Shown here one piece after another: positions 1 through 64,000 of a DNA stretch of 64,000 bases. The stretch is from Sanyastnella coralliicola (GTDB lineage Bacteria > Bacteroidota > Bacteroidia > Flavobacteriales_D > Sanyastnellaceae), in contig NZ_CP132543.1 of the NCBI RefSeq assembly GCF_030845195.1, forward strand, positions 2,807,501-2,871,500, written 5' to 3'. Position numbers and translations under genes: made by a program. Position 1 is the first letter of the stretch, and each line of letters opens with the position of its first letter. The notes under the pieces were generated by a model. It worked only from the letters and a program-made list of their open reading frames with translations. It ran no database searches and was not told the DNA's origin.

Positions 1-372
1 AACGATGAATTCTTGTTGCGAGTGAAGGCAATTCTGAAGCGAAGTATTGGAAAAGAAACGAACGAAGAACCGGAGACTTTTACGATTGGGAACTACAGCT
101 ATGACCCGAAGAGTTTTCAGTTGTGCCTTGAAGATGACTGTCGGAAATTGACAAAGAAGGAGGCTGACTTGCTCAAACTGCTTTGCAAGCATCAAGACCA
201 AGTGATTGAACGAGAGTTAATCGCGAATATGGTTTGGGGCGACGACAGCTATTTCGTTGGACGAAGTATGGATGTCTTCATCACACGATTACGTAAATAC
301 CTCAAGGGAGATGAGCGCGTAGCTATCTCCAATGTACACGGAGTTGGATTCCGATTAGAGGTGACTGCTTAG
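1..372 (+). CDS. OmpR/PhoB-family response regulator, C-terminal part (5' end outside window)
   Basis: The reading frame is open from base 1 (N-D-E-F-L-L-R-V-K-A-I-L-K-R), so the gene began upstream and the TTG at 13 is not its start. The opening residues match the end of a receiver domain, where the alpha5 helix normally reads E-L-L-x-R-V-x-A-x-L-R-R. The rest is a winged-helix DNA-binding domain of the Trans_Reg_C type: a KLTKKEADLLKLLCKH strand/helix, then the recognition helix (GRSMDVFITRLRKYL) and the wing ending in VHGVGFRLEV. The product would be the DNA-binding output of a two-component system. The sensor kinase is probably upstream of the window. Its target genes cannot be told from here. 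Confidence 0.93.
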   Translation, partial: NDEFLLRVKAILKRSIGKETNEEPETFTIGNYSYDPKSFQLCLEDDCRKLTKKEADLLKLLCKHQDQVIERELIANMVWGDDSYFVGRSMDVFITRLRKYLKGDERVAISNVHGVGFRLEVTA

Positions 373-641
373 TCAGTGGAGCTCATCTCCGCCAATTCAC
401 CCAATAGTTCATTGTCAGGAAGATCCCAGAGATCGTCGTCTACCTTTTCCAATAAGTCGTTGGATACTTTGACCAGATAAATCGCGTCTTGACCGCGTAC
501 TTCTAGCACCTCGAATGATCGTCCGTCACCCGTTTTCATCACTACCAGGTCGTGCTTATCGAACCCAGAAGGATATTGATCTTTGATCAGCGCGATATGC
601 TGATCCGTGAGCGTCGCAAAGCTCTTAATGTAACGTTGCAT
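369..641 (-). CDS. small acidic conserved hypothetical protein (90 aa)
   Basis: A 90-residue soluble protein starting at ATG 641 with no signal peptide or membrane segment. It converges on the response regulator and the two stop codons overlap by 4 bases. The middle reads like a small beta-rich fold (HDLVVMKTGDGRSFEVLEV), and the tail is strongly acidic (EKVDDDLWDLPDNELLGELAE). I do not recognise the family. The clean start, the codon use like its neighbours and the tight convergent packing make it a plausible real gene. No function is offered. Confidence 0.6.
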   Translation of the reverse strand: MQRYIKSFATLTDQHIALIKDQYPSGFDKHDLVVMKTGDGRSFEVLEVRGQDAIYLVKVSNDLLEKVDDDLWDLPDNELLGELAEMSSTD

Positions 642-756
642 AGGCTGTGTTTTTAGTTCGCCATACCCAACACCGTCATTTCTTTTTCTCAGTATTTCAG
701 GAAGTTAGGAAAGTTATTCTGCTTTATCAATCTCGGGTCGTAAGTTTACGTCACCA

Positions 757-1527
757 ATGAAAGTGCTAATTGCCACAGCCGTGATCATCGGCGTTGTTGT
801 TTTTGCTCGTCGTAAACCGAAGACAAGAAAGCTGCGAAAACTCCCTTCGAAGTTTAGATTTCTCTCCGGCATCATTCAGGCCAACAACGATTATTACAAC
901 TCACTTTCCAAGGAAGAACAAGCTGAATTTGCACGTCGTGTGGGTGAGTTCATCGAATATCGTGAATGGATTCCGCGCAGCATGAAAGAGATCACCACGG
1001 AGATGAAGGTCATCATTGCCTCCCATGCAGTTCAGATCACGTTTGGCTACCCTGCACTTGTACTGGCGCATTTCAAACGCATCATACTCTACCCGATTGA
1101 ATATCCCTCTCGTGTCACAGGCAAAAAGCACAAAGGAGAGGTCAATGCCCTCGGAGTAATTGTCCTCTCTTGGAACCACGTTATGGATGGCGTGCGCATA
1201 CCTGACGATGGAATTAACCTTGTCATTCATGAAATTGCGCATGCGTTGGAGATTGAAAACATCGTCCAAAACGGCGAATGGTCATTCATTCCCGAAGACG
1301 AAATGAAGGCCTTTAAAAAGGAAGCCCGTACCGTTATGCCAGAAATTGATGCCGGCAACAGCTTGCTTCGTCCGTATGCCGCAACGAACCAACGTGAGTT
1401 CTTCGCTGTTGTAGTAGAGAATTTCTTCGAACGCCCTGCACAACTACGAGAAGTTCACCCAACCTTATTTGACTTAACGGCTAAGATTCTTCGCCAAGAA
1501 GAGTGGGCCGCGAAACAAGAACTATGA
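757..1527 (+). CDS. mtfA: M90-family zinc metallopeptidase (MtfA-like)
   Basis: A 256-residue protein with one N-terminal membrane anchor (about residues 3-17, followed by a basic RRKPKTRKLRK stretch), so the peptidase domain probably faces the cytoplasm. The zinc motif HEIAH is at residues 158-162 and a downstream Glu in QREFFAVVVENFFE (about 214) fits the third ligand. Both match the MtfA/YeeI family, which in E. coli is an aminopeptidase-like regulator of glucose PTS repression via Mlc. No PTS or Mlc gene is nearby, so the regulatory role should not be carried over. The gene overlaps the following esterase by 4 bases (ATGA), which suggests co-translation. Confidence 0.85.
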   Translation: MKVLIATAVIIGVVVFARRKPKTRKLRKLPSKFRFLSGIIQANNDYYNSLSKEEQAEFARRVGEFIEYREWIPRSMKEITTEMKVIIASHAVQITFGYPALVLAHFKRIILYPIEYPSRVTGKKHKGEVNALGVIVLSWNHVMDGVRIPDDGINLVIHEIAHALEIENIVQNGEWSFIPEDEMKAFKKEARTVMPEIDAGNSLLRPYAATNQREFFAVVVENFFERPAQLREVHPTLFDLTAKILRQEEWAAKQEL

Positions 1528-2723
1528 AAGCGAACATCACCCTACTCCTCGCCTCTTTACTGACCACCGTTTCCGCGCTAGCGCAAGACATGGCATACTT
1601 AACAAGAGACTCACTTCAAATCGACAGTGAATACTGGGGTGAAACCCGCATTGACTTGGCATTGCCAGATGCTTTTTATACCACTGGCAATGAAAACTCT
1701 ATCCCTTGCGTCATCGTTCTTGACCAACAACACCAATACACCTACCAGCATCATTTATTGACCTTCGATTTGATGATGGTCAATGCACAAATGCCGCAAT
1801 CGTTGATTGTAGGGGTGCCCTTTGATTATCAAGTTCGAAACCAACGTACCGCCTCACGATTGGCTGAAGGAGACAGCATTACAGGTGCTGAAGGAACGCG
1901 TCGATTTATTGAAGACGAACTGATTCCTACCCTGAAGAAAGACTACAAAATCAATGATCGTGTCATTATTGTAGGACATTCCAGAACGGGTTGGCTTGTA
2001 AACTACCTATTGATTTCTAACCCCGATCAATACGCCATGGGTCTTGCGGCAAGTGGGTTCTTTGAACCTGGTTTTGAAGCAACTGACATCCGATCACTAG
2101 TGAAAGATTGGATCGTCAAAGAAGACTCACCAGCCTGGTATTTCACTAATGGAATTTCTCGCGAAGAGTCGAGTTACAAAGCGGCATATGACCAATTGGA
2201 AGACAGCCTGCGTGCCATGGCTCAACCAGGATCTATTTATTGGCGTCATAAAGAGTTCGATTACAATGGGCGCATGGGTAACTTCATGATGTCATTGGCT
2301 TGGGCTTTCTCTGATTACTACGGCAGCTATGCTATGATTCTCGATGACTGGCTCTACGATAAGCAAGACAAGGTGGCTTCTGCTGACGCTAGCGCGGAAT
2401 TGATTCGCGATTTTAAGAAGCTATCAGATGAAAAGGGAATGCTGATCAAACCAGATATTATTCACCTCTGGTCGATTGGCAGTTACTATTTCTACAATGA
2501 TGGTCAAGACGGATGGCTTGAAATCATGCAGTTGGCCCATCGACTGTACCCGAACGACCATAACTTCGCTTACGAACTCTCCATGACTTACCATCTCATG
2601 GAAGACTTTGAAAAAAGAGAGCTTTGGAGGGAAAAAGCATTGGCCATCTTGGCTGCCTCTTCACACATCGGCGAGCCGGAAAAGGCAGAGTACAAAACTG
2701 CTATTCTCGAAATCGGCAAGTAA
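1524..2723 (+). CDS. exported alpha/beta-hydrolase esterase
   Basis: The start chosen is ATG 1524, overlapping the upstream stop (ATGA). It gives a classic signal peptide (MKANITLLLASLLTTVSALAQ) and a protein of 399 residues; the longer frame from GTG 1503 would bury it. The nucleophile elbow GHSRTG puts the catalytic serine at residue 153, after a VIIVGH strand. The layout (strand, cofactor-free hydrolase core, then an alpha-helical, TPR-like tail from about residue 300) resembles the Fes/IroE-type esterases of COG2819 seen in many Bacteroidota. The substrate is unknown. It is probably periplasmic and co-expressed with the M90 peptidase. The gene carries two copies of the 13-mer TTCCGCGNTAGCG, one of them within the signal peptide. 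Confidence 0.85.
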   Translation: MKANITLLLASLLTTVSALAQDMAYLTRDSLQIDSEYWGETRIDLALPDAFYTTGNENSIPCVIVLDQQHQYTYQHHLLTFDLMMVNAQMPQSLIVGVPFDYQVRNQRTASRLAEGDSITGAEGTRRFIEDELIPTLKKDYKINDRVIIVGHSRTGWLVNYLLISNPDQYAMGLAASGFFEPGFEATDIRSLVKDWIVKEDSPAWYFTNGISREESSYKAAYDQLEDSLRAMAQPGSIYWRHKEFDYNGRMGNFMMSLAWAFSDYYGSYAMILDDWLYDKQDKVASADASAELIRDFKKLSDEKGMLIKPDIIHLWSIGSYYFYNDGQDGWLEIMQLAHRLYPNDHNFAYELSMTYHLMEDFEKRELWREKALAILAASSHIGEPEKAEYKTAILEIGK

Positions 2724-2747
2724 TACCCACTTTTCGACCAGTGGTCC

Positions 2748-2789
2748 CCATAAGTTTTCGTTATCCAACGAATAACTAGTAACTTATGG
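2748..2789 (+). promoter_or_regulatory. nested inverted repeat upstream of the STAS-like gene
   Basis: CCATAAGTT (2748-2756) pairs perfectly with AACTTATGG (2781-2789). Inside it TTCGTT (2757-2762) pairs with AACGAA (2767-2772) around a four-base loop. A further small stem, CCACT/AGTGG, lies just before at 2729-2745. There is no T-run, so it is not an ordinary intrinsic terminator. It ends 18 bases before the TTG start of the next gene and could be a leader structure or an operator. This is read directly from the sequence; the role is inference. Confidence 0.5.
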
Positions 2790-2807
2790 TAACTATACCA
2801 CGAAAGT

Positions 2808-3206
2808 TTGCGCTACCGTATTTACCCTGATATCAATCTGTTGGTGAACCAAACCAAAGGAAAACACTCGCTTGAGCAAATCCTGATGAACCTGTTGACC
2901 TTTCAAAATGACCCACAGTTTAACCCGGGTCTAAACGTGCTTTCTGATTATCGAGGGTGCGAAATTACCAGCGACAAAACTGACTTTGATAAGTTCATGG
3001 GCCAGCACTTGAAAACCAATCACGTGACAAGCAATGTGGCTATTATCACAGATGGTTCAAAAGAAACCGCCTTAGGGATGATGTACAGTTTGAAGCAAAC
3101 AAAACAAACCACTCGCTTATTTAGCAGTTTGGAAGCTGCATGCGAGTGGCTTGATATCGATGACGAGCGTGTCATGCAATTCCTGCATGACGAAAAACCC
3201 GCCTAG
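2808..3206 (+). CDS. STAS/SpoIIAA-like small protein (132 aa)
   Basis: A TTG start at 2808 is the only usable one: an in-frame TAA lies at 2790-2792 and the first in-frame ATG is well into the conserved part. The protein has an alternating beta-alpha pattern with an opening strand YRIYPDINLLVNQTKGKHS, a central NVLSDYRGCEI strand and a TSNVAIITDGSKETALGMMY segment. This resembles the SpoIIAA-like/STAS proteins common in Bacteroidota, usually without a known partner. It is soluble and has no signal peptide. The gene converges on carB with one base between the stop codons, so the two mRNAs must overlap or end inside each other. Confidence 0.65.
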   Translation: MRYRIYPDINLLVNQTKGKHSLEQILMNLLTFQNDPQFNPGLNVLSDYRGCEITSDKTDFDKFMGQHLKTNHVTSNVAIITDGSKETALGMMYSLKQTKQTTRLFSSLEAACEWLDIDDERVMQFLHDEKPA

Positions 3207-3207
3207 T

Positions 3208-6045
3208 TTATTTACTCAAGTAGAGGTTACGCTCTGCGTGAATCTTACGGAAGAACGGATCACGTAGATCTTTGATAAAGCGAATCGCCTCTCCTGTAGA
3301 TTTCATTTCTGGTCCGAGCTCCTTATTTACATCAGGGAACTTCGAGTAGCTGAATACAGGAATCTTGATCGCGTATCCTTCGCGCTGTGGCTTAAAGTTG
3401 AAGTCTTTCACCTTCTTCTCACCTAGCATCACTTTCGTAGCGTAATTCACGTATGGCTCCTTGTAAGCCTTCGCGATGAATGGCACGGTACGAGAAGCAC
3501 GTGGGTTGGCTTCGATAACGTATACGTTATCATCCTTCACAGCGAACTGGATATTGATCAATCCTTTCGTCTTCAGCTCAACGGCAATCTTCTTGGTATG
3601 CTCTTCAATCTGCTCAATAACCAGGTCTCCGAGGTTATACGGAGGAAGTACCGCGTAACTATCACCACTGTGAATACCTGCAGGCTCAATGTGCTGCATG
3701 ATTCCAATGATGTACACATCTTCTCCGTCACAGATAGCATCTGCTTCGCACTCCATCGCTCCGTCAAGGAAGTGGTCAAGAAGGATCTTGTTATCCGGCA
3801 TGTCGCGCAGGATGTCTACTACCGTCTTTTCGAGATCGTCTTCGTTAATTACGATTTTCATTCGTTGTCCACCAAGAACGTACGACGGACGCACAAGCAA
3901 AGGGAAACCTAGCTCACGAGACAACTCAATTGCTTGTTCAGCGCTCTCAACCACCCCGAATTCAGGATATGGAATGTTGTTATCACGTAGCAGGCTTGAG
4001 AAGCTTCCACGATCCTCTGCAAGGTCAAGTGCTTCGAAGCTTGTTCCAATCACAGGAATGCCGTAGCGATCGAGTTTCTCTGCCAACTTGAGAGCCGTCT
4101 GACCACCAAGCTGAACGATGACTCCTTCTGGTTTCTCATGACGGATGATGTCATAGATATGCTCCCAGAATACCGGCTCGAAGTAGAGTTTATCAGCTGT
4201 ATCGAAATCGGTACTTACCGTTTCAGGGTTACAGTTGATCATGATGGTTTCGTAACCACACTCTTTCGCTGCCAACACACCGTGTACACAACAGTAATCA
4301 AACTCAATTCCTTGTCCGATACGGTTAGGTCCAGAACCAAGAACTACAATCTTCTTCTTGTCAGAGCGAACTGATTCGTTCTCGTCTTCGAAGGTTGAGT
4401 AGTAGTATGGTGTTTGTGCCTGGAATTCAGCCGCACAAGTATCAACGAGTTTGTATACACGCTGGATTCCCATGTCATCACGCTTCGTGTACACCTCGCT
4501 TTCAAGGCATCGCAATAGGTGAGCGATCTGACGGTCAGCGTATCCCTTCTGCTTCGCTTCGAAAAGAAGCTCGCGTGGAATAGTTTCTAGGGTATATTTC
4601 TCAATCCGTCGTTCTAGCTTGATCAAATCTTCGATTTGCTTCAAGAACCAGAAGTCGATGCGTGTTTTCTCTTGAATCGTCTTGAACGGGATACCCAACT
4701 TGATCGCATCGTAGATGTGGAACAAGCGGTTCCAGCTTGGGTGTTCTAGCGACTGAAGGATCTTTTCTTGATCACGAAGTTCTTTGCCATCAGCACCCAA
4801 ACCGTTTCGCTTCAACTCCAAACTCTGACATGCTTTCTGCAATGCCTCTTGGAATGAACGTCCGATTCCCATCACCTCACCAACAGACTTCATCTGAAGA
4901 CCTAGCTCGCGATCTGCACCAGCGAACTTATCGAAGTTCCAACGAGGGATTTTTACGATAACGTAGTCGAGCGTTGGCTCGAACATCGCTGATGTATTCC
5001 CTGTAATTTGGTTATCCAGTTCATCTAGGTGGTATCCAATCGCAAGTTTCGCTGCGACCTTTGCAATTGGGTATCCAGTTGCTTTTGACGCTAGCGCGGA
5101 AGAACGAGAAACACGTGGGTTAATCTCGATAGCGATGATATCTTCAGCATCATCTGGACTTACTGCGAACTGTACGTTACATCCTCCGGCAAAATCACCG
5201 ATAGAGCGCATCATATGGATTGCCATATCACGCATGCGCTGGAATACCGTATCAGAAAGGGTCATGGCTGGTGCCACGGTGATCGAGTCTCCTGTGTGGA
5301 TTCCCATCGGATCAAAGTTCTCAATCGAACAAATGATCGTTACGTTATCGTTTGAGTCACGTAACAACTCCAACTCGTACTCTTTCCACCCCATCAAGGC
5401 CTTGTCGATCATCACCTCGTGAATTGGTGATGCGTGAAGACCACGTGTTAAGAGTTTTTCGAATGTCTCTTTATCGTGTACAATCGCAGCTCCTGAACCT
5501 CCCAGTGTGTATGAAGGACGAATACAAAGTGGGAAGCCAAACTCTTGGGCCACTTCTTTTCCTTCAAGGAAGCTTTTTGCTGTTGACTGCGGAGCCATCG
5601 GAACTCCGATCTCATCCATCAATTTGCGGAATGCCTCGCGGTTTTCCGTGATATCGATAGCAGAGATGTCTACCCCGATCATACGTACGCCGAAATCTTC
5701 CCAGATTCCCATCTCGTCACATTTGATCGCAAGGTTCAATGCCGTTTGACCTCCCATGGTAGGAAGCACCGCATCAATGTTATGCTCTTCTAGAATTTGA
5801 ATAATCGATTCTGGCTCGAGAGGCTTCAGATATACATTATCCGCAACCACAGGATCAGTCATGATCGTAGCTGGGTTACTGTTAATGAGAGTTACCTCAA
5901 TACCTTCTTCTCTAAGTGAGCGTGATGCCTGGCTTCCAGAATAGTCGAATTCACAGGCTTGTCCGATGACGATGGGTCCACTTCCGATGATCAGGACCGA
6001 ACGTATGCTTTTGTCTCTAGGCATTTTTTTTTTAGCCGCCGACAT
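3208..6045 (-). CDS. carB: carbamoyl-phosphate synthase large subunit, short form lacking the regulatory domain
   Basis: Makes carbamoyl phosphate from bicarbonate, ATP and ammonia supplied by CarA, for pyrimidine and arginine synthesis. Two homologous synthetase halves are visible: the first opens with VLIIGSGPIVIGQACEFDYSG and the second (about residue 570) with VVLGSGPNRIGQGIEFDY; each has an ATP-grasp domain and an LGGQTAL or MGGQTAL motif. At 945 residues it stops at the end of the second half, with no C-terminal MGS-like domain that binds UMP and ornithine in E. coli (about 1073 residues). I recall other Flavobacteriia having a similarly short CarB. The second in-frame ATG at 6024 matches the family start (MPxxxxIxSVLIIGSGP) better than 6045. 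Ten A bases sit between the two. carA is not in the window. Confidence 0.97.
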   Translation of the reverse strand: MSAAKKKMPRDKSIRSVLIIGSGPIVIGQACEFDYSGSQASRSLREEGIEVTLINSNPATIMTDPVVADNVYLKPLEPESIIQILEEHNIDAVLPTMGGQTALNLAIKCDEMGIWEDFGVRMIGVDISAIDITENREAFRKLMDEIGVPMAPQSTAKSFLEGKEVAQEFGFPLCIRPSYTLGGSGAAIVHDKETFEKLLTRGLHASPIHEVMIDKALMGWKEYELELLRDSNDNVTIICSIENFDPMGIHTGDSITVAPAMTLSDTVFQRMRDMAIHMMRSIGDFAGGCNVQFAVSPDDAEDIIAIEINPRVSRSSALASKATGYPIAKVAAKLAIGYHLDELDNQITGNTSAMFEPTLDYVIVKIPRWNFDKFAGADRELGLQMKSVGEVMGIGRSFQEALQKACQSLELKRNGLGADGKELRDQEKILQSLEHPSWNRLFHIYDAIKLGIPFKTIQEKTRIDFWFLKQIEDLIKLERRIEKYTLETIPRELLFEAKQKGYADRQIAHLLRCLESEVYTKRDDMGIQRVYKLVDTCAAEFQAQTPYYYSTFEDENESVRSDKKKIVVLGSGPNRIGQGIEFDYCCVHGVLAAKECGYETIMINCNPETVSTDFDTADKLYFEPVFWEHIYDIIRHEKPEGVIVQLGGQTALKLAEKLDRYGIPVIGTSFEALDLAEDRGSFSSLLRDNNIPYPEFGVVESAEQAIELSRELGFPLLVRPSYVLGGQRMKIVINEDDLEKTVVDILRDMPDNKILLDHFLDGAMECEADAICDGEDVYIIGIMQHIEPAGIHSGDSYAVLPPYNLGDLVIEQIEEHTKKIAVELKTKGLINIQFAVKDDNVYVIEANPRASRTVPFIAKAYKEPYVNYATKVMLGEKKVKDFNFKPQREGYAIKIPVFSYSKFPDVNKELGPEMKSTGEAIRFIKDLRDPFFRKIHAERNLYLSK

Positions 6046-6096
6046 TTGTCAGCAGCTGGACGAGAAAAAAAGAAACCGTTTGGGATATTCCGGGGG

Positions 6097-6126
6097 CGAA
6101 AATAGTCAATCCTATTCATCCCTCAA
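6097..6126 (-). promoter_or_regulatory. candidate carB promoter (TTG-N19-TATTTTCG)
   Basis: On the minus strand TTG (6124-6126) is followed after 19 bases by TATTTTCG (6097-6104), one base off the Bacteroidota -7 consensus TAnnTTTG. Transcription would begin near 6090, giving a leader of about 45 bases with a T-rich stretch. Spacing is within the usual range for the Bacteroidota sigma-70-type promoter. Confidence 0.45.
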
Positions 6127-6256
6127 CAGATTCTTTTACACAGCTTTCGTTTTGGTGTTAATAACCGACGTTTTCACGCCGCTTCTACTACAATTGAAGA
6201 CCCAATCGGTTCAATTTGTGGATAAATGTTAAACAGAAGCGCAGTACCTTCACGGT

Positions 6257-7072
6257 GTGTACAAGCGTGTAGAGCAAGGTTCGTTGGCATTGGAGTACCT
6301 CATCATTGGAGAGGGGCACCATCCGGTATTGGCATTTCACGGATTCGGAAGGGAAGCAAAAGACTTCATTCCATTTCAAGCAATGCTGAAGGAAGGTCAA
6401 TTCATTGTATCGGTGAATCTCTTCCAACATGGAAATAGTGATTGGCCTACATCTCGAAATGTACAAGACCATCTTCGCCATGAAGAACACAACGCACTTA
6501 TAAGATCATTGCTCTCTTCATTCAATGCTAATCGTTTCTCAATGCTGGCTTATAGCATGGGAGGACGCGTTGCGCTCACTACCCTATCGCAATTCCGCGA
6601 TAGCGTGGATCAAATGCTATTAATTGCACCCGATGGTTTTAGAAAGAGTAAACTGAACGCCTTTGCGATTGATACCGCCATTGGACGATCTGTTTACAAA
6701 ATGATCTTGAAGCGACCGAACCTATTACTGAAACCAACAGACTGGGCGCGGAGCATGAAGTTGATTGATCATAAACTGCATCGCTTTGTGCATGTACATA
6801 TGGGCGAAGCAGCCACCCGACAACTCGTTTTTGATGCTTGGAGTATCTACAAAGAGTTTCACCCACCGCTTCCCGCGCTAGCGGATCAAATCAATAGCGA
6901 AAAGATCAAATTCAACATGCTTTTTGGTAAGACAGACAGCGTCATTCCGTCAAGCTGGGGAGCACCATTTCAAGCACTTCTGAACCACCAAGCGCTGCAC
7001 TTGATTGACTCGGGCCACCAGCTCATGAATAAACAAACTGTGGCACATATTATGGAGCATAAACTGTGGTGA
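6257..7072 (+). CDS. alpha/beta hydrolase
   Basis: A cytosolic hydrolase of 271 residues with a GTG start at 6257. The nucleophile elbow AYSMGGR gives Ser100; the oxyanion strand is HPVLAFHGFGREAKDF. A late GKTDSVIP segment fits the acid and LIDSGHQLMN fits the catalytic His, so the triad is complete. The family covers esterases, MenH-like lyases and others; there is no menaquinone gene nearby to point to MenH. It lies 60 bases upstream of the GGGP synthase on the same strand and may be cotranscribed. It contains one exact 13-mer (6593) and one near match (6871). Confidence 0.85.
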   Translation: MYKRVEQGSLALEYLIIGEGHHPVLAFHGFGREAKDFIPFQAMLKEGQFIVSVNLFQHGNSDWPTSRNVQDHLRHEEHNALIRSLLSSFNANRFSMLAYSMGGRVALTTLSQFRDSVDQMLLIAPDGFRKSKLNAFAIDTAIGRSVYKMILKRPNLLLKPTDWARSMKLIDHKLHRFVHVHMGEAATRQLVFDAWSIYKEFHPPLPALADQINSEKIKFNMLFGKTDSVIPSSWGAPFQALLNHQALHLIDSGHQLMNKQTVAHIMEHKLW

Positions 7073-7130
7073 TCGAGTCAGGCATAGAGATTGATCACGC
7101 AGCATTGACTGGAAGCACTATCTTTGCTTC

Positions 7131-7853
7131 ATGAGCGTATTGCAGCAAATTCGGTCATTTCGAAGTTCTGGTGAGAAAGGTATCGCCTATCTCCTAGACC
7201 CCGACAAGCTGCAGGCAGGTGAAGTTGATCAGGTGTTTAACCAGTTCGATCATTTCCCGCCTGACCTCATCTTCGTGGGTGGAAGCCTCATTACAGAACA
7301 AGGATTTGAAGACAAAATGAAAGCCGTTCGTGAAGCTACGAATCTGCCTTTGGTCTTATTTCCTGGCTCTCCTGCCCAACTCACTCCACATGTAGACGCA
7401 TTGTTGTTTTTAAGCCTAGTCTCAGGAAGAAACCCGGAACTACTTATCGGACATCACGTCACGGCCGCTCCGGTAATCAAAGATCTCGGCATTGAATGTC
7501 TTTCTACCGGATACATGCTTGTAGATGGTGGCAGACCAACAACAGCAAGCTACATCAGCAACACGCAACCAATTCCTCGAAACAAGCCTGGAATTGCTGC
7601 TGCAACAGCCATGGCCAGTGAATTACTCGGACATCAACTCATTTTCCTCGACGCAGGAAGTGGAGCAGATGCGCCTGTGCCAACAGAAATGATTCGAGCT
7701 GTTCGACAGTCAGTTGACCTTCCGATTATCGTAGGTGGAGGAATTCGTCGTCGTGAGCAGCTAGACGCTGCGTTTATGGCAGGTGCTGACCTCGCTGTTT
7801 TAGGTACGGTGATTGAAAATGAGCCGGAGCTTCTTGCCGAATTAAGGCAGTAA
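7131..7853 (+). CDS. geranylgeranylglyceryl phosphate synthase family prenyltransferase (PcrB/GGGPS)
   Basis: A TIM-barrel prenyltransferase of 240 residues that joins a polyprenyl diphosphate to sn-glycerol-1-phosphate. Seen directly: the N-terminal LLDPDK motif, LIFVGGSL, VLFPGSP, the STGYMLVDGG phosphate/prenyl region, DAGSGAD, and the C-terminal IIVGGGIRRREQL and GADLAVLGTVIE phosphate-binding loops. These are hallmarks of the GGGPS family, which is best known from archaea but is frequent in Bacteroidota (group II). The lipid it makes in Bacteroidota is unsettled. No other ether-lipid gene is seen nearby. Confidence 0.93.
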   Translation: MSVLQQIRSFRSSGEKGIAYLLDPDKLQAGEVDQVFNQFDHFPPDLIFVGGSLITEQGFEDKMKAVREATNLPLVLFPGSPAQLTPHVDALLFLSLVSGRNPELLIGHHVTAAPVIKDLGIECLSTGYMLVDGGRPTTASYISNTQPIPRNKPGIAAATAMASELLGHQLIFLDAGSGADAPVPTEMIRAVRQSVDLPIIVGGGIRRREQLDAAFMAGADLAVLGTVIENEPELLAELRQ

Positions 7854-7887
7854 TCAAACAAGGTATGCTTCTTGCATTGATCTAGGC

Positions 7888-8379
7888 ATGCGCCTAGCCT
7901 ACCTCATATTGCTTGTATTTGTGCTTGGTTCGTGTGCCAGTTTTCCGCCACAGAATCATCAAGCGCAACCTGAAGTGCTGCTCCATTATGACTGGTGGAA
8001 CAATGCTATTAAGCAACCCGTAGCTCGAGTGCAGCTATGGAATACCACCCCTGAACTCGTTACGGGCGCATTGATTGATGTTTGCGCATGGGACGCCAAA
8101 GGAAACGAGCTCACATCTTTCCGGACGTACCGTAAGATGGAGCTCGTTGCAGGAGATAAAAAACGTTTCCGTTTATGGCTACCCGGACATCATGCCGACC
8201 GGGTAGAAGTTTCTTTGGTCGAGTTCTATAGCTTAGAATCGGAGGGTCAATCCAACCAAGTAGTTTCTTCCGGCTTGTGGATAGAAGAACTCTTCGTGGA
8301 TTCTGCTACCTCCGTCTATGAATCCGTAAGTGTACCCGTTGTTGACATACGTCTCGTCCAAGACGTTATTGACCATTAG
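7888..8379 (+). CDS. hypothetical lipoprotein with a 3' end running antisense into the TonB receptor gene
   Basis: A 163-residue protein with a lipoprotein signal (MRLAYLILLVFVLGSC, acylated Cys at 16). The body up to about residue 115 looks like a small beta-sandwich (QLWNTTPELVTGALIDVCAWDAKG, then RFRLWLPGHHADRVEVSLVEFYS) resembling an FxLYD-like domain. The last 49 codons (8233-8379) overlap, in the opposite direction, the final codons of the TonB-dependent receptor, whose C-terminal end is well defined. The ancestral stop may therefore have been lost and the tail gained by read-through. The function is unknown; the location is probably the periplasmic side of a membrane. Confidence 0.65.
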   Translation: MRLAYLILLVFVLGSCASFPPQNHQAQPEVLLHYDWWNNAIKQPVARVQLWNTTPELVTGALIDVCAWDAKGNELTSFRTYRKMELVAGDKKRFRLWLPGHHADRVEVSLVEFYSLESEGQSNQVVSSGLWIEELFVDSATSVYESVSVPVVDIRLVQDVIDH

Positions 8380-10920
8380 GTTCACAGATAGCTGACGCAT
8401 TCCCCAATCACGCACGTAAAACGCCATGCGGAAATCATTTACCAAGTATGAAGGAATCACACGCTCGCTATTAGAAGTGTTATCAAGGTACTGCTCACTC
8501 ACATACTTCGTCTGCCATGCAGCTTCCGCGCTAAGACGGCCACGCTGAAGGAAGGTGTAAATCACCTGTGCCGAAGCGATCAAGTCTGGAGAGAAGGAAA
8601 TATCAGTCTCTCCGAGTTCTGTCTCTTGGAAGGCATTCACATCGTAATCGAAGATCAATTCAGTGAAATCTTGAATCTTGTTCTGGCTGTAAGTTGCATT
8701 TGCTACAAGCAATAAACGACGGAATGGACGGTATCCAAATTCTGCCTCCACCCCTCTTCTGTAGCTCTCTGCTACGTTCGTGCGCACAGGCGTACCCACA
8801 TCATTCAGATCTCCTGTCAATACGAGCTGATCAGTGTAGTTCATATTATAGAAGTTCAACAAGAAGTTGTAGCGTGGCATCATGCGGCGGTAACCGAATT
8901 CAAGGTCTCCCATTTGCTCTGGACGTGGAGCTTCACCATCAAGTGCATCGATGTAATCGTTACGCGTTGGTTCGCGATTTCCGATAGCATACGAAGCGTA
9001 TACCATGTTATTACGGTTCACATCGAACGAGAAACCAACCTTCGGATTGAAGAAGTTCAGTGTATCTGTTACGTCAATAGCAATCAAATCAGCATCGATT
9101 CCTGACGCCTCATACGTCACTTGACGCACCTGAAGATCTGCGTAAACATTCATGCGACGGTTCAAGAGGTAATTCACCTTCAAGTACGAGTTGAAGTCTG
9201 TCTTGAAACCGTTGTTCAAGTAGTAGAAATCTTGGTACTCAGAGTTGTTCGGGTGCTCCATCCAAATAATCTCACCGAAGTGGTCTCCATCGTATGCGTT
9301 CCATGCTCCACCAAGTACTGCGTTCAATTGATCGTTATCAAAACGACGTGTGAAGTCAAGTGACCAAGTGGCACCGTAGAAATCATTCTCCAGCCAACGA
9401 CGACGAATCACGTCACTCGTTGAAATCTGAGCGATCGAGTTTAGCAAAGGATTTCCGCTCCCATCAGTAATTGGGTCACCGTTTTGATCCGTCACTACCG
9501 TGTGGCTGATTTCCACTTCATCCCAATCATAGTTGTTATTGAAAGTCGTGTTCGTCGGGTTTCCATCCAGATCTTCTGCGTCTGCAAATTGCTGCACAGC
9601 ATTCAAGATGATGTTGTCAATGTTGTAGATGCTCAAATCATCGCTAGCGCGGAATTGCTCAAAGTAACCACGACCATAAGTGTAGTGACCTGCTGCACGG
9701 AAAACCAACCCGCTACCGAAATCATAAGCGAAGTGCAGCTGGTAGTGGTCTTGCGCATAGTTGTCTACCTCATTCTCGTAGGTGTAATAGTTCGATTGAC
9801 GACCTAGGTTCACCATATCATCAATCTGCTGTTCTGAGTAAAAGTTATTGGCACCCCACTCTCTAATTTCAGCTTCACTTCCATCCAAGGCTACTTCAGG
9901 AACACCCCACCATGCTTGGTAAGTTTCTTCACGTCCACCGAACACCAATCCTTTGATGCTTACGCGTCCTTTATTGTACTGTCCGTTCAAGAAGTAGCTC
10001 TTCAAGTCACTTGATGCCCGGTCAATGTATCCGTCAGAAGTGATCTGTGACAGACGCCCTTCAATGGCAAAACCATTCGGCATCAACCCGCTTCCAAATT
10101 CTACCGTGTGGCGGAAGGTGTTGAATGACCCGACGCTGTTGGTAATCTCAGCAAAGGCTTGCGGTGCCATACGGTCAGTACGAAGCCCGATAGAACCACC
10201 GAAAGCACCTGCTCCGTTGGTTGAAGAACCCACACCACGCTGAATACTCACATTGTCAATGGATGAAGAGAAGTCTGGAAGGTTCACCCAGAACACCCCT
10301 TGTGACTCCGGATCATTGTATGGAATCCCGTTGATGGTCACATTGATTCGGCTCTGATCGCTACCGCGGATACGCAATCCGGTGTATCCAATTCCTGCAC
10401 CTGCATCAGACGTTGTCACGATCGATGGTGTAAAGCGAAGGAGGATTGGTAGATCTTGTCCGTTATTCAACTTATCCAGTTGAGCCGCACTTACGTCTGA
10501 AGAGGCAAATACCCCATTCTCTGGAGCTGACCCCGTCACTGCGATAGAGGCTGTAGACAGATTAATGATCTTCTCTTCCATGACAGGCAAGACAAGAGGA
10601 TAGTCAGTAATGTCTTGTTGCGAAGCCATTGTGGCATCCACCGACACTACTTGTCCGGCTTTCACCGTCGCCTTCTTTTGCATTGGCTGGTACCCCACCA
10701 ACTTGAACTCAAGTGTATACTCACCCGGATCCACTTGGATTTGGTAATACCCGTCTAAGTCAGTGGTTGCACCTAGCTCAGTGCCCATTACATAGACCGT
10801 AGCAAATGGTAAAGATTCATTTGAATTTCCATCGACCAAGCGACCCTTGATCGTTCCTTTTTGCGCGAGCGCCGCGCTCGAGAATAGTAGGACTAATAGT
10901 CCCAGTAATACTCGTCTCAT
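8233..10920 (-). CDS. TonB-dependent outer membrane receptor, TPP-riboswitch controlled (thiamine uptake)
   Basis: An 895-residue outer membrane receptor. The order is: signal peptide (MRRVLLGLLVLLFSSAALAQ), a carboxypeptidase-regulatory-like beta domain (GTIKGRLVDGNSNESLPFATVYV, about residues 22-105), a plug domain (about 155-260, with LRIRGSDQSRINVTINGIPYND) and a 22-strand barrel ending in the typical aromatic GLTLRF. Such receptors import scarce ligands using TonB and the proton motive force. Its leader holds a TPP riboswitch, so the ligand is most likely thiamine or a thiamine precursor, as predicted for THI-element-controlled receptors in Bacteroidota. No inner-membrane thiamine transporter (PnuT) or thiamine gene is adjacent. 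Confidence 0.93.
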   Translation of the reverse strand: MRRVLLGLLVLLFSSAALAQKGTIKGRLVDGNSNESLPFATVYVMGTELGATTDLDGYYQIQVDPGEYTLEFKLVGYQPMQKKATVKAGQVVSVDATMASQQDITDYPLVLPVMEEKIINLSTASIAVTGSAPENGVFASSDVSAAQLDKLNNGQDLPILLRFTPSIVTTSDAGAGIGYTGLRIRGSDQSRINVTINGIPYNDPESQGVFWVNLPDFSSSIDNVSIQRGVGSSTNGAGAFGGSIGLRTDRMAPQAFAEITNSVGSFNTFRHTVEFGSGLMPNGFAIEGRLSQITSDGYIDRASSDLKSYFLNGQYNKGRVSIKGLVFGGREETYQAWWGVPEVALDGSEAEIREWGANNFYSEQQIDDMVNLGRQSNYYTYENEVDNYAQDHYQLHFAYDFGSGLVFRAAGHYTYGRGYFEQFRASDDLSIYNIDNIILNAVQQFADAEDLDGNPTNTTFNNNYDWDEVEISHTVVTDQNGDPITDGSGNPLLNSIAQISTSDVIRRRWLENDFYGATWSLDFTRRFDNDQLNAVLGGAWNAYDGDHFGEIIWMEHPNNSEYQDFYYLNNGFKTDFNSYLKVNYLLNRRMNVYADLQVRQVTYEASGIDADLIAIDVTDTLNFFNPKVGFSFDVNRNNMVYASYAIGNREPTRNDYIDALDGEAPRPEQMGDLEFGYRRMMPRYNFLLNFYNMNYTDQLVLTGDLNDVGTPVRTNVAESYRRGVEAEFGYRPFRRLLLVANATYSQNKIQDFTELIFDYDVNAFQETELGETDISFSPDLIASAQVIYTFLQRGRLSAEAAWQTKYVSEQYLDNTSNSERVIPSYLVNDFRMAFYVRDWGMRQLSVNLMVNNVLDETYVNNGYTYGFIDGGSRIHEEFFYPQAGRNYLVGLTLRF

Positions 10921-10952
10921 GTTGTAACTAAATTTTCTGTTAACTCCCGACA

Positions 10953-10969
10953 GTGTTCAGGGGGAACAC
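10953..10969 (-). promoter_or_regulatory. hairpin in the expression platform of the TPP riboswitch
   Basis: GTGTTC and GAACAC form a 6-base stem with a CCCCT loop, between the aptamer and the ATG at 10920. A competing pairing of the CCC and GGG blocks nearby is also possible. No T-run follows, which favours control of translation over transcription termination, but this is inference. Confidence 0.4.
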
Positions 10970-10974
10970 GTCAA

Positions 10975-11072
10975 TCATTAAACCCGCTCCCTTCCCAGCA
11001 TAACCCGGGCAGGTTCGAAGGGTATAATCTCAGCCATCCACAACGTTTTGTTTTAGGCACCCCTGTTTGAGA
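10975..11072 (-). ncRNA. TPP (thiamine pyrophosphate) riboswitch
   Basis: On the minus strand the conserved THI-box blocks appear in order: AGGGGTGCC, then GGCTGAGA, ACCCTTCGAACCTG, GGGTTATGC, and GAAGGGAG. These are the pyrimidine-sensing (GGCTGAGA) and diphosphate-sensing (GAACCTG...ATGC) segments of the thiM/thiC-type aptamer. It sits just after a Bacteroidota-type promoter and ends about 55 bases before the start of the TonB-dependent receptor, so it would lower receptor synthesis when TPP is plentiful. The edges are approximate. Confidence 0.95.
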
Positions 11073-11077
11073 CGGGG

Positions 11078-11106
11078 CAAAGGTATTTAATCCCTTTAGG
11101 AATCAA
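11078..11106 (-). promoter_or_regulatory. promoter of the riboswitch-receptor transcript (TTG-N18-TACCTTTG)
   Basis: TACCTTTG (11078-11085) is a perfect TAnnTTTG -7 element of Bacteroidota, with TTG (11104-11106) 18 bases upstream. The predicted start near 11071 lies a few bases before the riboswitch, which supports both calls. Confidence 0.8.
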
Positions 11107-11235
11107 TAACTGATAAACGATAATCTATAACTCTCCATCTTGGAATCGATAAACAATAAACGATAGTCTATAACTCAGAACCAATAACTAACAACTAAAT
11201 ACTAATGACCAACAACTAATAGCTAGAGACTAACG
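11101..11235. repeat. degenerate 7-base tandem repeat tract (left of the four-helix gene)
   Basis: The tract can be cut into consecutive 7-base words: AACCAAT AACTAAC, then AACTAAA TACTAAT GACCAAC AACTAAT, and so on, preceded by AACGATA/ATCTATA words. The words vary at two or three positions but keep the phase. It contains the word GATAAACGATAATCTATAAC (11112-11131), which recurs inverted on the other side of the next gene. Confidence 0.8.
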
Positions 11236-11353
11236 GCCTATGATTTCATTGTAGATTCTTGATTGCACTGAACTTATTCTTCATCTATGAACTTTAGAAC
11301 CACACCCATAAAGTAGATGCGGTGGGTGTTGGATTTCCACATACTATTGTTGC
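11236..11353. other. intergenic segment with no recognisable gene
   Basis: Between the repeat tract and the four-helix gene is a plain AT-rich stretch. I see no ORF, RNA fold or clear TAnnTTTG promoter in it. It presumably carries the promoter of the four-helix gene. Confidence 0.5.
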
Positions 11354-11740
11354 ATGCCTTACAAATATCATCACATGAAAGTGTGGCATGACTCAGCTGA
11401 TTTGGTCAAAAAATGTTATGAATTGATAGCGGAATCAGCTGATCCACAAGACTTCTATTTCTTCAATCAAATGAAGCGCGCGTCTACTTCAATTTGTTTC
11501 AATCTTGCTGAAGGATCTGGGGCGGGAAGTGACAAGCTCATGCGGCGTCATGTGAATATTGCGATTGGCTCTGCTTTTGAACTGGCTAATCAGCTAGAAA
11601 TTGGCATGAAGATCAATCATTGGTCCCCCGAACAAACAAGACCTCTTCTATATGCTTTAGACGAGGTCATCAGACAACTCTTTGGCCTCAAAAGACACCT
11701 TTCTAGGTCAATCGATAACGACGCTAATGGTGGAAAATAG
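11354..11740 (+). CDS. four-helix bundle protein (23S rRNA intervening-sequence protein family)
   Basis: A 128-residue helical protein of the S23/IVP family. Visible markers are KVWHDSADLVKKCYELI in helix 1, QMKRASTSICFNLAEGSG in helix 2, and a C-terminal LDEVIRQLFGLKRHL helix. Founding members are encoded by intervening sequences in 23S rRNA of Leptospira and Coxiella; in Bacteroidota such genes are often solitary, as here (no rRNA nearby). A relative, Avd, works with diversity-generating reverse transcriptases, but none is present. The gene stands alone between two repeat tracts that share an inverted word, hinting at a mobile or domesticated cassette. The molecular role is unknown. Confidence 0.88.
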   Translation: MPYKYHHMKVWHDSADLVKKCYELIAESADPQDFYFFNQMKRASTSICFNLAEGSGAGSDKLMRRHVNIAIGSAFELANQLEIGMKINHWSPEQTRPLLYALDEVIRQLFGLKRHLSRSIDNDANGGK

Positions 11741-11868
11741 TTGTTGGTTATGGGTTGTTGGTTATGGGTTGTTGGTTGTTGGTTGTTGGTTGTTGGTTCT
11801 AGATTATCGTTTATCGATTTTCAATTCCAACCGGGCGGTTATAGATTATCGTTTATCGATTTTCGATT
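11741..11868. repeat. degenerate 7-base tandem repeats and inverted word (right of the four-helix gene)
   Basis: Begins right at the stop codon of the four-helix gene with GGTTGTT/GGTTATG heptads (about eight words), then two copies of AGATTATCGTTTATCGATTTT-type sequence (first at about 11810, second at about 11842). These are the inverse of the GATAAACGATAATCT word at 11112-11126. The cysQ stop lies at the end of the tract. Confidence 0.8.
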
Positions 11869-12661
11869 ACTCCGCGAGAAATGACGGATTCACAAGCCTC
11901 CCATCCACATAGTCCAAATCCTCTCCACCCTCCATCTGGACAATCTTCTTTCCGACCGATCTGAGGATGGCGTCTCCTGCTGCGGTGTCCCAGATCATGC
12001 AGGGAGAGAAGCGGGGGTAGAGGTGCGCTTCGCCGAGGGCGAGTTTGCAGAATTTGAGTGAGCTGCCTGCGCGAATGACTTGAAGGTCTGGATGCTTTTG
12101 GCGGATTTCTTTGAGGTAATTGAGGGTGTTCTCTTTCAGGTGAGATCGACTCACTACAGCGGTGTGTGGGATATCTAATGTCGGTATCTCCGTGGTGAAA
12201 GAAGTTTCCGAAGGGAAGGTCTCTCGGCAATCTGATTGGGTGAAGCCAAGAGATGCTAATCCGAGATATGCCTTGTTGACCCTTGGGTGAACGATGACAC
12301 CTAGGATAGGTGTTCCCTGGTGGATGAGGCCTATGTTGATGGTGAAGTCTGGACGACCGGCGATAAATTCTTTCGTGCCATCTAAAGGATCGACTACCCA
12401 GAAACGTTCATGTGATGAGCGGGCATACATATCTGCTCGGGAACCTTCTTCGGAGACGATGAGTAGTTCTGATTTTTTGAGGGTGGCTGTAATCAGATTG
12501 TCGGCAGCTATATCTGCTTCGGTGACTGGAGAGGCGTCGTCTTTGTATTCCGTTTTGAAGCCGCGCTCTTGAAACTCCACAAGGACCGGTGCTACTTTGG
12601 AAGCCGCTTCATAGGCAAGCTTCAGTAGTTCTAGATCACTCATGTTTGTTTGTTTCTCCAT
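11867..12661 (-). CDS. cysQ: 3'(2'),5'-bisphosphate nucleotidase CysQ
   Basis: A 264-residue member of the inositol monophosphatase fold that removes the 3' phosphate of PAP/PAPS, protecting sulfate assimilation and other PAP-sensitive enzymes. The metal-binding motif WVVDPLDGTKEFI (about residues 88-100), the EEGS motif and the C-terminal WDTAAGDAIL motif are all intact. An upstream EAD element (VTEADIAAD) fits the family. It sits 14 bases downstream of rsgA on the same strand. The gap between them holds an exact copy of the 13-mer TTCCGCGCTAGCG, the only copy outside a gene. Confidence 0.95.
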   Translation of the reverse strand: MEKQTNMSDLELLKLAYEAASKVAPVLVEFQERGFKTEYKDDASPVTEADIAADNLITATLKKSELLIVSEEGSRADMYARSSHERFWVVDPLDGTKEFIAGRPDFTINIGLIHQGTPILGVIVHPRVNKAYLGLASLGFTQSDCRETFPSETSFTTEIPTLDIPHTAVVSRSHLKENTLNYLKEIRQKHPDLQVIRAGSSLKFCKLALGEAHLYPRFSPCMIWDTAAGDAILRSVGKKIVQMEGGEDLDYVDGRLVNPSFLAE

Positions 12662-12675
12662 TCCGCGCTAGCGAG

Positions 12676-13599
12676 TTAACGGTAAGGACCTTCATCCTCG
12701 TGATACATCATTAGGTAATTCTCAAATCGAGAAACGCTGACCTCACCATGCTCAACCGCCTGTTTCACGGCACATCCAGGCTCATTAATATGGAGGCAGT
12801 TGTTGAACTTACACTCTGGAAGCAAGGCGAACATTTCTGGGAAATGATGGTGCAATTCTTCTTTTGGAAGGTCAACCAAACCAAATCCTTTGATTCCTGG
12901 AGTGTCGATGATGAAGCCGCCTGATGGTAGTTCATGCATTTCAGCGAAGGTGGTCGTGTGCCTTCCCTTCAAATGGTATTCAGAGACTTCAGCGGTTCGA
13001 ATGTCAGCATCGGGAATCAGTTGATTGATCAGGGTGCTCTTCCCTACCCCCGAGTGGCCAGAGACCATATTGATCTTTCCTTTCATGGCCTCCGCCAAGG
13101 TGTCAACGCCGATGCCCTCACTAGCTACCGATTCCGCGATAGCGTAACCCGCATCTTCATAAATCTGAGTCAGCTCTGCTTGTGTAGCTTTGGCCTGCTC
13201 GTCATAAACGTCAATCTTGTTGAACACGATAGTCACCGGCACGCCATAGGCATCAGCCGTGACGAGGAAGCGATCAATGAAACCAGTACTTGTAGCAGGT
13301 TGTGCCAGGGTAACGACGAGGAATGCGTGGTCAATATTGCTGGCCACGATGTGCGCCTGTTTGCTCAGATTGACACTCTTTCGAATGATGTAGTTCTGGC
13401 GATCATGGATTACGCTGATCACCCCGGTACCATCAACATCAATCTCGAAGCCAACCCGGTCACCTACGGCAAGGGGATTGGTGGTCTTAATCCCCGCCAA
13501 GCGGAATTTACCTTTGATCTGACAATCGATGATCTCACCGTTTTCTTGTCTGACCTCACACCACTTCCCAGTAGATTTTATGACGAGTCCTTCCTGCAT
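12676..13599 (-). CDS. rsgA: ribosome small subunit-dependent GTPase RsgA
   Basis: A 307-residue circularly permuted GTPase that helps mature the 30S subunit. Order: N-terminal OB fold (about 1-75), then the G4 motif NKID, the G1 motif GHSGVGKST (about 178-186), the G3 motif DTPGIKGFG, and a C-terminal zinc knuckle with CKFNNC, H and GCAVK. That permuted G4-G1-G3 order is diagnostic. A TATCTTTG -7 element lies at 13610-13617, only 11 bases before ATG 13599, so the mRNA would have a very short leader. Divergent from gldA. Confidence 0.97.
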   Translation of the reverse strand: MQEGLVIKSTGKWCEVRQENGEIIDCQIKGKFRLAGIKTTNPLAVGDRVGFEIDVDGTGVISVIHDRQNYIIRKSVNLSKQAHIVASNIDHAFLVVTLAQPATSTGFIDRFLVTADAYGVPVTIVFNKIDVYDEQAKATQAELTQIYEDAGYAIAESVASEGIGVDTLAEAMKGKINMVSGHSGVGKSTLINQLIPDADIRTAEVSEYHLKGRHTTTFAEMHELPSGGFIIDTPGIKGFGLVDLPKEELHHHFPEMFALLPECKFNNCLHINEPGCAVKQAVEHGEVSVSRFENYLMMYHEDEGPYR

Positions 13600-13690
13600 T
13601 CGTTGGGCACAAAGATAACCACCGAGGTCAGACTTACTTACGATTGTGATTCTGTAAATAATAAGTTTCGTAGGCTATGCGTAGTAATTG

Positions 13691-13698
13691 TAAGTTTG
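13691..13698 (+). promoter_or_regulatory. candidate -7 element of the gldA promoter (TAAGTTTG)
   Basis: A perfect TAnnTTTG element 21 bases before the gldA ATG. No clear TTG lies at the standard distance, so the -33 part is weak. It supports the downstream start at 13720. Confidence 0.45.
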
Positions 13699-13719
13699 TC
13701 ACAGAGAAAAGAACAGCAG

Positions 13720-14634
13720 ATGTCGATCAGCATTAGTGGCGTAAGTAAACTATACGGAGAGCAGAAAGCACTGGATGAAGTGAGTTTCGAGATCTCTACT
13801 GGCGAAGTAGTTGGATTCCTCGGACCCAATGGAGCCGGTAAGTCAACGATGATGAAGATCATCACATGCTATCTTCCTCCTGACGGTGGGAAGGCCGAAG
13901 TCTGTGGCCGCAATGTCATGGAAGACTCGATTGAAGTACGCAAACGCGTTGGATATCTTCCTGAGCACAATCCGCTGTATCTCGACATGTACGTGAAAGA
14001 GTTTCTTGATTTCATTGGAGGCATCCACAAGATCAAGAACCGTCGTGAGCGCGTCAATGAAATGATCGACTTAGTTGGTTTAGGACGTGAGCAACACAAA
14101 AAGATTGGTGCCCTTTCAAAAGGATACCGTCAGCGTGTTGGACTTGCTCAAGCCATGATCCACGATCCTGAAGTGCTCATTCTCGATGAGCCTACCAGTG
14201 GTCTTGATCCGAACCAACTTGTAGAGATCCGAGACCTCATCACTCAGATTGGAGAATCAAAAACGGTGATGCTGTCTACTCACATCATGCAGGAGGTTGA
14301 AGCCTTGTGTAGCCGTGTGATCATCATCAACCAGGGGAACATTGTCGCCGATGCCCCAACACAAGAACTCCAAAAGATGACAGGACGTGAAACGAAGACC
14401 ATCACGGTTGAGTTTGCGCAAGATGTCAAAGCTTCCGCGCTAGCGAAGATTGATAATATCAGCAATGTCAAAGAACTCCCTGATGGAAGCTTCTCACTGA
14501 CATCGAACGGAGACTTAGACCCGAGAAAAGCCATTTCTATCTGGGCAGTTCAGAATGACGTTCTTATCCTCACCCTACGTGAAGACGAAGTGAGCCTAGA
14601 AGACGTCTTCAAGCAATTGACGACCTCGAAATAA
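13720..14634 (+). CDS. gldA: gliding motility ABC transporter ATP-binding protein GldA
   Basis: A 304-residue ABC ATPase. The frame is open far upstream (to 12934) only because it lies antisense to rsgA; ATG 13720 gives the family start (MSISISGVSKLYG). Motifs: Walker A GPNGAGKS (about 37-44), signature LSKGYRQR (about 132), Walker B VLILDEPTSGLDPNQL (about 152) and a switch His in STHIMQEVEALC. GYLPEHNPLYLDMYVKEFL and this C-terminal part closely follow GldA of Flavobacterium johnsoniae, which with membrane subunits GldF and GldG supports gliding. gldF and gldG are not in the window. It carries a 13-mer at 14433. Confidence 0.88.
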   Translation: MSISISGVSKLYGEQKALDEVSFEISTGEVVGFLGPNGAGKSTMMKIITCYLPPDGGKAEVCGRNVMEDSIEVRKRVGYLPEHNPLYLDMYVKEFLDFIGGIHKIKNRRERVNEMIDLVGLGREQHKKIGALSKGYRQRVGLAQAMIHDPEVLILDEPTSGLDPNQLVEIRDLITQIGESKTVMLSTHIMQEVEALCSRVIIINQGNIVADAPTQELQKMTGRETKTITVEFAQDVKASALAKIDNISNVKELPDGSFSLTSNGDLDPRKAISIWAVQNDVLILTLREDEVSLEDVFKQLTTSK

Positions 14635-14656
14635 GGTCTTCCATTCTCGTCGATTC

Positions 14657-15007
14657 ATGAAAGAACTAGACGATTTCTACTTCCGCCAAGACGAGCCGAA
14701 TCAATCGTGCTTCCTCGCACTTCGCCAAATTATTCTGAACATCCATCCAGAAATGACCGCCACATTCAAATACGGCGGACCCTGCTTCCTATACAAAAGG
14801 AAGATGTTGGTCTACCTCTGGCGTGATAAGAAACAAGACATCCCCTACATCCTCTTCGTTGACGGCGGAAAAATCGACCATCCTCTCCTCATCCAAGGAG
14901 ACCGCAAACGCATGAAGGTGTTTTACGTTGACCCCACGAAGGATTTGCAGGTGGAGTTGATTGAGGAGTTGTTGGGGATGGCGATTGAAGTGAAGGAGAA
15001 TTCCTGA
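14657..15007 (+). CDS. DUF1801-family protein
   Basis: A 116-residue cytosolic protein beginning 22 bases after gldA. It shows the YdhG-like/DUF1801 pattern: a helix ALRQIILNIHPEMTATFKYGGPCFLYKRKMLVYL followed by a strand with PYILFVDGGKIDHPLL. The family is small, alpha/beta and of unknown function, sometimes linked to stress regulons. It may be cotranscribed with gldA. Confidence 0.75.
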   Translation: MKELDDFYFRQDEPNQSCFLALRQIILNIHPEMTATFKYGGPCFLYKRKMLVYLWRDKKQDIPYILFVDGGKIDHPLLIQGDRKRMKVFYVDPTKDLQVELIEELLGMAIEVKENS

Positions 15008-15008
15008 A

Positions 15009-15053
15009 CGTGGTACGTGGTTCGTGGTTCGTGGTTCGTGGTTCGTGGTTCGT
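15009..15053. repeat. 7-base tandem repeat (GTGGTTC)n
   Basis: Six nearly identical heptads, GTGGTAC then GTGGTTC several times, starting at the end of the DUF1801 gene. Next to it come AAATAAT/GAATGAT heptads (15054-15100). Confidence 0.85.
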
Positions 15054-15100
15054 TAGAATAATAAATAATGATTCGTAAATAATGAATGATGAATTTAGTG

Positions 15101-15145
15101 ATCAGCTTATGCTGAGCCTTCATTCAACATTCAATATTCCTTCGG
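15101..15145. repeat. small palindrome between heptad tracts
   Basis: TCAGC-TTAT-GCTGA forms a five-base stem and tetraloop, followed by ATTCAAC/ATTCAAT heptads. The arrangement heptads, palindrome, heptads is also seen near 34.7 kb. Confidence 0.5.
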
Positions 15146-15214
15146 TCAACCGTCCACAGTCCACGGTCCACCAACAACGAACCAATAACCAAGTACCAAG
15201 CACTAAATACCAAT
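15146..15214. repeat. 7-base tandem repeats (CCGTCCA, then AACCAAT-like words)
   Basis: Reads as CCGTCCA CAGTCCA CGGTCCA, then ACCAACA, AATAACC, AAGTACC, AAGCACT, AAATACC words. The CCGTCCA word is the complement of the GGACGGT array at 44.7 kb. Confidence 0.8.
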
Positions 15215-15215
15215 C

Positions 15216-15240
15216 AAAAAAAAACCCCGCATATGCGGGG
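15216..15240 (-). terminator. intrinsic terminator of the groES-groEL operon
   Basis: A perfect 16-base palindrome CCCCGCATATGCGGGG (15225-15240) is followed, on the minus strand, by nine T bases (A-run 15216-15224 as written). It lies 25 bases after the groEL stop. Confidence 0.9.
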
Positions 15241-15264
15241 CTTTAATCCTATCAAGAAGAACGC

Positions 15265-16911
<1,647 letters not shown>

Positions 16912-16927
16912 CTAGTTTGTGAATAGG

Positions 16928-17203
16928 TTAAACGATCGCGAAGATGTCAGCCTCGCGCATGATGAGGTAGTCTTTACCTTCGATGCTGATCTCTGTTCCA
17001 GAGTACTTTCCGTAGAGAACATTATCACCTACAGTAACTGTAAGTGGTTCATCTGGTTTCCCATTTCCAACGGCAACGATAGTTCCGCGTTGTGGCTTTT
17101 CTTTTGCCGAGTCAGGAATGATGATTCCGCTGGCAGTTTTTTCTTCTGCAGGAGCCGGTTCTACAAGAACTCGGTCTGCCAATGGTTTTACGTTTACTGA
17201 CAT
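16928..17203 (-). CDS. groS: 10 kDa co-chaperonin GroES
   Basis: A 91-residue co-chaperonin that caps GroEL. Recognisable segments are [12 protein letters not shown], the mobile loop ([19 protein letters not shown]), GTIVAVG and [11 protein letters not shown]. It is first in the groES-groEL operon. Upstream lies the secG terminator and a 106-base leader. Neither a CIRCE repeat nor a TAnnTTTG promoter is seen there; a sigma-54-like box is a weak candidate. Confidence 0.98.
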
Positions 17204-17249
17204 TTTGGTTCGATTAATTGAATTTCAAAATTGTTTGCATCTCCTCACT

Positions 17250-17266
17250 GTCAGATTTTGTGCCAA
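17250..17266 (-). promoter_or_regulatory. weak sigma-54-like promoter candidate for groES
   Basis: The minus strand reads TTGGCACAAAATCTGAC. TGGCAC is a good -24 element, but the -12 position has GA in place of GC. It is the only promoter-like box in the groES leader, and a sigma-54 activator gene lies a few genes upstream. Low certainty. Confidence 0.25.
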
Positions 17267-17309
17267 TTCATGTTTTCGGTCAGAAGTGGTAAAAACGACA
17301 GTTTCGGAC

Positions 17310-17345
17310 AAAAAAAATGTCAGCATGCGTGACATACTGACATTT
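17310..17345 (-). terminator. intrinsic terminator after secG
   Basis: AAATGTCAG (17315-17323) and CTGACATTT (17337-17345) form a 9-base stem, followed on the minus strand by a run of T bases. It starts 20 bases after the secG stop and separates secG from the groES operon. Confidence 0.8.
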
Positions 17346-17364
17346 ACTATGGTCGATGTTAATC

Positions 17365-17697
17365 TTATTCTACTGGAGCAGCGTCTCCGCCTTCTAGGTC
17401 ACCAGCTCCTTCAGCATCAAATGCCGGAGCAGTGATGGCATCTTCTTGGAAGCTTCCGTCATCTGTTGACACACCTCCATCGTACCAAGCGGCAGATGCC
17501 ATACAAAGCACGAACAATGCAATGGTAAGGTACCAAGTTGACTTCTCTAGGAAATCAGTTGTCTTCTGCACGCCACCGATTTGGCTCGCTCCCTGGAATC
17601 CTGTTGCTAGTCCGCCACCCTTTGGGTTCTGAACTAGAATAACCACGCCTAGCAAAAAGCATACGATCAGGATCAAAACTATGATGAAAGTACCCAT
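17365..17697 (-). CDS. secG: preprotein translocase subunit SecG
   Basis: A 110-residue inner membrane protein with two membrane helices (about residues 2-22 and 55-75), part of SecYEG. Typical are the VVILVQNPKGGGLATGFQG loop and the TDFLEKSTW segment between the helices. The C-terminal 30 residues are acidic and low in complexity. It follows the Glu-rich TPR-like gene by 9 bases, in the lptE-TPR-secG order often seen in Flavobacteriia. Confidence 0.94.
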   Translation of the reverse strand: MGTFIIVLILIVCFLLGVVILVQNPKGGGLATGFQGASQIGGVQKTTDFLEKSTWYLTIALFVLCMASAAWYDGGVSTDDGSFQEDAITAPAFDAEGAGDLEGGDAAPVE

Positions 17698-17706
17698 CTT
17701 TTCCTT

Positions 17707-18834
17707 CTATTTCTTTGATTTTCCGGAGTCCCGGAGCTTTTTAATTTGGTTTGCAAAATAAATGCTTTTTTCTGGGAATTTCAAGCTCAATAGTTTGTAG
17801 GCCTTTATCGCCTTGCGCTGATTCCCTTGCATAGCGTAGATTTTAGCCATGGTTTCGGTCACCATTTCTTCATCTTCTACCACACTCATCTTTGCCAAAT
17901 CATGTGTTGTAAACTCTGCAGCACGCCTTGGCGTAATCTTCGGATCTTCCTCAATAAAGCGGTCAATCAGTGCTTGTTTACGTTCTTCTTGATTTTCATC
18001 GCCTAACGGCGGAACGCTTCGCTTCTTCGCGCTGTTATTCTTCACCAACCAAGCCGCAAACGGCGACAACTGAGCTCCATCAGAATGCCCTTCTTGAATT
18101 TTACGCGAAGATGAATTCACCTCAGTGGTAGGTGGTGTAACCGTTGTTTCTGTTTCAGAATTCGGTTGTGGCGGGCGTATATATGCGTCCCCACCGGTCT
18201 CTTCCCTTAATTCTTCTTCTAATTCTTCCTTTTCCTCTTCCTCTGTCTCTTCCTGCGACTCAAGCACAATCGTAGAGGTAATCGCCTCCAAAATCACCCC
18301 TTGCTGAATCGGATCAAAATCCTCCAATTTGGTTCGTGTTGAGGGGGCTTCCTCTTCTGGAGGGCGCACATGTGCGCCCCTAACCTCTTCTTCTCCTTTT
18401 GATTCTAATTCTACTTCTTCCTTTAATTCTAATTCTCCTTCTATTTCTTCCTCTTCAGGTTCCGGTTGTGGTGGGCGCACATGTGAGCCCCTACCTAATT
18501 CTTCCTTCCCCTCTAATTCTTCCTCTAATTCTAATTCTACCTCTTCCTCCAAAACAACCGCCTCAATCTCTTCATCAATCTGTCGCACCTTATCTAACAT
18601 CGGTTGACGTACCAATAGATCGAACAGCACATCACGGTCAAAGACATGAATGGCTGCCAACTTTAAGTGGGCGTCGTAATCGAAGTGTTGGAGTTGGTGA
18701 TCAGCTTTCGCAAGCATGACATGTGCTCCCGTGAACCACGGCATGTCTTTGCTTAGACGAAGTAGCTCAGGACGTAAATCCGAAAGTGCCTGTCCTTGAG
18801 AATTGAGGGCGGTATAGAAGTCTTCTTTGAGCAT
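17707..18834 (-). CDS. TPR-like protein with a long Glu-rich, repeat-derived linker
   Basis: The start taken is ATG 18834, which overlaps the lptE stop by one base (TAATG), giving 375 residues. The N-terminal 80 residues (helical, FYTALNSQGQALSDLRPELLRL) and C-terminal 120 residues (TPR-like, TMAKIYAMQGNQRKAIKAYKLLSLKFPEKSIYF) are ordinary. Between them, about residues 85-225 are built of Glu/Leu hexanucleotide repeats and three copies of a palindrome coding for S-H-V-R-P-P, A-H-V-R-P-P and A-Y-I-R-P-P. The conserved place between lptE and secG suggests an envelope-related job, but the function is unknown. The linker is probably disordered and can vary in length. Confidence 0.8.
   Translation of the reverse strand: MLKEDFYTALNSQGQALSDLRPELLRLSKDMPWFTGAHVMLAKADHQLQHFDYDAHLKLAAIHVFDRDVLFDLLVRQPMLDKVRQIDEEIEAVVLEEEVELELEEELEGKEELGRGSHVRPPQPEPEEEEIEGELELKEEVELESKGEEEVRGAHVRPPEEEAPSTRTKLEDFDPIQQGVILEAITSTIVLESQEETEEEEKEELEEELREETGGDAYIRPPQPNSETETTVTPPTTEVNSSSRKIQEGHSDGAQLSPFAAWLVKNNSAKKRSVPPLGDENQEERKQALIDRFIEEDPKITPRRAAEFTTHDLAKMSVVEDEEMVTETMAKIYAMQGNQRKAIKAYKLLSLKFPEKSIYFANQIKKLRDSGKSKK
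18173..18191. repeat. palindromic element, copy A (inside the Glu-rich gene)
   Basis: GGGCGTATATATGCGTCCC, near-palindromic, flanked on the right by TTCTTC/AATTCT hexamers. It encodes part of A-Y-I-R-P-P on the minus strand. Confidence 0.75.
18362..18379. repeat. palindromic element, copy B (inside the Glu-rich gene)
   Basis: GGGCGCACATGTGCGCCC, a perfect 18-base palindrome, followed by CTAACC. It encodes G-A-H-V-R-P on the minus strand. Confidence 0.85.
18473..18490. repeat. palindromic element, copy C (inside the Glu-rich gene)
   Basis: GGGCGCACATGTGAGCCC, one mismatch from copy B, followed by CTACC. On the minus strand it begins GTAGGGGC, a foot resembling that of REP elements. Confidence 0.8.
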
Positions 18835-19331
18835 TACCAATTTCCAAGGGAAGCGTTGAAGATTTCTTGGGTGAGCTGCTCATTAATCTCTCCAGTCAAT
18901 TGCTCTTCAACAGTCAGAAGATCTTGAGAACTCTCGTAATCTGCGAATCGGGTGAAGTTGCGTTCGAAACTTAGATCCGGTTCTAAGGTATTGGTGTACT
19001 TCACTTTAACAGTGACTGTCAAGCGGTTTCGAGAAGCTGTTTCTCCATCAGACACCCCAACAGGACTCACGCGATAATCGGTGATCGATCCTTCAAAACG
19101 CAATTCACCTTTGGTATCAATCAACTGAAGGGTAGATTGACGCTGGATCAAATCACGCAGTTCCTCCGTGAAGTTCTGCGCCACAATCGGGCTAGCCAAT
19201 GGAGTCTGCGGCTTGAAGTATTCCACAGAAAACGTTTTGGCCCCTGAAGTCTGTGCACCATAAGGCGTGTAACACGAAATCAGAACGATCGCAAAAGCGA
19301 TAGGGAGGATATGGTTAAGTCTTAACTTCAT
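18834..19331 (-). CDS. lptE: LptE-like LPS assembly lipoprotein
   Basis: A 165-residue lipoprotein (signal MKLRLNHILPIAFAIVLISC, Cys20). The fold fits LptE: SVEYFKPQTPLASPIVAQNFTEELRDLIQRQSTLQL then GELRFEGSITDYRV and a long pair of strands. LptE plugs the LptD barrel that inserts LPS in the outer membrane. The pattern of sigma-54 activator, lptE, TPR-like gene and secG is a known Flavobacteriia order. It overlaps the next gene by one base. Confidence 0.88.
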   Translation of the reverse strand: MKLRLNHILPIAFAIVLISCYTPYGAQTSGAKTFSVEYFKPQTPLASPIVAQNFTEELRDLIQRQSTLQLIDTKGELRFEGSITDYRVSPVGVSDGETASRNRLTVTVKVKYTNTLEPDLSFERNFTRFADYESSQDLLTVEEQLTGEINEQLTQEIFNASLGNW

Positions 19332-19356
19332 TTCAAACGAATACTAAACTAGACAT

Positions 19357-19424
19357 CGACAATCAATAATCAATAACTAAGAACCAAGAACTAAGCACTA
19401 AAAACTAAGTACCAGTAGCCTAAC
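19357..19424. repeat. 7-base tandem repeat tract
   Basis: Words AATCAAT AATCAAT AACTAAG AACCAAG AACTAAG CACTAAA AACTAAG TACCAGT. It fills the gap between the sigma-54 activator and lptE, both on the minus strand, and so is probably transcribed. Confidence 0.8.
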
Positions 19425-19430
19425 GCCTTT

Positions 19431-20672
19431 TTATAAATTGTATTCCTTGATCTTACGATAAAGTGTACGCTCACTAATCCCTAGCTCACGTGCTGCGTAC
19501 TTACGCTTGTTCTTGTGCTTGGCGAGGGCCTTCTTGATCAGCTCCTTTTCTGTCTCTTGAAGTGAGAAAGTCTCCTCTACTTCTTCGTGCACGTGATGCT
19601 CCTCATAAGAAGGTGTAGCTGCGCGTTGCGGAAGATGAAGCACCCCTGAACTAGCAGCAGGACTCATATTCTCGGTCTGAGCATCGTCTTCAAACACACG
19701 TTTCATCAAAGCCACATTGGATTCTGTTGGATCTAAATGTCCATCATGCTGAATCATCTGCAGCACCAGCTTCTTGAGGTCAGTCAAATCATTCTTCATA
19801 TCGAACAACAACTGATACAAGATCTCACGCTCAGAGTAGTTTTGTGACTCTTGCTGCTGTTTATCAACCACCATTGGAAGGTGGTTTACTTCGTCAACCG
19901 GCAAGTACTGAAGCAAGGTTTGCGCGTCAATGTCTCTCTCCTTCTCAATCACTGACATCTGTTCGGTGATGTTCTTCAGTTGACGAACATTCCCTGGCCA
20001 GCGATAATTGATCAGAATCTCCACCGCATCATGGTCCAACCCTAAGGGAGGCATGCGGTATTGCTCAGAAAAATCTGTAGTGAACTTTCTAAACAACAAG
20101 TGGATGTCCTCTTTGCGATCTCGCAACGGAGGCATGAATATCGGCACTTGATTGAGTCGGTAATAAAGGTCTTCTCTGAATCGTCCTTTTGAAATGGCAT
20201 CTCCGAAGTTTACGTTCGTAGCGGCAACTACACGAACGTCAGTCTTGATGACTTTACTCGAACCCACTTTGATGAACTCTCCTGTTTCCAAGACACGAAG
20301 CAATCGCACCTGAGTTTGAAGTGGCAGCTCAGCTACTTCATCCAGAAAGATGGTTCCGCCGTTGGCGACTTCGAAATAACCTTTTCGAGAATCATGCGCA
20401 CCTGTAAAGGCACCTTTCTCGTGACCGAATAGCTCAGAATCAATAGTTCCTTCTGGAATCGCACCACAATTCACTGCGATGTACGGACCATGTTTTCTTG
20501 AACTAAGGTTGTGGATGATCTTCGGCATCACCTCTTTACCAGTACCAGACTCTCCATTGATGAGCACAGAGATATTTGTAGGTGCAACTTGCACCGCAAT
20601 ATCAATGGCACGATTCAACGGGGTCGAGTTCCCGATGATTCCGAAACGTTGTTTAACCGATTGGATCTCCAT
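19431..20672 (-). CDS. sigma-54-dependent transcriptional activator without a receiver domain
   Basis: A 413-residue AAA+ enhancer-binding protein. Walker A is GESGTGKE (about 40-47), the sigma-54 contact loop GAFTGA (about 89-94), Walker B IFLDEVAEL, and the R-finger region is LRDRKEDIHLL; WPGNVRQLKN follows. A Glu/His-rich linker (about 255-370) leads to a Fis-type helix-turn-helix (YAARELGISERTLYRKIKEY). No N-terminal receiver or PAS domain is present, so activity must be set by level or a partner. It starts 8 bases after the miaB stop and is likely in one operon with miaB and lptE. Confidence 0.92.
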   Translation of the reverse strand: MEIQSVKQRFGIIGNSTPLNRAIDIAVQVAPTNISVLINGESGTGKEVMPKIIHNLSSRKHGPYIAVNCGAIPEGTIDSELFGHEKGAFTGAHDSRKGYFEVANGGTIFLDEVAELPLQTQVRLLRVLETGEFIKVGSSKVIKTDVRVVAATNVNFGDAISKGRFREDLYYRLNQVPIFMPPLRDRKEDIHLLFRKFTTDFSEQYRMPPLGLDHDAVEILINYRWPGNVRQLKNITEQMSVIEKERDIDAQTLLQYLPVDEVNHLPMVVDKQQQESQNYSEREILYQLLFDMKNDLTDLKKLVLQMIQHDGHLDPTESNVALMKRVFEDDAQTENMSPAASSGVLHLPQRAATPSYEEHHVHEEVEETFSLQETEKELIKKALAKHKNKRKYAARELGISERTLYRKIKEYNL

Positions 20673-20680
20673 GTATGAAT

Positions 20681-22111
20681 TTAAGATGGCACTACCTCAC
20701 CAAGCAAAGTCACTGACGTACAGTCATGCGCGTGAACGTCAACGTATTGACCTGGTTTGATATCACCTTTAGGGAAGACAATCACCGTATTATAAGTCGT
20801 ACGACCGAACAGTTGATCTTCCGATTTCTTCGATGTTCCTTCCACCAATACACGATGGGTCTTACCTACAAGTGCTTTCGTACGTTCCGCTCCACATTCC
20901 ATCTGTAGGTCAATCACTTCTCTTAAGCGACGTCCTTTTACATCTTCTGTAATATCGTCTTCGTACTTACGCTCAGCCAAAGTGCGCGGACGCTCACTGT
21001 ACTTGAACATGAATGCCATGTCGTAACGAACTTCCGCCATCAGACTCAGGGTCTCTTGGTGTTGTTCTTCTGTCTCGCCACAGAAACCAGTGATGATATC
21101 TGTTGAAATCGCACAATCTGGCATAATGCGGTTGATGGCAGCAATACGATCGAGGTACCACTCACGTGTGTAACCGCGATTCATCTTCTTTAGCACTTCA
21201 GAGCTTCCGCTCTGTACAGGCAAGTGGATATACTTACAGATGTTTTCATACTTCGCCATCGTGTGAAGCACATCATCCGTCATGTCTTTAGGGTGGCTCG
21301 TTGAGAAGCGAACACGAAGGTCAGGATTCACCAAAGCTACTTTCTCCATCAGCTGAGCAAAGTTCACCGTCTCCTTTTCAGGATCCTTGATTTCTCCTTT
21401 GTTCGTCAAGTTCCATTTGTAGGAATCAACGTTCTGTCCAAGAAGTGTGACTTCGCGGTATCCTTGATCGAAGAGTTCTTGCGCCTCTCTTACAATCGAT
21501 TCTGGGTCACGACTGCGTTCACGTCCACGAGTGAAAGGCACTACGCAGAACGAGCACATATTATCACAACCACGCATGATTGAAATGAAGGCAGTGATTC
21601 CATTTGAATCAAGACGAACAGGTGCGATTTCTGCGTAGGTCTCTTCACGAGACAGCAATACGTTCACCGCTTTTTGTCCTGAATCAACCTGACCAATGAG
21701 GTTCGGAAGATCGCGGTAAGCATCCGGTCCAACTACCAAATCAACCAATTGCTCTTGTTCAAGTAGTTTCTCGCGAAGACGCTCGGCCATACAACCAAGC
21801 ACTCCAACTACCATGTCTGGTTTTGTCTTCTTCAGGTTTTTGAAGAATTGCAGACGTCCGCGTACACGTTGCTCCGCATTATCGCGAATCGCACATGTAT
21901 TAATGAGGACTACATCTGCCGCTTCCGCATCACGTGTAGTAGAGAATCCTGCTTCTCCCATGATCGATGCTACGATCTCAGAGTCAGAGAAGTTCATTTG
22001 GCATCCGTAGCTCTCTATGAGTAGCTTACGTTCTCCGCTTTCAGATGTCTTGGTCATGATCGCTTCTCCCTGACGAGATTCGTCGATCACTTTATTTCCG
22101 TCGTGTAACAT
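20681..22111 (-). CDS. miaB: tRNA-2-methylthio-N6-dimethylallyladenosine synthase MiaB
   Basis: A radical-SAM methylthiotransferase (476 residues from ATG 22111) that modifies A37 of tRNAs reading UNN codons. The N-terminal UPF0004 domain starts [16 protein letters not shown]; the radical-SAM cluster is [19 protein letters not shown]; a TRAM domain closes the protein ([20 protein letters not shown]). The frame runs to GTG 22153, but a promoter -7 element (TATCTTTG) lies at 22140-22147 within that extension, so the ATG at 22111 is the true start. Confidence 0.97.
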
Positions 22112-22139
22112 TACGTTCTCCCCGATTGATAAAGGTTGA

Positions 22140-22170
22140 CAAAGATACGACACGAGGTCAAGTCTGACAA
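22140..22170 (-). promoter_or_regulatory. miaB promoter (TTG-N20-TATCTTTG)
   Basis: TATCTTTG at 22140-22147 and TTG at 22168-22170, 20 bases apart, match the Bacteroidota consensus. It overlaps the extended miaB frame, which decides the start at 22111. Confidence 0.7.
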
Positions 22171-22244
22171 TTTGTCACTCAAAAATCCTCGTTAAACAAG
22201 CACAAAAGAATGGCCTACATATATAATGTTAACGAAGAGCGCAC

Positions 22245-22273
22245 TTGCCTTGAATAGGATTGTCGTTAATTTG
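22245..22273 (+). promoter_or_regulatory. weak topA promoter candidate
   Basis: TTG (22245-22247), 19 bases, then TAATTTGC (22267-22274), which is a near match to TAnnTTTG. It would start transcription just before the leader hairpin. Confidence 0.35.
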
Positions 22274-22292
22274 CACCCGATTTTAACAGGCG

Positions 22293-22329
22293 GGAACCCA
22301 AAACACATTTACGTGTTCTTAAGGGTTCC
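22293..22329 (+). promoter_or_regulatory. nested hairpin in the topA leader
   Basis: GGAACCC (22293-22299) pairs with GGGTTCC (22323-22329), and inside AACAC (22302-22306) pairs with GTGTT (22313-22317). It ends 14 bases before the topA ATG, close enough to affect ribosome loading. The role is inference. Confidence 0.5.
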
Positions 22330-22343
22330 AACACAACAGCACT

Positions 22344-24653
22344 ATGCCAAAGAACCTGGTTATTGTAGAGTCACCGGCGAAAGCTAAGACCATCGAAGGC
22401 TACCTCGGGAAGGACTTCGTCGTTCGTTCTAGTTACGGACACGTTCGTGATCTTCCGAAGAGTGACCTGGCGATTGATGTCGAAAATGATTTCACCCCGG
22501 TGTATGAGGTCTCTTCCGATAAGAAGAAGTTGATCACAGAGTTGAAGAAACTTGCGAAGGAAGCGGAAATCGTATGGCTCGCAACGGATGAGGACCGCGA
22601 AGGGGAAGCCATTTCTTGGCACCTAGCGGAAACTCTGAAAATCGATGCCTCGAAAACACGCCGTATCGTATTCTCTGAAATTACGAAGAATGCGATCCTA
22701 CGCGCGATCGACAACCCAAGAACGGTTGACGTGAACCTGGTGAATGCTCAGCAGGCTCGTCGTGTGTTAGACCGTTTGGTAGGTTTCGAATTGAGTCCGG
22801 TACTTTGGAAGAAAGTAAAACCATCACTTAGTGCCGGTCGTGTACAAAGTGTGGCTGTTCGAATCATTGTAGAGCGTGAGCGCGAAATCAATGACTTCAA
22901 AGCGACAAGTTCATTCCGCGTCATCGCGATGTTTAATCTCGAGCGTGGTGAACTAAAAGCGGAACTCCCGAAACGTTTTGCGACGGAGGAAGAAGCGATG
23001 GCGTTCTTAAATGAATGCCTCGGTAGTTCGTACTCTATCCAGAATCTCGAAACCAAGCCTTCTAAGAAGTCACCAGCATCGCCGTTCACTACTTCAACGC
23101 TTCAGCAGGAAGCTTCCAGAAAACTGGGCTTCTCTGTATCGCAGACCATGGTAGTAGCGCAGCGATTGTATGAAAGTGGACGCATCACATACATGCGTAC
23201 TGACTCCGTGAACTTGAGCGACTTGGCATTAAACCAAGCCAAAGAGGTCATTGGAAATAACTACGGTGACGAATACGCGCAAACGCGCAAATACTCTTCG
23301 AAGAGTAAAGGTGCACAAGAAGCACACGAAGCCATCCGCCCAACAGACCTCGGACTTCAGAAAATCGAAGGTGATAGCGGTGAGCAACGATTATATGATC
23401 TCATCTGGAAACGCACCATTGCCTCTCAGATGGCAGATGCGAAACTGGAAAAGACTACCGCAACGATTGCGATCTCTGGAAGCTCAAGCACATTGCAGGC
23501 TAAAGGTGAGGTCATCAAGTTCGAAGGATTCCTGAAAGTTTACCTTGAAGGAACTGACGACGAAGATGAAGAGACAACGAAAGGAATGCTTCCTCCATTG
23601 AACATTGGGCAAGAGCTCGAGCTCAAGCACATCAATGCCACGGAACGTTTCTCTCAACACCCACCTCGATACACAGAGGCAAGCCTCGTGCGCAAGTTGG
23701 AGGAACTAGGAATCGGTCGTCCGTCAACCTACGCACCAACGATTTCTACTGTACAGAAACGTGGATACGTTGTCAAAGAAGACCGCGACGGAAGAGAGCG
23801 TCAATACCGTGTATTGAAACTAGAGAACGAAGCGATCTCAAAAGATACAGCTACTGAGAATACCGGAGCTGAACGAGGAAAGCTCTTCCCTACTGATATT
23901 GGTATCGTAGTGAATGACTTCCTGGTAGATAACTTCGAAGACATTCTAGACTACAACTTCACAGCGAATGTGGAGGAAGAATTCGACAGCATCGCTCGCG
24001 GAGAAGTAGCTTGGAACGAAATGATCCGCAACTTCTATGGCGACTTCCACACAAATGTGGAGGAAACGATCGAGACTTCAGAGCGTGCTACAGGTGAGCG
24101 TGCTTTGGGTGATCACCCTGAAAGCGGAAAGCCAATTATTGCGCGTATCGGTCGATATGGCCCGATGATTCAGATTGGTGATAGCGAAGATGAGGACAAG
24201 CAATTCGCTTCCCTGCTTCCAGACCAGTCAATCACGAACATTACCTTGGAAGAAGCGCTTGACCTTTTCAAACTACCTCGTCAATTAGGTGAGTTCGAAG
24301 GTGAAGCTGTATCTGCGGCTATTGGTCGTTTCGGACCTTACGTTCGTCACAACAAGAGTTTTGTCAGCATCAAAGAAGACGAAGGAGATGATCCATACAC
24401 GATCACTCTTGAACGTGCTATTGAGTTGATCAAGGCAAAACGTGAAGCCGATGCCAAGGCCATCATTCAAACATGGGATGAGGAACCAGACATCCGCGTT
24501 TTGAACGGACGTTACGGACCATACATCAAAGCAGGAAAGAAGAACGTCAAGATTCCGAAAGACAAGAAAGCGGAAGAGTTGACATTAGAAGAAGTGCGCG
24601 AATTGGTAGCAAATGCTCCTGATCGTCCAGCACGTAGAAGAAGCAAGAAGTAA
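22344..24653 (+). CDS. topA: DNA topoisomerase I
   Basis: A type IA topoisomerase of 769 residues that relaxes negative supercoils. The Toprim domain opens MPKNLVIVESPAKAKTIEGYL and carries the acidic triad ATDEDREGEAISWHL. The catalytic tyrosine is Tyr283 in RITYMRTDSVNLS. HEAIRPTD and GIGRPSTYAPTIS motifs follow. In place of zinc ribbons, the C-terminus holds three to four short repeats with R-x-G-R-Y/F-G-P (ARIGRYGPMIQIG, IGRFGPYVRHN, LNGRYGPYIKAG), and a basic tail. The next gene starts 6 bases after the stop. Confidence 0.98.
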   Translation: MPKNLVIVESPAKAKTIEGYLGKDFVVRSSYGHVRDLPKSDLAIDVENDFTPVYEVSSDKKKLITELKKLAKEAEIVWLATDEDREGEAISWHLAETLKIDASKTRRIVFSEITKNAILRAIDNPRTVDVNLVNAQQARRVLDRLVGFELSPVLWKKVKPSLSAGRVQSVAVRIIVEREREINDFKATSSFRVIAMFNLERGELKAELPKRFATEEEAMAFLNECLGSSYSIQNLETKPSKKSPASPFTTSTLQQEASRKLGFSVSQTMVVAQRLYESGRITYMRTDSVNLSDLALNQAKEVIGNNYGDEYAQTRKYSSKSKGAQEAHEAIRPTDLGLQKIEGDSGEQRLYDLIWKRTIASQMADAKLEKTTATIAISGSSSTLQAKGEVIKFEGFLKVYLEGTDDEDEETTKGMLPPLNIGQELELKHINATERFSQHPPRYTEASLVRKLEELGIGRPSTYAPTISTVQKRGYVVKEDRDGRERQYRVLKLENEAISKDTATENTGAERGKLFPTDIGIVVNDFLVDNFEDILDYNFTANVEEEFDSIARGEVAWNEMIRNFYGDFHTNVEETIETSERATGERALGDHPESGKPIIARIGRYGPMIQIGDSEDEDKQFASLLPDQSITNITLEEALDLFKLPRQLGEFEGEAVSAAIGRFGPYVRHNKSFVSIKEDEGDDPYTITLERAIELIKAKREADAKAIIQTWDEEPDIRVLNGRYGPYIKAGKKNVKIPKDKKAEELTLEEVRELVANAPDRPARRRSKK

Positions 24654-24659
24654 GAAACC

Positions 24660-25823
24660 ATGGATGGCATCCTAGATTTTTTCCAACCCGCCAACATTAG
24701 TATTGAACCATCTGAAGACGGTGTTCGTCGCTTATCAGATAGTGCGTTGATCCACACACAGGATTTCATGCCTGTACCTGAAGACCAGCGCATTGCCATC
24801 TTCGGCGTCATGGACGACCGTGGGGCGCACAACAATGAGGGTTGTTCTGACGGACCGGATGTCATTCGAGAATACCTATATCGTCTTCACGACATTGATG
24901 AGCCCATGGGCATCATCGACTTGGGGAATATCCACCCTGGTGAACGTCTAGAAGACACCTACGCTGCAGTGCGCGTGGTTTGCCATGATCTGCTGCGCGA
25001 AAACATCATCCCGGTCATCCTGGGTGGATCTCAAGATTTGACCTATGCAAACTATGCTGCCTATGAGAGCATGGAGCAAACGGTCAATTTGGTGACGGTT
25101 GATTCTCGCCTCGACTTTGGAGGTAATCCTGAACAACCTGACTCATGGAATTACTTGAACAAGATTGTGCTGCATCAGCCGAACTACTTGTTCAACTATT
25201 CCAACATCGCCAACCAACGATACCTGATCGACAAAGACTTGATCGAACTGATGGAGAAGATGTATTTCGATCTTCATCGTCTAGGAGAAGTTAACGGTCA
25301 AATCACTCATGCCGAGCCCGTGATTCGCAATGCCGACATCATGAGCTTCGACATGAGCGCCATTCGTGCAGGCGATAGTCCGGGACATCAGCTTGCTGGA
25401 CCAAACGGACTTTACGCTGAATTAGCCTGCCAGATTTGTCGTTATGCAGGTATGGCTGACAAGCTCACTTCGTTCGGAATCTATGAGTACAACCCTCGTT
25501 ATGATGAACGAGGCATTAGTGGTCACCTAGCTGCGCAGATGGTTTGGCACTTCATTGAAGGTATATCACACCGTCGTGGAGACTTCCCTGTGGGTACGAA
25601 AGATGATTACATCAAGTACATCGTTCCGTTAGCAGACCACGAATTAATTTTCTACAAAAGCCCACTTACCGACCGATGGTGGATGGATGTTCCTTACCCA
25701 TCGAAAAGTGGCAATCGCTACCAGCGTCACCACCTAGTTCCTTGTACTTATGAGGATTATCAAGAGGCAACGAATGAAGAAATGCCCGACCGATGGTGGA
25801 AAACTTTCCAAAAACTGACATAA
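24660..25823 (+). CDS. arginase-fold protein with degenerate metal site (formimidoylglutamase-like)
   Basis: A 387-residue ureohydrolase-fold protein. All three metal motifs are present in position but altered: GGxH is GGSQ (Gln125), DAHxD is DSRLD (148-152) and SxDxD is SFDMS (Asp231, Ser233). Thus three of six usual Mn ligands are replaced and only Asp148, Asp152 and Asp231 remain. It is usually annotated as formimidoylglutamase, but no histidine degradation gene is nearby. The C-terminal 60 residues (DRWWMDVPYPSKSGNRYQRH) are an extension absent from arginases. It is tightly linked to topA and lies upstream of the gliding operon. Enzymatic activity is doubtful. Confidence 0.8.
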   Translation: MDGILDFFQPANISIEPSEDGVRRLSDSALIHTQDFMPVPEDQRIAIFGVMDDRGAHNNEGCSDGPDVIREYLYRLHDIDEPMGIIDLGNIHPGERLEDTYAAVRVVCHDLLRENIIPVILGGSQDLTYANYAAYESMEQTVNLVTVDSRLDFGGNPEQPDSWNYLNKIVLHQPNYLFNYSNIANQRYLIDKDLIELMEKMYFDLHRLGEVNGQITHAEPVIRNADIMSFDMSAIRAGDSPGHQLAGPNGLYAELACQICRYAGMADKLTSFGIYEYNPRYDERGISGHLAAQMVWHFIEGISHRRGDFPVGTKDDYIKYIVPLADHELIFYKSPLTDRWWMDVPYPSKSGNRYQRHHLVPCTYEDYQEATNEEMPDRWWKTFQKLT

Positions 25824-25942
25824 AAGCTTCCGTCGATTCCTACAAGACCCAATAGCAAATATGGGTTATGTTTGACGGGAATCCCCGATTTACAAGGGAT
25901 TGGAAGCATTATGAACACAGGTTCACCTATTTTGCGTGCTAA

Positions 25943-25950
25943 TAAATTTG
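25943..25950 (+). promoter_or_regulatory. candidate -7 element of the porP-gldKLMN operon (TAAATTTG)
   Basis: A perfect TAnnTTTG element 65 bases upstream of ATG 26016, with no good TTG at the usual distance. Confidence 0.45.
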
Positions 25951-26015
25951 GCTATATTAGCCACTTCTCAGAGAGAAGAGGTAAACTAATAATGCTTACT
26001 AACAAGGAATTTGGA

Positions 26016-26984
26016 ATGAAACGCATCCTAATAACTGCGATTGTATTCTTTGCCTGTGCCGCTACTGCAACAGCACAACAAGACCCACAGTTCACGCAGT
26101 GGTTTAACGACAAGCAGTCGTTCAACCCAGCTGCCAACGGACTACAGCCTGGAAACTGTATTACGGGGTTCTTCCGTAACCAGTGGACTGGTTTCGACAG
26201 TCAACCACAAACCTTCATGTTGAACTACACTGGTCAGATCAACAACTTCGGAGGAATCGGATTGACTTTCTACAATGATCAACTTGGTCAGGAGTCAAAT
26301 ACAATCTTCCGTGCATCGGGTGCTTACCACCTTAATAATGTTGGATCCGGAAACTTGAGCTTAGGTCTAGGTTTAGGTTACTACGGAAAAGAGCTAGGTA
26401 ACGATTGGCTTCCACCAGACGGTGTTGAATCAATCGGTAGCGATGCTGCGATCAATAGTGATGTACGTAATGACAACGGGTTCGATTTGAACCTTGGTGT
26501 TTATTACTGGAAGCCGAATGAATACTACTTCGGTATCTCTGCTACACACTTGACGCAAAGCGATCTTGATCAATTGAGCATTCAGTTGAAGAGCCACTTC
26601 TACACTATGGGTGGATACAACTTCAATGATATTGCAACTGATATCGACCTTAGAACAAACCTTTTGGTGAAGTCTGACTTCAACAAATGGGCTCTAGACG
26701 TAAATGCCAACGTTCTATGGGCAGACCTTCTATACGCTGGTATCTCTTACCGTCCTGGCGATGCGATCGCTCCTATGGTAGGTGTAGAGTACTGTATGGG
26801 TGATTCAGACGGTCGTACAGAGAAGACACAATGTTTCAAGCTGGGTTACAGCTATGATGTTACTACCTCAGAAATTAGTAACTTTAGTAGCGGTTCGCAT
26901 GAGATTTTCCTAGGCTACTGTTGGTTCATTACCAAGAAGCCTTTGAGAAATATTCACTCGAACCCACGCTTTTTGGGGAAATAA
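26016..26984 (+). CDS. PorP/SprF-family type IX secretion outer membrane protein
   Basis: The start at ATG 26016 gives a clear signal peptide (MKRILITAIVFFACAATATAQ) and 322 residues; the upstream extension to TTG 25872 has no support. The mature N-terminus QDPQFTQWFNDKQSFNPAANG is the signature of the PorP/SprF family, followed by a beta-barrel with GGIGLTFYNDQLGQE and repeated aromatic strands. These proteins anchor or support T9SS at the outer membrane, and a copy is usually next to gldK. It heads the porP-gldK-gldL-gldM-gldN operon, with 93 bases to gldK. Confidence 0.92.
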   Translation: MKRILITAIVFFACAATATAQQDPQFTQWFNDKQSFNPAANGLQPGNCITGFFRNQWTGFDSQPQTFMLNYTGQINNFGGIGLTFYNDQLGQESNTIFRASGAYHLNNVGSGNLSLGLGLGYYGKELGNDWLPPDGVESIGSDAAINSDVRNDNGFDLNLGVYYWKPNEYYFGISATHLTQSDLDQLSIQLKSHFYTMGGYNFNDIATDIDLRTNLLVKSDFNKWALDVNANVLWADLLYAGISYRPGDAIAPMVGVEYCMGDSDGRTEKTQCFKLGYSYDVTTSEISNFSSGSHEIFLGYCWFITKKPLRNIHSNPRFLGK

Positions 26985-27077
26985 ATTGAAACAAACGAAG
27001 TTAATATAACGTAACCTGACGGAGTAAACCTGCTATTTCTACAACGGAACTGTAAGCTGTTGTAAAACAAGGAAATC

Positions 27078-28445
27078 ATGAAAAAGTCGTTTTATCCGCT
27101 ATTGTTGCTGATCGGTCTCGCCGGTTGCTACCCTGGTCCAAGGGGTGAGCTGGTTGGGGTTTATCCGCGCGAAGATTGGGTGCAAGTCAATCCTTATGGG
27201 ATGAACTACATCCACTATGGCTCATACACAATGGGTCCTAGTGATCAAGATGTACCTTATGCACTCAACACGAAATCGAAGACGGTAACTGTACCGGCCT
27301 TCTACATCGACATCCACGAGATCTCAAATAATGAGTACCGTCAGTTCGTATACTACGTTCGTGACTCACTGATGCGTGACGCATTGGCTCAGAATGACAA
27401 CGAATTGTACTTCTACGCAGAAGATGAATTTGGACGAGAACTCGATCGTTTTATCGATAAGGGGTATGTCTTGAACTGGGAAGAAGAAATTGACATGGAA
27501 GACGAAGACATCTTCGATCTTATCTATGACGAATTCTACCTACAAGGGTCTGACCGTTTCTATAACAGATGGCAGATTGATACTCGTAAACTTCAATACC
27601 GTTACTGGTGGATCGACCTGGAAGGAGCTGCTCGTAAAGAAGGTAAAGATGAAGAGTATGGTGAAGTGAACTCTTTGAACCAACTTCACTCTGTACGTGG
27701 GCACTCTGACCGTTCTCAATTCATCATTGAAGAGGTAATCAACGTTTACCCTGATACTTTGGTATGGGTACACGACTTCACATACGGCTTTAATGAGCCG
27801 CTTACTGAGACCTACTTCTGGCACCCAGCATACGACGACTATCCAGTTGTTGGTGTGACTTGGGGACAGGCGAAAGCGTTCAACGCTTGGCGTACTCAGA
27901 TTCTGAATGAGTGGAAGCAGAAGACAGGCGAAAGCTTTGTTCAACGATTCCGCATGCCTTCAGAAGCAGAGTGGGAATACGCTTCTCGTGGTGGACTTGA
28001 ATTGAGTCCGTACCCATGGGGTGGTCCATACATCCGTAACATTCAAGGTTGTCCGCTGGCTAACTTTAAGCCAATGCGCGGTGACTACGTGGAAGATGCT
28101 GGATGTCACACTGTACCGATCGAATCATACAGCCCGAATGACTACGGTCTATTCCAAATGGCTGGAAACGTAGCTGAGTGGACTAACACTGCGTACGATG
28201 AGTCTGTTTATGACTTCACGCACGACATGAGTCCGGAATACCAGTACCATGCAAAAGTGGATGACCCACCTTCTTTGAAGCGTAAGGTTATTCGTGGAGG
28301 TAGCTGGAAAGATATCGGTTACTACTGTCAGACAGGTACACGCTCATTCGAGTATTCTGACACTGCGAAGTCATACATCGGTTTCCGTTGTGTGATGTCT
28401 TACCTCGGACGTGGTAAGAACGTAGACCCAGAAGATTTTAATTAA
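27078..28445 (+). CDS. gldK: gliding motility / T9SS lipoprotein GldK (PorK)
   Basis: A 455-residue outer membrane lipoprotein (MKKSFYPLLLLIGLAGC, Cys17) that, with GldN, forms the periplasmic ring of T9SS. It has the sulfatase-modifying-factor fold: an N-terminal YIHYGSYTMGPSDQD segment, then VPAFYIDIHEISNNEYRQF, VVGVTWGQAKAFNAW, MPSEAEWEYASRGG and the C-terminal VIRGGSWKD...IGFRCVM. An inserted acidic region of about 120 residues (120-230) is normal for GldK. It lies in the gldKLMN operon. Confidence 0.97.
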   Translation: MKKSFYPLLLLIGLAGCYPGPRGELVGVYPREDWVQVNPYGMNYIHYGSYTMGPSDQDVPYALNTKSKTVTVPAFYIDIHEISNNEYRQFVYYVRDSLMRDALAQNDNELYFYAEDEFGRELDRFIDKGYVLNWEEEIDMEDEDIFDLIYDEFYLQGSDRFYNRWQIDTRKLQYRYWWIDLEGAARKEGKDEEYGEVNSLNQLHSVRGHSDRSQFIIEEVINVYPDTLVWVHDFTYGFNEPLTETYFWHPAYDDYPVVGVTWGQAKAFNAWRTQILNEWKQKTGESFVQRFRMPSEAEWEYASRGGLELSPYPWGGPYIRNIQGCPLANFKPMRGDYVEDAGCHTVPIESYSPNDYGLFQMAGNVAEWTNTAYDESVYDFTHDMSPEYQYHAKVDDPPSLKRKVIRGGSWKDIGYYCQTGTRSFEYSDTAKSYIGFRCVMSYLGRGKNVDPEDFN

Positions 28446-28529
28446 GAAGAAACATCTTTTTGAAACCAAATAGAGACTTTTCGGAGCCTTATTCATCCTA
28501 TTATTCAAACCTAAAAGCAAGAGAAAAAA

Positions 28530-29309
28530 ATGAAACCTGGAAGTAAGAAGTGGAAGCTGCTAATGGCGAAAGTATACGGTATTGGAGCAGGAGTTGTAAT
28601 TATTGGAGCACTCTTTAAGATCCAGCACTGGCCATTCGCATCTTTGTTGCTTATCATTGGTCTATTGACTGAGGCGATCATTTTCTTCCTGTCGGCATTC
28701 GAGCCGCCACACGAAGAACCAGATTGGTCACTAGTATACCCAGAACTAGCAACAGGAGAGCAGCGCGAAGGTGGAGACCACAGTGTTGGTGGATCACTTA
28801 CTGAGCAGCTTGACGGAATGCTAGCAGAAGCGAAGATCGAACCTGAATTGATCGCTAGCCTAGGAGACGGAATGCGCAGCTTGAGCACTCAAGCAGGTCA
28901 ACTTTCTGACATGTCTGACGCAGCCGTTGCTACACAAGAGTACTCTAACTCACTTCGTGGAGCATCTGATAAAGTGAACGAACTAGCATCTACTTACCAA
29001 GAGGCTTCTGAGTCATTGACAGGTCTTAAGGAAGGACAGAGCTACGGAGCTGCTGCAGGTGAACACCTACAGAAGATGAGCGAAAACCTATCGTCACTAA
29101 ACAACATGTACGAACTTCAGCTTCAAGAGCTAGAGAAGTCTCGTCAGTTGTACAGCGGTATGGCAGAACTTGTTGAGAACCTCAGCGATTCTATCGAAGA
29201 TACTCGCAAGTACAAAGACAATATCTCTGATCTTGCTAAGAACCTTGAGTCACTTAACACTGTATACAGCAACATGCTGAATGCAATGGGTGGTGGTAAC
29301 AAGGCTTAA
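28530..29309 (+). CDS. gldL: gliding motility / T9SS motor protein GldL (PorL)
   Basis: A 259-residue inner membrane protein. Two membrane helices near the N-terminus (about residues 15-33 and 36-56, with the family segment FKIQHWPFASLLLIIGLLTEA) form, with GldM, the proton-driven T9SS and gliding motor. An acidic Glu in helix 2 (LTEAIIFF) fits the known motor residue. The long C-terminal part is a cytoplasmic helical/coiled-coil region (KMSENLSSLNNMYELQLQELEKS). 84 bases separate it from gldK. Confidence 0.97.
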   Translation: MKPGSKKWKLLMAKVYGIGAGVVIIGALFKIQHWPFASLLLIIGLLTEAIIFFLSAFEPPHEEPDWSLVYPELATGEQREGGDHSVGGSLTEQLDGMLAEAKIEPELIASLGDGMRSLSTQAGQLSDMSDAAVATQEYSNSLRGASDKVNELASTYQEASESLTGLKEGQSYGAAAGEHLQKMSENLSSLNNMYELQLQELEKSRQLYSGMAELVENLSDSIEDTRKYKDNISDLAKNLESLNTVYSNMLNAMGGGNKA

Positions 29310-29346
29310 TTCCTCCTTTTTATTCAACCTATAATAACCGAGTAAA

Positions 29347-31068
29347 ATGGCAGGAGGAAAAGAAACCCCAAGGCAGAAGATGATCGGGATGATGTATCTC
29401 GTATTGACAGCTCTTCTCGCCCTTAACGTATCCAAAGAAATCCTAGACGCATTTACACTTGTAGATAGCAGTCTGGCGAAGACAGAGGCTACGCTTGATG
29501 CTAAGAACGCTTCTACTATGGGAGAGTTCGAGAATAAAAAAGCATCGAACCCTGAAAAAACAATCCCTTTCTACAACAAGGCAACTGAAGTTGCTGAACG
29601 TGCTGACGAGCTAGTTAAGTACATCGAAGAACTGAAGGCTCGTACCATCAGTGTTTCGCATGGAGATAACGCGTTGAAGTATGGTGAGAACTACCAGAAC
29701 TTCATGGTCGATGGTCGTGCTGTAAAGGCAAGCGACGTTAACGAAGAAGGAGATAAGTACATCACTAAGGCAGATGAGAACCAAGAGAACACTGCGCTTC
29801 TTGTAGGTTCAAATCCACAAGCTCCGAAGACAGACAACTGGTCTGCGAACGAGTTAAAGCTGAAGTTGATTGAATACAAAGATTTCTTGACGTCAATCTC
29901 TGTAAAAGAGGTGACTGGAAATACTTGGACTGTTCCTGAAAGCATCCAAAATAGCTTGGAAACTACCTTTACTTTCGAAGGTGGTGAAGATCACGGACTA
30001 GCGGTAGAATGGGAAACGAAGAACTTCTTCCACAACCCACTTGCTGCGATCCTTCCGTTGATGACTAAGCTTGAAGTTGACGTACAGAACGCGAAAGCTG
30101 ACGTACTCGCTGCTATGCTTTCTGGTATTGAAGGTAAGTCGTACAAGTTCACGAACCTGAAACCATTCGTGATCCCTGCTTCGAACTACATCCTTCGCGG
30201 AGATACCTTCCGTGCAGAAGTACTACTTGCTGCATACGATGGAACAAACCCACCAGAAATTTTCATGAACCCTGAACGTTGGGACATGCAAGATTCATCA
30301 CGTTTGGAAGATGTAACTCCAGAGATGAAGCTTGATATCAGCCCTGAAGGTCTTGGAGAATTGAAAATCGCTACGAATGGTATGCCATTGGGTGATGCAT
30401 CTTACAAAGGATTGATTCGTTACGAAGGACCACTCGGAACAGAGGAGTTCAACGTATACGTACCACCTTTCAAAGTTGCTGAACCAGCATTGGTTGTTTC
30501 GCCAACGAAGATGAACGTATTCTACCGTGGACTTCCTAACCCGGTTGAAATCTCTGTTCCTGGTGTAGCTCAAGAAGACCTTCAAGTGAATATCACTGGA
30601 GGACACCAGCTAACAAAAGATGGAAACGGATGGGTTGTGAAGCCTGGTAAAGGTAAAGACTGTAAGATCGCGGTATCTGCAAAGATGCCTGACGGTTCAA
30701 CACAACGCATCGGTGAGAAGGAATTCCGTGTGAAGCGTATTCCTGATCCAGTACCAGTATTTGCTGGTAAGAAGCCTTCTGACAACACAGTACCACGTGG
30801 TGATATGCGTATCGCTGCCGGTGTACGTGCTGAGATGGAAAACTTCGACTTTGACGTAACGGTAACTGTGACTGGATTCAGCATGGTATTCATCCGTGAC
30901 GGACAGGTTATCGAGAAAAGCTCGAATAACAACCGTGTAACTTCTGACATGAAGGCCAACATGGAAAAAGTGAAGAAAGGACAGAAGGTTTACGTTGAGA
31001 AGATTAAAGTAAAAATGCCTGATGGTTCCACTCGCCAAGTGGCTAACATCAGCCTTAAAGTCACTTAA
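29347..31068 (+). CDS. gldM: gliding motility / T9SS protein GldM (PorM)
   Basis: A 573-residue protein with one N-terminal membrane helix (MIGMMYLVLTALLALNVSKEIL), which enters the GldL pentamer, and a long periplasmic shaft of four domains reaching the GldKN ring. A conserved N-terminal GGKETPRQKM precedes the helix. Following segments such as AAILPLMTKLEVDVQNAKADVL are helical, and the rest is beta-rich, ending in ANISLKVT. 37 bases after gldL. Confidence 0.97.
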   Translation: MAGGKETPRQKMIGMMYLVLTALLALNVSKEILDAFTLVDSSLAKTEATLDAKNASTMGEFENKKASNPEKTIPFYNKATEVAERADELVKYIEELKARTISVSHGDNALKYGENYQNFMVDGRAVKASDVNEEGDKYITKADENQENTALLVGSNPQAPKTDNWSANELKLKLIEYKDFLTSISVKEVTGNTWTVPESIQNSLETTFTFEGGEDHGLAVEWETKNFFHNPLAAILPLMTKLEVDVQNAKADVLAAMLSGIEGKSYKFTNLKPFVIPASNYILRGDTFRAEVLLAAYDGTNPPEIFMNPERWDMQDSSRLEDVTPEMKLDISPEGLGELKIATNGMPLGDASYKGLIRYEGPLGTEEFNVYVPPFKVAEPALVVSPTKMNVFYRGLPNPVEISVPGVAQEDLQVNITGGHQLTKDGNGWVVKPGKGKDCKIAVSAKMPDGSTQRIGEKEFRVKRIPDPVPVFAGKKPSDNTVPRGDMRIAAGVRAEMENFDFDVTVTVTGFSMVFIRDGQVIEKSSNNNRVTSDMKANMEKVKKGQKVYVEKIKVKMPDGSTRQVANISLKVT

Positions 31069-31083
31069 TAAAAACAAGCAAGC

Positions 31084-31935
31084 ATGAAAAAGGTAGTTCC
31101 GATTCTTGCTGCTCTACTGCTCATTTTCTGCTCAACAGCAGATGCGCAGGTGCAGAACGTTCTTGACGGTGCCTACGTCAAAGAACACAATGCCACGAAA
31201 CGTGTGATCCCGTATCCACACCTTCGCGAGGCTGATGTGATGTTCGCTAAGCGTATCTGGCAGCGTATGGATATGCGCCAGAAAATGAATCACCCATTCT
31301 ACTACCCTATCGAGGAGATTGAAGATCGTAAGTCATTGTTTGACGTGATCAAGCACGCTCTTTTGGTAGATGGTTCATTGACGGCATACAGCCTCGGGCC
31401 AACTGTAGATGACGACGAGTTCCATTACCCAATGACTCAAACAGAGATTGATTCTCTCCTACGTCCGGTGATCACTCAGTACACTGAGGATCCTGACACT
31501 GGAGATCGTATCCCTGTAGAGGTGGAAGATGAAGTTCGCTCGGAAGATGTAACGATGTACGAGATCAAAGAGGATTGGCTCTTTGACAAGCAGCGTTCAG
31601 AGCGTTTCGTTCGTATCATCGGTATCTGTCCTATGATGGAAGATTTTGATGATCAAGGTGAAAAGCGTGGTTACAAGCCATTGTTCTGGTTGTACTTCCC
31701 TGAGTGTCGTTACGTTTTCGCTAACGCAGATGTATACAACTTCAACAATGACTCGCAGCGTCGAACATTTGAAGATCTATTCCAGAAGCGTATGTTCTCA
31801 AGCTACGTAGTTAAGGAATCAAACGTATATGATCGTTCGATTTCAGCGTACGCTCGTAACATTGATGCACTTCTAGAATCAGAACGTATCAAAGAAGAAC
31901 TATTTGAAGTAGAACACGATTTGTGGCACTACTAA
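31084..31935 (+). CDS. gldN: gliding motility / T9SS ring protein GldN (PorN)
   Basis: A 283-residue periplasmic protein with signal peptide MKKVVPILAALLLIFCSTADAQ. It partners with GldK in the outer membrane ring of T9SS. Family traits: VMFAKRIWQRMDMRQKMNHPFYYP, EDWLFDKQRSERFVRIIGICPM, KPLFWLYFPECRYVFANADVYN and FEDLFQKRMFSSYVVKESNVYDR. It is 15 bases after gldM and last in the operon, ending at a strong terminator. Confidence 0.97.
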   Translation: MKKVVPILAALLLIFCSTADAQVQNVLDGAYVKEHNATKRVIPYPHLREADVMFAKRIWQRMDMRQKMNHPFYYPIEEIEDRKSLFDVIKHALLVDGSLTAYSLGPTVDDDEFHYPMTQTEIDSLLRPVITQYTEDPDTGDRIPVEVEDEVRSEDVTMYEIKEDWLFDKQRSERFVRIIGICPMMEDFDDQGEKRGYKPLFWLYFPECRYVFANADVYNFNNDSQRRTFEDLFQKRMFSSYVVKESNVYDRSISAYARNIDALLESERIKEELFEVEHDLWHY

Positions 31936-31953
31936 AAACGACTTAATATCTTT

Positions 31954-31985
31954 GAAGCGCTCACCTCGGTGGGCGCTTCTTTTTT
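31954..31985 (+). terminator. intrinsic terminator of the gldKLMN operon
   Basis: GAAGCGCTCACC and GGTGGGCGCTTC form a 12-base stem (one G-T pair) with a two-base TC closing loop, followed by seven T bases. It lies 18 bases after the gldN stop and 6 bases before the start of the ABC-F gene. Confidence 0.95.
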
Positions 31986-31991
31986 ACGCCT

Positions 31992-33938
31992 ATGCTCACG
32001 ATCGGAAACCTCAATTTATCATTCGGACAACGACAGATCTTCTCAGATCTATCCTTGTTCATCAGTGATCGTGAATGTGTGGGCCTCACCGGCCGAAACG
32101 GAGCTGGGAAAACCACCCTTCTACGTGTCATCGCGAAGCAAGTCAACCCTACCTCAGGGTCGGTTACCATGCCTAAAGGTGCGACTATCGGTTTCCTTGA
32201 ACAGGAAATGACGCACAACGAACAAAACACCATTCGCGAAGAAGCCGCTTCCGCGTTCAGCGAAGTGCAAAAAATTGAAGGCCGAATAGAAGAGATCACA
32301 GCTCAGATCACCGAACGAAGCGACTACGAGTCTCCTGAATACCATCAATTGATTGATGAACTCAGCGAGTTGAATGATCGCCTTGCGGTAATGGGAGGTG
32401 TCAATATTGAAGAAAAGGCGCAACGCGTGCTCCAAGGACTCGGGTTCAACCCTGAAGACATGGACAGAACCATGTCAGAGTTTAGCGGTGGATGGAAAAT
32501 GCGTGTGGAGCTGGCTAAGTTGCTTCTTCAGAACCCAGATCTCCTACTTCTCGATGAGCCTACCAACCACCTAGATATCGAATCGATTGAGTGGCTTGAA
32601 GGTTTCTTGAAAACATATTCAGGAGCGATTGTACTCATCTCACACGACAAAGCATTTCTTGACGCGCTGACGAAGCGTACGTTAGAAGTGACGTCAACAC
32701 GTATCTATGACTTCAAGGCGAACTACTCGAAGTACATGGAGTGGCGAGCAGATGAGATTGAACGCCAAACGCAGGCACAAAAGAATCAGCAGAAGTATAT
32801 AGAAGATACCAAGCGCAACATTGAGAAATTCCGTGCAAAGAAGAACAAGGCGGCTTTTGCTCAGACCTTGATCCGAAAGCTGGACAAACTCGAGCGCATT
32901 GAAGTAGACTCAATGGAGAACATTGTCATGAAGTTCTCCTTCCCTCCTGCCCCTCGCTCAGGTAAAGTGGTTGTGAAAGCTGATAGCCTCGTAAAGAACT
33001 ATGGTGACCTCCATGTATTTCATGATGTGAATCTGATTATGGCCCGCCAAGAAAAAGTGGCCTTGGTTGGAAAGAATGGTGCAGGTAAATCTACCCTGAC
33101 CAGAATCATCATGGGTACAGAGCCGCATGATGGTGACTTTGAACTCGGCCATAATGTTGAGATTGGTTACTACGCCCAGAACCAAACGGAAGAACTCGAC
33201 GGCAACAAGACAGTATTCCAAACTCTAGATGACGAAGCGCAAGGTGAGATTCGCAAGCAATTGCGTTCAATACTTGGAGCATTCCTCTTCTCGGGTGAAG
33301 ACATTGACAAGAAGGTGAAGGTCTTATCTGGAGGTGAGAAAGCGCGCCTCGCTCTCTGTAAGCTCCTTTTAAAGCCATCAAACTTGCTCATACTTGATGA
33401 GCCTACCAACCACCTCGACATGCGCTCTAAAGACGTTCTAAAGCAAGCGTTGATGGATTACGATGGCAGTCTTATTATCGTATCACACGATCGCGATTTC
33501 CTTTCCGGTCTTACTGAGCAAGTATACGAGGTGACCAAAACAGGATTGAAGCAGTACATCGGTGATATTCGAGAGTTCTTGAATGTTCGTCGTGCTCAGT
33601 CTATTGCGGCCTACGAAGCTGACGTAGAAAAGGAGAAAAAGGCAAAAGCCGCTCCTTCTGATCAGAAACTGAGCTACCAGGAACGCAAAGAACGCGAGCG
33701 TCAAAAGCGTAAGCTCACGAACCGCATCAGTAAATGTGAGCGTGAAATCGAAGAATCAGAAACACGAATTGCCGAACTCGATGAAGCGATTTCGCTCCAT
33801 GACTATTCCGATAAGGAAGGAACGGAGAAGCTCTTAGGTGAATACAATGAGCTGAAAGCGAAAGTAGAAGAGCTCATGGCCACGTGGGAAGCAGCCGAAG
33901 AAGAGCTCTCTACCATCAATGATGAGTCTGAAGATTAG
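31992..33938 (+). CDS. ABC-F family ATPase
   Basis: A 648-residue soluble protein with two ABC domains and no membrane part. Domain 1 has GRNGAGKT, FSGGWKMR and LLLLDEPTNHLD; domain 2 has GKNGAGKS, LSGGEKAR and LLILDEPTNHLD. A charged linker (RADEIERQTQAQKNQQKYIEDTKRN) joins them, and a C-terminal coiled coil of about 100 residues follows (ERKERERQKRKLTNRISKCEREIEE). ABC-F proteins act on the ribosome (translation control, rescue or, rarely, antibiotic protection). The C-terminal coil resembles Uup/YheS-type members. It lies after the gldN terminator and so likely has its own promoter. Which antibiotic, if any, is unknown. Confidence 0.93.
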   Translation: MLTIGNLNLSFGQRQIFSDLSLFISDRECVGLTGRNGAGKTTLLRVIAKQVNPTSGSVTMPKGATIGFLEQEMTHNEQNTIREEAASAFSEVQKIEGRIEEITAQITERSDYESPEYHQLIDELSELNDRLAVMGGVNIEEKAQRVLQGLGFNPEDMDRTMSEFSGGWKMRVELAKLLLQNPDLLLLDEPTNHLDIESIEWLEGFLKTYSGAIVLISHDKAFLDALTKRTLEVTSTRIYDFKANYSKYMEWRADEIERQTQAQKNQQKYIEDTKRNIEKFRAKKNKAAFAQTLIRKLDKLERIEVDSMENIVMKFSFPPAPRSGKVVVKADSLVKNYGDLHVFHDVNLIMARQEKVALVGKNGAGKSTLTRIIMGTEPHDGDFELGHNVEIGYYAQNQTEELDGNKTVFQTLDDEAQGEIRKQLRSILGAFLFSGEDIDKKVKVLSGGEKARLALCKLLLKPSNLLILDEPTNHLDMRSKDVLKQALMDYDGSLIIVSHDRDFLSGLTEQVYEVTKTGLKQYIGDIREFLNVRRAQSIAAYEADVEKEKKAKAAPSDQKLSYQERKERERQKRKLTNRISKCEREIEESETRIAELDEAISLHDYSDKEGTEKLLGEYNELKAKVEELMATWEAAEEELSTINDESED

Positions 33939-33939
33939 C

Positions 33940-34611
33940 TCACAAACTCACCGCAATCCGAATCGTATAAGGCGCGTTGAACGCCACATTCATTGATTCT
34001 AAACTTGGCACATCTTCGTCAATAGGGACAGAGAATCCTTCTGCCTCATAGATGACCCTTTGATTCTCCTTTATATCTGTGACATAGAGCTGGAAATTGG
34101 CCTCTGAGAATAGAGACACTCGGTCATTGATCCTGAACCTGATACCAAGAAAGGGGGATACTCCTTGATTCGATTCTACGATCTGCTCTTCCCTCACCCC
34201 TGCATTGAAATTGTAAATGGTCAAGCCAAGGTCATCCAATTGACTGTAGAAGATGTCTAAACCAAAGTAGGTTTGCCACCGCTCGCTCAACTCAATAGGA
34301 CGCTCAATTCCGAGCGAAGCGAGAAAAAAGCGACGATTGGATTCAAAAACTTCATCAATGCCGTCAAGGGTATACTCTTGATCTCTTGATTGAAAGCCGA
34401 GACCAGCTCGTAGATTAAATGACTCGAAGTAACGTCTGTATGTGAGGGCAGTTGAGCTCAGTTCGAAGCCTGTGCTATTCGGAATAAACCGAGCAATCAA
34501 ATAAGTAGCATCAACTCCGATTTCATTCTTCGGATTCGCATCTTGAGCGTGCACCAACAAGGCAGTGAGAGAGAGCAGACCTAGCACAGCCCACCGTTTC
34601 CAATGTATCAT
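33940..34611 (-). CDS. outer membrane beta-barrel protein (hypothetical)
   Basis: The start at ATG 34611 gives a signal peptide (MIHWKRWAVLGLLSLTALLVHAQ) and 223 residues. Alternating strands ending in aromatic residues (YLIARFIPNSTGFELSSTALTYRRYF, RFFLASLGIERPIELS, FLGIRFRINDRVSLFSEANFQLYV) suggest a barrel of 8-10 strands similar to porin-family OmpA/OMP_b-brl proteins. The last residues (TIRIAVSL) also fit. The ABC-F stop is one base from this stop, in convergent direction. Function unknown. Confidence 0.7.
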   Translation of the reverse strand: MIHWKRWAVLGLLSLTALLVHAQDANPKNEIGVDATYLIARFIPNSTGFELSSTALTYRRYFESFNLRAGLGFQSRDQEYTLDGIDEVFESNRRFFLASLGIERPIELSERWQTYFGLDIFYSQLDDLGLTIYNFNAGVREEQIVESNQGVSPFLGIRFRINDRVSLFSEANFQLYVTDIKENQRVIYEAEGFSVPIDEDVPSLESMNVAFNAPYTIRIAVSL

Positions 34612-34702
34612 AATGGTAAGTTTTGTTAGCTGCAAGGTACAGCAGACGGGTTGTACAAGGGCTTACGACTATGAAGTTTTGGGCAACACGTATAAACTTT
34701 TC

Positions 34703-34733
34703 AAGGCTTATGGCCTAGGGCTTAAGGCTTAAG
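34703..34733. repeat. 7-base tandem repeat (AAGGCTT-like words)
   Basis: AAGGCTT ATGGCCT AGGGCTT AAGGCTT AAG. After 8 bases follows a palindrome (34742-34757) and CATTATT/TATTACT heptads (34758-34785). Confidence 0.8.
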
Positions 34734-34741
34734 TATGACTG

Positions 34742-34757
34742 GCGCTGAATTCAGCGC
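34742..34757. repeat. perfect palindrome between heptad tracts
   Basis: GCGCTGAATTCAGCGC, a 16-base perfect palindrome without a T-run. It sits between heptad tracts, as at 15.1 kb. It could be a weak terminator for rluD or a structural part of the repeat. Confidence 0.6.
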
Positions 34758-34797
34758 TCATTATTTATTACTTATTACTCTAATCGGGGAATGCGGG

Positions 34798-35826
34798 TTA
34801 TTCAGCGCGTCGTTCCCATTTGTCTAGGACGCTGGTGAAATCTTCTGGTAGCTCGCTTTCGAATTGCATGAACTTACCTGTGCCTGGGTGAGTGAAGCCT
34901 AATGTTCGTGCGTGGAGCGCTTGACGTGGGAGGAGGTCAAAACAGTTCTCTACGAACTGCTTGTACTTCGAGAAGCTTGGGCCTTTGAGGATTTTGTTTC
35001 CGCCGTATTCAGGGTCACCGAAGAGTGGACTTCCGATGTGCTTCATGTGAACGCGAATCTGGTGCGTTCTTCCTGTTTCCAGTTTACATTCAACTAGCGT
35101 GACATAACCGAAGCGCTTGATGACCTTGTAATGCGTCACGGCGTGCTTTCCATGATCTCCCTCTGGGAACACATCCATACGTTTGCGGTTTTTGAGGGAG
35201 CGGCCGATATGTCCGGTAACTGTGCCATCTTCTGCGATGTCACCCCAAACGAGGGCATTGTAACGTCGTTCGACGGTGCGCTCGTAGAATTGTTCCGCCA
35301 ACTTCGTTAGCGCCGTTTCCGTTTTCGCGATGACCATCAATCCAGTAGTCTTCTTATCTAGACGATGTACAAGGCCCGGACGGGGTGTATCAAAGTCTTT
35401 CTTATCTGGAAGGTTGTCGAAGTGATAGATCAAGGCATTTACCAACGTTCCGTGGTAGTTGCCATAACCTGGGTGGACCACCAAATCAGAAGGCTTATTG
35501 ACTACACACACCTCATCATCCTCGTAAACGATATCGATAGGAATATCTTCCGGAATCAACTCAATCTCACGCACTGGGTGAGGCAACTCCAGGGTCACGG
35601 TATCACCTGGTTTCACCTTGTAGTTTTGCTTAACTGCAACTTCGTTTACACGAATGTAGCCGGACTTCGCCGCCATCTGCAGTTTGTTGCGTGAGGTGTT
35701 CGGAATTCGATCGATTAGGAACTTATCTACGCGCAAGGGCGCTTGACCTGAATCTGCTTCAAATCGGTGATGTTCGAAGAGGTCGCCCTCCTCATTCAAT
35801 TCCGGTTCTTCGGTAGCTTCTGACAT
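34798..35826 (-). CDS. rluD: RluD-type 23S rRNA pseudouridine synthase
   Basis: A 342-residue RluA-family synthase. The S4 RNA-binding domain (about residues 25-90, RVDKFLIDRIPNTSRNKLQMAAKSGYIRVNE) precedes the catalytic domain, whose Asp lies in GLVHRLDKKTTGLMVIAKT (about residue 155). KLETGRTHQIRVHMKHIG is the second conserved motif. The large family of RluA enzymes modifies U1911/1915/1917 of 23S rRNA or similar sites; the RluD assignment rests on domain order. It lies one base after the T9SS cargo gene on the same strand. Confidence 0.92.
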   Translation of the reverse strand: MSEATEEPELNEEGDLFEHHRFEADSGQAPLRVDKFLIDRIPNTSRNKLQMAAKSGYIRVNEVAVKQNYKVKPGDTVTLELPHPVREIELIPEDIPIDIVYEDDEVCVVNKPSDLVVHPGYGNYHGTLVNALIYHFDNLPDKKDFDTPRPGLVHRLDKKTTGLMVIAKTETALTKLAEQFYERTVERRYNALVWGDIAEDGTVTGHIGRSLKNRKRMDVFPEGDHGKHAVTHYKVIKRFGYVTLVECKLETGRTHQIRVHMKHIGSPLFGDPEYGGNKILKGPSFSKYKQFVENCFDLLPRQALHARTLGFTHPGTGKFMQFESELPEDFTSVLDKWERRAE

Positions 35827-35827
35827 A

Positions 35828-37738
35828 CTAGCGCTTAATGATACGCTTTCGGCCGTAGGCCTGAGAATTCTGATCCATCACCTGCATGAGGTACACCCCA
35901 GGTGCCAAATGAGAAAGATCAATCGTAGACGATCCGTACAGATTGTTTGATTGCTCAACAATGCGTCCGTTCATGTCTAATACTTGAGCGTTGTAAGATC
36001 CAACACCGAACTCAGGAGCAATATTCAGCTGATCCTGGAATGGAACTGGGTAAACGTTGAATTCTATTTCTGCTTGCTCTTCAATATTATTCCACACATT
36101 CGTCATTCCTGCTTTAAATACAGGACGGATCATCACACTCCCTTCGATAGAAGACTGCGTCCATTCTGCACCGAGGCCGAGCTGGAAGAATAATCGAGTT
36201 GGGTTTGTATTCGTGTTCTTGTCAAGACCTACGTAAAGCTCTTCACTCCCGTTTTGGTTGAATCCTACATAGATTGGACCTTCCACCTCAATCGTTTCTT
36301 CGAATTCGTAGAAGGTGAATACGTTGTAGCCATCGTTGTAATAGTATGGCGTCAAGAAGGCGAAGTTGTCTACCAACTCATCTCCGGGCACTCCCCCATC
36401 GTCATTCCAGACACGAAGGTTGAAGCTTTCATTGCTGTTATCTTCTTGGAAAGGTGTCCAGTGAATGAACACGCCCAGCAATGTATCCGGCGTCACCACG
36501 TTATACTTCACCGCAGCTTTTCCTCCGGCTACGTTCAAGCCCCATGCGCTTTCCGCTGAACCATCATCGTATGAGTAATAGTTCTGGAATACCTGTTGGA
36601 ACACTAACGAATCATTGTCAGGCACCCCTACTTTTTCATCGCTCAAAATACCGATGTTGTCAGCATAGAAACTCACGTCAAAGGTCGCTGTCGTGTCACT
36701 TACTGTATCGTCAAAGACAAAGTTGTTCGGTGCACTATTGACAGCGTAATCTGTTGTGAAGAAAGACTCAGGCCCTACTACTACGATGGAGAAGTCATTT
36801 TGGTAATCTTCGATATCCCCTTCGTACTCGATACGGTAACCAGAGGTCACGTTATCAGCCTGAGTAGTTGACAGGTTTCGTTGAAGCGTTGAGGTCGTAC
36901 TGCGCATGAACTGCGTAGGGTTCGTTTGGAAATGCGTCCAAGGCATCGCCGTCAAATCCTGTAGCATGGTGTTCGGGCATTCCACAAAAGCCACTTCGAA
37001 AAAGTCGAAGTTCTCTGGATCAATGTTGTTATTGACGAGTACGTAATCCAAGTGCCAGTGATCCAAATTCCCCGTTAGGGTAGAATAATTTCTAAAACGG
37101 AACTGGAAACCATCTTGCAAGAAGATGTCTTGATCAATTGGAATAAAGACTTGCTGAAACTCTTCGTGTTCAGCTCCTGGTATACTCCACTGATGGAACC
37201 ATGGATTTTCACCGCCAATTGGTGCGAAGAATTCGACTACCAATGAGTCAGGCTCGTCTGGTGAATTCCCTCTTCCACCGCCTTGGTAGAAGAAAGTCAG
37301 GTAAACGTTATCATCTGCTGATAATCCTTCCAGATTAATTGGCAATGAAGTCAACGTATCTGCGGGACCGTAGCTATCAGTGATAAAGTCATAAGGATAA
37401 CCGGTGCGATCAAGACCATCAAGTGTTGCCACTCCAATGGTAGGCGGGTTAATCGGGAATGTACAGTTCACATAAGCTGAAGTATCAGCCCATCGTTGCA
37501 CACTTGCCGGAATCTCAGGATCATTCGTTGGAAGCGAGTAGGTAGCAAAATCATCAAAGAATGGAAGAGACAAGCTCGTCTCACCTCCGCGCTCTAGCTG
37601 ATGACGCTTTTCGAATTGCTGTTCTTTTTTATGCTGCTCTGCCTTCGAGAAATTGATCATGAGGTCGCGCTCCACTTCCTGTCCGAAAACAGTCAAAGCG
37701 AACGACATCAAGACGATCGAGAGTAGGTGTTGTTTCAT
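35828..37738 (-). CDS. exported T9SS type A sorting-domain protein
   Basis: A 636-residue secreted protein (signal MKQHLLSIVLMSFALTVFGQ). The body has a galactose-binding/MAM-like fold region (LPFFDDFATYSLPTNDPEIPASVQRWAD; SLPINLEGLSADDNVYLTFFYQ), and several beta-sandwich segments. The final 80 residues form a type A sorting domain (EIEFNVYPVPFQDQLNIAPEF ... STIDLSHLAPGVYLMQV...RKRIIKR). T9SS would export it and attach or release it at the surface, using the gldKLMN machine encoded in this window. It sits between the PASTA gene and rluD, in one likely operon. Confidence 0.9.
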   Translation of the reverse strand: MKQHLLSIVLMSFALTVFGQEVERDLMINFSKAEQHKKEQQFEKRHQLERGGETSLSLPFFDDFATYSLPTNDPEIPASVQRWADTSAYVNCTFPINPPTIGVATLDGLDRTGYPYDFITDSYGPADTLTSLPINLEGLSADDNVYLTFFYQGGGRGNSPDEPDSLVVEFFAPIGGENPWFHQWSIPGAEHEEFQQVFIPIDQDIFLQDGFQFRFRNYSTLTGNLDHWHLDYVLVNNNIDPENFDFFEVAFVECPNTMLQDLTAMPWTHFQTNPTQFMRSTTSTLQRNLSTTQADNVTSGYRIEYEGDIEDYQNDFSIVVVGPESFFTTDYAVNSAPNNFVFDDTVSDTTATFDVSFYADNIGILSDEKVGVPDNDSLVFQQVFQNYYSYDDGSAESAWGLNVAGGKAAVKYNVVTPDTLLGVFIHWTPFQEDNSNESFNLRVWNDDGGVPGDELVDNFAFLTPYYYNDGYNVFTFYEFEETIEVEGPIYVGFNQNGSEELYVGLDKNTNTNPTRLFFQLGLGAEWTQSSIEGSVMIRPVFKAGMTNVWNNIEEQAEIEFNVYPVPFQDQLNIAPEFGVGSYNAQVLDMNGRIVEQSNNLYGSSTIDLSHLAPGVYLMQVMDQNSQAYGRKRIIKR

Positions 37739-37754
37739 GTTATGGTGTCGGTAT

Positions 37755-38552
37755 CTAAGGAGCTATCGTTGAGTCTGGCTCTATGGCTCTTATCCCTAGG
37801 AAAAGATCCACCAGGCTACCCACCTGAACTCCTTGTTTCCCATCAGCTGTAGGCGATTGTCTGTAGACGCGCGCCATGGCTGAATCACTTTCAGTAAGTA
37901 CTGTGCTGTCGTACAACGTAGAACCAAGGGTTAATCGTGCGTTGTTCAGCGCAATTTCTGCAGAATCAAGCGTCATTCCCTTCAGCGAAGGCATATTTAC
38001 GCGTTCATCTCCCAGCTTACCTATTACAAGTGTAACGCGTTCTCCCCTCCTGATTTGTGCATCTGGCTCGAGCTCTTTCCCTTTGCGAACGACCTTTACA
38101 ACCATTCCCGCGAGAAGCTGATCTTCTACGTATTCCTTCTCGTAACGAATGCCCTTGTTATCGAGGATAATTTCGGCCACACGTTCATTCATTCCTTCTT
38201 CAACCTTTAAGGTTTCTGCTGGTGGAGTCAATCGGTAAACCGTCAAGTAGACTAATCGTCCTTCTTTCACTTCTGCTTCTGCCGGTGGAGATTGTTCGAA
38301 GATTGCTCCTCGTTCTCCCTTTTCAGAATAGACGGAATCAATGACCACATATGTGAGGCTGAGTTCATCTAGTTTACTCGCTGCATCTGCAATCTGCATC
38401 CCCGTCAGGTCAGGCACGTCAACGTGCTCTCCGTGTTCTGTAGACCACGAGAGGTACATGTAAAGCCCCAAAGGAACCAAGACAACAAAGATGAGGGCAA
38501 AGATTAGATTCTTTGCGAAGGTCTTCGAAAAGATAAACTTCAAGAACTCCAT
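37755..38552 (-). CDS. PASTA-domain membrane protein
   Basis: The start at ATG 38552 is favoured because a -7 element lies within the longer frame. The protein has 265 residues: one N-terminal membrane helix (about 14-34, LIFALIFVVLVPLGLYMYL), then three PASTA domains in the periplasm (first opening VDVPDLTGMQIADAASKLDELSL, second about residue 115, third VNMPSLKGMTLDSAEIALNNARL). It has no kinase domain. PASTA domains usually bind peptidoglycan fragments. In other Bacteroidota a PASTA gene lies beside ddl and rluD, so a wall-related role is plausible. Confidence 0.92.
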   Translation of the reverse strand: MEFLKFIFSKTFAKNLIFALIFVVLVPLGLYMYLSWSTEHGEHVDVPDLTGMQIADAASKLDELSLTYVVIDSVYSEKGERGAIFEQSPPAEAEVKEGRLVYLTVYRLTPPAETLKVEEGMNERVAEIILDNKGIRYEKEYVEDQLLAGMVVKVVRKGKELEPDAQIRRGERVTLVIGKLGDERVNMPSLKGMTLDSAEIALNNARLTLGSTLYDSTVLTESDSAMARVYRQSPTADGKQGVQVGSLVDLFLGIRAIEPDSTIAP

Positions 38553-38572
38553 GTGGTTAATCGGTGTGGTTT

Positions 38573-38580
38573 CAAAGATA
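38573..38580 (-). promoter_or_regulatory. -7 element of the PASTA gene promoter (TATCTTTG)
   Basis: TAnnTTTG on the minus strand, 20 bases upstream of ATG 38552 and inside the longer reading frame (to 38585). No TTG found at the normal distance. Confidence 0.5.
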
Positions 38581-38654
38581 ACCAAATGCCCTTCCCCGCT
38601 AGAGGCTAGACATTTGTCGAACAGGGTTATAGGCTAAACGCCTTCCGAGTTCGA

Positions 38655-40898
38655 TTATTTGGTCATTGCATCACCGATCGAGTTCTGGTAGATATCTCCC
38701 AGATCTTGAACGAAACCGTAGTGCTCACCGTCAACTACCATCTTGCCTTTTGTGACATGTCCGAGTAGTGTCAAAGGAATACCGTGCTCACCAACCATAT
38801 CGATGAACTCTTCTTCGTAGTCTTCTGTTACCGAAACAACGATACGGCTTTGAGACTCCCCGAAGAGGAAGGCATCTTTACGTACCTCTGAATCAGACAC
38901 AACGTCGAATCCAAGTCCACCTGGTAGCCCCATTTCGAAGAGTGCTACGAACAACCCACCATCAGCCACATCGTGACATGCGTTGATGAAGTTGTTCTTG
39001 ATCAAGTCTTGCACACATTTTTGCAGCTTCAACTCCTCCTGCATCTCGAAGTGAGGTGCTGGAGATAGACGCACATTGTGCACGCTTGATAGGTATTCTG
39101 ATGAATTGATATCGTTTCGCGACTCACCCAATAAGAAGATCAAATCTCCTTTGTATTTGAAATCAAGCGACATGTGCGTCGACTTATCTTTCAATACACC
39201 CAACATACCAATCGTTGGCGTCGGGAATACAGGCTTAGCCGTACCGTCTGAATCTACAGTCTGGTTGTAGAAGCTTACGTTTCCTCCAGTTACTGGAGTT
39301 TCGAATTGACGACAAGCTTCTGACATTCCTTTGATAGCACCAACGAACTGCCAGTACACTTCTGGGTTGTATGGATTTCCGAAGTTCAAACAGTTGGTAA
39401 TCGCTGAAGGAATACCTCCTGAACATGTAATGTTACGAGCCGCCTCAGCTACCGCGATCATTGTTCCTTTCTCTGGATCATTGTTCACGTAACGTGCGTT
39501 ACAATCAACAGTCAAAGCAATAGCACGGTTGGTTCCTTTGATGTTCACCACACCGGCATCTGAAGGGCGGTTGGTCCCCATGTTGCCAGTACCCACCATG
39601 CTATCATACTGTTCCCACACCCAGCGCTTAGAAGCGATGTTGTAGTTAGAAAGCATCTTGCGCGCTGTGATGACCATGTCTTTTGGTTCTTCGATTTGAT
39701 CAATCGAGAACTTCTGCGCTTCAGCGTAGTATGCTGGCTCTGAGTATTCACGTTCGTAAACTGGAGCACCGCCACCAAGAACCAATGATTCTGCCGGCAC
39801 TTCTGCCACGATCTCTCCATGATTAAAGTAGCGGATGTTTGGTGAATCCGTTACCTCACCAATGTTCACAGCGTTCAAATCCCACTTCTCGAAGATGTCT
39901 TCTACGATTTGTTCTTTCCCTTTATGAACAACAACCAACATACGTTCTTGAGATTCAGAAAGTAGAATCTCGAACGGTTTCATATCCGCTTGACGCAGCG
40001 GAACCTTATCAAGGTGGATATCCATTCCCACTCCACCAGCTGCACTCATTTCACATGATGAACAGGTAATTCCTGCTGCACCCATGTCTTGCATACCAAC
40101 GATGGCGTCAGTGTTGGCAAGTTCGAGCGTTGCTTCAAGCAATAGTTTCTCTTGGAATGGGTCTCCTACCTGAACTGAAGGAAGATCATTCGCTGAGTCT
40201 TCCGTAATGTCTTTAGATGCGAACGAAGCCCCTTGAATTCCGTCTTTACCTGTAGCAGAACCTACAATGTAAACCGGGTTTCCTGGTCCTTTCGATGTCG
40301 CAGAAATGATCTTGTCAGTCGTGAGGATACCCGCAGACATGGCGTTCACGAGTGGATTCACTTGGTAAGACTCATCGAAGAATACTTCTCCTCCAACCAC
40401 CGGAATACCGAAGGCATTTCCGTAGTCACCAATTCCTTTCACTACCCCTTCGAGTAGCCACTTCGTACGTGGGTTCTCTAGCTTTCCAAAACGGAGGCTA
40501 TTCAGCTGAGCAACCGGACGTGCTCCCATCGTAAAGATGTCTCGGTTGATTCCTCCAACACCCGTTGCTGCACCTTGATAAGGCTCAATTGCTGAAGGGT
40601 GATTGTGGCTTTCAATCTTGAATGCACACCCCAATCCATCACCAATATCCACCAATCCGGCGTTTTCTTCTCCGGCTTTTACCAACATGTGCGGACCGTC
40701 TTTAGGGAGGGTCTTCAACCACTTGATGGAGTTCTTGTAAGAACAGTGCTCACTCCACATAACAGAGTAAACACACATTTCCGTGAAATTAGGTGTTCGT
40801 CCGAGGATCGATTTGATCTGTTCGAACTCTTCTGGCAATAGACCCATTTCTTGGGCCTGATCGAGGGTAGCTAGCTCCTGGGCTGCGGCTGTACTCAT
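38655..40898 (-). CDS. purL: phosphoribosylformylglycinamidine synthase, PurL (small type)
   Basis: Fourth step of purine synthesis: ATP-dependent amination of FGAR to FGAM. At 747 residues it is the small PurL, which needs PurQ (glutaminase) and PurS. Features: the N-terminal linker with [23 protein letters not shown], the metal/ATP loop [24 protein letters not shown], and the [11 protein letters not shown] and second ATP-binding half. C-terminal ends with [15 protein letters not shown]. No purQ or purS in the window. Possible promoter TACTTTTG at 40918-40925. Confidence 0.98.
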
Positions 40899-40917
40899 TT
40901 GACAAGAAACTTTGAGG

Positions 40918-40925
40918 CAAAAGTA
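40918..40925 (-). promoter_or_regulatory. candidate -7 element of purL (TACTTTTG)
   Basis: A perfect TAnnTTTG element 20 bases upstream of the purL ATG; the leader would be about 12 bases. No TTG at the normal distance. No purine riboswitch was seen. Confidence 0.45.
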
Positions 40926-41056
40926 CGTTTTTCAGCTTGATCCAGGTAGTAGAGTTTTACCCCGATTCATACAGGATATGAACAACGTAGAACCATGTGG
41001 ACTTCACTGCATACTCTTAGCTCAAAACCTAGACTAGACAGAGTCTACAGAACAAA

Positions 41057-41087
41057 TTGACCTACACCATGAAATTCCTTACCTTCG
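41057..41087 (+). promoter_or_regulatory. candidate dtd promoter (TTG-N20-TACCTTCG)
   Basis: TTG (41057-41059) and TACCTTCG (41080-41087), one base off TAnnTTTG. It ends 4 bases before the GTG start, so the dtd mRNA may be nearly leaderless. Confidence 0.4.
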
Positions 41088-41091
41088 AAAT

Positions 41092-41544
41092 GTGCGGATC
41101 GTCATACAACGTGTAAGTCGAGCTTCGGTAGAGGTAGAAGGAGAGATCATCGGTGAAATAGATCAAGGCTTTATGATCTTGGTTGGGATCAGCGTCGATG
41201 ACCAAGAGGAAGACGCGGATTGGCTGGCAAGCAAAGTAGCTTCTTTGCGAGTTTTCGCTGACGCGGAAGGAAAAATGAATCTTGACATACGTAACGTCAA
41301 TGGCAACTGCCTGGTGATAAGCCAGTTTACGCTGCATGCAAAGTACAAGAAGGGAACCAGACCTTCTTTTATCCACGCAGCAAGACCTGACCAAGCCGTT
41401 CCGCTTTACGAGCACTTCTGTACGAAGTTATCTGAAGCCATCGGCAAACCAGTGCAGCGCGGGGAATTCGGAGCGATGATGAATGTATCATTAGTGAACG
41501 AAGGACCGGTGACGATTGTGATGGATACGCATGATAAGGCTTAG
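41092..41544 (+). CDS. dtd: D-aminoacyl-tRNA deacylase
   Basis: A 150-residue homodimeric enzyme that hydrolyses D-amino acids (and Gly) mischarged to tRNA. The GTG start at 41092 gives the family start (MRIVIQRVSRASVEVEG). The specificity motifs are intact: SQFTLHA (the SQFTL motif) and the NxGPVT motif (NEGPVTIVMD). The stop codon and the last two residues (K-A) lie inside a 7-base repeat tract (AAGGCTT), so the C-terminus was shaped by the repeat. Confidence 0.95.
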   Translation: MRIVIQRVSRASVEVEGEIIGEIDQGFMILVGISVDDQEEDADWLASKVASLRVFADAEGKMNLDIRNVNGNCLVISQFTLHAKYKKGTRPSFIHAARPDQAVPLYEHFCTKLSEAIGKPVQRGEFGAMMNVSLVNEGPVTIVMDTHDKA

Positions 41545-41567
41545 GGCTTAAGGCGTATGGCTTAAGG
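41535..41567. repeat. 7-base tandem repeat overlapping the end of dtd
   Basis: AAGGCTT AGGGCTT AAGGCGT ATGGCTT AAGG, starting within the dtd C-terminal codons and providing the TAG stop. Confidence 0.8.
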
Positions 41568-41621
41568 ACTGAGCAGACTTTTTTACTACGACAAGACTAC
41601 TATTAAACTTAACCGTTTGCT

Positions 41622-42149
41622 ATGCGTACTGTAAGATCCGTGCTATGGAAGTCCATAGTGCTTCTCTTGACAATTTCATGCCTGTGGTGGACCTACCTCG
41701 ATAAATTCATCATCCCAACGCTTATGGGAGAGGTGGAAATTCATGGTGTACTCTACATTACTGCTGTACTGCTTCTAGTTGTCTTTTTTGGATTGACCAT
41801 GATGCTCGGGTTGACACTGAAAAGCATGGTATACCATCGAAACTGGATTAGCCTCAACGACGGAGTCATCGTAGACTACTCTTCTTTTACACGCTGGAAA
41901 CGCGTCATCCCGCTCGAAAAACTACTACTTGTTGACCCACTCGAATTGCCAGATGCCGAAATCAACTTCCCTCAAGAGGTAGGACAAAAAGAACCACTCT
42001 ACTTGCGTCTTGAAGATGAGAAGAACCCATACTTCCTTCGTCAGTTGCTTATTCATGATGAACACTTCAGCAGGCTCATCACACGCCGAAAAGACTTGGT
42101 AGATTTTTTAGATGAAGTGATTGTTGAGCGTAAACGAATGACGGCTTAG
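41622..42149 (+). CDS. two-helix membrane protein, hypothetical
   Basis: A 175-residue protein with two membrane helices (about residues 9-28 and 44-66) and a cytosolic C-terminal domain (about 70-175) of the PH-like type (ISLNDGVIVDYSSFTRWKRVIPLEKLLLVDPLELPD). Many Bacteroidota carry such PH-like membrane proteins without a known role. Codon use and layout fit a real gene. It stands between two repeat tracts and no neighbour gives a hint. Confidence 0.6.
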   Translation: MRTVRSVLWKSIVLLLTISCLWWTYLDKFIIPTLMGEVEIHGVLYITAVLLLVVFFGLTMMLGLTLKSMVYHRNWISLNDGVIVDYSSFTRWKRVIPLEKLLLVDPLELPDAEINFPQEVGQKEPLYLRLEDEKNPYFLRQLLIHDEHFSRLITRRKDLVDFLDEVIVERKRMTA

Positions 42150-42151
42150 AG

Positions 42152-42312
42152 GAACGCGGGATGCGGATCGCGGATCGCGGTTCAGTGGCTTTTGATAAGC
42201 TGAAATCTGTTAGCGATGATCCTCGTCAAGACAATAACTCTTTATAATCACTAAATAGACCTCATACCGCGATCTGCGATCCGCAATCTGCATTCCGCGA
42301 TCCGCGATCCAT
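42152..42312. repeat. 7-base repeats as two inverted arms (GCGGATC ... GATCCGC)
   Basis: Left arm 42152-42186 holds GCGGATC/GCGGTTC words; the right arm 42266-42312 holds CCGCGAT/CTGCGAT/CCGCAAT words. The arms are inverse to each other with an ordinary 80-base AT-rich centre, so a large hairpin could form between the membrane-protein gene and the T9SS gene. Confidence 0.8.
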
Positions 42313-44574
42313 TTACCTTTGAATGATTACGCGTTGACGTAGAGGTTCTACCCCCTTCCCTAGCTCCAACACAAAGAAATACACACCGCTTGCTACATCT
42401 AACTGCAGCTCATTGCGGCTCATCCAGTGCGCCTGGACTTGTCTGCCTCGGGAGTCGTAGATCTTGACGTTTCCTTTTTGGGCGCCTTGCAGGCGGAACA
42501 CTCCGTTTCCTGGATTTGGGTAGACGGAGAAACCACTGTGTAATCGTTCAACGGAGCGGATGATTGAGTGGTCGAATTCACCGTTGTAGTCTGTTTGTCT
42601 GATTCGGTAGTAGCTCACCCCGAAAAGAGGATCACGATCAACGAATTGATAGCTCTGCGGTTCAGTAGTTGTTCCAGCGCCAAGAACGTTTCCTATGTCT
42701 TCCCATATCTCGCCATCTGCGGATCGTTCAACGGTGAAGTATTCATTGTTAATCTCGGTGGCGGTTTGCCATTGGCAGAGTACCTCTTGGTCTTGACTGA
42801 TCAACTTTGCTTGAAAATCTAGCCACTCAACTGGCAATAGAATTTGAGCGCAGGTCACAATCACGTTGTCTGCTACTGTGATGGTTGAACCGTCACACAA
42901 GGTGTATACTGCTTCAGCAACGAAAGCCTCCGTGTCTTGGTCAGGACAAATTTCAATCGAGGCCCCTGATCCAATGAAGCCATCGTCTTGGCTGTACCAA
43001 TTGATGTCAACGATCGAGTTACCGCTAGGAGTGAAACGCCACGCTTCATTACCAGCTGTCCATGGACCGGTTTGACGTGAATCAGGAGTCACACCTGCGG
43101 TACCAGTCGCGTTCTGAACTCCAATCAATGCATTTCCGCTATTCCAGCCTGTGCAGGTTTCTTTTTGCTCTACGTATACCTCGATGACATTGGTCGTTTC
43201 GTAAAGCACAATCTGTGATGTACTCGTCATGGCGTTACATGAAAAATGGCACACTCCGTCGTAGTTCACCACAAAAACGCGACATGGCGCTGTACCGAGC
43301 ACGGCGTATCTCGCCGCACCACAAACCGAAGGATCGATATCGTGGTAGATCCCGAAGATGCTGTTCAACGGAAGGTTTGGATCTGGGCAACTCTCGTTGA
43401 AGGCCCATCCACAGTACCCTCCAGCGTCTGCCAGATTGAAAGAAATCACTCCATTAGAACCTACGATGATTTGCGAGTAATTCGTCCCATAGAAACAGAA
43501 ATCGAAAGGAAGACTAATCACGTCTGACCAAACGTCATCTGTATTGATGGAAAACTGAGTTCCCGTATTGTAAGGATATGGAGGGTTGTATGCGATTCCA
43601 CACGCCTCATAATCTGTCGTCTCTCCAGTTTCGAAATAGTCAGCAGTTAAAGTGAGGTTTTCGCAAGGATCAGAACATTCTGGGATGGCAATATCTGCTC
43701 CTAGGTCAATCTCTGGACATCCTGTGGGGTCAGAGGAAAAACAATCAATACAAGAACCATCATCACACTGGGCCAATGGATCATAGTTTGCTGCAGTCGG
43801 ATCAGTGCACCCTGTAACTGTGTTCCCTACCACAAAGGTGAAGGTTCCAGCTGTTCCTGAGGTACTTCCATTCACTGGGTCATTGTAAGTCCATGAAATC
43901 TCACCATCCCATGTCCCACCACCAGCAGTAATCGTATAACACCCCTCGGTCAAGCAAAGCGCATCTGTTTGAAAGGAACCGGTCAACATCGTCCCCGATG
44001 CCACCACTGTTCCGCCGCTATCATAAATCTGATACGTCGCTCCGTTCCATCCATCTGCGAAAGAATCAAAAAGGTCTATGGACGCACAAACGTCATAACA
44101 GCACGCATTCGCGTTCGAATCAGCCGCATTGTAATTACAGGCTGAAGGGTCGTTGCAGCCATCAAGCGCTGCACATGAATCTAAGGTCACTGTGAAACTA
44201 GGAAGTGAAGTAAAGTTCGAACCACAGAAATACTCGTTTACCTGAACGGTGTAGGTTCCTGTTGTAGTTGCAGTGAATGTTACTTGTGATTGGAGGCCGC
44301 AGAAATCGTCGTTATAAGCAGCAACAGTCAATCCCGGGTCGAAAATGGTGATCTGAGAATCCCATCCTCCACCACAGGTCGATACCGTATAGGTGCACCC
44401 TGCCGTAGCTTGTATGCTGTACTGATCTCCACCCCATACGTTGGTAAGCGTCACGGTATTCCCAACCCCAGCCGGAGTCACGTCACCCCAATTTATTCCG
44501 CCATACCCGCACTGGGCAATGGATTCAGATGATAAAAAAGTCAGTAGCACTAAAAGCAGACAGAGCCCCCGCAT
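42313..44574 (-). CDS. exported multi-domain T9SS type A cargo protein
   Basis: The start at ATG 44574 gives a signal peptide (MRGLCLLLVLLTFLSSESIAQ) and 753 residues; the GTG at 44595 adds 7 residues. The body carries beta-rich repeats with GGGWDSQITIFD and LFDSFADGWNGATYQIYDSGG (a lectin-like motif), and cysteine-rich metal-binding-like segments (CNDPSACNYNAAD; CTDPTAANYDPLAQCDDGSC). A T9SS type A domain ends the protein (SVYPNPGNGVFRLQGAQKG ... VASGVYFFVLELG ... RQRVIIQR). Its last 180 residues are clearly related to those of the neighbouring cargo at 44892-47126. Confidence 0.9.
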   Translation of the reverse strand: MRGLCLLLVLLTFLSSESIAQCGYGGINWGDVTPAGVGNTVTLTNVWGGDQYSIQATAGCTYTVSTCGGGWDSQITIFDPGLTVAAYNDDFCGLQSQVTFTATTTGTYTVQVNEYFCGSNFTSLPSFTVTLDSCAALDGCNDPSACNYNAADSNANACCYDVCASIDLFDSFADGWNGATYQIYDSGGTVVASGTMLTGSFQTDALCLTEGCYTITAGGGTWDGEISWTYNDPVNGSTSGTAGTFTFVVGNTVTGCTDPTAANYDPLAQCDDGSCIDCFSSDPTGCPEIDLGADIAIPECSDPCENLTLTADYFETGETTDYEACGIAYNPPYPYNTGTQFSINTDDVWSDVISLPFDFCFYGTNYSQIIVGSNGVISFNLADAGGYCGWAFNESCPDPNLPLNSIFGIYHDIDPSVCGAARYAVLGTAPCRVFVVNYDGVCHFSCNAMTSTSQIVLYETTNVIEVYVEQKETCTGWNSGNALIGVQNATGTAGVTPDSRQTGPWTAGNEAWRFTPSGNSIVDINWYSQDDGFIGSGASIEICPDQDTEAFVAEAVYTLCDGSTITVADNVIVTCAQILLPVEWLDFQAKLISQDQEVLCQWQTATEINNEYFTVERSADGEIWEDIGNVLGAGTTTEPQSYQFVDRDPLFGVSYYRIRQTDYNGEFDHSIIRSVERLHSGFSVYPNPGNGVFRLQGAQKGNVKIYDSRGRQVQAHWMSRNELQLDVASGVYFFVLELGKGVEPLRQRVIIQR

Positions 44575-44683
44575 ACATCGCAATGCTCGGCTCACAATAG
44601 TCAGATTTAGTAGGTTCGATTACAATGTACTAGGATTATTCTGCATTCACACGGATTTTTCGACGAAAAGGATGAAATGGTAG

Positions 44684-44771
44684 ACGGTGGACGGTGGACG
44701 GTGGACGGTGGACGGTGGACGGTGGACGGTGGACGGTGGACGGTGGACGGTGGACGGTGGACGGTGGACGG
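44684..44771. repeat. 7-base minisatellite (ACGGTGG), 12 full copies
   Basis: Twelve perfect tandem copies of ACGGTGG (44684-44767) plus ACGG. It is the cleanest of the heptad arrays and lies upstream of the T9SS cargo gene (start 44574). Identical copies suggest recent expansion, so copy number is likely to vary between strains. Confidence 0.97.
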
Positions 44772-44839
44772 AATTTAGATAAATAGGTGACTTAGCTGAA
44801 CGATTAGACACTATTTAGAACATAATCTATTAGCAAAAA

Positions 44840-44867
44840 ACGGACGCCGGATGCCGGATGCCGGATA
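44840..44867. repeat. 7-base repeat (GCCGGAT)
   Basis: CGGACGCC GGATGCC GGATGCC GGATA, three near-perfect heptads, between the minisatellite and the next gene. Confidence 0.8.
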
Positions 44868-44891
44868 AAGAGTAAAGGAGCGGAAGCCCTA

Positions 44892-47126
44892 TTACCGTAC
44901 AACCAACCTCTCCCGCCAAAAGACCTCATCCTCAATGACGAACTGGAGGATGTACATCCCTTCCGCTAGGTGGTCAGTTAAGTAAGCCGATTCGGCGTTC
45001 CGCGTTAGCGAGAATACCTTGCCGTCAAGCGAAACAGCTTTTATTTCACCATTCCAGCCAGAAGCATAGAATCCTGTAGTCGTTGGATTTGGATAAACTA
45101 CAGGTGTTGCATCAGGTTTGAAGAAGTGAGCGCGAGTTTCAGTGACATCCCATTGGCCGTCGAAATCAAATTGTTTGATGCGGTAGTATGATAGTCCGAT
45201 AAGTGGGTTTTCGTCGCGGAACTCATAGTGTAGCAAGTCATAGGAATCTCCGTTGCCTGCGACTTGTCCGATGGCTTCCCAGTGGTTTCCGTCGGTGGAT
45301 CTTTCAATGATGAAGTGACTATTGTTGCGTTCACTGATTGTCTCCCAATAACATTTGGCTACCCTGCCTTCGTCTTCTGGAACCACTTCAAATTCAAGCC
45401 ACTCTACAGCGAGCAAAATGGAAGAGCAGAGATAAAGCGTTACAGGCTCAGGGACAGTACAGCTACATACGTTATCCAATTGTAAGGTGAGGGTTTCAGG
45501 TATGCCATCCAGTTGATCAAGGATACCCGTCACGTCGACCGTTTGCCATGACTCTCCGGGCTGAAATGTCACGGATGTCACAAGGTCTTCGTAATCAACT
45601 CCTGCTACTGCAGACCCTGAGAAGTTGAAAGTCACCGTCACTTCTTCTTCAAATGGATCGCCATTATTGACGAGTAAGAAACTGCCGTAATCTTCACAGG
45701 TTCCCGATGTCGATTGTCCGCCACCCGGAGCCACCGCTGCAGCTGCCACATCTACACCAGCCGAGAAACTTTCTGCCTGAAGGAATACCGCTGAATCATA
45801 AATTGAGTCTCCTCCATCTGCCACAGCAATCGTGATAGTATAGGTTTGGCAAGGCACCGTATTAATAACGGCTTCCATTGGTTCCGTGTATCCATCGTAT
45901 TGAACTGCCGAACCAGCGTTATCGTTGTAATAAGCAGGATAGTACGGTAAGCACAAATCCCCGTTGTTGTTCACGTTGTTGATGGTTACCGGGTCTGAAG
46001 TACCTGGAACGATAGCAATGTTGGTATTGTCTGCATACCCTGGACCACTCACGAAAAACCCGAAGACATCGTTCAATCCTGAACACACGAATTCAGGATA
46101 TTCTTCAGATGCAAAGACATAAGTAAAGGTCACTTGAGACGTGCTGGCGGTGAACTCAAAAGTGAAAACAGAGGCATCGTAGGTAAACACCCCAGAGATA
46201 TTATCCAGAAGCAAACTACCTGCGGCTCCTGTCGCTGTTCCAGCGGAGCCCGAGGTATTTGGGCCCGGTGCGTTAAACACGCTACCACTGGTAATAATGA
46301 TTCCTTCTTCGATTCCGATTCCACTTCCGTTACTGAAGGTTCCAATCGCGCCTGCATCACCGGTATAGGTTACGTTTGTAGCCTCCAAGCAATCCCCAAG
46401 GAACACATCAGTAATCAACTGATCTGCAGTATATGAACCACTCTCTACTGTAATCACATCTGTATTCACTGGATCACATGCAGCTCCCCCAATTGAAATT
46501 TGAACATAACCGTAGCCACCAGTTGCCAGGGTACCGGTACCAATAGTGTTACCCGCAAAGTCAACCAAGGTCCAAGTAGCTCCATTCCAACTATCTCCGA
46601 AACTATCAAAGAGTTCGAGGAGGTAGCAGTCAGATTCAAGGCAGAGATCTACACCAGTGGTGGCGAATCCTGATTGAACCAGGTTTCCCGCACCATCAGA
46701 TAAGTTCCAAGAAATCTCTCCATCGAAGGTACCCCCGAAAGCGCTGAAGGTAAATGGCTCTGCGCAGGGTGCTGGACTGCCACATACGGCTCCTCCGATA
46801 CTGACCTGAAACGTCTCGGCTGCACCATTCAACATGGTCTCGGTAGCCACCGCAACTCCAGACTCATACAGCACCCAGTTGGCACCGTTCCAGCCATCAC
46901 CAAAAGAATCAAGAAGATTGAGGGAATAACAACCAGCAGGTAGACAAACTGTATAACCAACAACAGCGATATCATTGGCCACTAACAATCCACCTTCGTC
47001 ATATAGCTCCCAAGAGATTTCAGAATCCCACGTACCCCCGCCTGCATCGATGGTATAATTCGTGCATTGCGCAGTCGCGCCAAGGGCAGTACCCAAGAGG
47101 ATAAGTATGACGACAAGGTGCTTCAC
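44892..47126 (-). CDS. exported T9SS type A cargo with a choice-of-anchor L domain
   Basis: A 744-residue secreted protein (signal MKHLVVILILLGTALGATAQ). Two lectin-like segments with the DSFGDGWNGA motif (about 69-78 and 165-174) precede a choice-of-anchor L domain (about 225-450: VFTFEFTASTSQVTFTYVFASEEYPEFVCSG and DVFGFFVSGPGY). The type A T9SS sorting domain ends it (VVYPNPTTTGFYASGW ... EGMYILQFVIEDEVFWRERLVVR). Its C-terminal third parallels that of 42313-44574 (LAVEWLEFE/LPVEWLDFQ; LIGLSYYRIKQ/LFGVSYYRIRQ), so the two are paralogues. A surface or adhesive role is likely, ligand unknown. Confidence 0.93.
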   Translation of the reverse strand: MKHLVVILILLGTALGATAQCTNYTIDAGGGTWDSEISWELYDEGGLLVANDIAVVGYTVCLPAGCYSLNLLDSFGDGWNGANWVLYESGVAVATETMLNGAAETFQVSIGGAVCGSPAPCAEPFTFSAFGGTFDGEISWNLSDGAGNLVQSGFATTGVDLCLESDCYLLELFDSFGDSWNGATWTLVDFAGNTIGTGTLATGGYGYVQISIGGAACDPVNTDVITVESGSYTADQLITDVFLGDCLEATNVTYTGDAGAIGTFSNGSGIGIEEGIIITSGSVFNAPGPNTSGSAGTATGAAGSLLLDNISGVFTYDASVFTFEFTASTSQVTFTYVFASEEYPEFVCSGLNDVFGFFVSGPGYADNTNIAIVPGTSDPVTINNVNNNGDLCLPYYPAYYNDNAGSAVQYDGYTEPMEAVINTVPCQTYTITIAVADGGDSIYDSAVFLQAESFSAGVDVAAAAVAPGGGQSTSGTCEDYGSFLLVNNGDPFEEEVTVTFNFSGSAVAGVDYEDLVTSVTFQPGESWQTVDVTGILDQLDGIPETLTLQLDNVCSCTVPEPVTLYLCSSILLAVEWLEFEVVPEDEGRVAKCYWETISERNNSHFIIERSTDGNHWEAIGQVAGNGDSYDLLHYEFRDENPLIGLSYYRIKQFDFDGQWDVTETRAHFFKPDATPVVYPNPTTTGFYASGWNGEIKAVSLDGKVFSLTRNAESAYLTDHLAEGMYILQFVIEDEVFWRERLVVR

Positions 47127-47238
47127 GTCAATAGTAGCACTGTAGAGTGCCAGCCGTTCTTTTAGTTAAGGTGCCTTCAGTCAGCGGCAAGGGTTTACTT
47201 GCTATCTTCCGGCTGAATTCCCCATAAAGATACGAAAA

Positions 47239-47580
47239 GTGACTCAGGACATCACGATATCAGAAGCACAAAAGCAAGTGGATCATTGGATTAAGACCAT
47301 TGGTGTCCGCTATTTTCATCAATTAACCAACATGGCTATCCTCACCGAAGAAGTTGGTGAGCTGGCGCGCATTATCGCTCGTCGATATGGCGAACAAAGC
47401 GAGAAAGAGTCGGACAAAAACCGTGACCTTGGAGATGAGATGGCCGATGTGCTGTGGGTATTGATGTGCCTCGCAAACCAATGCGATGTTGACCTTACTG
47501 AGGCTCTTCAAAAGAACATCGAAAAGAAGACCAATCGCGATAAAGACCGTCACAAGAACAACCCGAAACTCAATTCATGA
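47239..47580 (+). CDS. MazG-like nucleotide pyrophosphohydrolase
   Basis: A 113-residue all-alpha NTP pyrophosphatase from GTG 47239. The metal-binding motif is EEVGELAR followed, 30 residues later, by DEMADVLWVL, the E-x-x-E ... E-x-x-D pattern of the MazG/dUTPase-like family. Such small versions typically hydrolyse dCTP or damaged nucleotides. The stop overlaps the start of the next gene by 4 bases (ATGA). Confidence 0.85.
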   Translation: MTQDITISEAQKQVDHWIKTIGVRYFHQLTNMAILTEEVGELARIIARRYGEQSEKESDKNRDLGDEMADVLWVLMCLANQCDVDLTEALQKNIEKKTNRDKDRHKNNPKLNS

Positions 47581-50480
47581 AACGTCTCCTACCTGCCCTC
47601 CTCGTTCTACTTATCATTGGAACCCTTGATGCTTCCGCGCAGCGAAAAAAGAAACGAAAAGACCTCATAGAAGCCACCTCAGCTGAAGACCGTATGGCGT
47701 CTTTTGAGAAAAAAGCACAGCAAGACGCCGCGTCGCTCGTCCGAGGAATTGAGTTCAGAAACGTTGGACCTACGATCATGAGCGGCCGTGTGGTTGACGT
47801 TGATGTTAACCCAGATCGTCCGCAAGAGTTTTACGTGGCTTACGCTTCTGGTGGTGTTTGGTTCACGAATAACAATGGAACAAGTTTCGAACCCATTGCT
47901 GATAATCTACCCACTCAAAACGTGGGCGACATCGCCGTAAATTGGTCTAACGGCCATATCTGGGTTGGAAGTGGTGAGAACAATTCATCGCGTAGCTCTT
48001 ACGCTGGTACAGGTATCTACCGCAGCAAAGACGGCGGGGCTTCTTGGGATTATGCTGGGCTGCCTGACAGTCATCACATTGGTCGCATCATTCTCGATCC
48101 AGCAAACGAAGAAAAGGCAGTCATTGCCGTTGCCGGGCACTTGTACACCCCAAATAAAGAACGTGGTCTATTTGTCACAACAGATGGAGGAAAGTCATGG
48201 AAAAACACGCTCTACGTTGATGAAACCACGAGCGCCATTGACCTCGTGGCGATGGATCCAGAAGCGCAGCATTTATTCGCTGCCATGTGGGAGCGTTCAC
48301 GTTCCGCTTGGAACTTCATAGAAGGCGGAAATGGTTCTGGTGTCTACGAAAGTAACGATGGTGGAATGACCTGGGAATTGATCACGAAGGTGGAAAACGG
48401 TTTCCCTTCTGGTCCTGATTGCGGGCGGATCGGCCTGACTTCATACCAAGGTCCGAAAGGGCGCTTTCTGTACGCTATGGTTGACAACCAAGCGCTTCGA
48501 CCAGAAGAGGAAAAAGAAGAAATTGCGGCTGACACAACGCTCAAGAAACAAGACTTCGAAATGATGTCGAAGGCTGAGTTCTTGCAACTTGACTCTGCCT
48601 TGGTTCAGCTTTACCTAGAAGATAATTACTTCCCTGAGCGCTATTCAGTGGAAGTGGTTTTCGACATGGTTTCGAAGGATGAAATTGCGCCTCGTGCCTT
48701 GTTTGATTATTTACATGACGCTAACGCGGAATTGTTTGACACCCCAGTGACAGGCGCTGAAGTGTATACCTACGATTTAGTTGAAAAACGCTGGACTCGC
48801 ACTCATGAAGATTACTTGGACAATGTGGTCTACAGTTATGGCTACTACTTCGGATTGATTCGCGTTCACCCAGCCAATCCGAACCGACTTTACATTGCCG
48901 GAGTTCCTGTATTGACTAGCGAAGACGGCGGTGCTTCTTGGCGCTCGATTCAAGGCGACAACCAACACGTAGATCATCACGCTTTGTGGCTTGATCCGCA
49001 AGACGAAACACATCTCATCTCTGGAAACGACGGCGGCATCAACATCAGTTGGGATGGTGGCGAAAGCTATGTGAAATGTAACTCACCATCTGTGGGTCAG
49101 TTCTACACTGTAGCTGTAGACGATGCCAAGCCTTACCGCATCTATGGCGGGCTCCAAGACAACGGAGTCTGGGTTGGTCCATCGAACTACCAATACAGCG
49201 ATGGCTGGCACGACTCAGGGAAATACCCTTATGAGTTCTTGATGGGTGGAGACGGAATGCAAGTGCAAGTGGATACACGCAGTAACGAGTCACTTTACAC
49301 CGGTTACCAATTCGGACATTACTACCGCATTGATCGTGAGACTGGTGATCGCTCCTACATTCATCCGAGTCATGAATTGGGTGAAAACCCATTGCGTTGG
49401 AACTGGCAAACGCCTATTCATCTTTCACGCCACAATCAGGATATTCTGTACATGGCTTCGAACCGTTTCCACCGTTCAATGAAGAAAGGAAGCGGAATGC
49501 AGACACTCTCCGAGGAGCTGACAAAAGGCGGCAAAAAAGGGAATGTTCCCTTCGGGACCTCTACTTCAATTGACGAGTCTCCGTTACAGTTCGGGCTACT
49601 CTACTTAGGCACAGATGATGGAAAGGTCTGGATGTCAGACAACGCAGGACAAGACTGGAACGATATCAGCTCCGGGCTCCCGTCTAACTTCTGGGTGACA
49701 CGTGTTGAAGCCTCAAACCATGACCCGAACCGAGTGTATGTTACGCTCAACGGATACCGTTTCGACCACTTTGACGCGATGGTCTACGTTTCTGAAAACC
49801 GAGGCACTTCATGGACACGCATCGGGAATGACCTACCTCTAGAACCTGTGAATGTCATCCTCGAAGATCCGGTAGAAGAATCCATCCTCTACCTTGGAAC
49901 AGACCATGGACTGTATGTAAGTATGGACCGCGGAACAAGCTTCCATCGCTTTTCAAACAATCTACCACCTGTGGCCATTCATGATTTGGTGATGCAAGAA
50001 CGTGAACATGACTTGGTTGTTGGAACACATGGTCGATCGATTTATGTAGCAAACATGAGTTACCTACAAGAGTCGATCAACGCCAGTGACCTCATGGTCT
50101 TTGATGTTAATCCAATCCGCTGGAATGACGGCTGGGGTAGCAATTGGAGTCCATGGGTAAAACCGTGGGAACCAACAGTTGAAGTAGCATTCTTCTCCGC
50201 AAGCAGCGAAGATCAATCCCACACCATTGAAATCTGGAACAGCGAAGGCGAGCAGTTCTTCGTTGAAGAGATCACCGCATCTCCAGGCGTTAACATCATC
50301 GAAATCGAACCCATCCTCTCCGAAGGGAAAGTTGATGGTGTTAATCAAGGCCGTGAAGGCAGAGAAGAAATGCCATTAGAAGCAGCCGACAACGGAAAAG
50401 TCTACTTACCGGTTGGGGAGTATGAGTTGAGAGTGAGCGCTGGAGGCGTCACAGAAAAGACAACGTTGACTATAGAATAG
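47577..50480 (+). CDS. VPS10/sortilin-type BNR beta-propeller exported protein, copy 1
   Basis: A 967-residue exported protein (signal MKRLLPALLVLLIIGTLDASAQ, followed by the basic RKKKRKD). Repeated BNR/Asp-box segments (S-K-D-G-G-A-S-W, T-D-G-G-K-S-W, S-N-D-G-G-M-T-W, S-E-D-G-G-A-S-W) point to a beta-propeller of ten or more blades, as in the sortilin/VPS10 and glycosidase-like families of Bacteroidota. An alpha-helical insert (about 300-370, QDFEMMSKAEFLQLDSALVQLYLED) is not shared with the paralogue at 58246-61533. No T9SS sorting domain is seen. The function is unknown, often labelled glycosyl hydrolase. Overlaps the MazG-like gene by ATGA. Confidence 0.88.
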   Translation: MKRLLPALLVLLIIGTLDASAQRKKKRKDLIEATSAEDRMASFEKKAQQDAASLVRGIEFRNVGPTIMSGRVVDVDVNPDRPQEFYVAYASGGVWFTNNNGTSFEPIADNLPTQNVGDIAVNWSNGHIWVGSGENNSSRSSYAGTGIYRSKDGGASWDYAGLPDSHHIGRIILDPANEEKAVIAVAGHLYTPNKERGLFVTTDGGKSWKNTLYVDETTSAIDLVAMDPEAQHLFAAMWERSRSAWNFIEGGNGSGVYESNDGGMTWELITKVENGFPSGPDCGRIGLTSYQGPKGRFLYAMVDNQALRPEEEKEEIAADTTLKKQDFEMMSKAEFLQLDSALVQLYLEDNYFPERYSVEVVFDMVSKDEIAPRALFDYLHDANAELFDTPVTGAEVYTYDLVEKRWTRTHEDYLDNVVYSYGYYFGLIRVHPANPNRLYIAGVPVLTSEDGGASWRSIQGDNQHVDHHALWLDPQDETHLISGNDGGINISWDGGESYVKCNSPSVGQFYTVAVDDAKPYRIYGGLQDNGVWVGPSNYQYSDGWHDSGKYPYEFLMGGDGMQVQVDTRSNESLYTGYQFGHYYRIDRETGDRSYIHPSHELGENPLRWNWQTPIHLSRHNQDILYMASNRFHRSMKKGSGMQTLSEELTKGGKKGNVPFGTSTSIDESPLQFGLLYLGTDDGKVWMSDNAGQDWNDISSGLPSNFWVTRVEASNHDPNRVYVTLNGYRFDHFDAMVYVSENRGTSWTRIGNDLPLEPVNVILEDPVEESILYLGTDHGLYVSMDRGTSFHRFSNNLPPVAIHDLVMQEREHDLVVGTHGRSIYVANMSYLQESINASDLMVFDVNPIRWNDGWGSNWSPWVKPWEPTVEVAFFSASSEDQSHTIEIWNSEGEQFFVEEITASPGVNIIEIEPILSEGKVDGVNQGREGREEMPLEAADNGKVYLPVGEYELRVSAGGVTEKTTLTIE

Positions 50481-50558
50481 TCGAGGGACGAGAGTCGAGA
50501 GTCAAGAGACTAGGGACTAGGGACCACCAATCGATAAACTATAATCGATAATCGATGA
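50481..50558. repeat. 7-base tandem repeats after the VPS10 gene
   Basis: GTCGAGG GACGAGA GTCGAGA GTCAAGA GACTAGG GACTAGG GACC, then AATCGAT/AACTATA words. Confidence 0.8.
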
Positions 50559-50587
50559 CGGCGTTCACTTTAGAGCAAGAAAATAAG

Positions 50588-50617
50588 CCCTACGCCTTAG
50601 GCCTTAGGCCTTAAGCC
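50588..50617. repeat. 7-base repeat (CCTTAGG words) overlapping the hydrolase 3' end
   Basis: CCCTACG CCTTAGG CCTTAGG CCTTAAG C. On the minus strand it supplies the last codons and the TAA stop (L-K-A-stop) of the RBBP9-type gene, as the AAGGCTT tract does for dtd. Confidence 0.8.
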
Positions 50618-51224
50618 TCTCCAAAAGAGTAAGCCCTTCCTTCCACTCACCATACCCTGACTTCCCCTCAATATGTCCGGCGCCTTCTAGTACGACCAAT
50701 TCACTTCCCCAAGCTTTGGCAAACTCCTTTGACCTTAGAAAATCCGTGACGAAATCATTTGTACTTGCCACTACAATCGATGGGAAGGGCAGTTTATCCA
50801 TCGGAATGGGTGCGAAACCAGTGATGTATAAAGGGTAACTTGGTTTTTCAGGATCGCTAGGAGCCACGAATAATGCGCCTTTGATTTGATGACCGTACTT
50901 TTTCACCCAATGCACAATCGCCATGCATCCGATTGAATGTCCGGTCAAAATCAACTCTTCATGCGGATGATTTGACAACACCTCCTCCATTCGTTGGATC
51001 CACGTTTCACAATCTGGTTCCTCCCAGTTCTCTTGCTGCACGCGTAGGCATTGATCGCCAAGTTCTTTTTCAAAATAACTCTGCCAATGGTCTTGCGGTG
51101 AGTTTCGGAGGCCGGGGATGTTGATGATCAAGAGAGGAAGAGTTAGAGTTAGAATGAGAATTAGAACTAGAATGAGGGGGTGAATTTGGGGAAAAGGGAT
51201 GACTTGTAGGGCAGGTATTAACAT
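50604..51224 (-). CDS. RBBP9/YdeN-family serine hydrolase with repeat-derived N-terminus
   Basis: A small alpha/beta hydrolase. The core from about LIINIPGLRNSPQDHWQSYFEK to LLERLKA follows the RBBP9/YdeN family: nucleophile in LTGHSIGCMAIVHW, acid in VASTNDFVTDF, catalytic His in LEGAGHIEGKSGYGEWKEGL. The N-terminal start is unclear: the frame is open to 51290; ATG 51224 gives 206 residues; a TTG at 51131 would give only the core. The stretch before the core (residues about 17-31, PLILVLILILTLTLP) is encoded by hexanucleotide repeats (51131-51176) and would be strongly hydrophobic. It is likely a repeat-made extension that could act as a membrane anchor. Confidence 0.7.
   Translation of the reverse strand: MLIPALQVIPFPQIHPLILVLILILTLTLPLLIINIPGLRNSPQDHWQSYFEKELGDQCLRVQQENWEEPDCETWIQRMEEVLSNHPHEELILTGHSIGCMAIVHWVKKYGHQIKGALFVAPSDPEKPSYPLYITGFAPIPMDKLPFPSIVVASTNDFVTDFLRSKEFAKAWGSELVVLEGAGHIEGKSGYGEWKEGLTLLERLKA
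51131..51176. repeat. hexanucleotide repeat (AGTTAG/AATGAG/AATTAG words) in the hydrolase 5' region
   Basis: GAGAGG AAGAGT TAGAGT TAGAAT GAGAAT TAGAAC TAGAAT GAGGGG: six-base words of the same kind as at 18.2-18.6 kb and 61.6 kb. Confidence 0.8.
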
Positions 51225-51666
51225 GGAGAGTTGGTTTTTAGGGAGATTAGCATGGTTAACCCACCTTCGGTGGATTAGCATGATTAGCATATCGTTTGAG
51301 GCTTAGCATGATTAGACTTGAGTATCTTAATGGCGAAATGGGCGAACACAAGAATCTGCACGGCCTCCCGAATAGTGTAGTCCGGAAGTACTTCAGTACT
51401 AATTTGGCAAATGAAGGTGCATACATAGGTAGTGTATAAAGTAATGGCTTATTCGGTTGCGGAATCAAAGCACAAGAACTTCTTCCAACTTAAAGGCACT
51501 TAACTCAATTCCATCGTGCAACAAATCATTGAACACATAGCCAGCCGCCTTCTCCTTTTTGACGACAAGAAGAACAATCAGACTATTACACTTCAAACCA
51601 TATCTTTGAGTCGGATAGCTAGTGTCCTTTCAAATTAAGTGTTCAAGACATCAAAAGAAGACACAT
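51225..51666. other. repeat-rich intergenic stretch with possible gene remnants
   Basis: Contains a CCACC-TTC-GGTGG hairpin (51258-51270), TTAGCATGATTAG words, and two short codon-like frames: 51308-51439 (43 residues, N-L-H-G-L-P-N-S-V-V-R-K-Y-F-S) and 51516-51638 (V-Q-Q-I-I-E-H-I-A-S-R-L-L-L-F-D). They are in different frames and might be pieces of a decayed gene. The latter overlaps the promoter of the next gene. Nothing here is a confident gene. Confidence 0.4.
51601..51608 (+). promoter_or_regulatory. candidate -7 element for the DUF3124 lipoprotein gene (TATCTTTG)
   Basis: Perfect TAnnTTTG on the plus strand, 58 bases before ATG 51667. No TTG at the normal distance. Confidence 0.5.
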
Positions 51667-52173
51667 ATGAAACCATGGATTTTTGCATTGACAGTAATTA
51701 CAGTTCTATTCGCTTGTGATAATGAACCTCATGTCCAATTTCCAGAAGAGAACTGGTCTGATCGTGTCGCGACAATGCAGAATACTGACTCCATGGCGCA
51801 TGGGAAGACGTATTTATCTGTTTATTCTCAGATATATAGTTTCTCTCAACAAAGAAAGTACAACATGACCGGGATGGTCAGTCTTCGGAATTTGAGCGAA
51901 TCAGATACCGTATATATCCTAAGAGCCGACTACTTCAACACAGTGGGAAAGAATATTCGTTCTTATGTCAAAAAACCAGTATTTCTAGCTCCTATGGAAA
52001 CCATTGAAATCGTAATTGCGCAGTCTGACGTTGAGGGAGGAACTGGATCGAACTTCTTATTCGAATGGAAGACTCCGAGCGGATGTCCAGAACCACTTTT
52101 CGAAGGTGTCATGAACTCAATGGAAGGTGCACTAGGTGCCTCATTCACCACTACCGGAAAAAGAATCGAATAG
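51667..52173 (+). CDS. DUF3124 lipoprotein
   Basis: ATG 51667 gives a 168-residue lipoprotein with signal MKPWIFALTVITVLFAC (Cys17). The body matches the DUF3124 pattern (LSVYSQIYSF ... YNMTGMVSLRNLSESDTVYILRADYFNTVGKNIRSY; PMETIEIVIAQSDVEGGTGSNFLFEW). Function unknown. It is followed after 5 bases by marC on the same strand, probably one operon. Confidence 0.85.
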   Translation: MKPWIFALTVITVLFACDNEPHVQFPEENWSDRVATMQNTDSMAHGKTYLSVYSQIYSFSQQRKYNMTGMVSLRNLSESDTVYILRADYFNTVGKNIRSYVKKPVFLAPMETIEIVIAQSDVEGGTGSNFLFEWKTPSGCPEPLFEGVMNSMEGALGASFTTTGKRIE

Positions 52174-52178
52174 TGCTT

Positions 52179-52790
52179 ATGCATGAATTGATTACTAAAC
52201 TCCTCTTTCTATTCGCTGTAATTGATCCAATTGGATCAGTCCCCGTTTATCTGGAAGCTACCAGAGAATTTGATGACTTCAGCAAAAAGAAAATTGCCAT
52301 CAGAGCCTCTGCTGTAGCCTTCATGATTCTGCTGTTTTTCATCGTTGTGGGCCAGTTGATCTTTGAAGGTATGGAGGTCTCCATCGATGCGTTCCAAATT
52401 TCTGGAGGCGTCATCCTCTTTCTCTTCGCATTAACCATGATCTTCGGCGACGGTAAACCTGAAAAGGAGAAAACCCGAATCACAGACTACCGGCACGTAA
52501 CGGTATTCCCGGTGGCCATACCGTCTATCGCATCTCCAGGAGCGATTATGGCTGTTGTACTCCTCACAGACAATCAAATTTACAGTGTGCAAGAACAAAT
52601 GGTTACTACTCTTCTTGTCGCAATAATTATCACACTCACGGCTCTACTTCTTCTTGTCGCCAACAGAGTTCAAAAGATTATTGGAGACTATGGAATTATG
52701 GTTATTAGTAAGATCATGGGGCTCATATTAGGAGCATACGCTGTTCAAAACATTCTCTCCGGCATCAAAGACTATTTCTTCAGTAGCTGA
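52179..52790 (+). CDS. MarC-family multiple membrane-span protein
   Basis: The start at ATG 52179 gives 203 residues beginning MHELITKLLFLFAVIDPIGSVPVYLEATREF, the family's N-terminus; the ORF upstream (to 52065) lies within the DUF3124 gene. Six membrane helices are visible (about 4-22, 36-56, 67-83, 106-125, 138-160, 180-198). MarC proteins are widespread inner membrane proteins without a settled function; the old link to antibiotic resistance is not supported. Cotranscribed with the DUF3124 gene. Confidence 0.9.
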   Translation: MHELITKLLFLFAVIDPIGSVPVYLEATREFDDFSKKKIAIRASAVAFMILLFFIVVGQLIFEGMEVSIDAFQISGGVILFLFALTMIFGDGKPEKEKTRITDYRHVTVFPVAIPSIASPGAIMAVVLLTDNQIYSVQEQMVTTLLVAIIITLTALLLLVANRVQKIIGDYGIMVISKIMGLILGAYAVQNILSGIKDYFFSS

Positions 52791-52893
52791 GTTTTGAGGG
52801 TTGGATTCTTTTCCTAGCATCATTAGACCGACGTTAGTGGCTTAGCATGATTAGTCGACCATTTCGCCATTTAGCCTTTTCGCCCTTCCGCCC
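52791..52893. repeat. repeat-rich gap after marC
   Basis: Contains GGCTTAGCATGATTAG (52839-52854), identical to 51300-51315, and CCATTTCGCCATT, the inverse of AATGGCGAAATGG near 51330. The same word family thus flanks the DUF3124-marC pair. No terminator T-run. Confidence 0.75.
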
Positions 52894-55008
52894 TTAAATC
52901 CTCGCAATCCTCAACTCAAAAAAGCTCACCTCGCCCTTAAACTCTCTGTGAATCTCAGTCAACGTAGCCTTTGGCTTTCGCTTGAACGCCTCTAGAATCT
53001 TTGCTCGCTTTTCAGCAGGGATGAAAGCTTCTGAGGATACCTTACCAGCAGTGATAAGCTCGTACACGTGTCCTTCAACGGTGGAGGTGGCCAGTTTTCT
53101 TTGGCGAGCAATGGAGCCTACGGTTTCACCTGCGTTAAGCATAGTCAACGTTTCTATGGCTGACATTCCCGGACCAGTAGAATTCTTCTTGCGCTTGATC
53201 ACGCGTGCTGGGGTAAGATCCACCTCCATGTCTTTGCCTTTGCAGAATTCAGCGATCGCGGTGGCGAAGGCTTCTCCAAACTGCTCCGTCTTTTGCTCAC
53301 CGAATCCAGAGATCTTGGAGATGTTTTCGATGTTGGTCGGACGATACCTGCTCAATTCTTGGAGGGTCTTGTCGTTGACGATCATGTACGCCGGTAGATC
53401 TGCTTTCTTCGCCAAACCTCTGCGCACCTTCTTCAAGGTCTTGGTTAAGTCAAGGTGCTCTGGAACATCTTCTGCCAACACTTCTTGGTCGTGGACTTCG
53501 GTATGTTGAATCAGTTCTACCTTTTCTTGTCCTTTGAGAACGGCTTGGCTCTTTGCCGTGAGCTTCAACAGAGGAAACTTCCCTCCGTCGATTTCAAGTA
53601 AACCTAGGTCAATTAAATAGCGCAAGTGCCGATTCCATTCGTTCTTGCTTAAGTCCTTCCCTACCCCGTAGGTCTTGAGTTCCTTGTGCTGATCTTTGAT
53701 CTTTTGCGACTTCGATCCTCGAAGGAAATCGATGACGTAGCCTATTCCAAACCTACCTCCTAAACGCGCTACCGCGGAAAGGGCTTTTTGAGCAATGATG
53801 GTTCCATCGAAATAGGTCTCTTCTCGGAGACACACATCACAGTTCCCGCACTCTCCTGGGTGCTCTTCATCAAAGTAGGCGAGCAATGATTGACGTCGAC
53901 ACACCCTGCTTTCGCAGAGGTCGATCATCTGATTCAACTTCTTCAGCAAGTTCTCTCGATGGTTATCATCGGGAACATCATCAATAAATCCACGAAGCAT
54001 GTGTGCGTCACCCACACTGTACAACAGCATGGCGTGACTATCTACCCCATCTCGTCCTGCACGACCTGTCTCTTGGTAGTAGCCCTCTATGTTCTTTGGA
54101 AGGTTCCAATGCACTACATAGCGCACATTCGATTTGTCGATTCCCATCCCGAAGGCTATGGTAGCTACTACCACCTGGACATCGTCTCGAATAAAACGTT
54201 CTTGATTGCGGCTCCTAACTTCTGGAGTCAATCCTGCGTGATAAGGCAAGGCGGTGAAACCAGAGTTGTTCAACCACATAGCCAACTGCTCTGTTGACTT
54301 CCGCGATAGCGTGTAAATAATACCGCTATCGTCTTTGTACTTCGAAAGGAAGGCCAATAACTTCTCTCGTCCTTGCTGGCGCGGTTCAATGGTGTATTGA
54401 ATGTTCGGACGATCGAAACTGGCAATGATAATCTTCGGCGCACGCATCGTCAGGTTATTGACGATATCAGCCCTTGTTTTCTTATCTGCTGTAGCCGTCA
54501 GAGCGATCATTGGAATCTCCGGAAACAGGTCCCGAAGCTCCTTCAACTTTAGGTATTCTGGCCTGAAGTCATGTCCCCATTGCGACACACAGTGTGCCTC
54601 ATCAATTGCGAAAAAAGAGACATTCAATTGCTGCAGAAAGCGTGTGAACGGCTCATAACCAGAGAAGAGTTTCTCGGGCGCTACGTACAAGAGTTTGATC
54701 TCCCCTTTAACTAGCTGATCTTCGATTTCGCGCTGTTCGGTAGCCGTTTGCGTTGAATTCAAATAGGCCGCTGCGATACCATTCTGTTTGAGCGCTTCCA
54801 CTTGATCTTTCATCAAGGCAATGAGTGGAGAAATCACCAGACACACCCCGTCTTTGATCATTGCCGGGACCTGATAACAGATGGATTTCCCTCCTCCGGT
54901 AGGCATCAAGGCTAAGACATCTTGTCCTTCAAGAAGTGCAGAAATGATCTCTTCTTGATTGGGACGAAAGCTATCGTAACCGAAATATTTCTTGAGGGTA
55001 TTGAGCAT
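52894..55008 (-). CDS. recQ: ATP-dependent DNA helicase RecQ
   Basis: A 704-residue 3'-5' helicase. Domains in order: helicase core with Walker A PTGGGKS (about 36-42), DEAH box AIDEAHCVSQWGHDFRPEYLKL (about 137), Q-motif FGYDSFRPNQEEII; zinc-binding CESRVCRRQSLLAYF...CGNCDVC; winged helix; HRDC domain (KTLQELSRYRPTNIENISKISGFGEQKTEQF); and a C-terminal helix-turn-helix of HTH_40 type (SAIETLTMLNAGETVGSIARQRKLATST). The extra HTH is usual in Bacteroidota RecQ. It is alone on the minus strand, 96 bases downstream of nadE. Contains two 13-mers (53767, 54299). Confidence 0.97.
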   Translation of the reverse strand: MLNTLKKYFGYDSFRPNQEEIISALLEGQDVLALMPTGGGKSICYQVPAMIKDGVCLVISPLIALMKDQVEALKQNGIAAAYLNSTQTATEQREIEDQLVKGEIKLLYVAPEKLFSGYEPFTRFLQQLNVSFFAIDEAHCVSQWGHDFRPEYLKLKELRDLFPEIPMIALTATADKKTRADIVNNLTMRAPKIIIASFDRPNIQYTIEPRQQGREKLLAFLSKYKDDSGIIYTLSRKSTEQLAMWLNNSGFTALPYHAGLTPEVRSRNQERFIRDDVQVVVATIAFGMGIDKSNVRYVVHWNLPKNIEGYYQETGRAGRDGVDSHAMLLYSVGDAHMLRGFIDDVPDDNHRENLLKKLNQMIDLCESRVCRRQSLLAYFDEEHPGECGNCDVCLREETYFDGTIIAQKALSAVARLGGRFGIGYVIDFLRGSKSQKIKDQHKELKTYGVGKDLSKNEWNRHLRYLIDLGLLEIDGGKFPLLKLTAKSQAVLKGQEKVELIQHTEVHDQEVLAEDVPEHLDLTKTLKKVRRGLAKKADLPAYMIVNDKTLQELSRYRPTNIENISKISGFGEQKTEQFGEAFATAIAEFCKGKDMEVDLTPARVIKRKKNSTGPGMSAIETLTMLNAGETVGSIARQRKLATSTVEGHVYELITAGKVSSEAFIPAEKRAKILEAFKRKPKATLTEIHREFKGEVSFFELRIARI

Positions 55009-55104
55009 AGGTTAGGTTCTCCGCTGCGAAGGTGCAGACAATTTCTTCCCGTTCGACAAGCAGTTTATACTCGTCGGAGAAATGTTTGTGCGTGTGTTGG
55101 ATAA

Positions 55105-55893
55105 TCAGCCTTTCAGCTGCGCTGGAATCTCACAGACCGGAATAGGAACCATCTTGTGCTGATTCGCTCGGTGCAGACGAGTGTAGATCGCATAGACCTC
55201 TTGTTGCCTTCCTTCCAAGGTACTTTCGTCGCCTTGATTCTTCTGGAATTCCATCGCCCATTCCAGCTCTGGATAGCTGGCTCCAATTTGATCTTCATCT
55301 GTGCGATCATCTCCCCACAGACCATCTGTTGGGGCTGCATTCATGATCTCACTAATGACACCCATCTCTTCCGCGATAGCGTAAACTTCAGACTTATATA
55401 AATCAGCAATTGGACTAAGATCAACACCTCCGTCACCATATTTGGTAAAGAAACCGACCCCGAAATCTTCGACTTTATTCCCTGTTCCAACCACCAACGA
55501 TTGGCGCAGACCGGCGAAGTAATAGAGCGTTGTCATACGCAGGCGGGCGCGAGTGTTCACCAATGCCATCGCTTCATCTTTATCTCGGGTATCTGGAACC
55601 GCATTGATGAAATCTTCATAGAGATCGGTCAATTCTACCTCAACGCTGCTCACATTATCAAACTGCGCTTTGAGCATTTCGATGTGCTTACGTCCGCGGC
55701 TCACTTGGGAAGGAGCTTGGTGAATTGGCATTTCTACACAAAGCAAAGGCCGTCCTGTACGGGCGGCCAACGCTGAAGTAACAGCTGAATCAATTCCTCC
55801 GGAAATACCCACGACGAAGCCGCGAGTTTTTGAGTTCAGCGAATATTCTTTGAGCCATTCAACAATGTGCTCAACAACACCTGATGTATTCAT
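55105..55893 (-). CDS. nadE: ammonia-dependent NAD+ synthetase
   Basis: The start at ATG 55893 (262 residues) is preferred over GTG 55917; it opens MNTSGVVEHIVEWLKEYS. The enzyme amidates nicotinate adenine dinucleotide in the last step of NAD synthesis. The PP-loop SGGIDSA is at 31-37, the adenylation motif GTGNKVEDFGVGFFTKYGDGGVDLSPIADLYKSEVYA follows. There is no N-terminal glutaminase domain, so ammonia is used. nadE is next to gldB/gldC in many Flavobacteriia, as here (though divergent with a barrel gene between). Contains a 13-mer at 55369. Confidence 0.97.
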   Translation of the reverse strand: MNTSGVVEHIVEWLKEYSLNSKTRGFVVGISGGIDSAVTSALAARTGRPLLCVEMPIHQAPSQVSRGRKHIEMLKAQFDNVSSVEVELTDLYEDFINAVPDTRDKDEAMALVNTRARLRMTTLYYFAGLRQSLVVGTGNKVEDFGVGFFTKYGDGGVDLSPIADLYKSEVYAIAEEMGVISEIMNAAPTDGLWGDDRTDEDQIGASYPELEWAMEFQKNQGDESTLEGRQQEVYAIYTRLHRANQHKMVPIPVCEIPAQLKG

Positions 55894-55923
55894 GTCATGT
55901 TTTCTTGAGTGCGACACACTCTA

Positions 55924-56715
55924 TTAAAACAAGATACCGAGGTTAAGTTCGATCGAGTTTGAAATTGCACGCAATCTTACATCGTCGCGTGGCTGACCTG
56001 ATTCAAATACCGGCTCCCCGTTTTCAGTGCGGATCACGTCTGTGTCTTTGAATGCGTTGGTGAATCCATTGTTATATGTCACACCAACTAGGATCGAAGT
56101 TGATCCACTCAGGTTGTATTCAATACCTCCTCCGATGATCATAGACATGCGGAATAGCTGCACATCGTCAGAGAAGTTTACGTCTTCTTCGAGTTGCACT
56201 ACACGATCTGCTACAGCCTTCCATCCTGGATCCATTGGATCTGACTCATCGTAGAAGTACATCAACTCATCTTCGTTATCTCCACGAGCATTGATATTCA
56301 CGCCTAGACCGAATCCGAACTGACCCCAGTATGTAATGTATCCGATTTCGTTTGTACGTAGTTTGAAGGTCAATGGAACTTCAACGTACTGGTTGCTCAT
56401 GCTGCGTTCGCGACGAACAATGTAATCAGTGCCCTGAGAGTTGGTCACCTCTAGATAAGAGATTTTACCTCCATTACGCATCACATTCACTCCCGTTCCA
56501 ATGGCGTAGTTCTGTGCGAAGAAGACATCGGCATTGAATCCGAAGCCAAAGCGCAACACGGAACCTTCGCTCGTGAAGTGTTTGTCTTGAGGTTGGAACC
56601 AGGAAATATTCGGACTCACCTTGAATCCCATGCGGAATTTGGTAAAGTCTTCCTGTGCAGTTGAAAGCTGAGTAAATGCCATAATGGCGATCAGTACAGA
56701 AAGCGTCTTTTTCAT
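55924..56715 (-). CDS. outer membrane beta-barrel protein (OMP_b-brl/PorT-like)
   Basis: A 263-residue exported protein (signal MKKTLSVLIAIMAFTQLSTAQ) with repeated barrel strands: FRMGFKVSPNISWF, LRFGFGFNADVFFAQNYAIGTGVNVM, QYVEVPLTFKLRTNEIGYITYWGQFGFGLGVNI, MSMIIGGGIEYNLSGSTSILVGVTYNNG and the last strand SIELNLGILF. Twelve to fourteen strands are possible. It resembles the PorT-like porin group of Bacteroidota, whose roles are mostly unknown. It overlaps no gene but shares the minus strand with nadE (31 bases apart). Confidence 0.8.
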   Translation of the reverse strand: MKKTLSVLIAIMAFTQLSTAQEDFTKFRMGFKVSPNISWFQPQDKHFTSEGSVLRFGFGFNADVFFAQNYAIGTGVNVMRNGGKISYLEVTNSQGTDYIVRRERSMSNQYVEVPLTFKLRTNEIGYITYWGQFGFGLGVNINARGDNEDELMYFYDESDPMDPGWKAVADRVVQLEEDVNFSDDVQLFRMSMIIGGGIEYNLSGSTSILVGVTYNNGFTNAFKDTDVIRTENGEPVFESGQPRDDVRLRAISNSIELNLGILF

Positions 56716-56804
56716 CGTGTTGTGGTTTTTACCGTGCTTATGACGTTAACTCTTCGAAAAAGTCATCCATTCAAGGAATAAATGTCTATCTCGAAGCATA
56801 TTCA

Positions 56805-56812
56805 TAATTTTG
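56805..56812 (+). promoter_or_regulatory. candidate -7 element for gldB (TAATTTTG)
   Basis: Perfect TAnnTTTG, 62 bases before ATG 56875. No clear TTG at the normal spacing. Confidence 0.4.
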
Positions 56813-56874
56813 GCGTTTCTGATTCGTTCAGTTCTTATATCCTTCGGTTGGCGCCAAAGCTACCAATTTTTCAT

Positions 56875-57900
56875 ATGCTCAAACGGCTCATCACACTCGG
56901 GTTCTTCACCACTATGCTGTTCATCTCCTGCGATGAGGGCGTGCGTGAAGCGGACATTTCTAACATTGATCAACAGTGCGATTTCTATGCACTCAATGAT
57001 TCGCTGCAGCAATTTGATCTCGCTAACGCGGAAGAAATAAACCAACAACTGTACCAAAGCTTAGGACCTTTCTGGAGAGACTATACCGAATCGATCCTGC
57101 GCGAAGGTGCCTTTGATGATCCAGCAACCCTCGGAAAGATTGCTCAGTTCATGACTGACCCTACGATCAGTGAAATCAACACGGAGGTCGCGGCTATACT
57201 CGGTCCCGGACAAGCCGAACGCATCGATCAACTGGATAAGGCATTCCGTCGCATGCGCTACTTCTTCCCAGAAACACCTGCGCCGCAAGTTGTCTTCATG
57301 AACAGTGGATTCAACTATGGAATCTTCCCTACGGAAACACACTTGGCCGTAGGACAAGAATGGTATTTGGGAGCAGAGCACCACATCACGCAAAGCTTGG
57401 ATGAGAATACCTTCCCTAATTACATCCGCAAGAAAATGGCTCCAGAGTTTTTGGTTGGAGATGCCATGCGGGGTTGGCTAGCCGTTCATTTTCAACACCA
57501 GTATTATGACGATAGCGATCTCCTCTCAACAGTGATGTATTGGGGGAAGATGCTGTACTTAATGGATGTTACTCTTCCTGAGCTAACCGATGGACAAAAG
57601 ATCAATTACACTCCAGAGGAAATTGCATGGTGTCAAGCCAACGAGCGCAACCTATGGGTTGCTTTTTCGCAACAAGACATCCTTTACGAAAAGCGCAAGT
57701 TTGAGATTTATCGTTGGGTAAATGATGGTCCGTTCACCAGCGCTCAAAGTGTACCTCAAGAATCTCCTTCACGCCTCGGCATGTGGATCGGCTGGCAAGT
57801 CGTTCGCGATTACATGGAGCGCAACAAGGAGGTCACCCCTGAACAATTACTTCAGGAAACGAATTATTTGAAATTACTCAACGCATATAGACCAGGATAA
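56875..57900 (+). CDS. gldB: gliding motility lipoprotein GldB
   Basis: ATG 56875 gives a 341-residue lipoprotein (MLKRLITLGFFTTMLFISC, Cys19); the frame upstream to 56782 is not needed. The body follows GldB: FFPETPAPQVVFMNSGFNYGIFPTETHLAVGQEWYLG, FPNYIRKKMAPEFLVGDAMRGWLAVHFQ and SPSRLGMWIGWQVVRDYMERNKEVTPEQLL. GldB is needed for gliding in Flavobacterium johnsoniae; its biochemical role is unclear. The stop overlaps the gldC start by one base, and nadE is near, as in relatives. Contains a 13-mer at 57021. Confidence 0.93.
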   Translation: MLKRLITLGFFTTMLFISCDEGVREADISNIDQQCDFYALNDSLQQFDLANAEEINQQLYQSLGPFWRDYTESILREGAFDDPATLGKIAQFMTDPTISEINTEVAAILGPGQAERIDQLDKAFRRMRYFFPETPAPQVVFMNSGFNYGIFPTETHLAVGQEWYLGAEHHITQSLDENTFPNYIRKKMAPEFLVGDAMRGWLAVHFQHQYYDDSDLLSTVMYWGKMLYLMDVTLPELTDGQKINYTPEEIAWCQANERNLWVAFSQQDILYEKRKFEIYRWVNDGPFTSAQSVPQESPSRLGMWIGWQVVRDYMERNKEVTPEQLLQETNYLKLLNAYRPG

Positions 57901-58232
57901 TGGACTCTTCTAAGATCGAGATCAACGTTACCACCGACGAAAACAAAGTACCTGAACAGATCATTTGGTCTGCTCCTCAGGCAAATGTGATCAACAAAGA
58001 AGCAAAGGCCATGATCCTTGCCATGTGGGACAAAGATGAACGCAACACGCTGCGCATCGACCTATGGGACAAGGAAATGGAGGTGGAAGAAATGAAGTTC
58101 TTCGTCCACCAAACCATCTTAACCCTTGCTGACAGTTTTGAGCGTGCTACTGGAGAAGATAAAATGGCCGCGACTATGCGTGATTTCTGCGACTATTACG
58201 CAGAGAAGATGAATCTTCAGCCGAACAGCTAG
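57900..58232 (+). CDS. gldC: gliding motility protein GldC
   Basis: A 110-residue soluble protein. The central pattern (IIWSAPQANVINKEAKAMILAMWDKDERNTLRIDLWDKEMEVEEMKFFVHQTILTLADSF) is that of GldC, a small gliding accessory protein of unknown mechanism. It follows gldB directly (one-base overlap) and no lipid anchor is seen. Confidence 0.95.
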   Translation: MDSSKIEINVTTDENKVPEQIIWSAPQANVINKEAKAMILAMWDKDERNTLRIDLWDKEMEVEEMKFFVHQTILTLADSFERATGEDKMAATMRDFCDYYAEKMNLQPNS

Positions 58233-58245
58233 CCACCCTTTTATC

Positions 58246-61200
58246 TTAGTCTTCTTTCCAGTTTGGTCGCTGCGGAGTGTATGGAATGTTCTTTCCGTCC
58301 AGCTTCGCTTCTAAGGCCTGAATTGCAGCTCTCATATCATCGAGTGATTTTCTAGCTGCAGCATATTCCTCTTTCGCAAGCTCGAACTGCTCCTGATTCG
58401 TTGTGGTTGGATCTGACGTTGAGTACCAAGTATTCCACACGATGTTTTCAATTCGATACACCGCTCCAGGAAGTGCTTCTACGTCTCTACTTGATTTGTG
58501 GTAATCGCCAGTCATGTCGATACCAATGTCATGCGATGCACGCTCCAGCTTCTTCACGTCTTCCATCCAAGCGATATCCGCCCCTGGGTAGCTTTGAATA
58601 GCCGCCTTGATGTGACGCAAGCGATTGTCAAGGTCTGAGTGCTCATTCAAGCTTCCACGCATTCGGCGGCGGAGTTCTTGTACTTCCTTCTTGAAGGCGA
58701 TGTTTGCTTCCGTCTGGCGGTCAAGCGTAGAGTTCTCAAGCGCTTTCACTTCGAAGCTCTCTGGAGCGGCGAGGGAAGTGAACACTCCATTGTCTGCCAT
58801 CCAAATCTCCACCGTGTAAGTTCCCGGAAGAACCAATGGCCCTTCATCTGGATTGCTGTAGCGTCCTACTTCACCAGAACTTGTGCGAATTGGGGTCGTG
58901 GCCGGATAACGAAGGTTCCACGTCACACGCTGAACACCGGTTGATGCAGAACGTTTTATTTTTCGCACTTCGCTTCCTGCAGCATCCTTAATCAAGAAAA
59001 GCAGGTAGGCATCCTCGTAGTTGTCCTCCGCTACAAAGTCCTCATAGCTTGGGTAGTCGATGGTACGTCCTGCCTCTTTATCTTCTTTCTCCTTCTCTTG
59101 ACGCTGGGCCTTCGGAGACTTCGGTGCTTCTTTCACGAAGTAAGTGAAGGTTGCTCCGAACTCAGGGTTAGGCGCTGCATACATGGAAGCACCTTGGCTT
59201 CCCGTTCCGCGCAGTCCAAGAGGGTTTGATTCAACATATGCAAGGGCATCCTTAATTGGGAAAATCTTAGCGTCGGTTTCGAGCGATTCTTCTGTGAGGT
59301 TGCGCAGCGGTGAGTAGTCATCTAGTACATAGAATCCACGACCGAAAGTTCCGAGAACAAGGTCGTTTTCGCGTTTCTGGATGGCCATATCTCGAACACA
59401 GATCGTTGGTAATCCAGCCGAGAGTTCTACCCAATTCTTACCGCCGTTCACACTAACATAGCAGCCAAATTCTGTTCCTGCAAAGAGGAGATTCGCATCT
59501 ACGTGATCTTCTGCTACAGAATAGACTGTTCCACGTTCTGGAAGGTCATTCTGAATGGCCGTCCATGTATTTCCTTTGTCAGTACTCTTGAGTAGGTAAG
59601 GCTTAAAGTCACCCTTTTTGTGATTATTAAAGGCTGCGTACACCACGTTCTTATCGTGTTGTGATGCCCAAATCATATTCACGTAAGTGAGGTTTGGCAC
59701 TCCCGGGAATGACTCTTTCTTACTCCAAGTCGCTCCTCCATCTTGAGAAACCTGAATGAGTCCGTCATCAGTACCTGCGTACAAGAGGTTTTCATCAAGC
59801 GGCGACTGATCGAAGGCCACGATGTTACCGTAGATGGTTGTTGACTTGTTCTTCATGACAACATCGGGAGACTGCACCTCTCCCATCACCTTCATCTTGT
59901 TTCGGTCAAGTTGGCGTGTCAAGTCAGGAGAAATGGTTTCCCAGCTATTTCCACGGTCAGTGGTCTTGAATACTTTGTTTGCACAGAAGAAGAGTGTCTT
60001 TGGATCATGTGGTGAAATCAAAAGTGGTGAATCCCAGTTCCATCGATATGCAGCTTCACCTTTTCCAGGCTGTGGTTTGATTCCAATACGTTCACCTGAC
60101 TGGCGATCGAATCGAATTAAGCCTCCATACTGCCATTGTGCATAGATGATATTCGGGTTGGTTGGGTCTACCTGAGTTTCGTAACCATCACCTCCTACGG
60201 TGATGTACCAATCAGAATTCAAGATACCTGCGTTATTAATCGTACGTGAAGGACCACCTTGTGAGTTGTTGTCTTGGGTTCCCCCGAAGACGTTATAGAA
60301 AGGCTCGTCGTAATCGATCGATACCTTATAGAATTGAGTAATCGGTAGGTTCGCTTTGTACTCCCATGTATTCGCGTGATCGTAAGTTTCGTAGATACCA
60401 CCATCACAACCTACGATCCAGTGATCGGTGTTGGTTGGGTTAATCCAAATGCAGTGGTTGTCGACGTGCTTTTGAGATTCACCTGTGGCGATAAAGGTTT
60501 TACCTCCATCTTCGGTATGGTGTAACCAAGTGGCCATACTGAAGACCTTATCTACATCGTGCGGATCACAGATGATCTCTTGGTAGTAGTTTCCTGAAGT
60601 CACGTAGCTACTGCGCTTCTCCCAAGTAGCTCCCTTATTGGTTGAACGGAAGAATCCCGCACTACCTTCTTCCGCTTCCGCGATAGCGTATACCACATTA
60701 GGATCAACAGGAGAAACCGCCAAACCTACGCGGCCCATCTTACCAGCTGGAAGTCCGCTTGTAATCTCTTTCCAAGTCATTCCTCCATCCATCGACTTGT
60801 ACACAGAGCTTTCTGGACCTCCACCGATGTAGGTAAAGACATGACGACGGCGTTGATGAACAGCTTCATAGAGGATATCAGGATTCGATGGATCCATGAT
60901 CAAATCACAGGTACCAGTCTTTTCAGAGATGAAGTGAATCTGTTCCCAATTCTCACCACCGTCAGTGGTTTTGTACACACCGCGATCGCCACCATCAGAC
61001 CAAAGTGGTCCGTAAGCCGCTACATACACCACGTCAGAATTACGTGGATCAACGATGATCTTCGAAATGTGCTCAGAGTCTTTGAGCCCCATATGCTTCC
61101 AAGACTTACCTCCGTCGGTAGACTTGTAAACACCGTCGCCGTAAGCAACGGAGCGTTGGTTATTATTCTCCCCAGTTCCGACCCAAATCGTAGAAGATTG

Positions 61201-61533
61201 GTTCGGATCAATCGTCACACACCCCACAGAGTATGAACCTTCTCCATCAAAAATCGGTGTGTAACTCACCCCGTGATTGGTTGTTTTCCAAACACCTCCA
61301 GACGCCACAGCCACGTAGTATTCATTGAAGTTATCAGGATTAACCGCTATATCAGCCACCCTTCCCGAAGTCAATGCTGGTCCGATATTACGGAACTGCA
61401 GACCACTAATCTGGCCGGAATTCAGCCAGTATTCCGTGTCGGCGTTCTTAGAGCCTTTCTTCTTTTTTTGAGCTACTGCGTCTGCTGAAGCGAAGAGTAC
61501 AGCTAGCGCAAGGATGAGAAACTTGAATTTCAT
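58246..61533 (-). CDS. VPS10/sortilin-type BNR beta-propeller exported protein, copy 2
   Basis: A 1095-residue exported protein (signal MKFKFLILALAVLFASADAVAQ, then basic KKKKGSKN). Repeated BNR/Asp-box motifs (S-T-D-G-G-K-S-W, T-T-D-G-G-E-N-W, S-M-D-G-G-M-T-W, T-E-D-G-G-K-T-F, T-T-D-R-G-N-S-W) indicate a ten-bladed propeller, followed by a beta-sandwich and helical C-terminal part (about 880-1095, with LDNRLRHIKAAIQSYPG). It is a paralogue of 47577-50480 (N-terminal FRNIGPALTSGRVADIAVNPD against FRNVGPTIMSGRVVDVDVNPD). No T9SS sorting domain is seen. Function unknown. Contains a 13-mer at 60676. Confidence 0.9.
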   Translation of the reverse strand: MKFKFLILALAVLFASADAVAQKKKKGSKNADTEYWLNSGQISGLQFRNIGPALTSGRVADIAVNPDNFNEYYVAVASGGVWKTTNHGVSYTPIFDGEGSYSVGCVTIDPNQSSTIWVGTGENNNQRSVAYGDGVYKSTDGGKSWKHMGLKDSEHISKIIVDPRNSDVVYVAAYGPLWSDGGDRGVYKTTDGGENWEQIHFISEKTGTCDLIMDPSNPDILYEAVHQRRRHVFTYIGGGPESSVYKSMDGGMTWKEITSGLPAGKMGRVGLAVSPVDPNVVYAIAEAEEGSAGFFRSTNKGATWEKRSSYVTSGNYYQEIICDPHDVDKVFSMATWLHHTEDGGKTFIATGESQKHVDNHCIWINPTNTDHWIVGCDGGIYETYDHANTWEYKANLPITQFYKVSIDYDEPFYNVFGGTQDNNSQGGPSRTINNAGILNSDWYITVGGDGYETQVDPTNPNIIYAQWQYGGLIRFDRQSGERIGIKPQPGKGEAAYRWNWDSPLLISPHDPKTLFFCANKVFKTTDRGNSWETISPDLTRQLDRNKMKVMGEVQSPDVVMKNKSTTIYGNIVAFDQSPLDENLLYAGTDDGLIQVSQDGGATWSKKESFPGVPNLTYVNMIWASQHDKNVVYAAFNNHKKGDFKPYLLKSTDKGNTWTAIQNDLPERGTVYSVAEDHVDANLLFAGTEFGCYVSVNGGKNWVELSAGLPTICVRDMAIQKRENDLVLGTFGRGFYVLDDYSPLRNLTEESLETDAKIFPIKDALAYVESNPLGLRGTGSQGASMYAAPNPEFGATFTYFVKEAPKSPKAQRQEKEKEDKEAGRTIDYPSYEDFVAEDNYEDAYLLFLIKDAAGSEVRKIKRSASTGVQRVTWNLRYPATTPIRTSSGEVGRYSNPDEGPLVLPGTYTVEIWMADNGVFTSLAAPESFEVKALENSTLDRQTEANIAFKKEVQELRRRMRGSLNEHSDLDNRLRHIKAAIQSYPGADIAWMEDVKKLERASHDIGIDMTGDYHKSSRDVEALPGAVYRIENIVWNTWYSTSDPTTTNQEQFELAKEEYAAARKSLDDMRAAIQALEAKLDGKNIPYTPQRPNWKED

Positions 61534-61741
61534 AAATAGGAGGTTTGGTCAATAGCTAGACTTCGTTCTAGCGGACACAATATAGAACAGCGTAGCGACT
61601 TCTGCCGGGGGAAATGTATGGACGGCGGGAGGAGAGGAAGAGTGAGAGGAAGAATTAGAAGGAGAATGTGAGGGCCGCATAATATGCGTCCGCCTGTTGA
61701 CACCACCGAAGAATCGGTTAGGGGCGCATAATATGCGTCCG
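61534..61741. repeat. composite repeat: hexanucleotide tract plus two palindromes
   Basis: GAAGAG TGAGAG GAAGAA TTAGAA GGAGAA (61631-61668) is followed by GGGCCGCATAATATGCGTCC (61672-61691) and, 30 bases on, GGGCGCATAATATGCGTCC (61722-61740), the latter abutting the engB stop codon. It matches the composite inside the Glu-rich gene at 18.2-18.6 kb (same order, hexamers then palindrome, when read in the sense of the Glu-rich gene). The first 90 bases (61534-61620) show nothing else. Confidence 0.85.
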
Positions 61742-62374
61742 CTACTCTTCTTCGTATCCTTCCCAATATTCATTTGTCTTATCGACGAACTCAATCAGCT
61801 CGTCTTTTCCTTGAATATGAGATGAAGAAGTATGGAAAATCTGCGGAAGACTCTCCCATGTCTTGAGCATTTCCTTCTGATATTGACGTAGGTTTTCTGC
61901 TTTCTCAGAAGAAGACAGTTTATCAAGCTTGGTGAATACCATCACGAAAGGGATTCCGTTGTTCCCCATCCACTCCATGAACTCAAGGTCGATCTTTTGT
62001 GGCTTGTGACGACTATCGAGAAGAATCAAGGCACACATCAAATTCGAACGATTCTTGAGGTACTCTCGAATCATGTTGTCAAATATGCGTCTGTCTTTCT
62101 TAGAGACTTTCGCGTATCCATACCCAGGAAGGTCAGCGAGGTACCATGCCCCTTTCTTGCCTTGGTTAATGACGAAGTGATTAATGTGTTGAGTCTTTCC
62201 TGGTGTACCGGAAATCTTTGCGAGCCCCTTACGGCTCGTCAGCATATTGATCAGCGACGATTTTCCAACATTTGAGCGTCCGATAAAGGCGTACTCTGGG
62301 AGGTCTGGTTCAGGACATTGCTCTAGGCGCGTGCTACTCTTGACGAATTCCGCGCTATGGATATCTCTAGCCAT
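61742..62374 (-). CDS. engB: ribosome biogenesis GTP-binding protein EngB (YsxC/YihA)
   Basis: A 210-residue TRAFAC GTPase needed for late 50S assembly. G1 is GRSNVGKSS (about 34-42), G2 SGTPGKTQHIN, G3 DLPGYGYAK, G4 TKLDK and G5 near SSSH. Complete and typical. It lies between the composite repeat and an upstream alpha/beta hydrolase (one base apart), likely cotranscribed. Confidence 0.97.
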   Translation of the reverse strand: MARDIHSAEFVKSSTRLEQCPEPDLPEYAFIGRSNVGKSSLINMLTSRKGLAKISGTPGKTQHINHFVINQGKKGAWYLADLPGYGYAKVSKKDRRIFDNMIREYLKNRSNLMCALILLDSRHKPQKIDLEFMEWMGNNGIPFVMVFTKLDKLSSSEKAENLRQYQKEMLKTWESLPQIFHTSSSHIQGKDELIEFVDKTNEYWEGYEEE

Positions 62375-62375
62375 C

Positions 62376-63137
62376 TTAAAATCCTCGTGAGTCGAGCCAT
62401 TCGCTAAGAATGCGATTGAACTCTTCAGGATGCTCCATCATCGGAGCGTGTCCACATTCATCGATCCAGAACAAGTCTGCATCTGGAAGCTTCTCTTCAA
62501 ACTCAACTGCCACTTCTGGAGGCGTAATTGTGTCGTTCTTACCCCAAATAAGGCATGCTGGCATGTCCATATTCGGAAGATCCTTGGCCATATTATGACG
62601 AATCGCAGACTTGGCAATTGCCAGGATGCGAATCACACGGTTACGATCATTCACGATTTCAAAACACTCGTCTACCAATTCATCAGTAGCGTGTTTGGGA
62701 TCGAAGAATGTCACCGCCACCTTCTTACGAATGAATTCTTTGTCTTCTCTTCGCGGGAAGCTTGAACCGAAGGCATTTTCATACAAGCCAGAGCTTGCCG
62801 TCAAAATCAACGACTTCACTTTCTCAGGATGCTTACGCGTATAGATAAGCGCTACGTGTCCACCCAAGGAGTTACCCAAGAGGTGCACCTTATTATACCC
62901 TTTAAAGTCAATGAACTTGGTCAAGAACTTCGCGATACTCTTCGCGCTCGTTTCTAACACTGGCAATTCGTACAACGGGAGCATCGGAATGACCACGGTG
63001 TACTTCTGCTTGAAGTGATCTACTGTTTCTCGGAAGTTACTGAGCGCTCCAAACAAACCATGAAGTAAGATCAAAGGTTCCCCTTGTCCTTCTTCAATGT
63101 ATTTGAATTGCCCGTCGTGCTTGAGGTTCTCAGTCAT
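62376..63137 (-). CDS. alpha/beta hydrolase
   Basis: ATG 63137 gives 253 residues; the frame to 63206 is overridden by a promoter within it. The nucleophile elbow is LLGNSLGGHVAL, the oxyanion strand LILLHGLFGALSNFR; acid in WGKNDTITP and His in CGHAPMMEHPEEFN. A complete triad with a typical cap (about 130-195). Substrate unknown. It precedes engB by one base in one transcription unit. Confidence 0.88.
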   Translation of the reverse strand: MTENLKHDGQFKYIEEGQGEPLILLHGLFGALSNFRETVDHFKQKYTVVIPMLPLYELPVLETSAKSIAKFLTKFIDFKGYNKVHLLGNSLGGHVALIYTRKHPEKVKSLILTASSGLYENAFGSSFPRREDKEFIRKKVAVTFFDPKHATDELVDECFEIVNDRNRVIRILAIAKSAIRHNMAKDLPNMDMPACLIWGKNDTITPPEVAVEFEEKLPDADLFWIDECGHAPMMEHPEEFNRILSEWLDSRGF

Positions 63138-63156
63138 GTGACGAATTATCTGGCGA

Positions 63157-63184
63157 CAAAGATAGATAAATGGAGCATCCTCAA
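63157..63184 (-). promoter_or_regulatory. promoter of the hydrolase-engB unit (TTG-N17-TATCTTTG)
   Basis: TATCTTTG (63157-63164) and TTG (63182-63184), 17 bases apart, on the minus strand. It lies inside the longer frame of the hydrolase and so sets its start at 63137. Confidence 0.65.
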
Positions 63185-63385
63185 CATCTCGCCTTCGAAT
63201 AGACACGATTGTTCATAACGTGTTCATAAGCGATTTTACCCCTTTTCACAGTCTCGTGTTCAGAAGCTGATCAAGGTCGATTCAGACCAAAGCGCAAATG
63301 CCTCAAATTCACCGCATACGAGAGATCCGCATGATAAATTCCAAAAGCGGATATAACCCACTAAGCCACAGAAGTTTTCAACACG

Positions 63386-63421
63386 GTGGTAAAAAGTGGT
63401 AGATTGTGGTAACCAGTGGTA
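63386..63421 (+). promoter_or_regulatory. MraZ operator: four GTGGTA boxes at 10-base spacing
   Basis: GTGGT at 63386, 63396, 63406 and 63416, each followed by A (GGTGGTAAAA, AGTGGTAGAT, TGTGGTAACC, AGTGGTAAAT). MraZ binds short direct repeats of similar design (TGGGN5 in E. coli) upstream of its own gene. The tenfold helical phase fits a ring-shaped MraZ. A near -7 box (TAATTTTA) follows at 63431-63438. Confidence 0.85.
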
Positions 63422-63458
63422 AATATTTCCTAATTTTACTTCAGGAAAGCGCGATCAT

Positions 63459-63944
63459 ATGCTCAATCTCCTCGGGGAATACGGATGTAAAGTGGATGCC
63501 AAAGGCAGGCTCATGTTTCCAGCGAAGCTTCGGAAACAGTTAGAACCTGTGCTGCACCACGGTCTCGTGCTCAACCGTGACATTTTCGAACAGTGTTTGG
63601 TCTTGTACCCGAAACCTGAATGGGATAAGGTCAACCAAGAGATGAGCAGACTGAGTCGCTACAACAGAAAGCACCAAGCCTTTCAGCGAAAGTTCATGAA
63701 GGGGGCCACCCTCATCGAACTCGATAGCGCAGGTCGAATGCTCATCCCAGCTTCTTTGTTGAAGTACGCCGGCATCGAGCCGGGCGGCAAAAACGAAATG
63801 GTACTCACCGGAGTGCTTGAGAAGATGGAACTGTGGAGCGTTGACCGCTACGACGAATCAGTATTAAATGACGATGATGACTTCGGCGATATCGCTGACG
63901 ACATCAGAGGACAGATCGAAGGCCCTGGCTTTCCACTCAACTAG
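63459..63944 (+). CDS. mraZ: division and cell wall cluster transcriptional regulator MraZ
   Basis: A 161-residue protein with two swapped-hairpin AbrB/MraZ domains, each with the DxxGR motif (DAKGRLMFPAKLRKQL at about 12-27 and DSAGRMLIPASLLKYAGI at about 88-105). Forms an octameric ring that binds direct repeats upstream of its own gene. It is the first gene of the division and cell wall cluster and is followed by rsmH. An acidic C-terminal extension of about 20 residues (DDDDFGDIADDIRGQ) is added. Confidence 0.97.
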   Translation: MLNLLGEYGCKVDAKGRLMFPAKLRKQLEPVLHHGLVLNRDIFEQCLVLYPKPEWDKVNQEMSRLSRYNRKHQAFQRKFMKGATLIELDSAGRMLIPASLLKYAGIEPGGKNEMVLTGVLEKMELWSVDRYDESVLNDDDDFGDIADDIRGQIEGPGFPLN

Positions 63945-63952
63945 ATAAGAAC

Positions 63953-64000
63953 ATGGAAGAGCGCGATTACCACGTACCCGTTCTACTCCATGCTTCAATA
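63953..64000 (+). CDS. rsmH: 16S rRNA (cytosine1402-N4)-methyltransferase RsmH, N-terminal fragment (cut by window)
   Basis: ATG 63953 begins M-E-E-R-D-Y-H-V-P-V-L-L-H-A-S-I, 8 bases after the mraZ stop. HxPVLLxE/A is the invariant start of RsmH (MraW), always second in this cluster. Only 16 codons are in the window. Confidence 0.9.
   Translation, partial: MEERDYHVPVLLHASI

Follow-up and report, generated by a model that had tools for sequence, protein, structure and literature searches.

A solitary four-helix-bundle gene between inverted heptanucleotide arrays in Sanyastnella coralliicola: a probable minimal mobile element

The 64,000-nucleotide stretch analysed here (the window) covers positions 2,807,501-2,871,500 of the single-contig genome of Sanyastnella coralliicola (4,097,636 bases; G000), and the feature under study is a single gene of the 23S-rRNA-intervening-sequence-protein family (IVP; PF05635, a four-helix bundle, alias S23p) that lies between inverted arrays of short words, mostly 7-mers. 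This feature is, in our view, probably a single instance of a minimal mobile element composed of these arrays and the one IVP gene. The original prediction of a cassette with inverted ends stood in so far as the ends belong to the gene, in all eight copies detected in G000 and in numerous further genomes, and in so far as Nostoc plasmids show a joint insertion of arms and gene, the combined unit measuring about 420-505 nt and being missing from the same gene pair in other plasmids. The particular word that was put forward as the repeat at the ends is, on the other hand, not a shared terminal repeat, as each copy has its own words; these are shared within a group of related cassettes and different between unrelated copies.

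The coordinates of the locus are given in Table 1. A 7-nt periodicity was observed in both arms of the window copy, with a period-7 tract at 11144-11225 in the left one. Self-comparison aligned the two arms with 75% complementarity (gapped score 64) around a loop of 505 nt, which bears out the claim that the gene stands between inverted heptad tracts, and the ungapped pair 11140-11232/11738-11830 spans 93 nt at 74%. The word GATAAACGATAATCT occurs a single time in the window, at 11112, and two copies of its reverse complement lie at 11801 and 11843, close to the places predicted (about 11810 and 11842). It had also been noticed that the stop codon touches the right tract, and the TAG at 11738-11740 indeed lies inside the right arm. 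The RNA fold of 11091-11871 reached -268.6 kcal/mol, compared with -186.1 for shuffled sequences (sd 5.1, n = 20). The IVP is the only ORF of the unit, and no transposase domain was found in it with Pfam. In addition, a TPP riboswitch-like element was observed at 10971-11074 on the minus strand (RF00059, E 4e-7, 42.9 bits, below the gathering score of 54.3), directly upstream of the TonB-dependent receptor, which suggests thiamine control of that receptor; its promoter would then lie near or within the left arm.

Table 1. Features of the window copy and of a gene-less hairpin in a Nostoc plasmid
Feature	Position	Strand	Basis
Left arm, inverted heptad array (GATAAAC, GATAATC, AACTAAC, ACCAATA type words)	11098..11232	+	self-comparison
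Inner spacer / IVP gene 5' region	11233..11353	+	lies from arm to start codon
IVP gene, 128 aa, four-helix-bundle family PF05635/TIGR02436	11354..11740	+	Pfam and NCBIfam, solved relatives, dN/dS
Right arm, heptad array (GTTGTTG, GGTTATG, TTATCGA words), complementary to left arm	11738..11871	+	self-comparison
CysQ-like phosphatase, neighbour; stop codon overlaps outer end of right arm	11867..12661	-	
TonB-dependent receptor, neighbour	8233..10920	-	
182-nt gene-less heptad hairpin inside IVP gene	L229:1204-1385, Nostoc N6 plasmid pNPM1		

A search of the genome for other copies of the gene, with inspection of their flanks, found eight IVP genes in all, each of them with inverted flanks. Flanks were scored by the best local alignment of the 350-nt left flank against the reverse complement of the right flank, and the eight genes reached 30, 25, 18, 37, 32, 34, 64 and 21. 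Because some right arms overlap the ORF, so that cassettes were missed by this original score, the last 45 nt of the ORF were added on the right in a revised score, for loci and controls alike, with a threshold of 18. The window gene scored 64 in the original and 65 in the revised form, and control ORFs from 464 kb of the same genome scored at least 20 in 3/323 and 3/330 cases, respectively. With the revised score at 18 or above, inverted flanks were detected at 8/8 IVP genes and 3/330 controls of the own genome (Fisher 4e-14), and at 22/34 loci and 0/241 controls of the order (Fisher 3e-24), for which 34 of 59 matches outside G000 and its sister species G001 were scored and controls came from eight genomes. 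The phylum set, 70 places of a longer score-sorted list (40 taken by hand, 30 automatically) that is biased to high profile scores, gave 40/70 loci and 7/272 controls (Fisher 7e-26), and cyanobacterial plasmids gave 10/12 and 2/46 (Fisher 8e-8), the 12 excluding L216-L218, L227, L229 and L294 (same site or near-identical) as well as L232 (a truncated remnant). Controls matched from the same 8-kb stretches reached an original score of at least 18 in 15/195 cases, compared with 18/40 loci (p 6e-8). As 8/10 matches of G001 repeat G000 sites, this genome was kept out of the pooled table; 7/10 of its own matches scored at least 18. Rows for L033 (contig edge), L197 (17 bases) and L249 (run of N) were dropped. 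Below the threshold were 30/70 loci of the phylum, 12/34 of the order and two of the 12 cyanobacterial loci.

Of the 80 loci that reached the threshold, 64 had 7, 14 or 21 as their best arm period, counting IVP arms only, with 6/8 in the own genome, 17/22 in the order, 31/40 in the phylum and 10/10 in cyanobacterial plasmids. Exceptions seen by eye were one copy of genome G002 with 8-nt words and one of G017 with words of about 21-22 nt. The direct score exceeded the inverted score at L021, L022, L028, L075 and L076, and at L220 heptads are present and, by eye, not inverted. The words vary between the loci of G000, with CCGGCGT, GGCTTAA, GGTGGAC, GCGGATC, GTGGTTC, ATAAACG and others. The IVP family was found in 116/148 genomes of the phylum and not in the other 32/148, with 0 to 16 matches per genome.

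Heptanucleotide short tandem repeats of cyanobacteria are known as STRR, and the window copy shares with them the tandem 7-nt words in intergenic DNA. The original prediction held that repeats occurring freely without such genes would speak against it, and they do so occur: a census of 464 kb of G000 (20 sampled stretches and the window) counted 82 period-7 tracts, which are thus not particular to the gene. Eleven of these lie in the window, three being the arms of the window copy. Other periods in the same 464 kb amounted to 10 tracts of period 6, four of period 8 and one of period 9, and no tract of period 5, 10, 11 or 13 was found there. The tracts are biased to the 3' ends of genes, as a tract lies within 20 nt of the stop in 36/329 control ORFs and within 20 nt of the start in 7/329; a tract within 100 nt of the stop was seen at 7/8 IVP genes and 45/329 controls of G000. 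Across genomes, no period-7 tract was found in 35 usable stretches (669 kb) from 24 IVP-less genomes, the one count being a run of N, while IVP-bearing genomes except G000 gave 20 tracts in nine stretches of 7/27 genomes (39 usable stretches, 736 kb). IVP presence and tract presence are associated by genome (Fisher 0.008), and other periods differ little between the two groups; in 20/27 IVP-bearing genomes the sampled stretches hold no free tract. Two regions of G000 are rich in these words: L042:52-527 (G000:C1:1100052-1100527) contains several heptad word classes arranged as a higher-order repeat whose steps measure roughly 80-115 bp, and L039 (G000:C1:500001-520000) contains 16 clustered heptad tracts and several IVP-less heptad hairpins over about 12 kb.

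Filled and empty sites were compared in Nostoc plasmids, using six of the 30 records of one match list and eight of the 11 of another. At site 3, the two genes are 3 nt apart in five plasmids, and three others carry a cassette insert (420, 420 and 602 nt), in which the upstream stop codon is followed at once by heptads, then by the IVP gene, the inverted heptads and the downstream start. The spacer at site 2 is 0-3 nt in seven plasmids, and one plasmid, pNsp_c of Nostoc ATCC 53789, holds an insertion of 505 nt with GGGAAAA words. Site 1 occurs in three forms: a spacer of 51-52 nt (two plasmids), a cassette-bearing spacer of 489-496 nt with GGGAACA words (two plasmids) and, in L222 and L223, spacers of 260 nt (inverted score 23) and 340 nt (inverted score 18) that hold IVP-less heptad hairpins. 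The left junction of L222 is nearly the same as that of the IVP cassette of other plasmids. Since the empty sites 2 and 3 contain no heptads, the arms must have arrived together with the gene. The cassette type of site 3, with GTCAGGA/GTCAGAA words, has different neighbouring genes in Nostoc, in Aulosira and in Trichormus/Scytonema, and the homology of these relatives runs from arm to arm and ends at the arms; the Trichormus and Scytonema copies have matching flanks and were counted as one site. Two near-identical Calothrix plasmid copies belong to a multi-gene block that both plasmids share. Inspection by eye showed a repeat of TTCTA at site 3 and nothing consistent as a target-site repeat at sites 1 and 2 or at the 182-nt hairpin of Table 1. 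The left heptads of cyanobacterial copies mostly start within about 10 nt past the stop codon of an upstream gene in the same direction, the exceptions being L214 and L219, the latter with its upstream gene on the other strand.

Three IVP cassettes of cyanobacterial plasmids (L211, L213 and L295) were observed inside CRISPR operons with heptads on both sides, in the orders cas6-IVP-cas4 (type I-D, twice) and cas10-IVP-cmr3 (type III-B); L295 scored 17, below the threshold. The IVP family is named in a figure legend of a paper on CRISPR-linked proteins (PMC10910872). The IVP genes in these operons may be passengers.

Hairpins of heptads were also found without an IVP gene. In the 602-nt insert at site 3 (strain N6), the IVP gene of a 420-nt cassette is interrupted by a further insert of 182 nt, which strain C052 lacks. 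This insert is a gene-less hairpin with 38-nt arms, 84% complementary and built of AGAATTC/AGGAGTC type words, and its family was listed at 103 places, distributed over 43 plasmid records from filamentous cyanobacteria that include Nostoc and Tolypothrix; most of the matches listed start and end close to the hairpin ends. The position of this insert inside an IVP gene, along with its family, indicates that gene-less heptad hairpins are also inserted as units. Five IVP-less heptad hairpins, with loops of 73-224 nt, were counted in 464 kb of G000.

The window protein matched PF05635 with E 1.6e-24 and 86.6 bits (cut-off 33.8) and TIGR02436 with 81.8 bits (cut-off 24). Among solved structures, 2gsc (XCC0516) was matched with E 4e-10 by sequence and 1e-35 by family profile, 2rld was matched by profile, and 4DWL was absent from the matches listed in both IVP searches. 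XCC0516 forms a pentamer of four-helix bundles (PMC4990558), and PF05635 is described as similar to Avd of diversity-generating retroelements in a text that compares 2GSC with 4DWL (PMC10053308). The dN/dS ratio was 0.14 between the window IVP and its G001 ortholog and 0.17 when pooled over seven ungapped G000/G001 pairs, two of which have an in-frame stop in G001; such stops were seen in 3/10 G001 IVP matches. Judged from these substitution ratios, the IVP protein is constrained by purifying selection. No catalytic domain was found in it with Pfam. As for genome partners, 30 genomes were searched, the own one included: no reverse-transcriptase match was found in 11 of the 19 IVP-bearing genomes and no Y1 transposase match in seven of them, while 4/11 IVP-less genomes have a Y1 match. 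A strict need for either enzyme encoded in the genome is rejected on the IVP-bearing genomes that lack a match to it. The sole reverse-transcriptase match of G000 lies at 3.43 Mb, and the window at 2.81-2.87 Mb.

All eight IVP sites of G000 are occupied in G001, a sister species of the same genus, and the insertion in the window is therefore older than the G000/G001 split. A scan of genome contigs with the protein located one locus, in the sister MAG ALOHA_ZT_13, with 91% identity of the IVP proteins. A fixed syntenic place in relatives, which the original prediction had set against a mobile cassette, was found only in part: the site is the same in G001, at about 90% identity, yet at 28 other CysQ-like loci, L079-L106 from relatives, tblastn detected no IVP within about 1.5 kb on each side of CysQ, and so the place of the window copy is not fixed. 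A TonB gene lies upstream of and divergent to CysQ in 8/28 of these loci. The search for an empty site in sister genomes, which had likewise been proposed, found none for the window copy. CysQ is reversed in G000 and G001 relative to relatives, with the cassette at the junction, and a clean empty site is lacking for this reason. In G002, a weak IVP-less inverted heptad pair follows CysQ (inverted score 18, direct 13).

Among close relatives, filled and empty versions of one site were observed for the Nostoc plasmid cassettes and for the L063 cassette of G001; the corresponding G000 site lacks this cassette and contains another heptad tract. The G000/G001 difference could be a loss rather than a gain. 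For the second extra G001 copy, L059, the corresponding place in G000 is rearranged, with the flanks 19.5 kb apart. At L008/L066, the same site in G000 and G001, the flanks are about 96% identical and the IVP proteins only 51%, and this suggests, as far as the sequences tell, that the IVP gene was replaced in place. In seven of the eight G000 cassettes (L001-L004 and L006-L008), the outer arm end lies near or over the stop codon of a neighbour, at -52 to +16 nt, the neighbours being mechanical ORFs. This placement may reflect targeting, or the survival of harmless insertions.

Among the other explanations, the one that deserves most attention holds that the heptad hairpins came first, as a separate repeat system that is mobile by itself or arises by slippage and inverted duplication, and that the IVP genes are passengers which were trapped in their loops or inserted there. 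The hairpins without IVP are what it would predict, namely the five in G000, the weak pair in G002, those of L222 and L223, and the 182-nt family with its 103 places, and because this gene-less family is mobile, the explanation is slightly strengthened. The stem of the Nostoc tRNA-Leu intron consists of paired 7-nt motifs too, according to the part of the literature drawn on here (PMC4476775). However, the empty Nostoc sites 2 and 3, with their spacers of 0-3 nt, contain no heptads and indicate that the arms came with the gene; insertion of IVP genes into existing heptad hairpins is rejected as the main route by these heptad-free sites. The 669 kb of IVP-less genomes hold no period-7 tract, and purifying selection on the IVP is not needed by a mere passenger, so that we regard the hairpin-first order of events as rather unlikely.

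It is less probable still, and in our view improbable, that the paired flanks form a conserved regulatory stem, with arms that would protect or control the IVP mRNA, of a host IVP gene with a fixed role, for instance in ribosome or RNA handling. The pooled dN/dS of 0.17, the orthologous placement in two sister species and the very stable stem predicted would all agree with such a role, but the same-site presence and absence in Nostoc and in G000/G001, the range of 0 to 16 matches per genome with 32/148 genomes lacking the family, the in-frame stops in 3/10 G001 matches and words that are not conserved speak against it. Chance flanking of a solitary gene by abundant intergenic heptad tracts could draw on the 82 tracts in 464 kb and on their strong bias to gene 3' ends; it is rejected by the control counts, as inverted flanks were found in 3/330 control ORFs and 8/8 IVP genes of the same genome, and inverted-flanked IVP genes occur also in G021, G024 and G027, where no free tract lies in the sampled stretches. 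We give this coincidence hardly any credence. A location in rRNA is likewise rejected for 20 loci, the window copy included, as Rfam at the gathering score returned no rRNA match in any of them, and the neighbours of the window copy are protein genes.

The mobile cassette of arms and gene, which remains our preferred reading, has its nearest known kind in the intervening sequences (IVS) of 23S rRNA. In Coxiella, Leptospira and others, these carry the IVP (S23p) gene in a loop, with terminal inverted repeats as the stem; that of Coxiella measures 428 nt, and the same source, as far as excerpted, describes a sporadic distribution and a decaying ORF, applies the term selfish, and treats their mobility as hypotheses (PMC4990558). 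At the window copy, too, an IVP ORF lies within terminal inverted repeats and a stem is predicted. The cassettes differ from the IVS in sitting between protein genes, with no Rfam rRNA match in the 20 loci, in arms that are mostly 7-nt tandem arrays with an own word per copy, and in numbering one to 16 IVP matches per positive genome. Published heptad repeats, which include GGGAATC repeats of Xanthomonas and Nostoc (PMC4692102) and TAACTGA repeats of Beggiatoaceae, with heptads also in Cyanobacteria, Bacteroidetes and gammaproteobacteria (PMC4679880), are likewise intergenic arrays of 7-nt words, whereas the excerpts of both reports give the tracts without a carrier gene; the second (PMC4679880) itself states that it sees no evident mechanism for horizontal transmission. 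The IVP and the Avd protein of diversity-generating retroelements are similar four-helix-bundle proteins, as excerpted from PMC10053308. In contrast to these retroelements, no reverse transcriptase lies beside the cassette, and 11/19 IVP-bearing genomes have no match to one. Whereas the ends of ordinary transposons are fixed, the words of the cassettes vary between loci. This variation weighs against the mobile-element reading, and so do the IVP in which Pfam found no catalytic domain, the genomes with IVP but no match to a reverse transcriptase or to a Y1 transposase, the inconsistent target-site repeats, the loci that score below the threshold or have direct arrays, the 15/195 matched controls that score at least 18, the 20/27 IVP-bearing genomes whose sampled stretches hold no free tract, and the possible loss behind the G000/G001 difference.

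In REP/RAYT systems, a single gene lies between inverted short repeats and many gene-less copies accompany it; the RAYT is a Y1 nuclease and the REP sequences are fixed. The cassettes resemble them in having one gene with inverted repeat flanks along with gene-less copies, and differ in words that vary and in an IVP in which no catalytic domain was found. No report linking IVP genes to heptad arrays was found in the open-access literature, the scope of the search lying outside subscription journals, and there is a fair chance that the cassettes merit a class of their own. In Flavobacterium columnare, four-helix-bundle genes between guanylate kinase and nicotinate adenylyltransferase are listed as phage elements in the part of the paper drawn on (PMC5524665), and these may be insertions of the same kind.

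We propose that the arms could fold on each other, as RNA or as single-stranded DNA, into a long stem, and that the IVP protein would bind this stem or its transcript and might recruit a polymerase or nuclease encoded elsewhere, which would then insert the unit beside a stop codon. The free heptad tracts would be solo ends or gene-less derivatives, comparable to REP palindromes in their relation to RAYT genes, and the intervening sequence of 23S rRNA would represent such an element placed in an rRNA helix. The wider proposal, in which these cassettes form a widespread and so far unrecognised class of minimal mobile elements with an Avd-like gene in a hairpin, a stem made of a self-complementary series of 7-nt words and rebuilt in the course of the spread of lineages, and a targeting of stop codons, and in which the heptads of Bacteroidota and Cyanobacteria are its solo or gene-less copies and the rRNA intervening sequences its in-rRNA version, is one that we hold to be evenly balanced between right and wrong.

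Taken in this way, the cassettes would join two orphan phenomena, the heptanucleotide tandem repeats and the free-standing four-helix-bundle genes that were found in 116/148 Bacteroidota genomes, and they would offer a general form for the rRNA intervening sequence. They also call for caution, in that IVP genes within operons, such as those of CRISPR systems, are not to be read as parts of the operon. These claims are directly testable in the Nostoc strains that have filled and empty sites.
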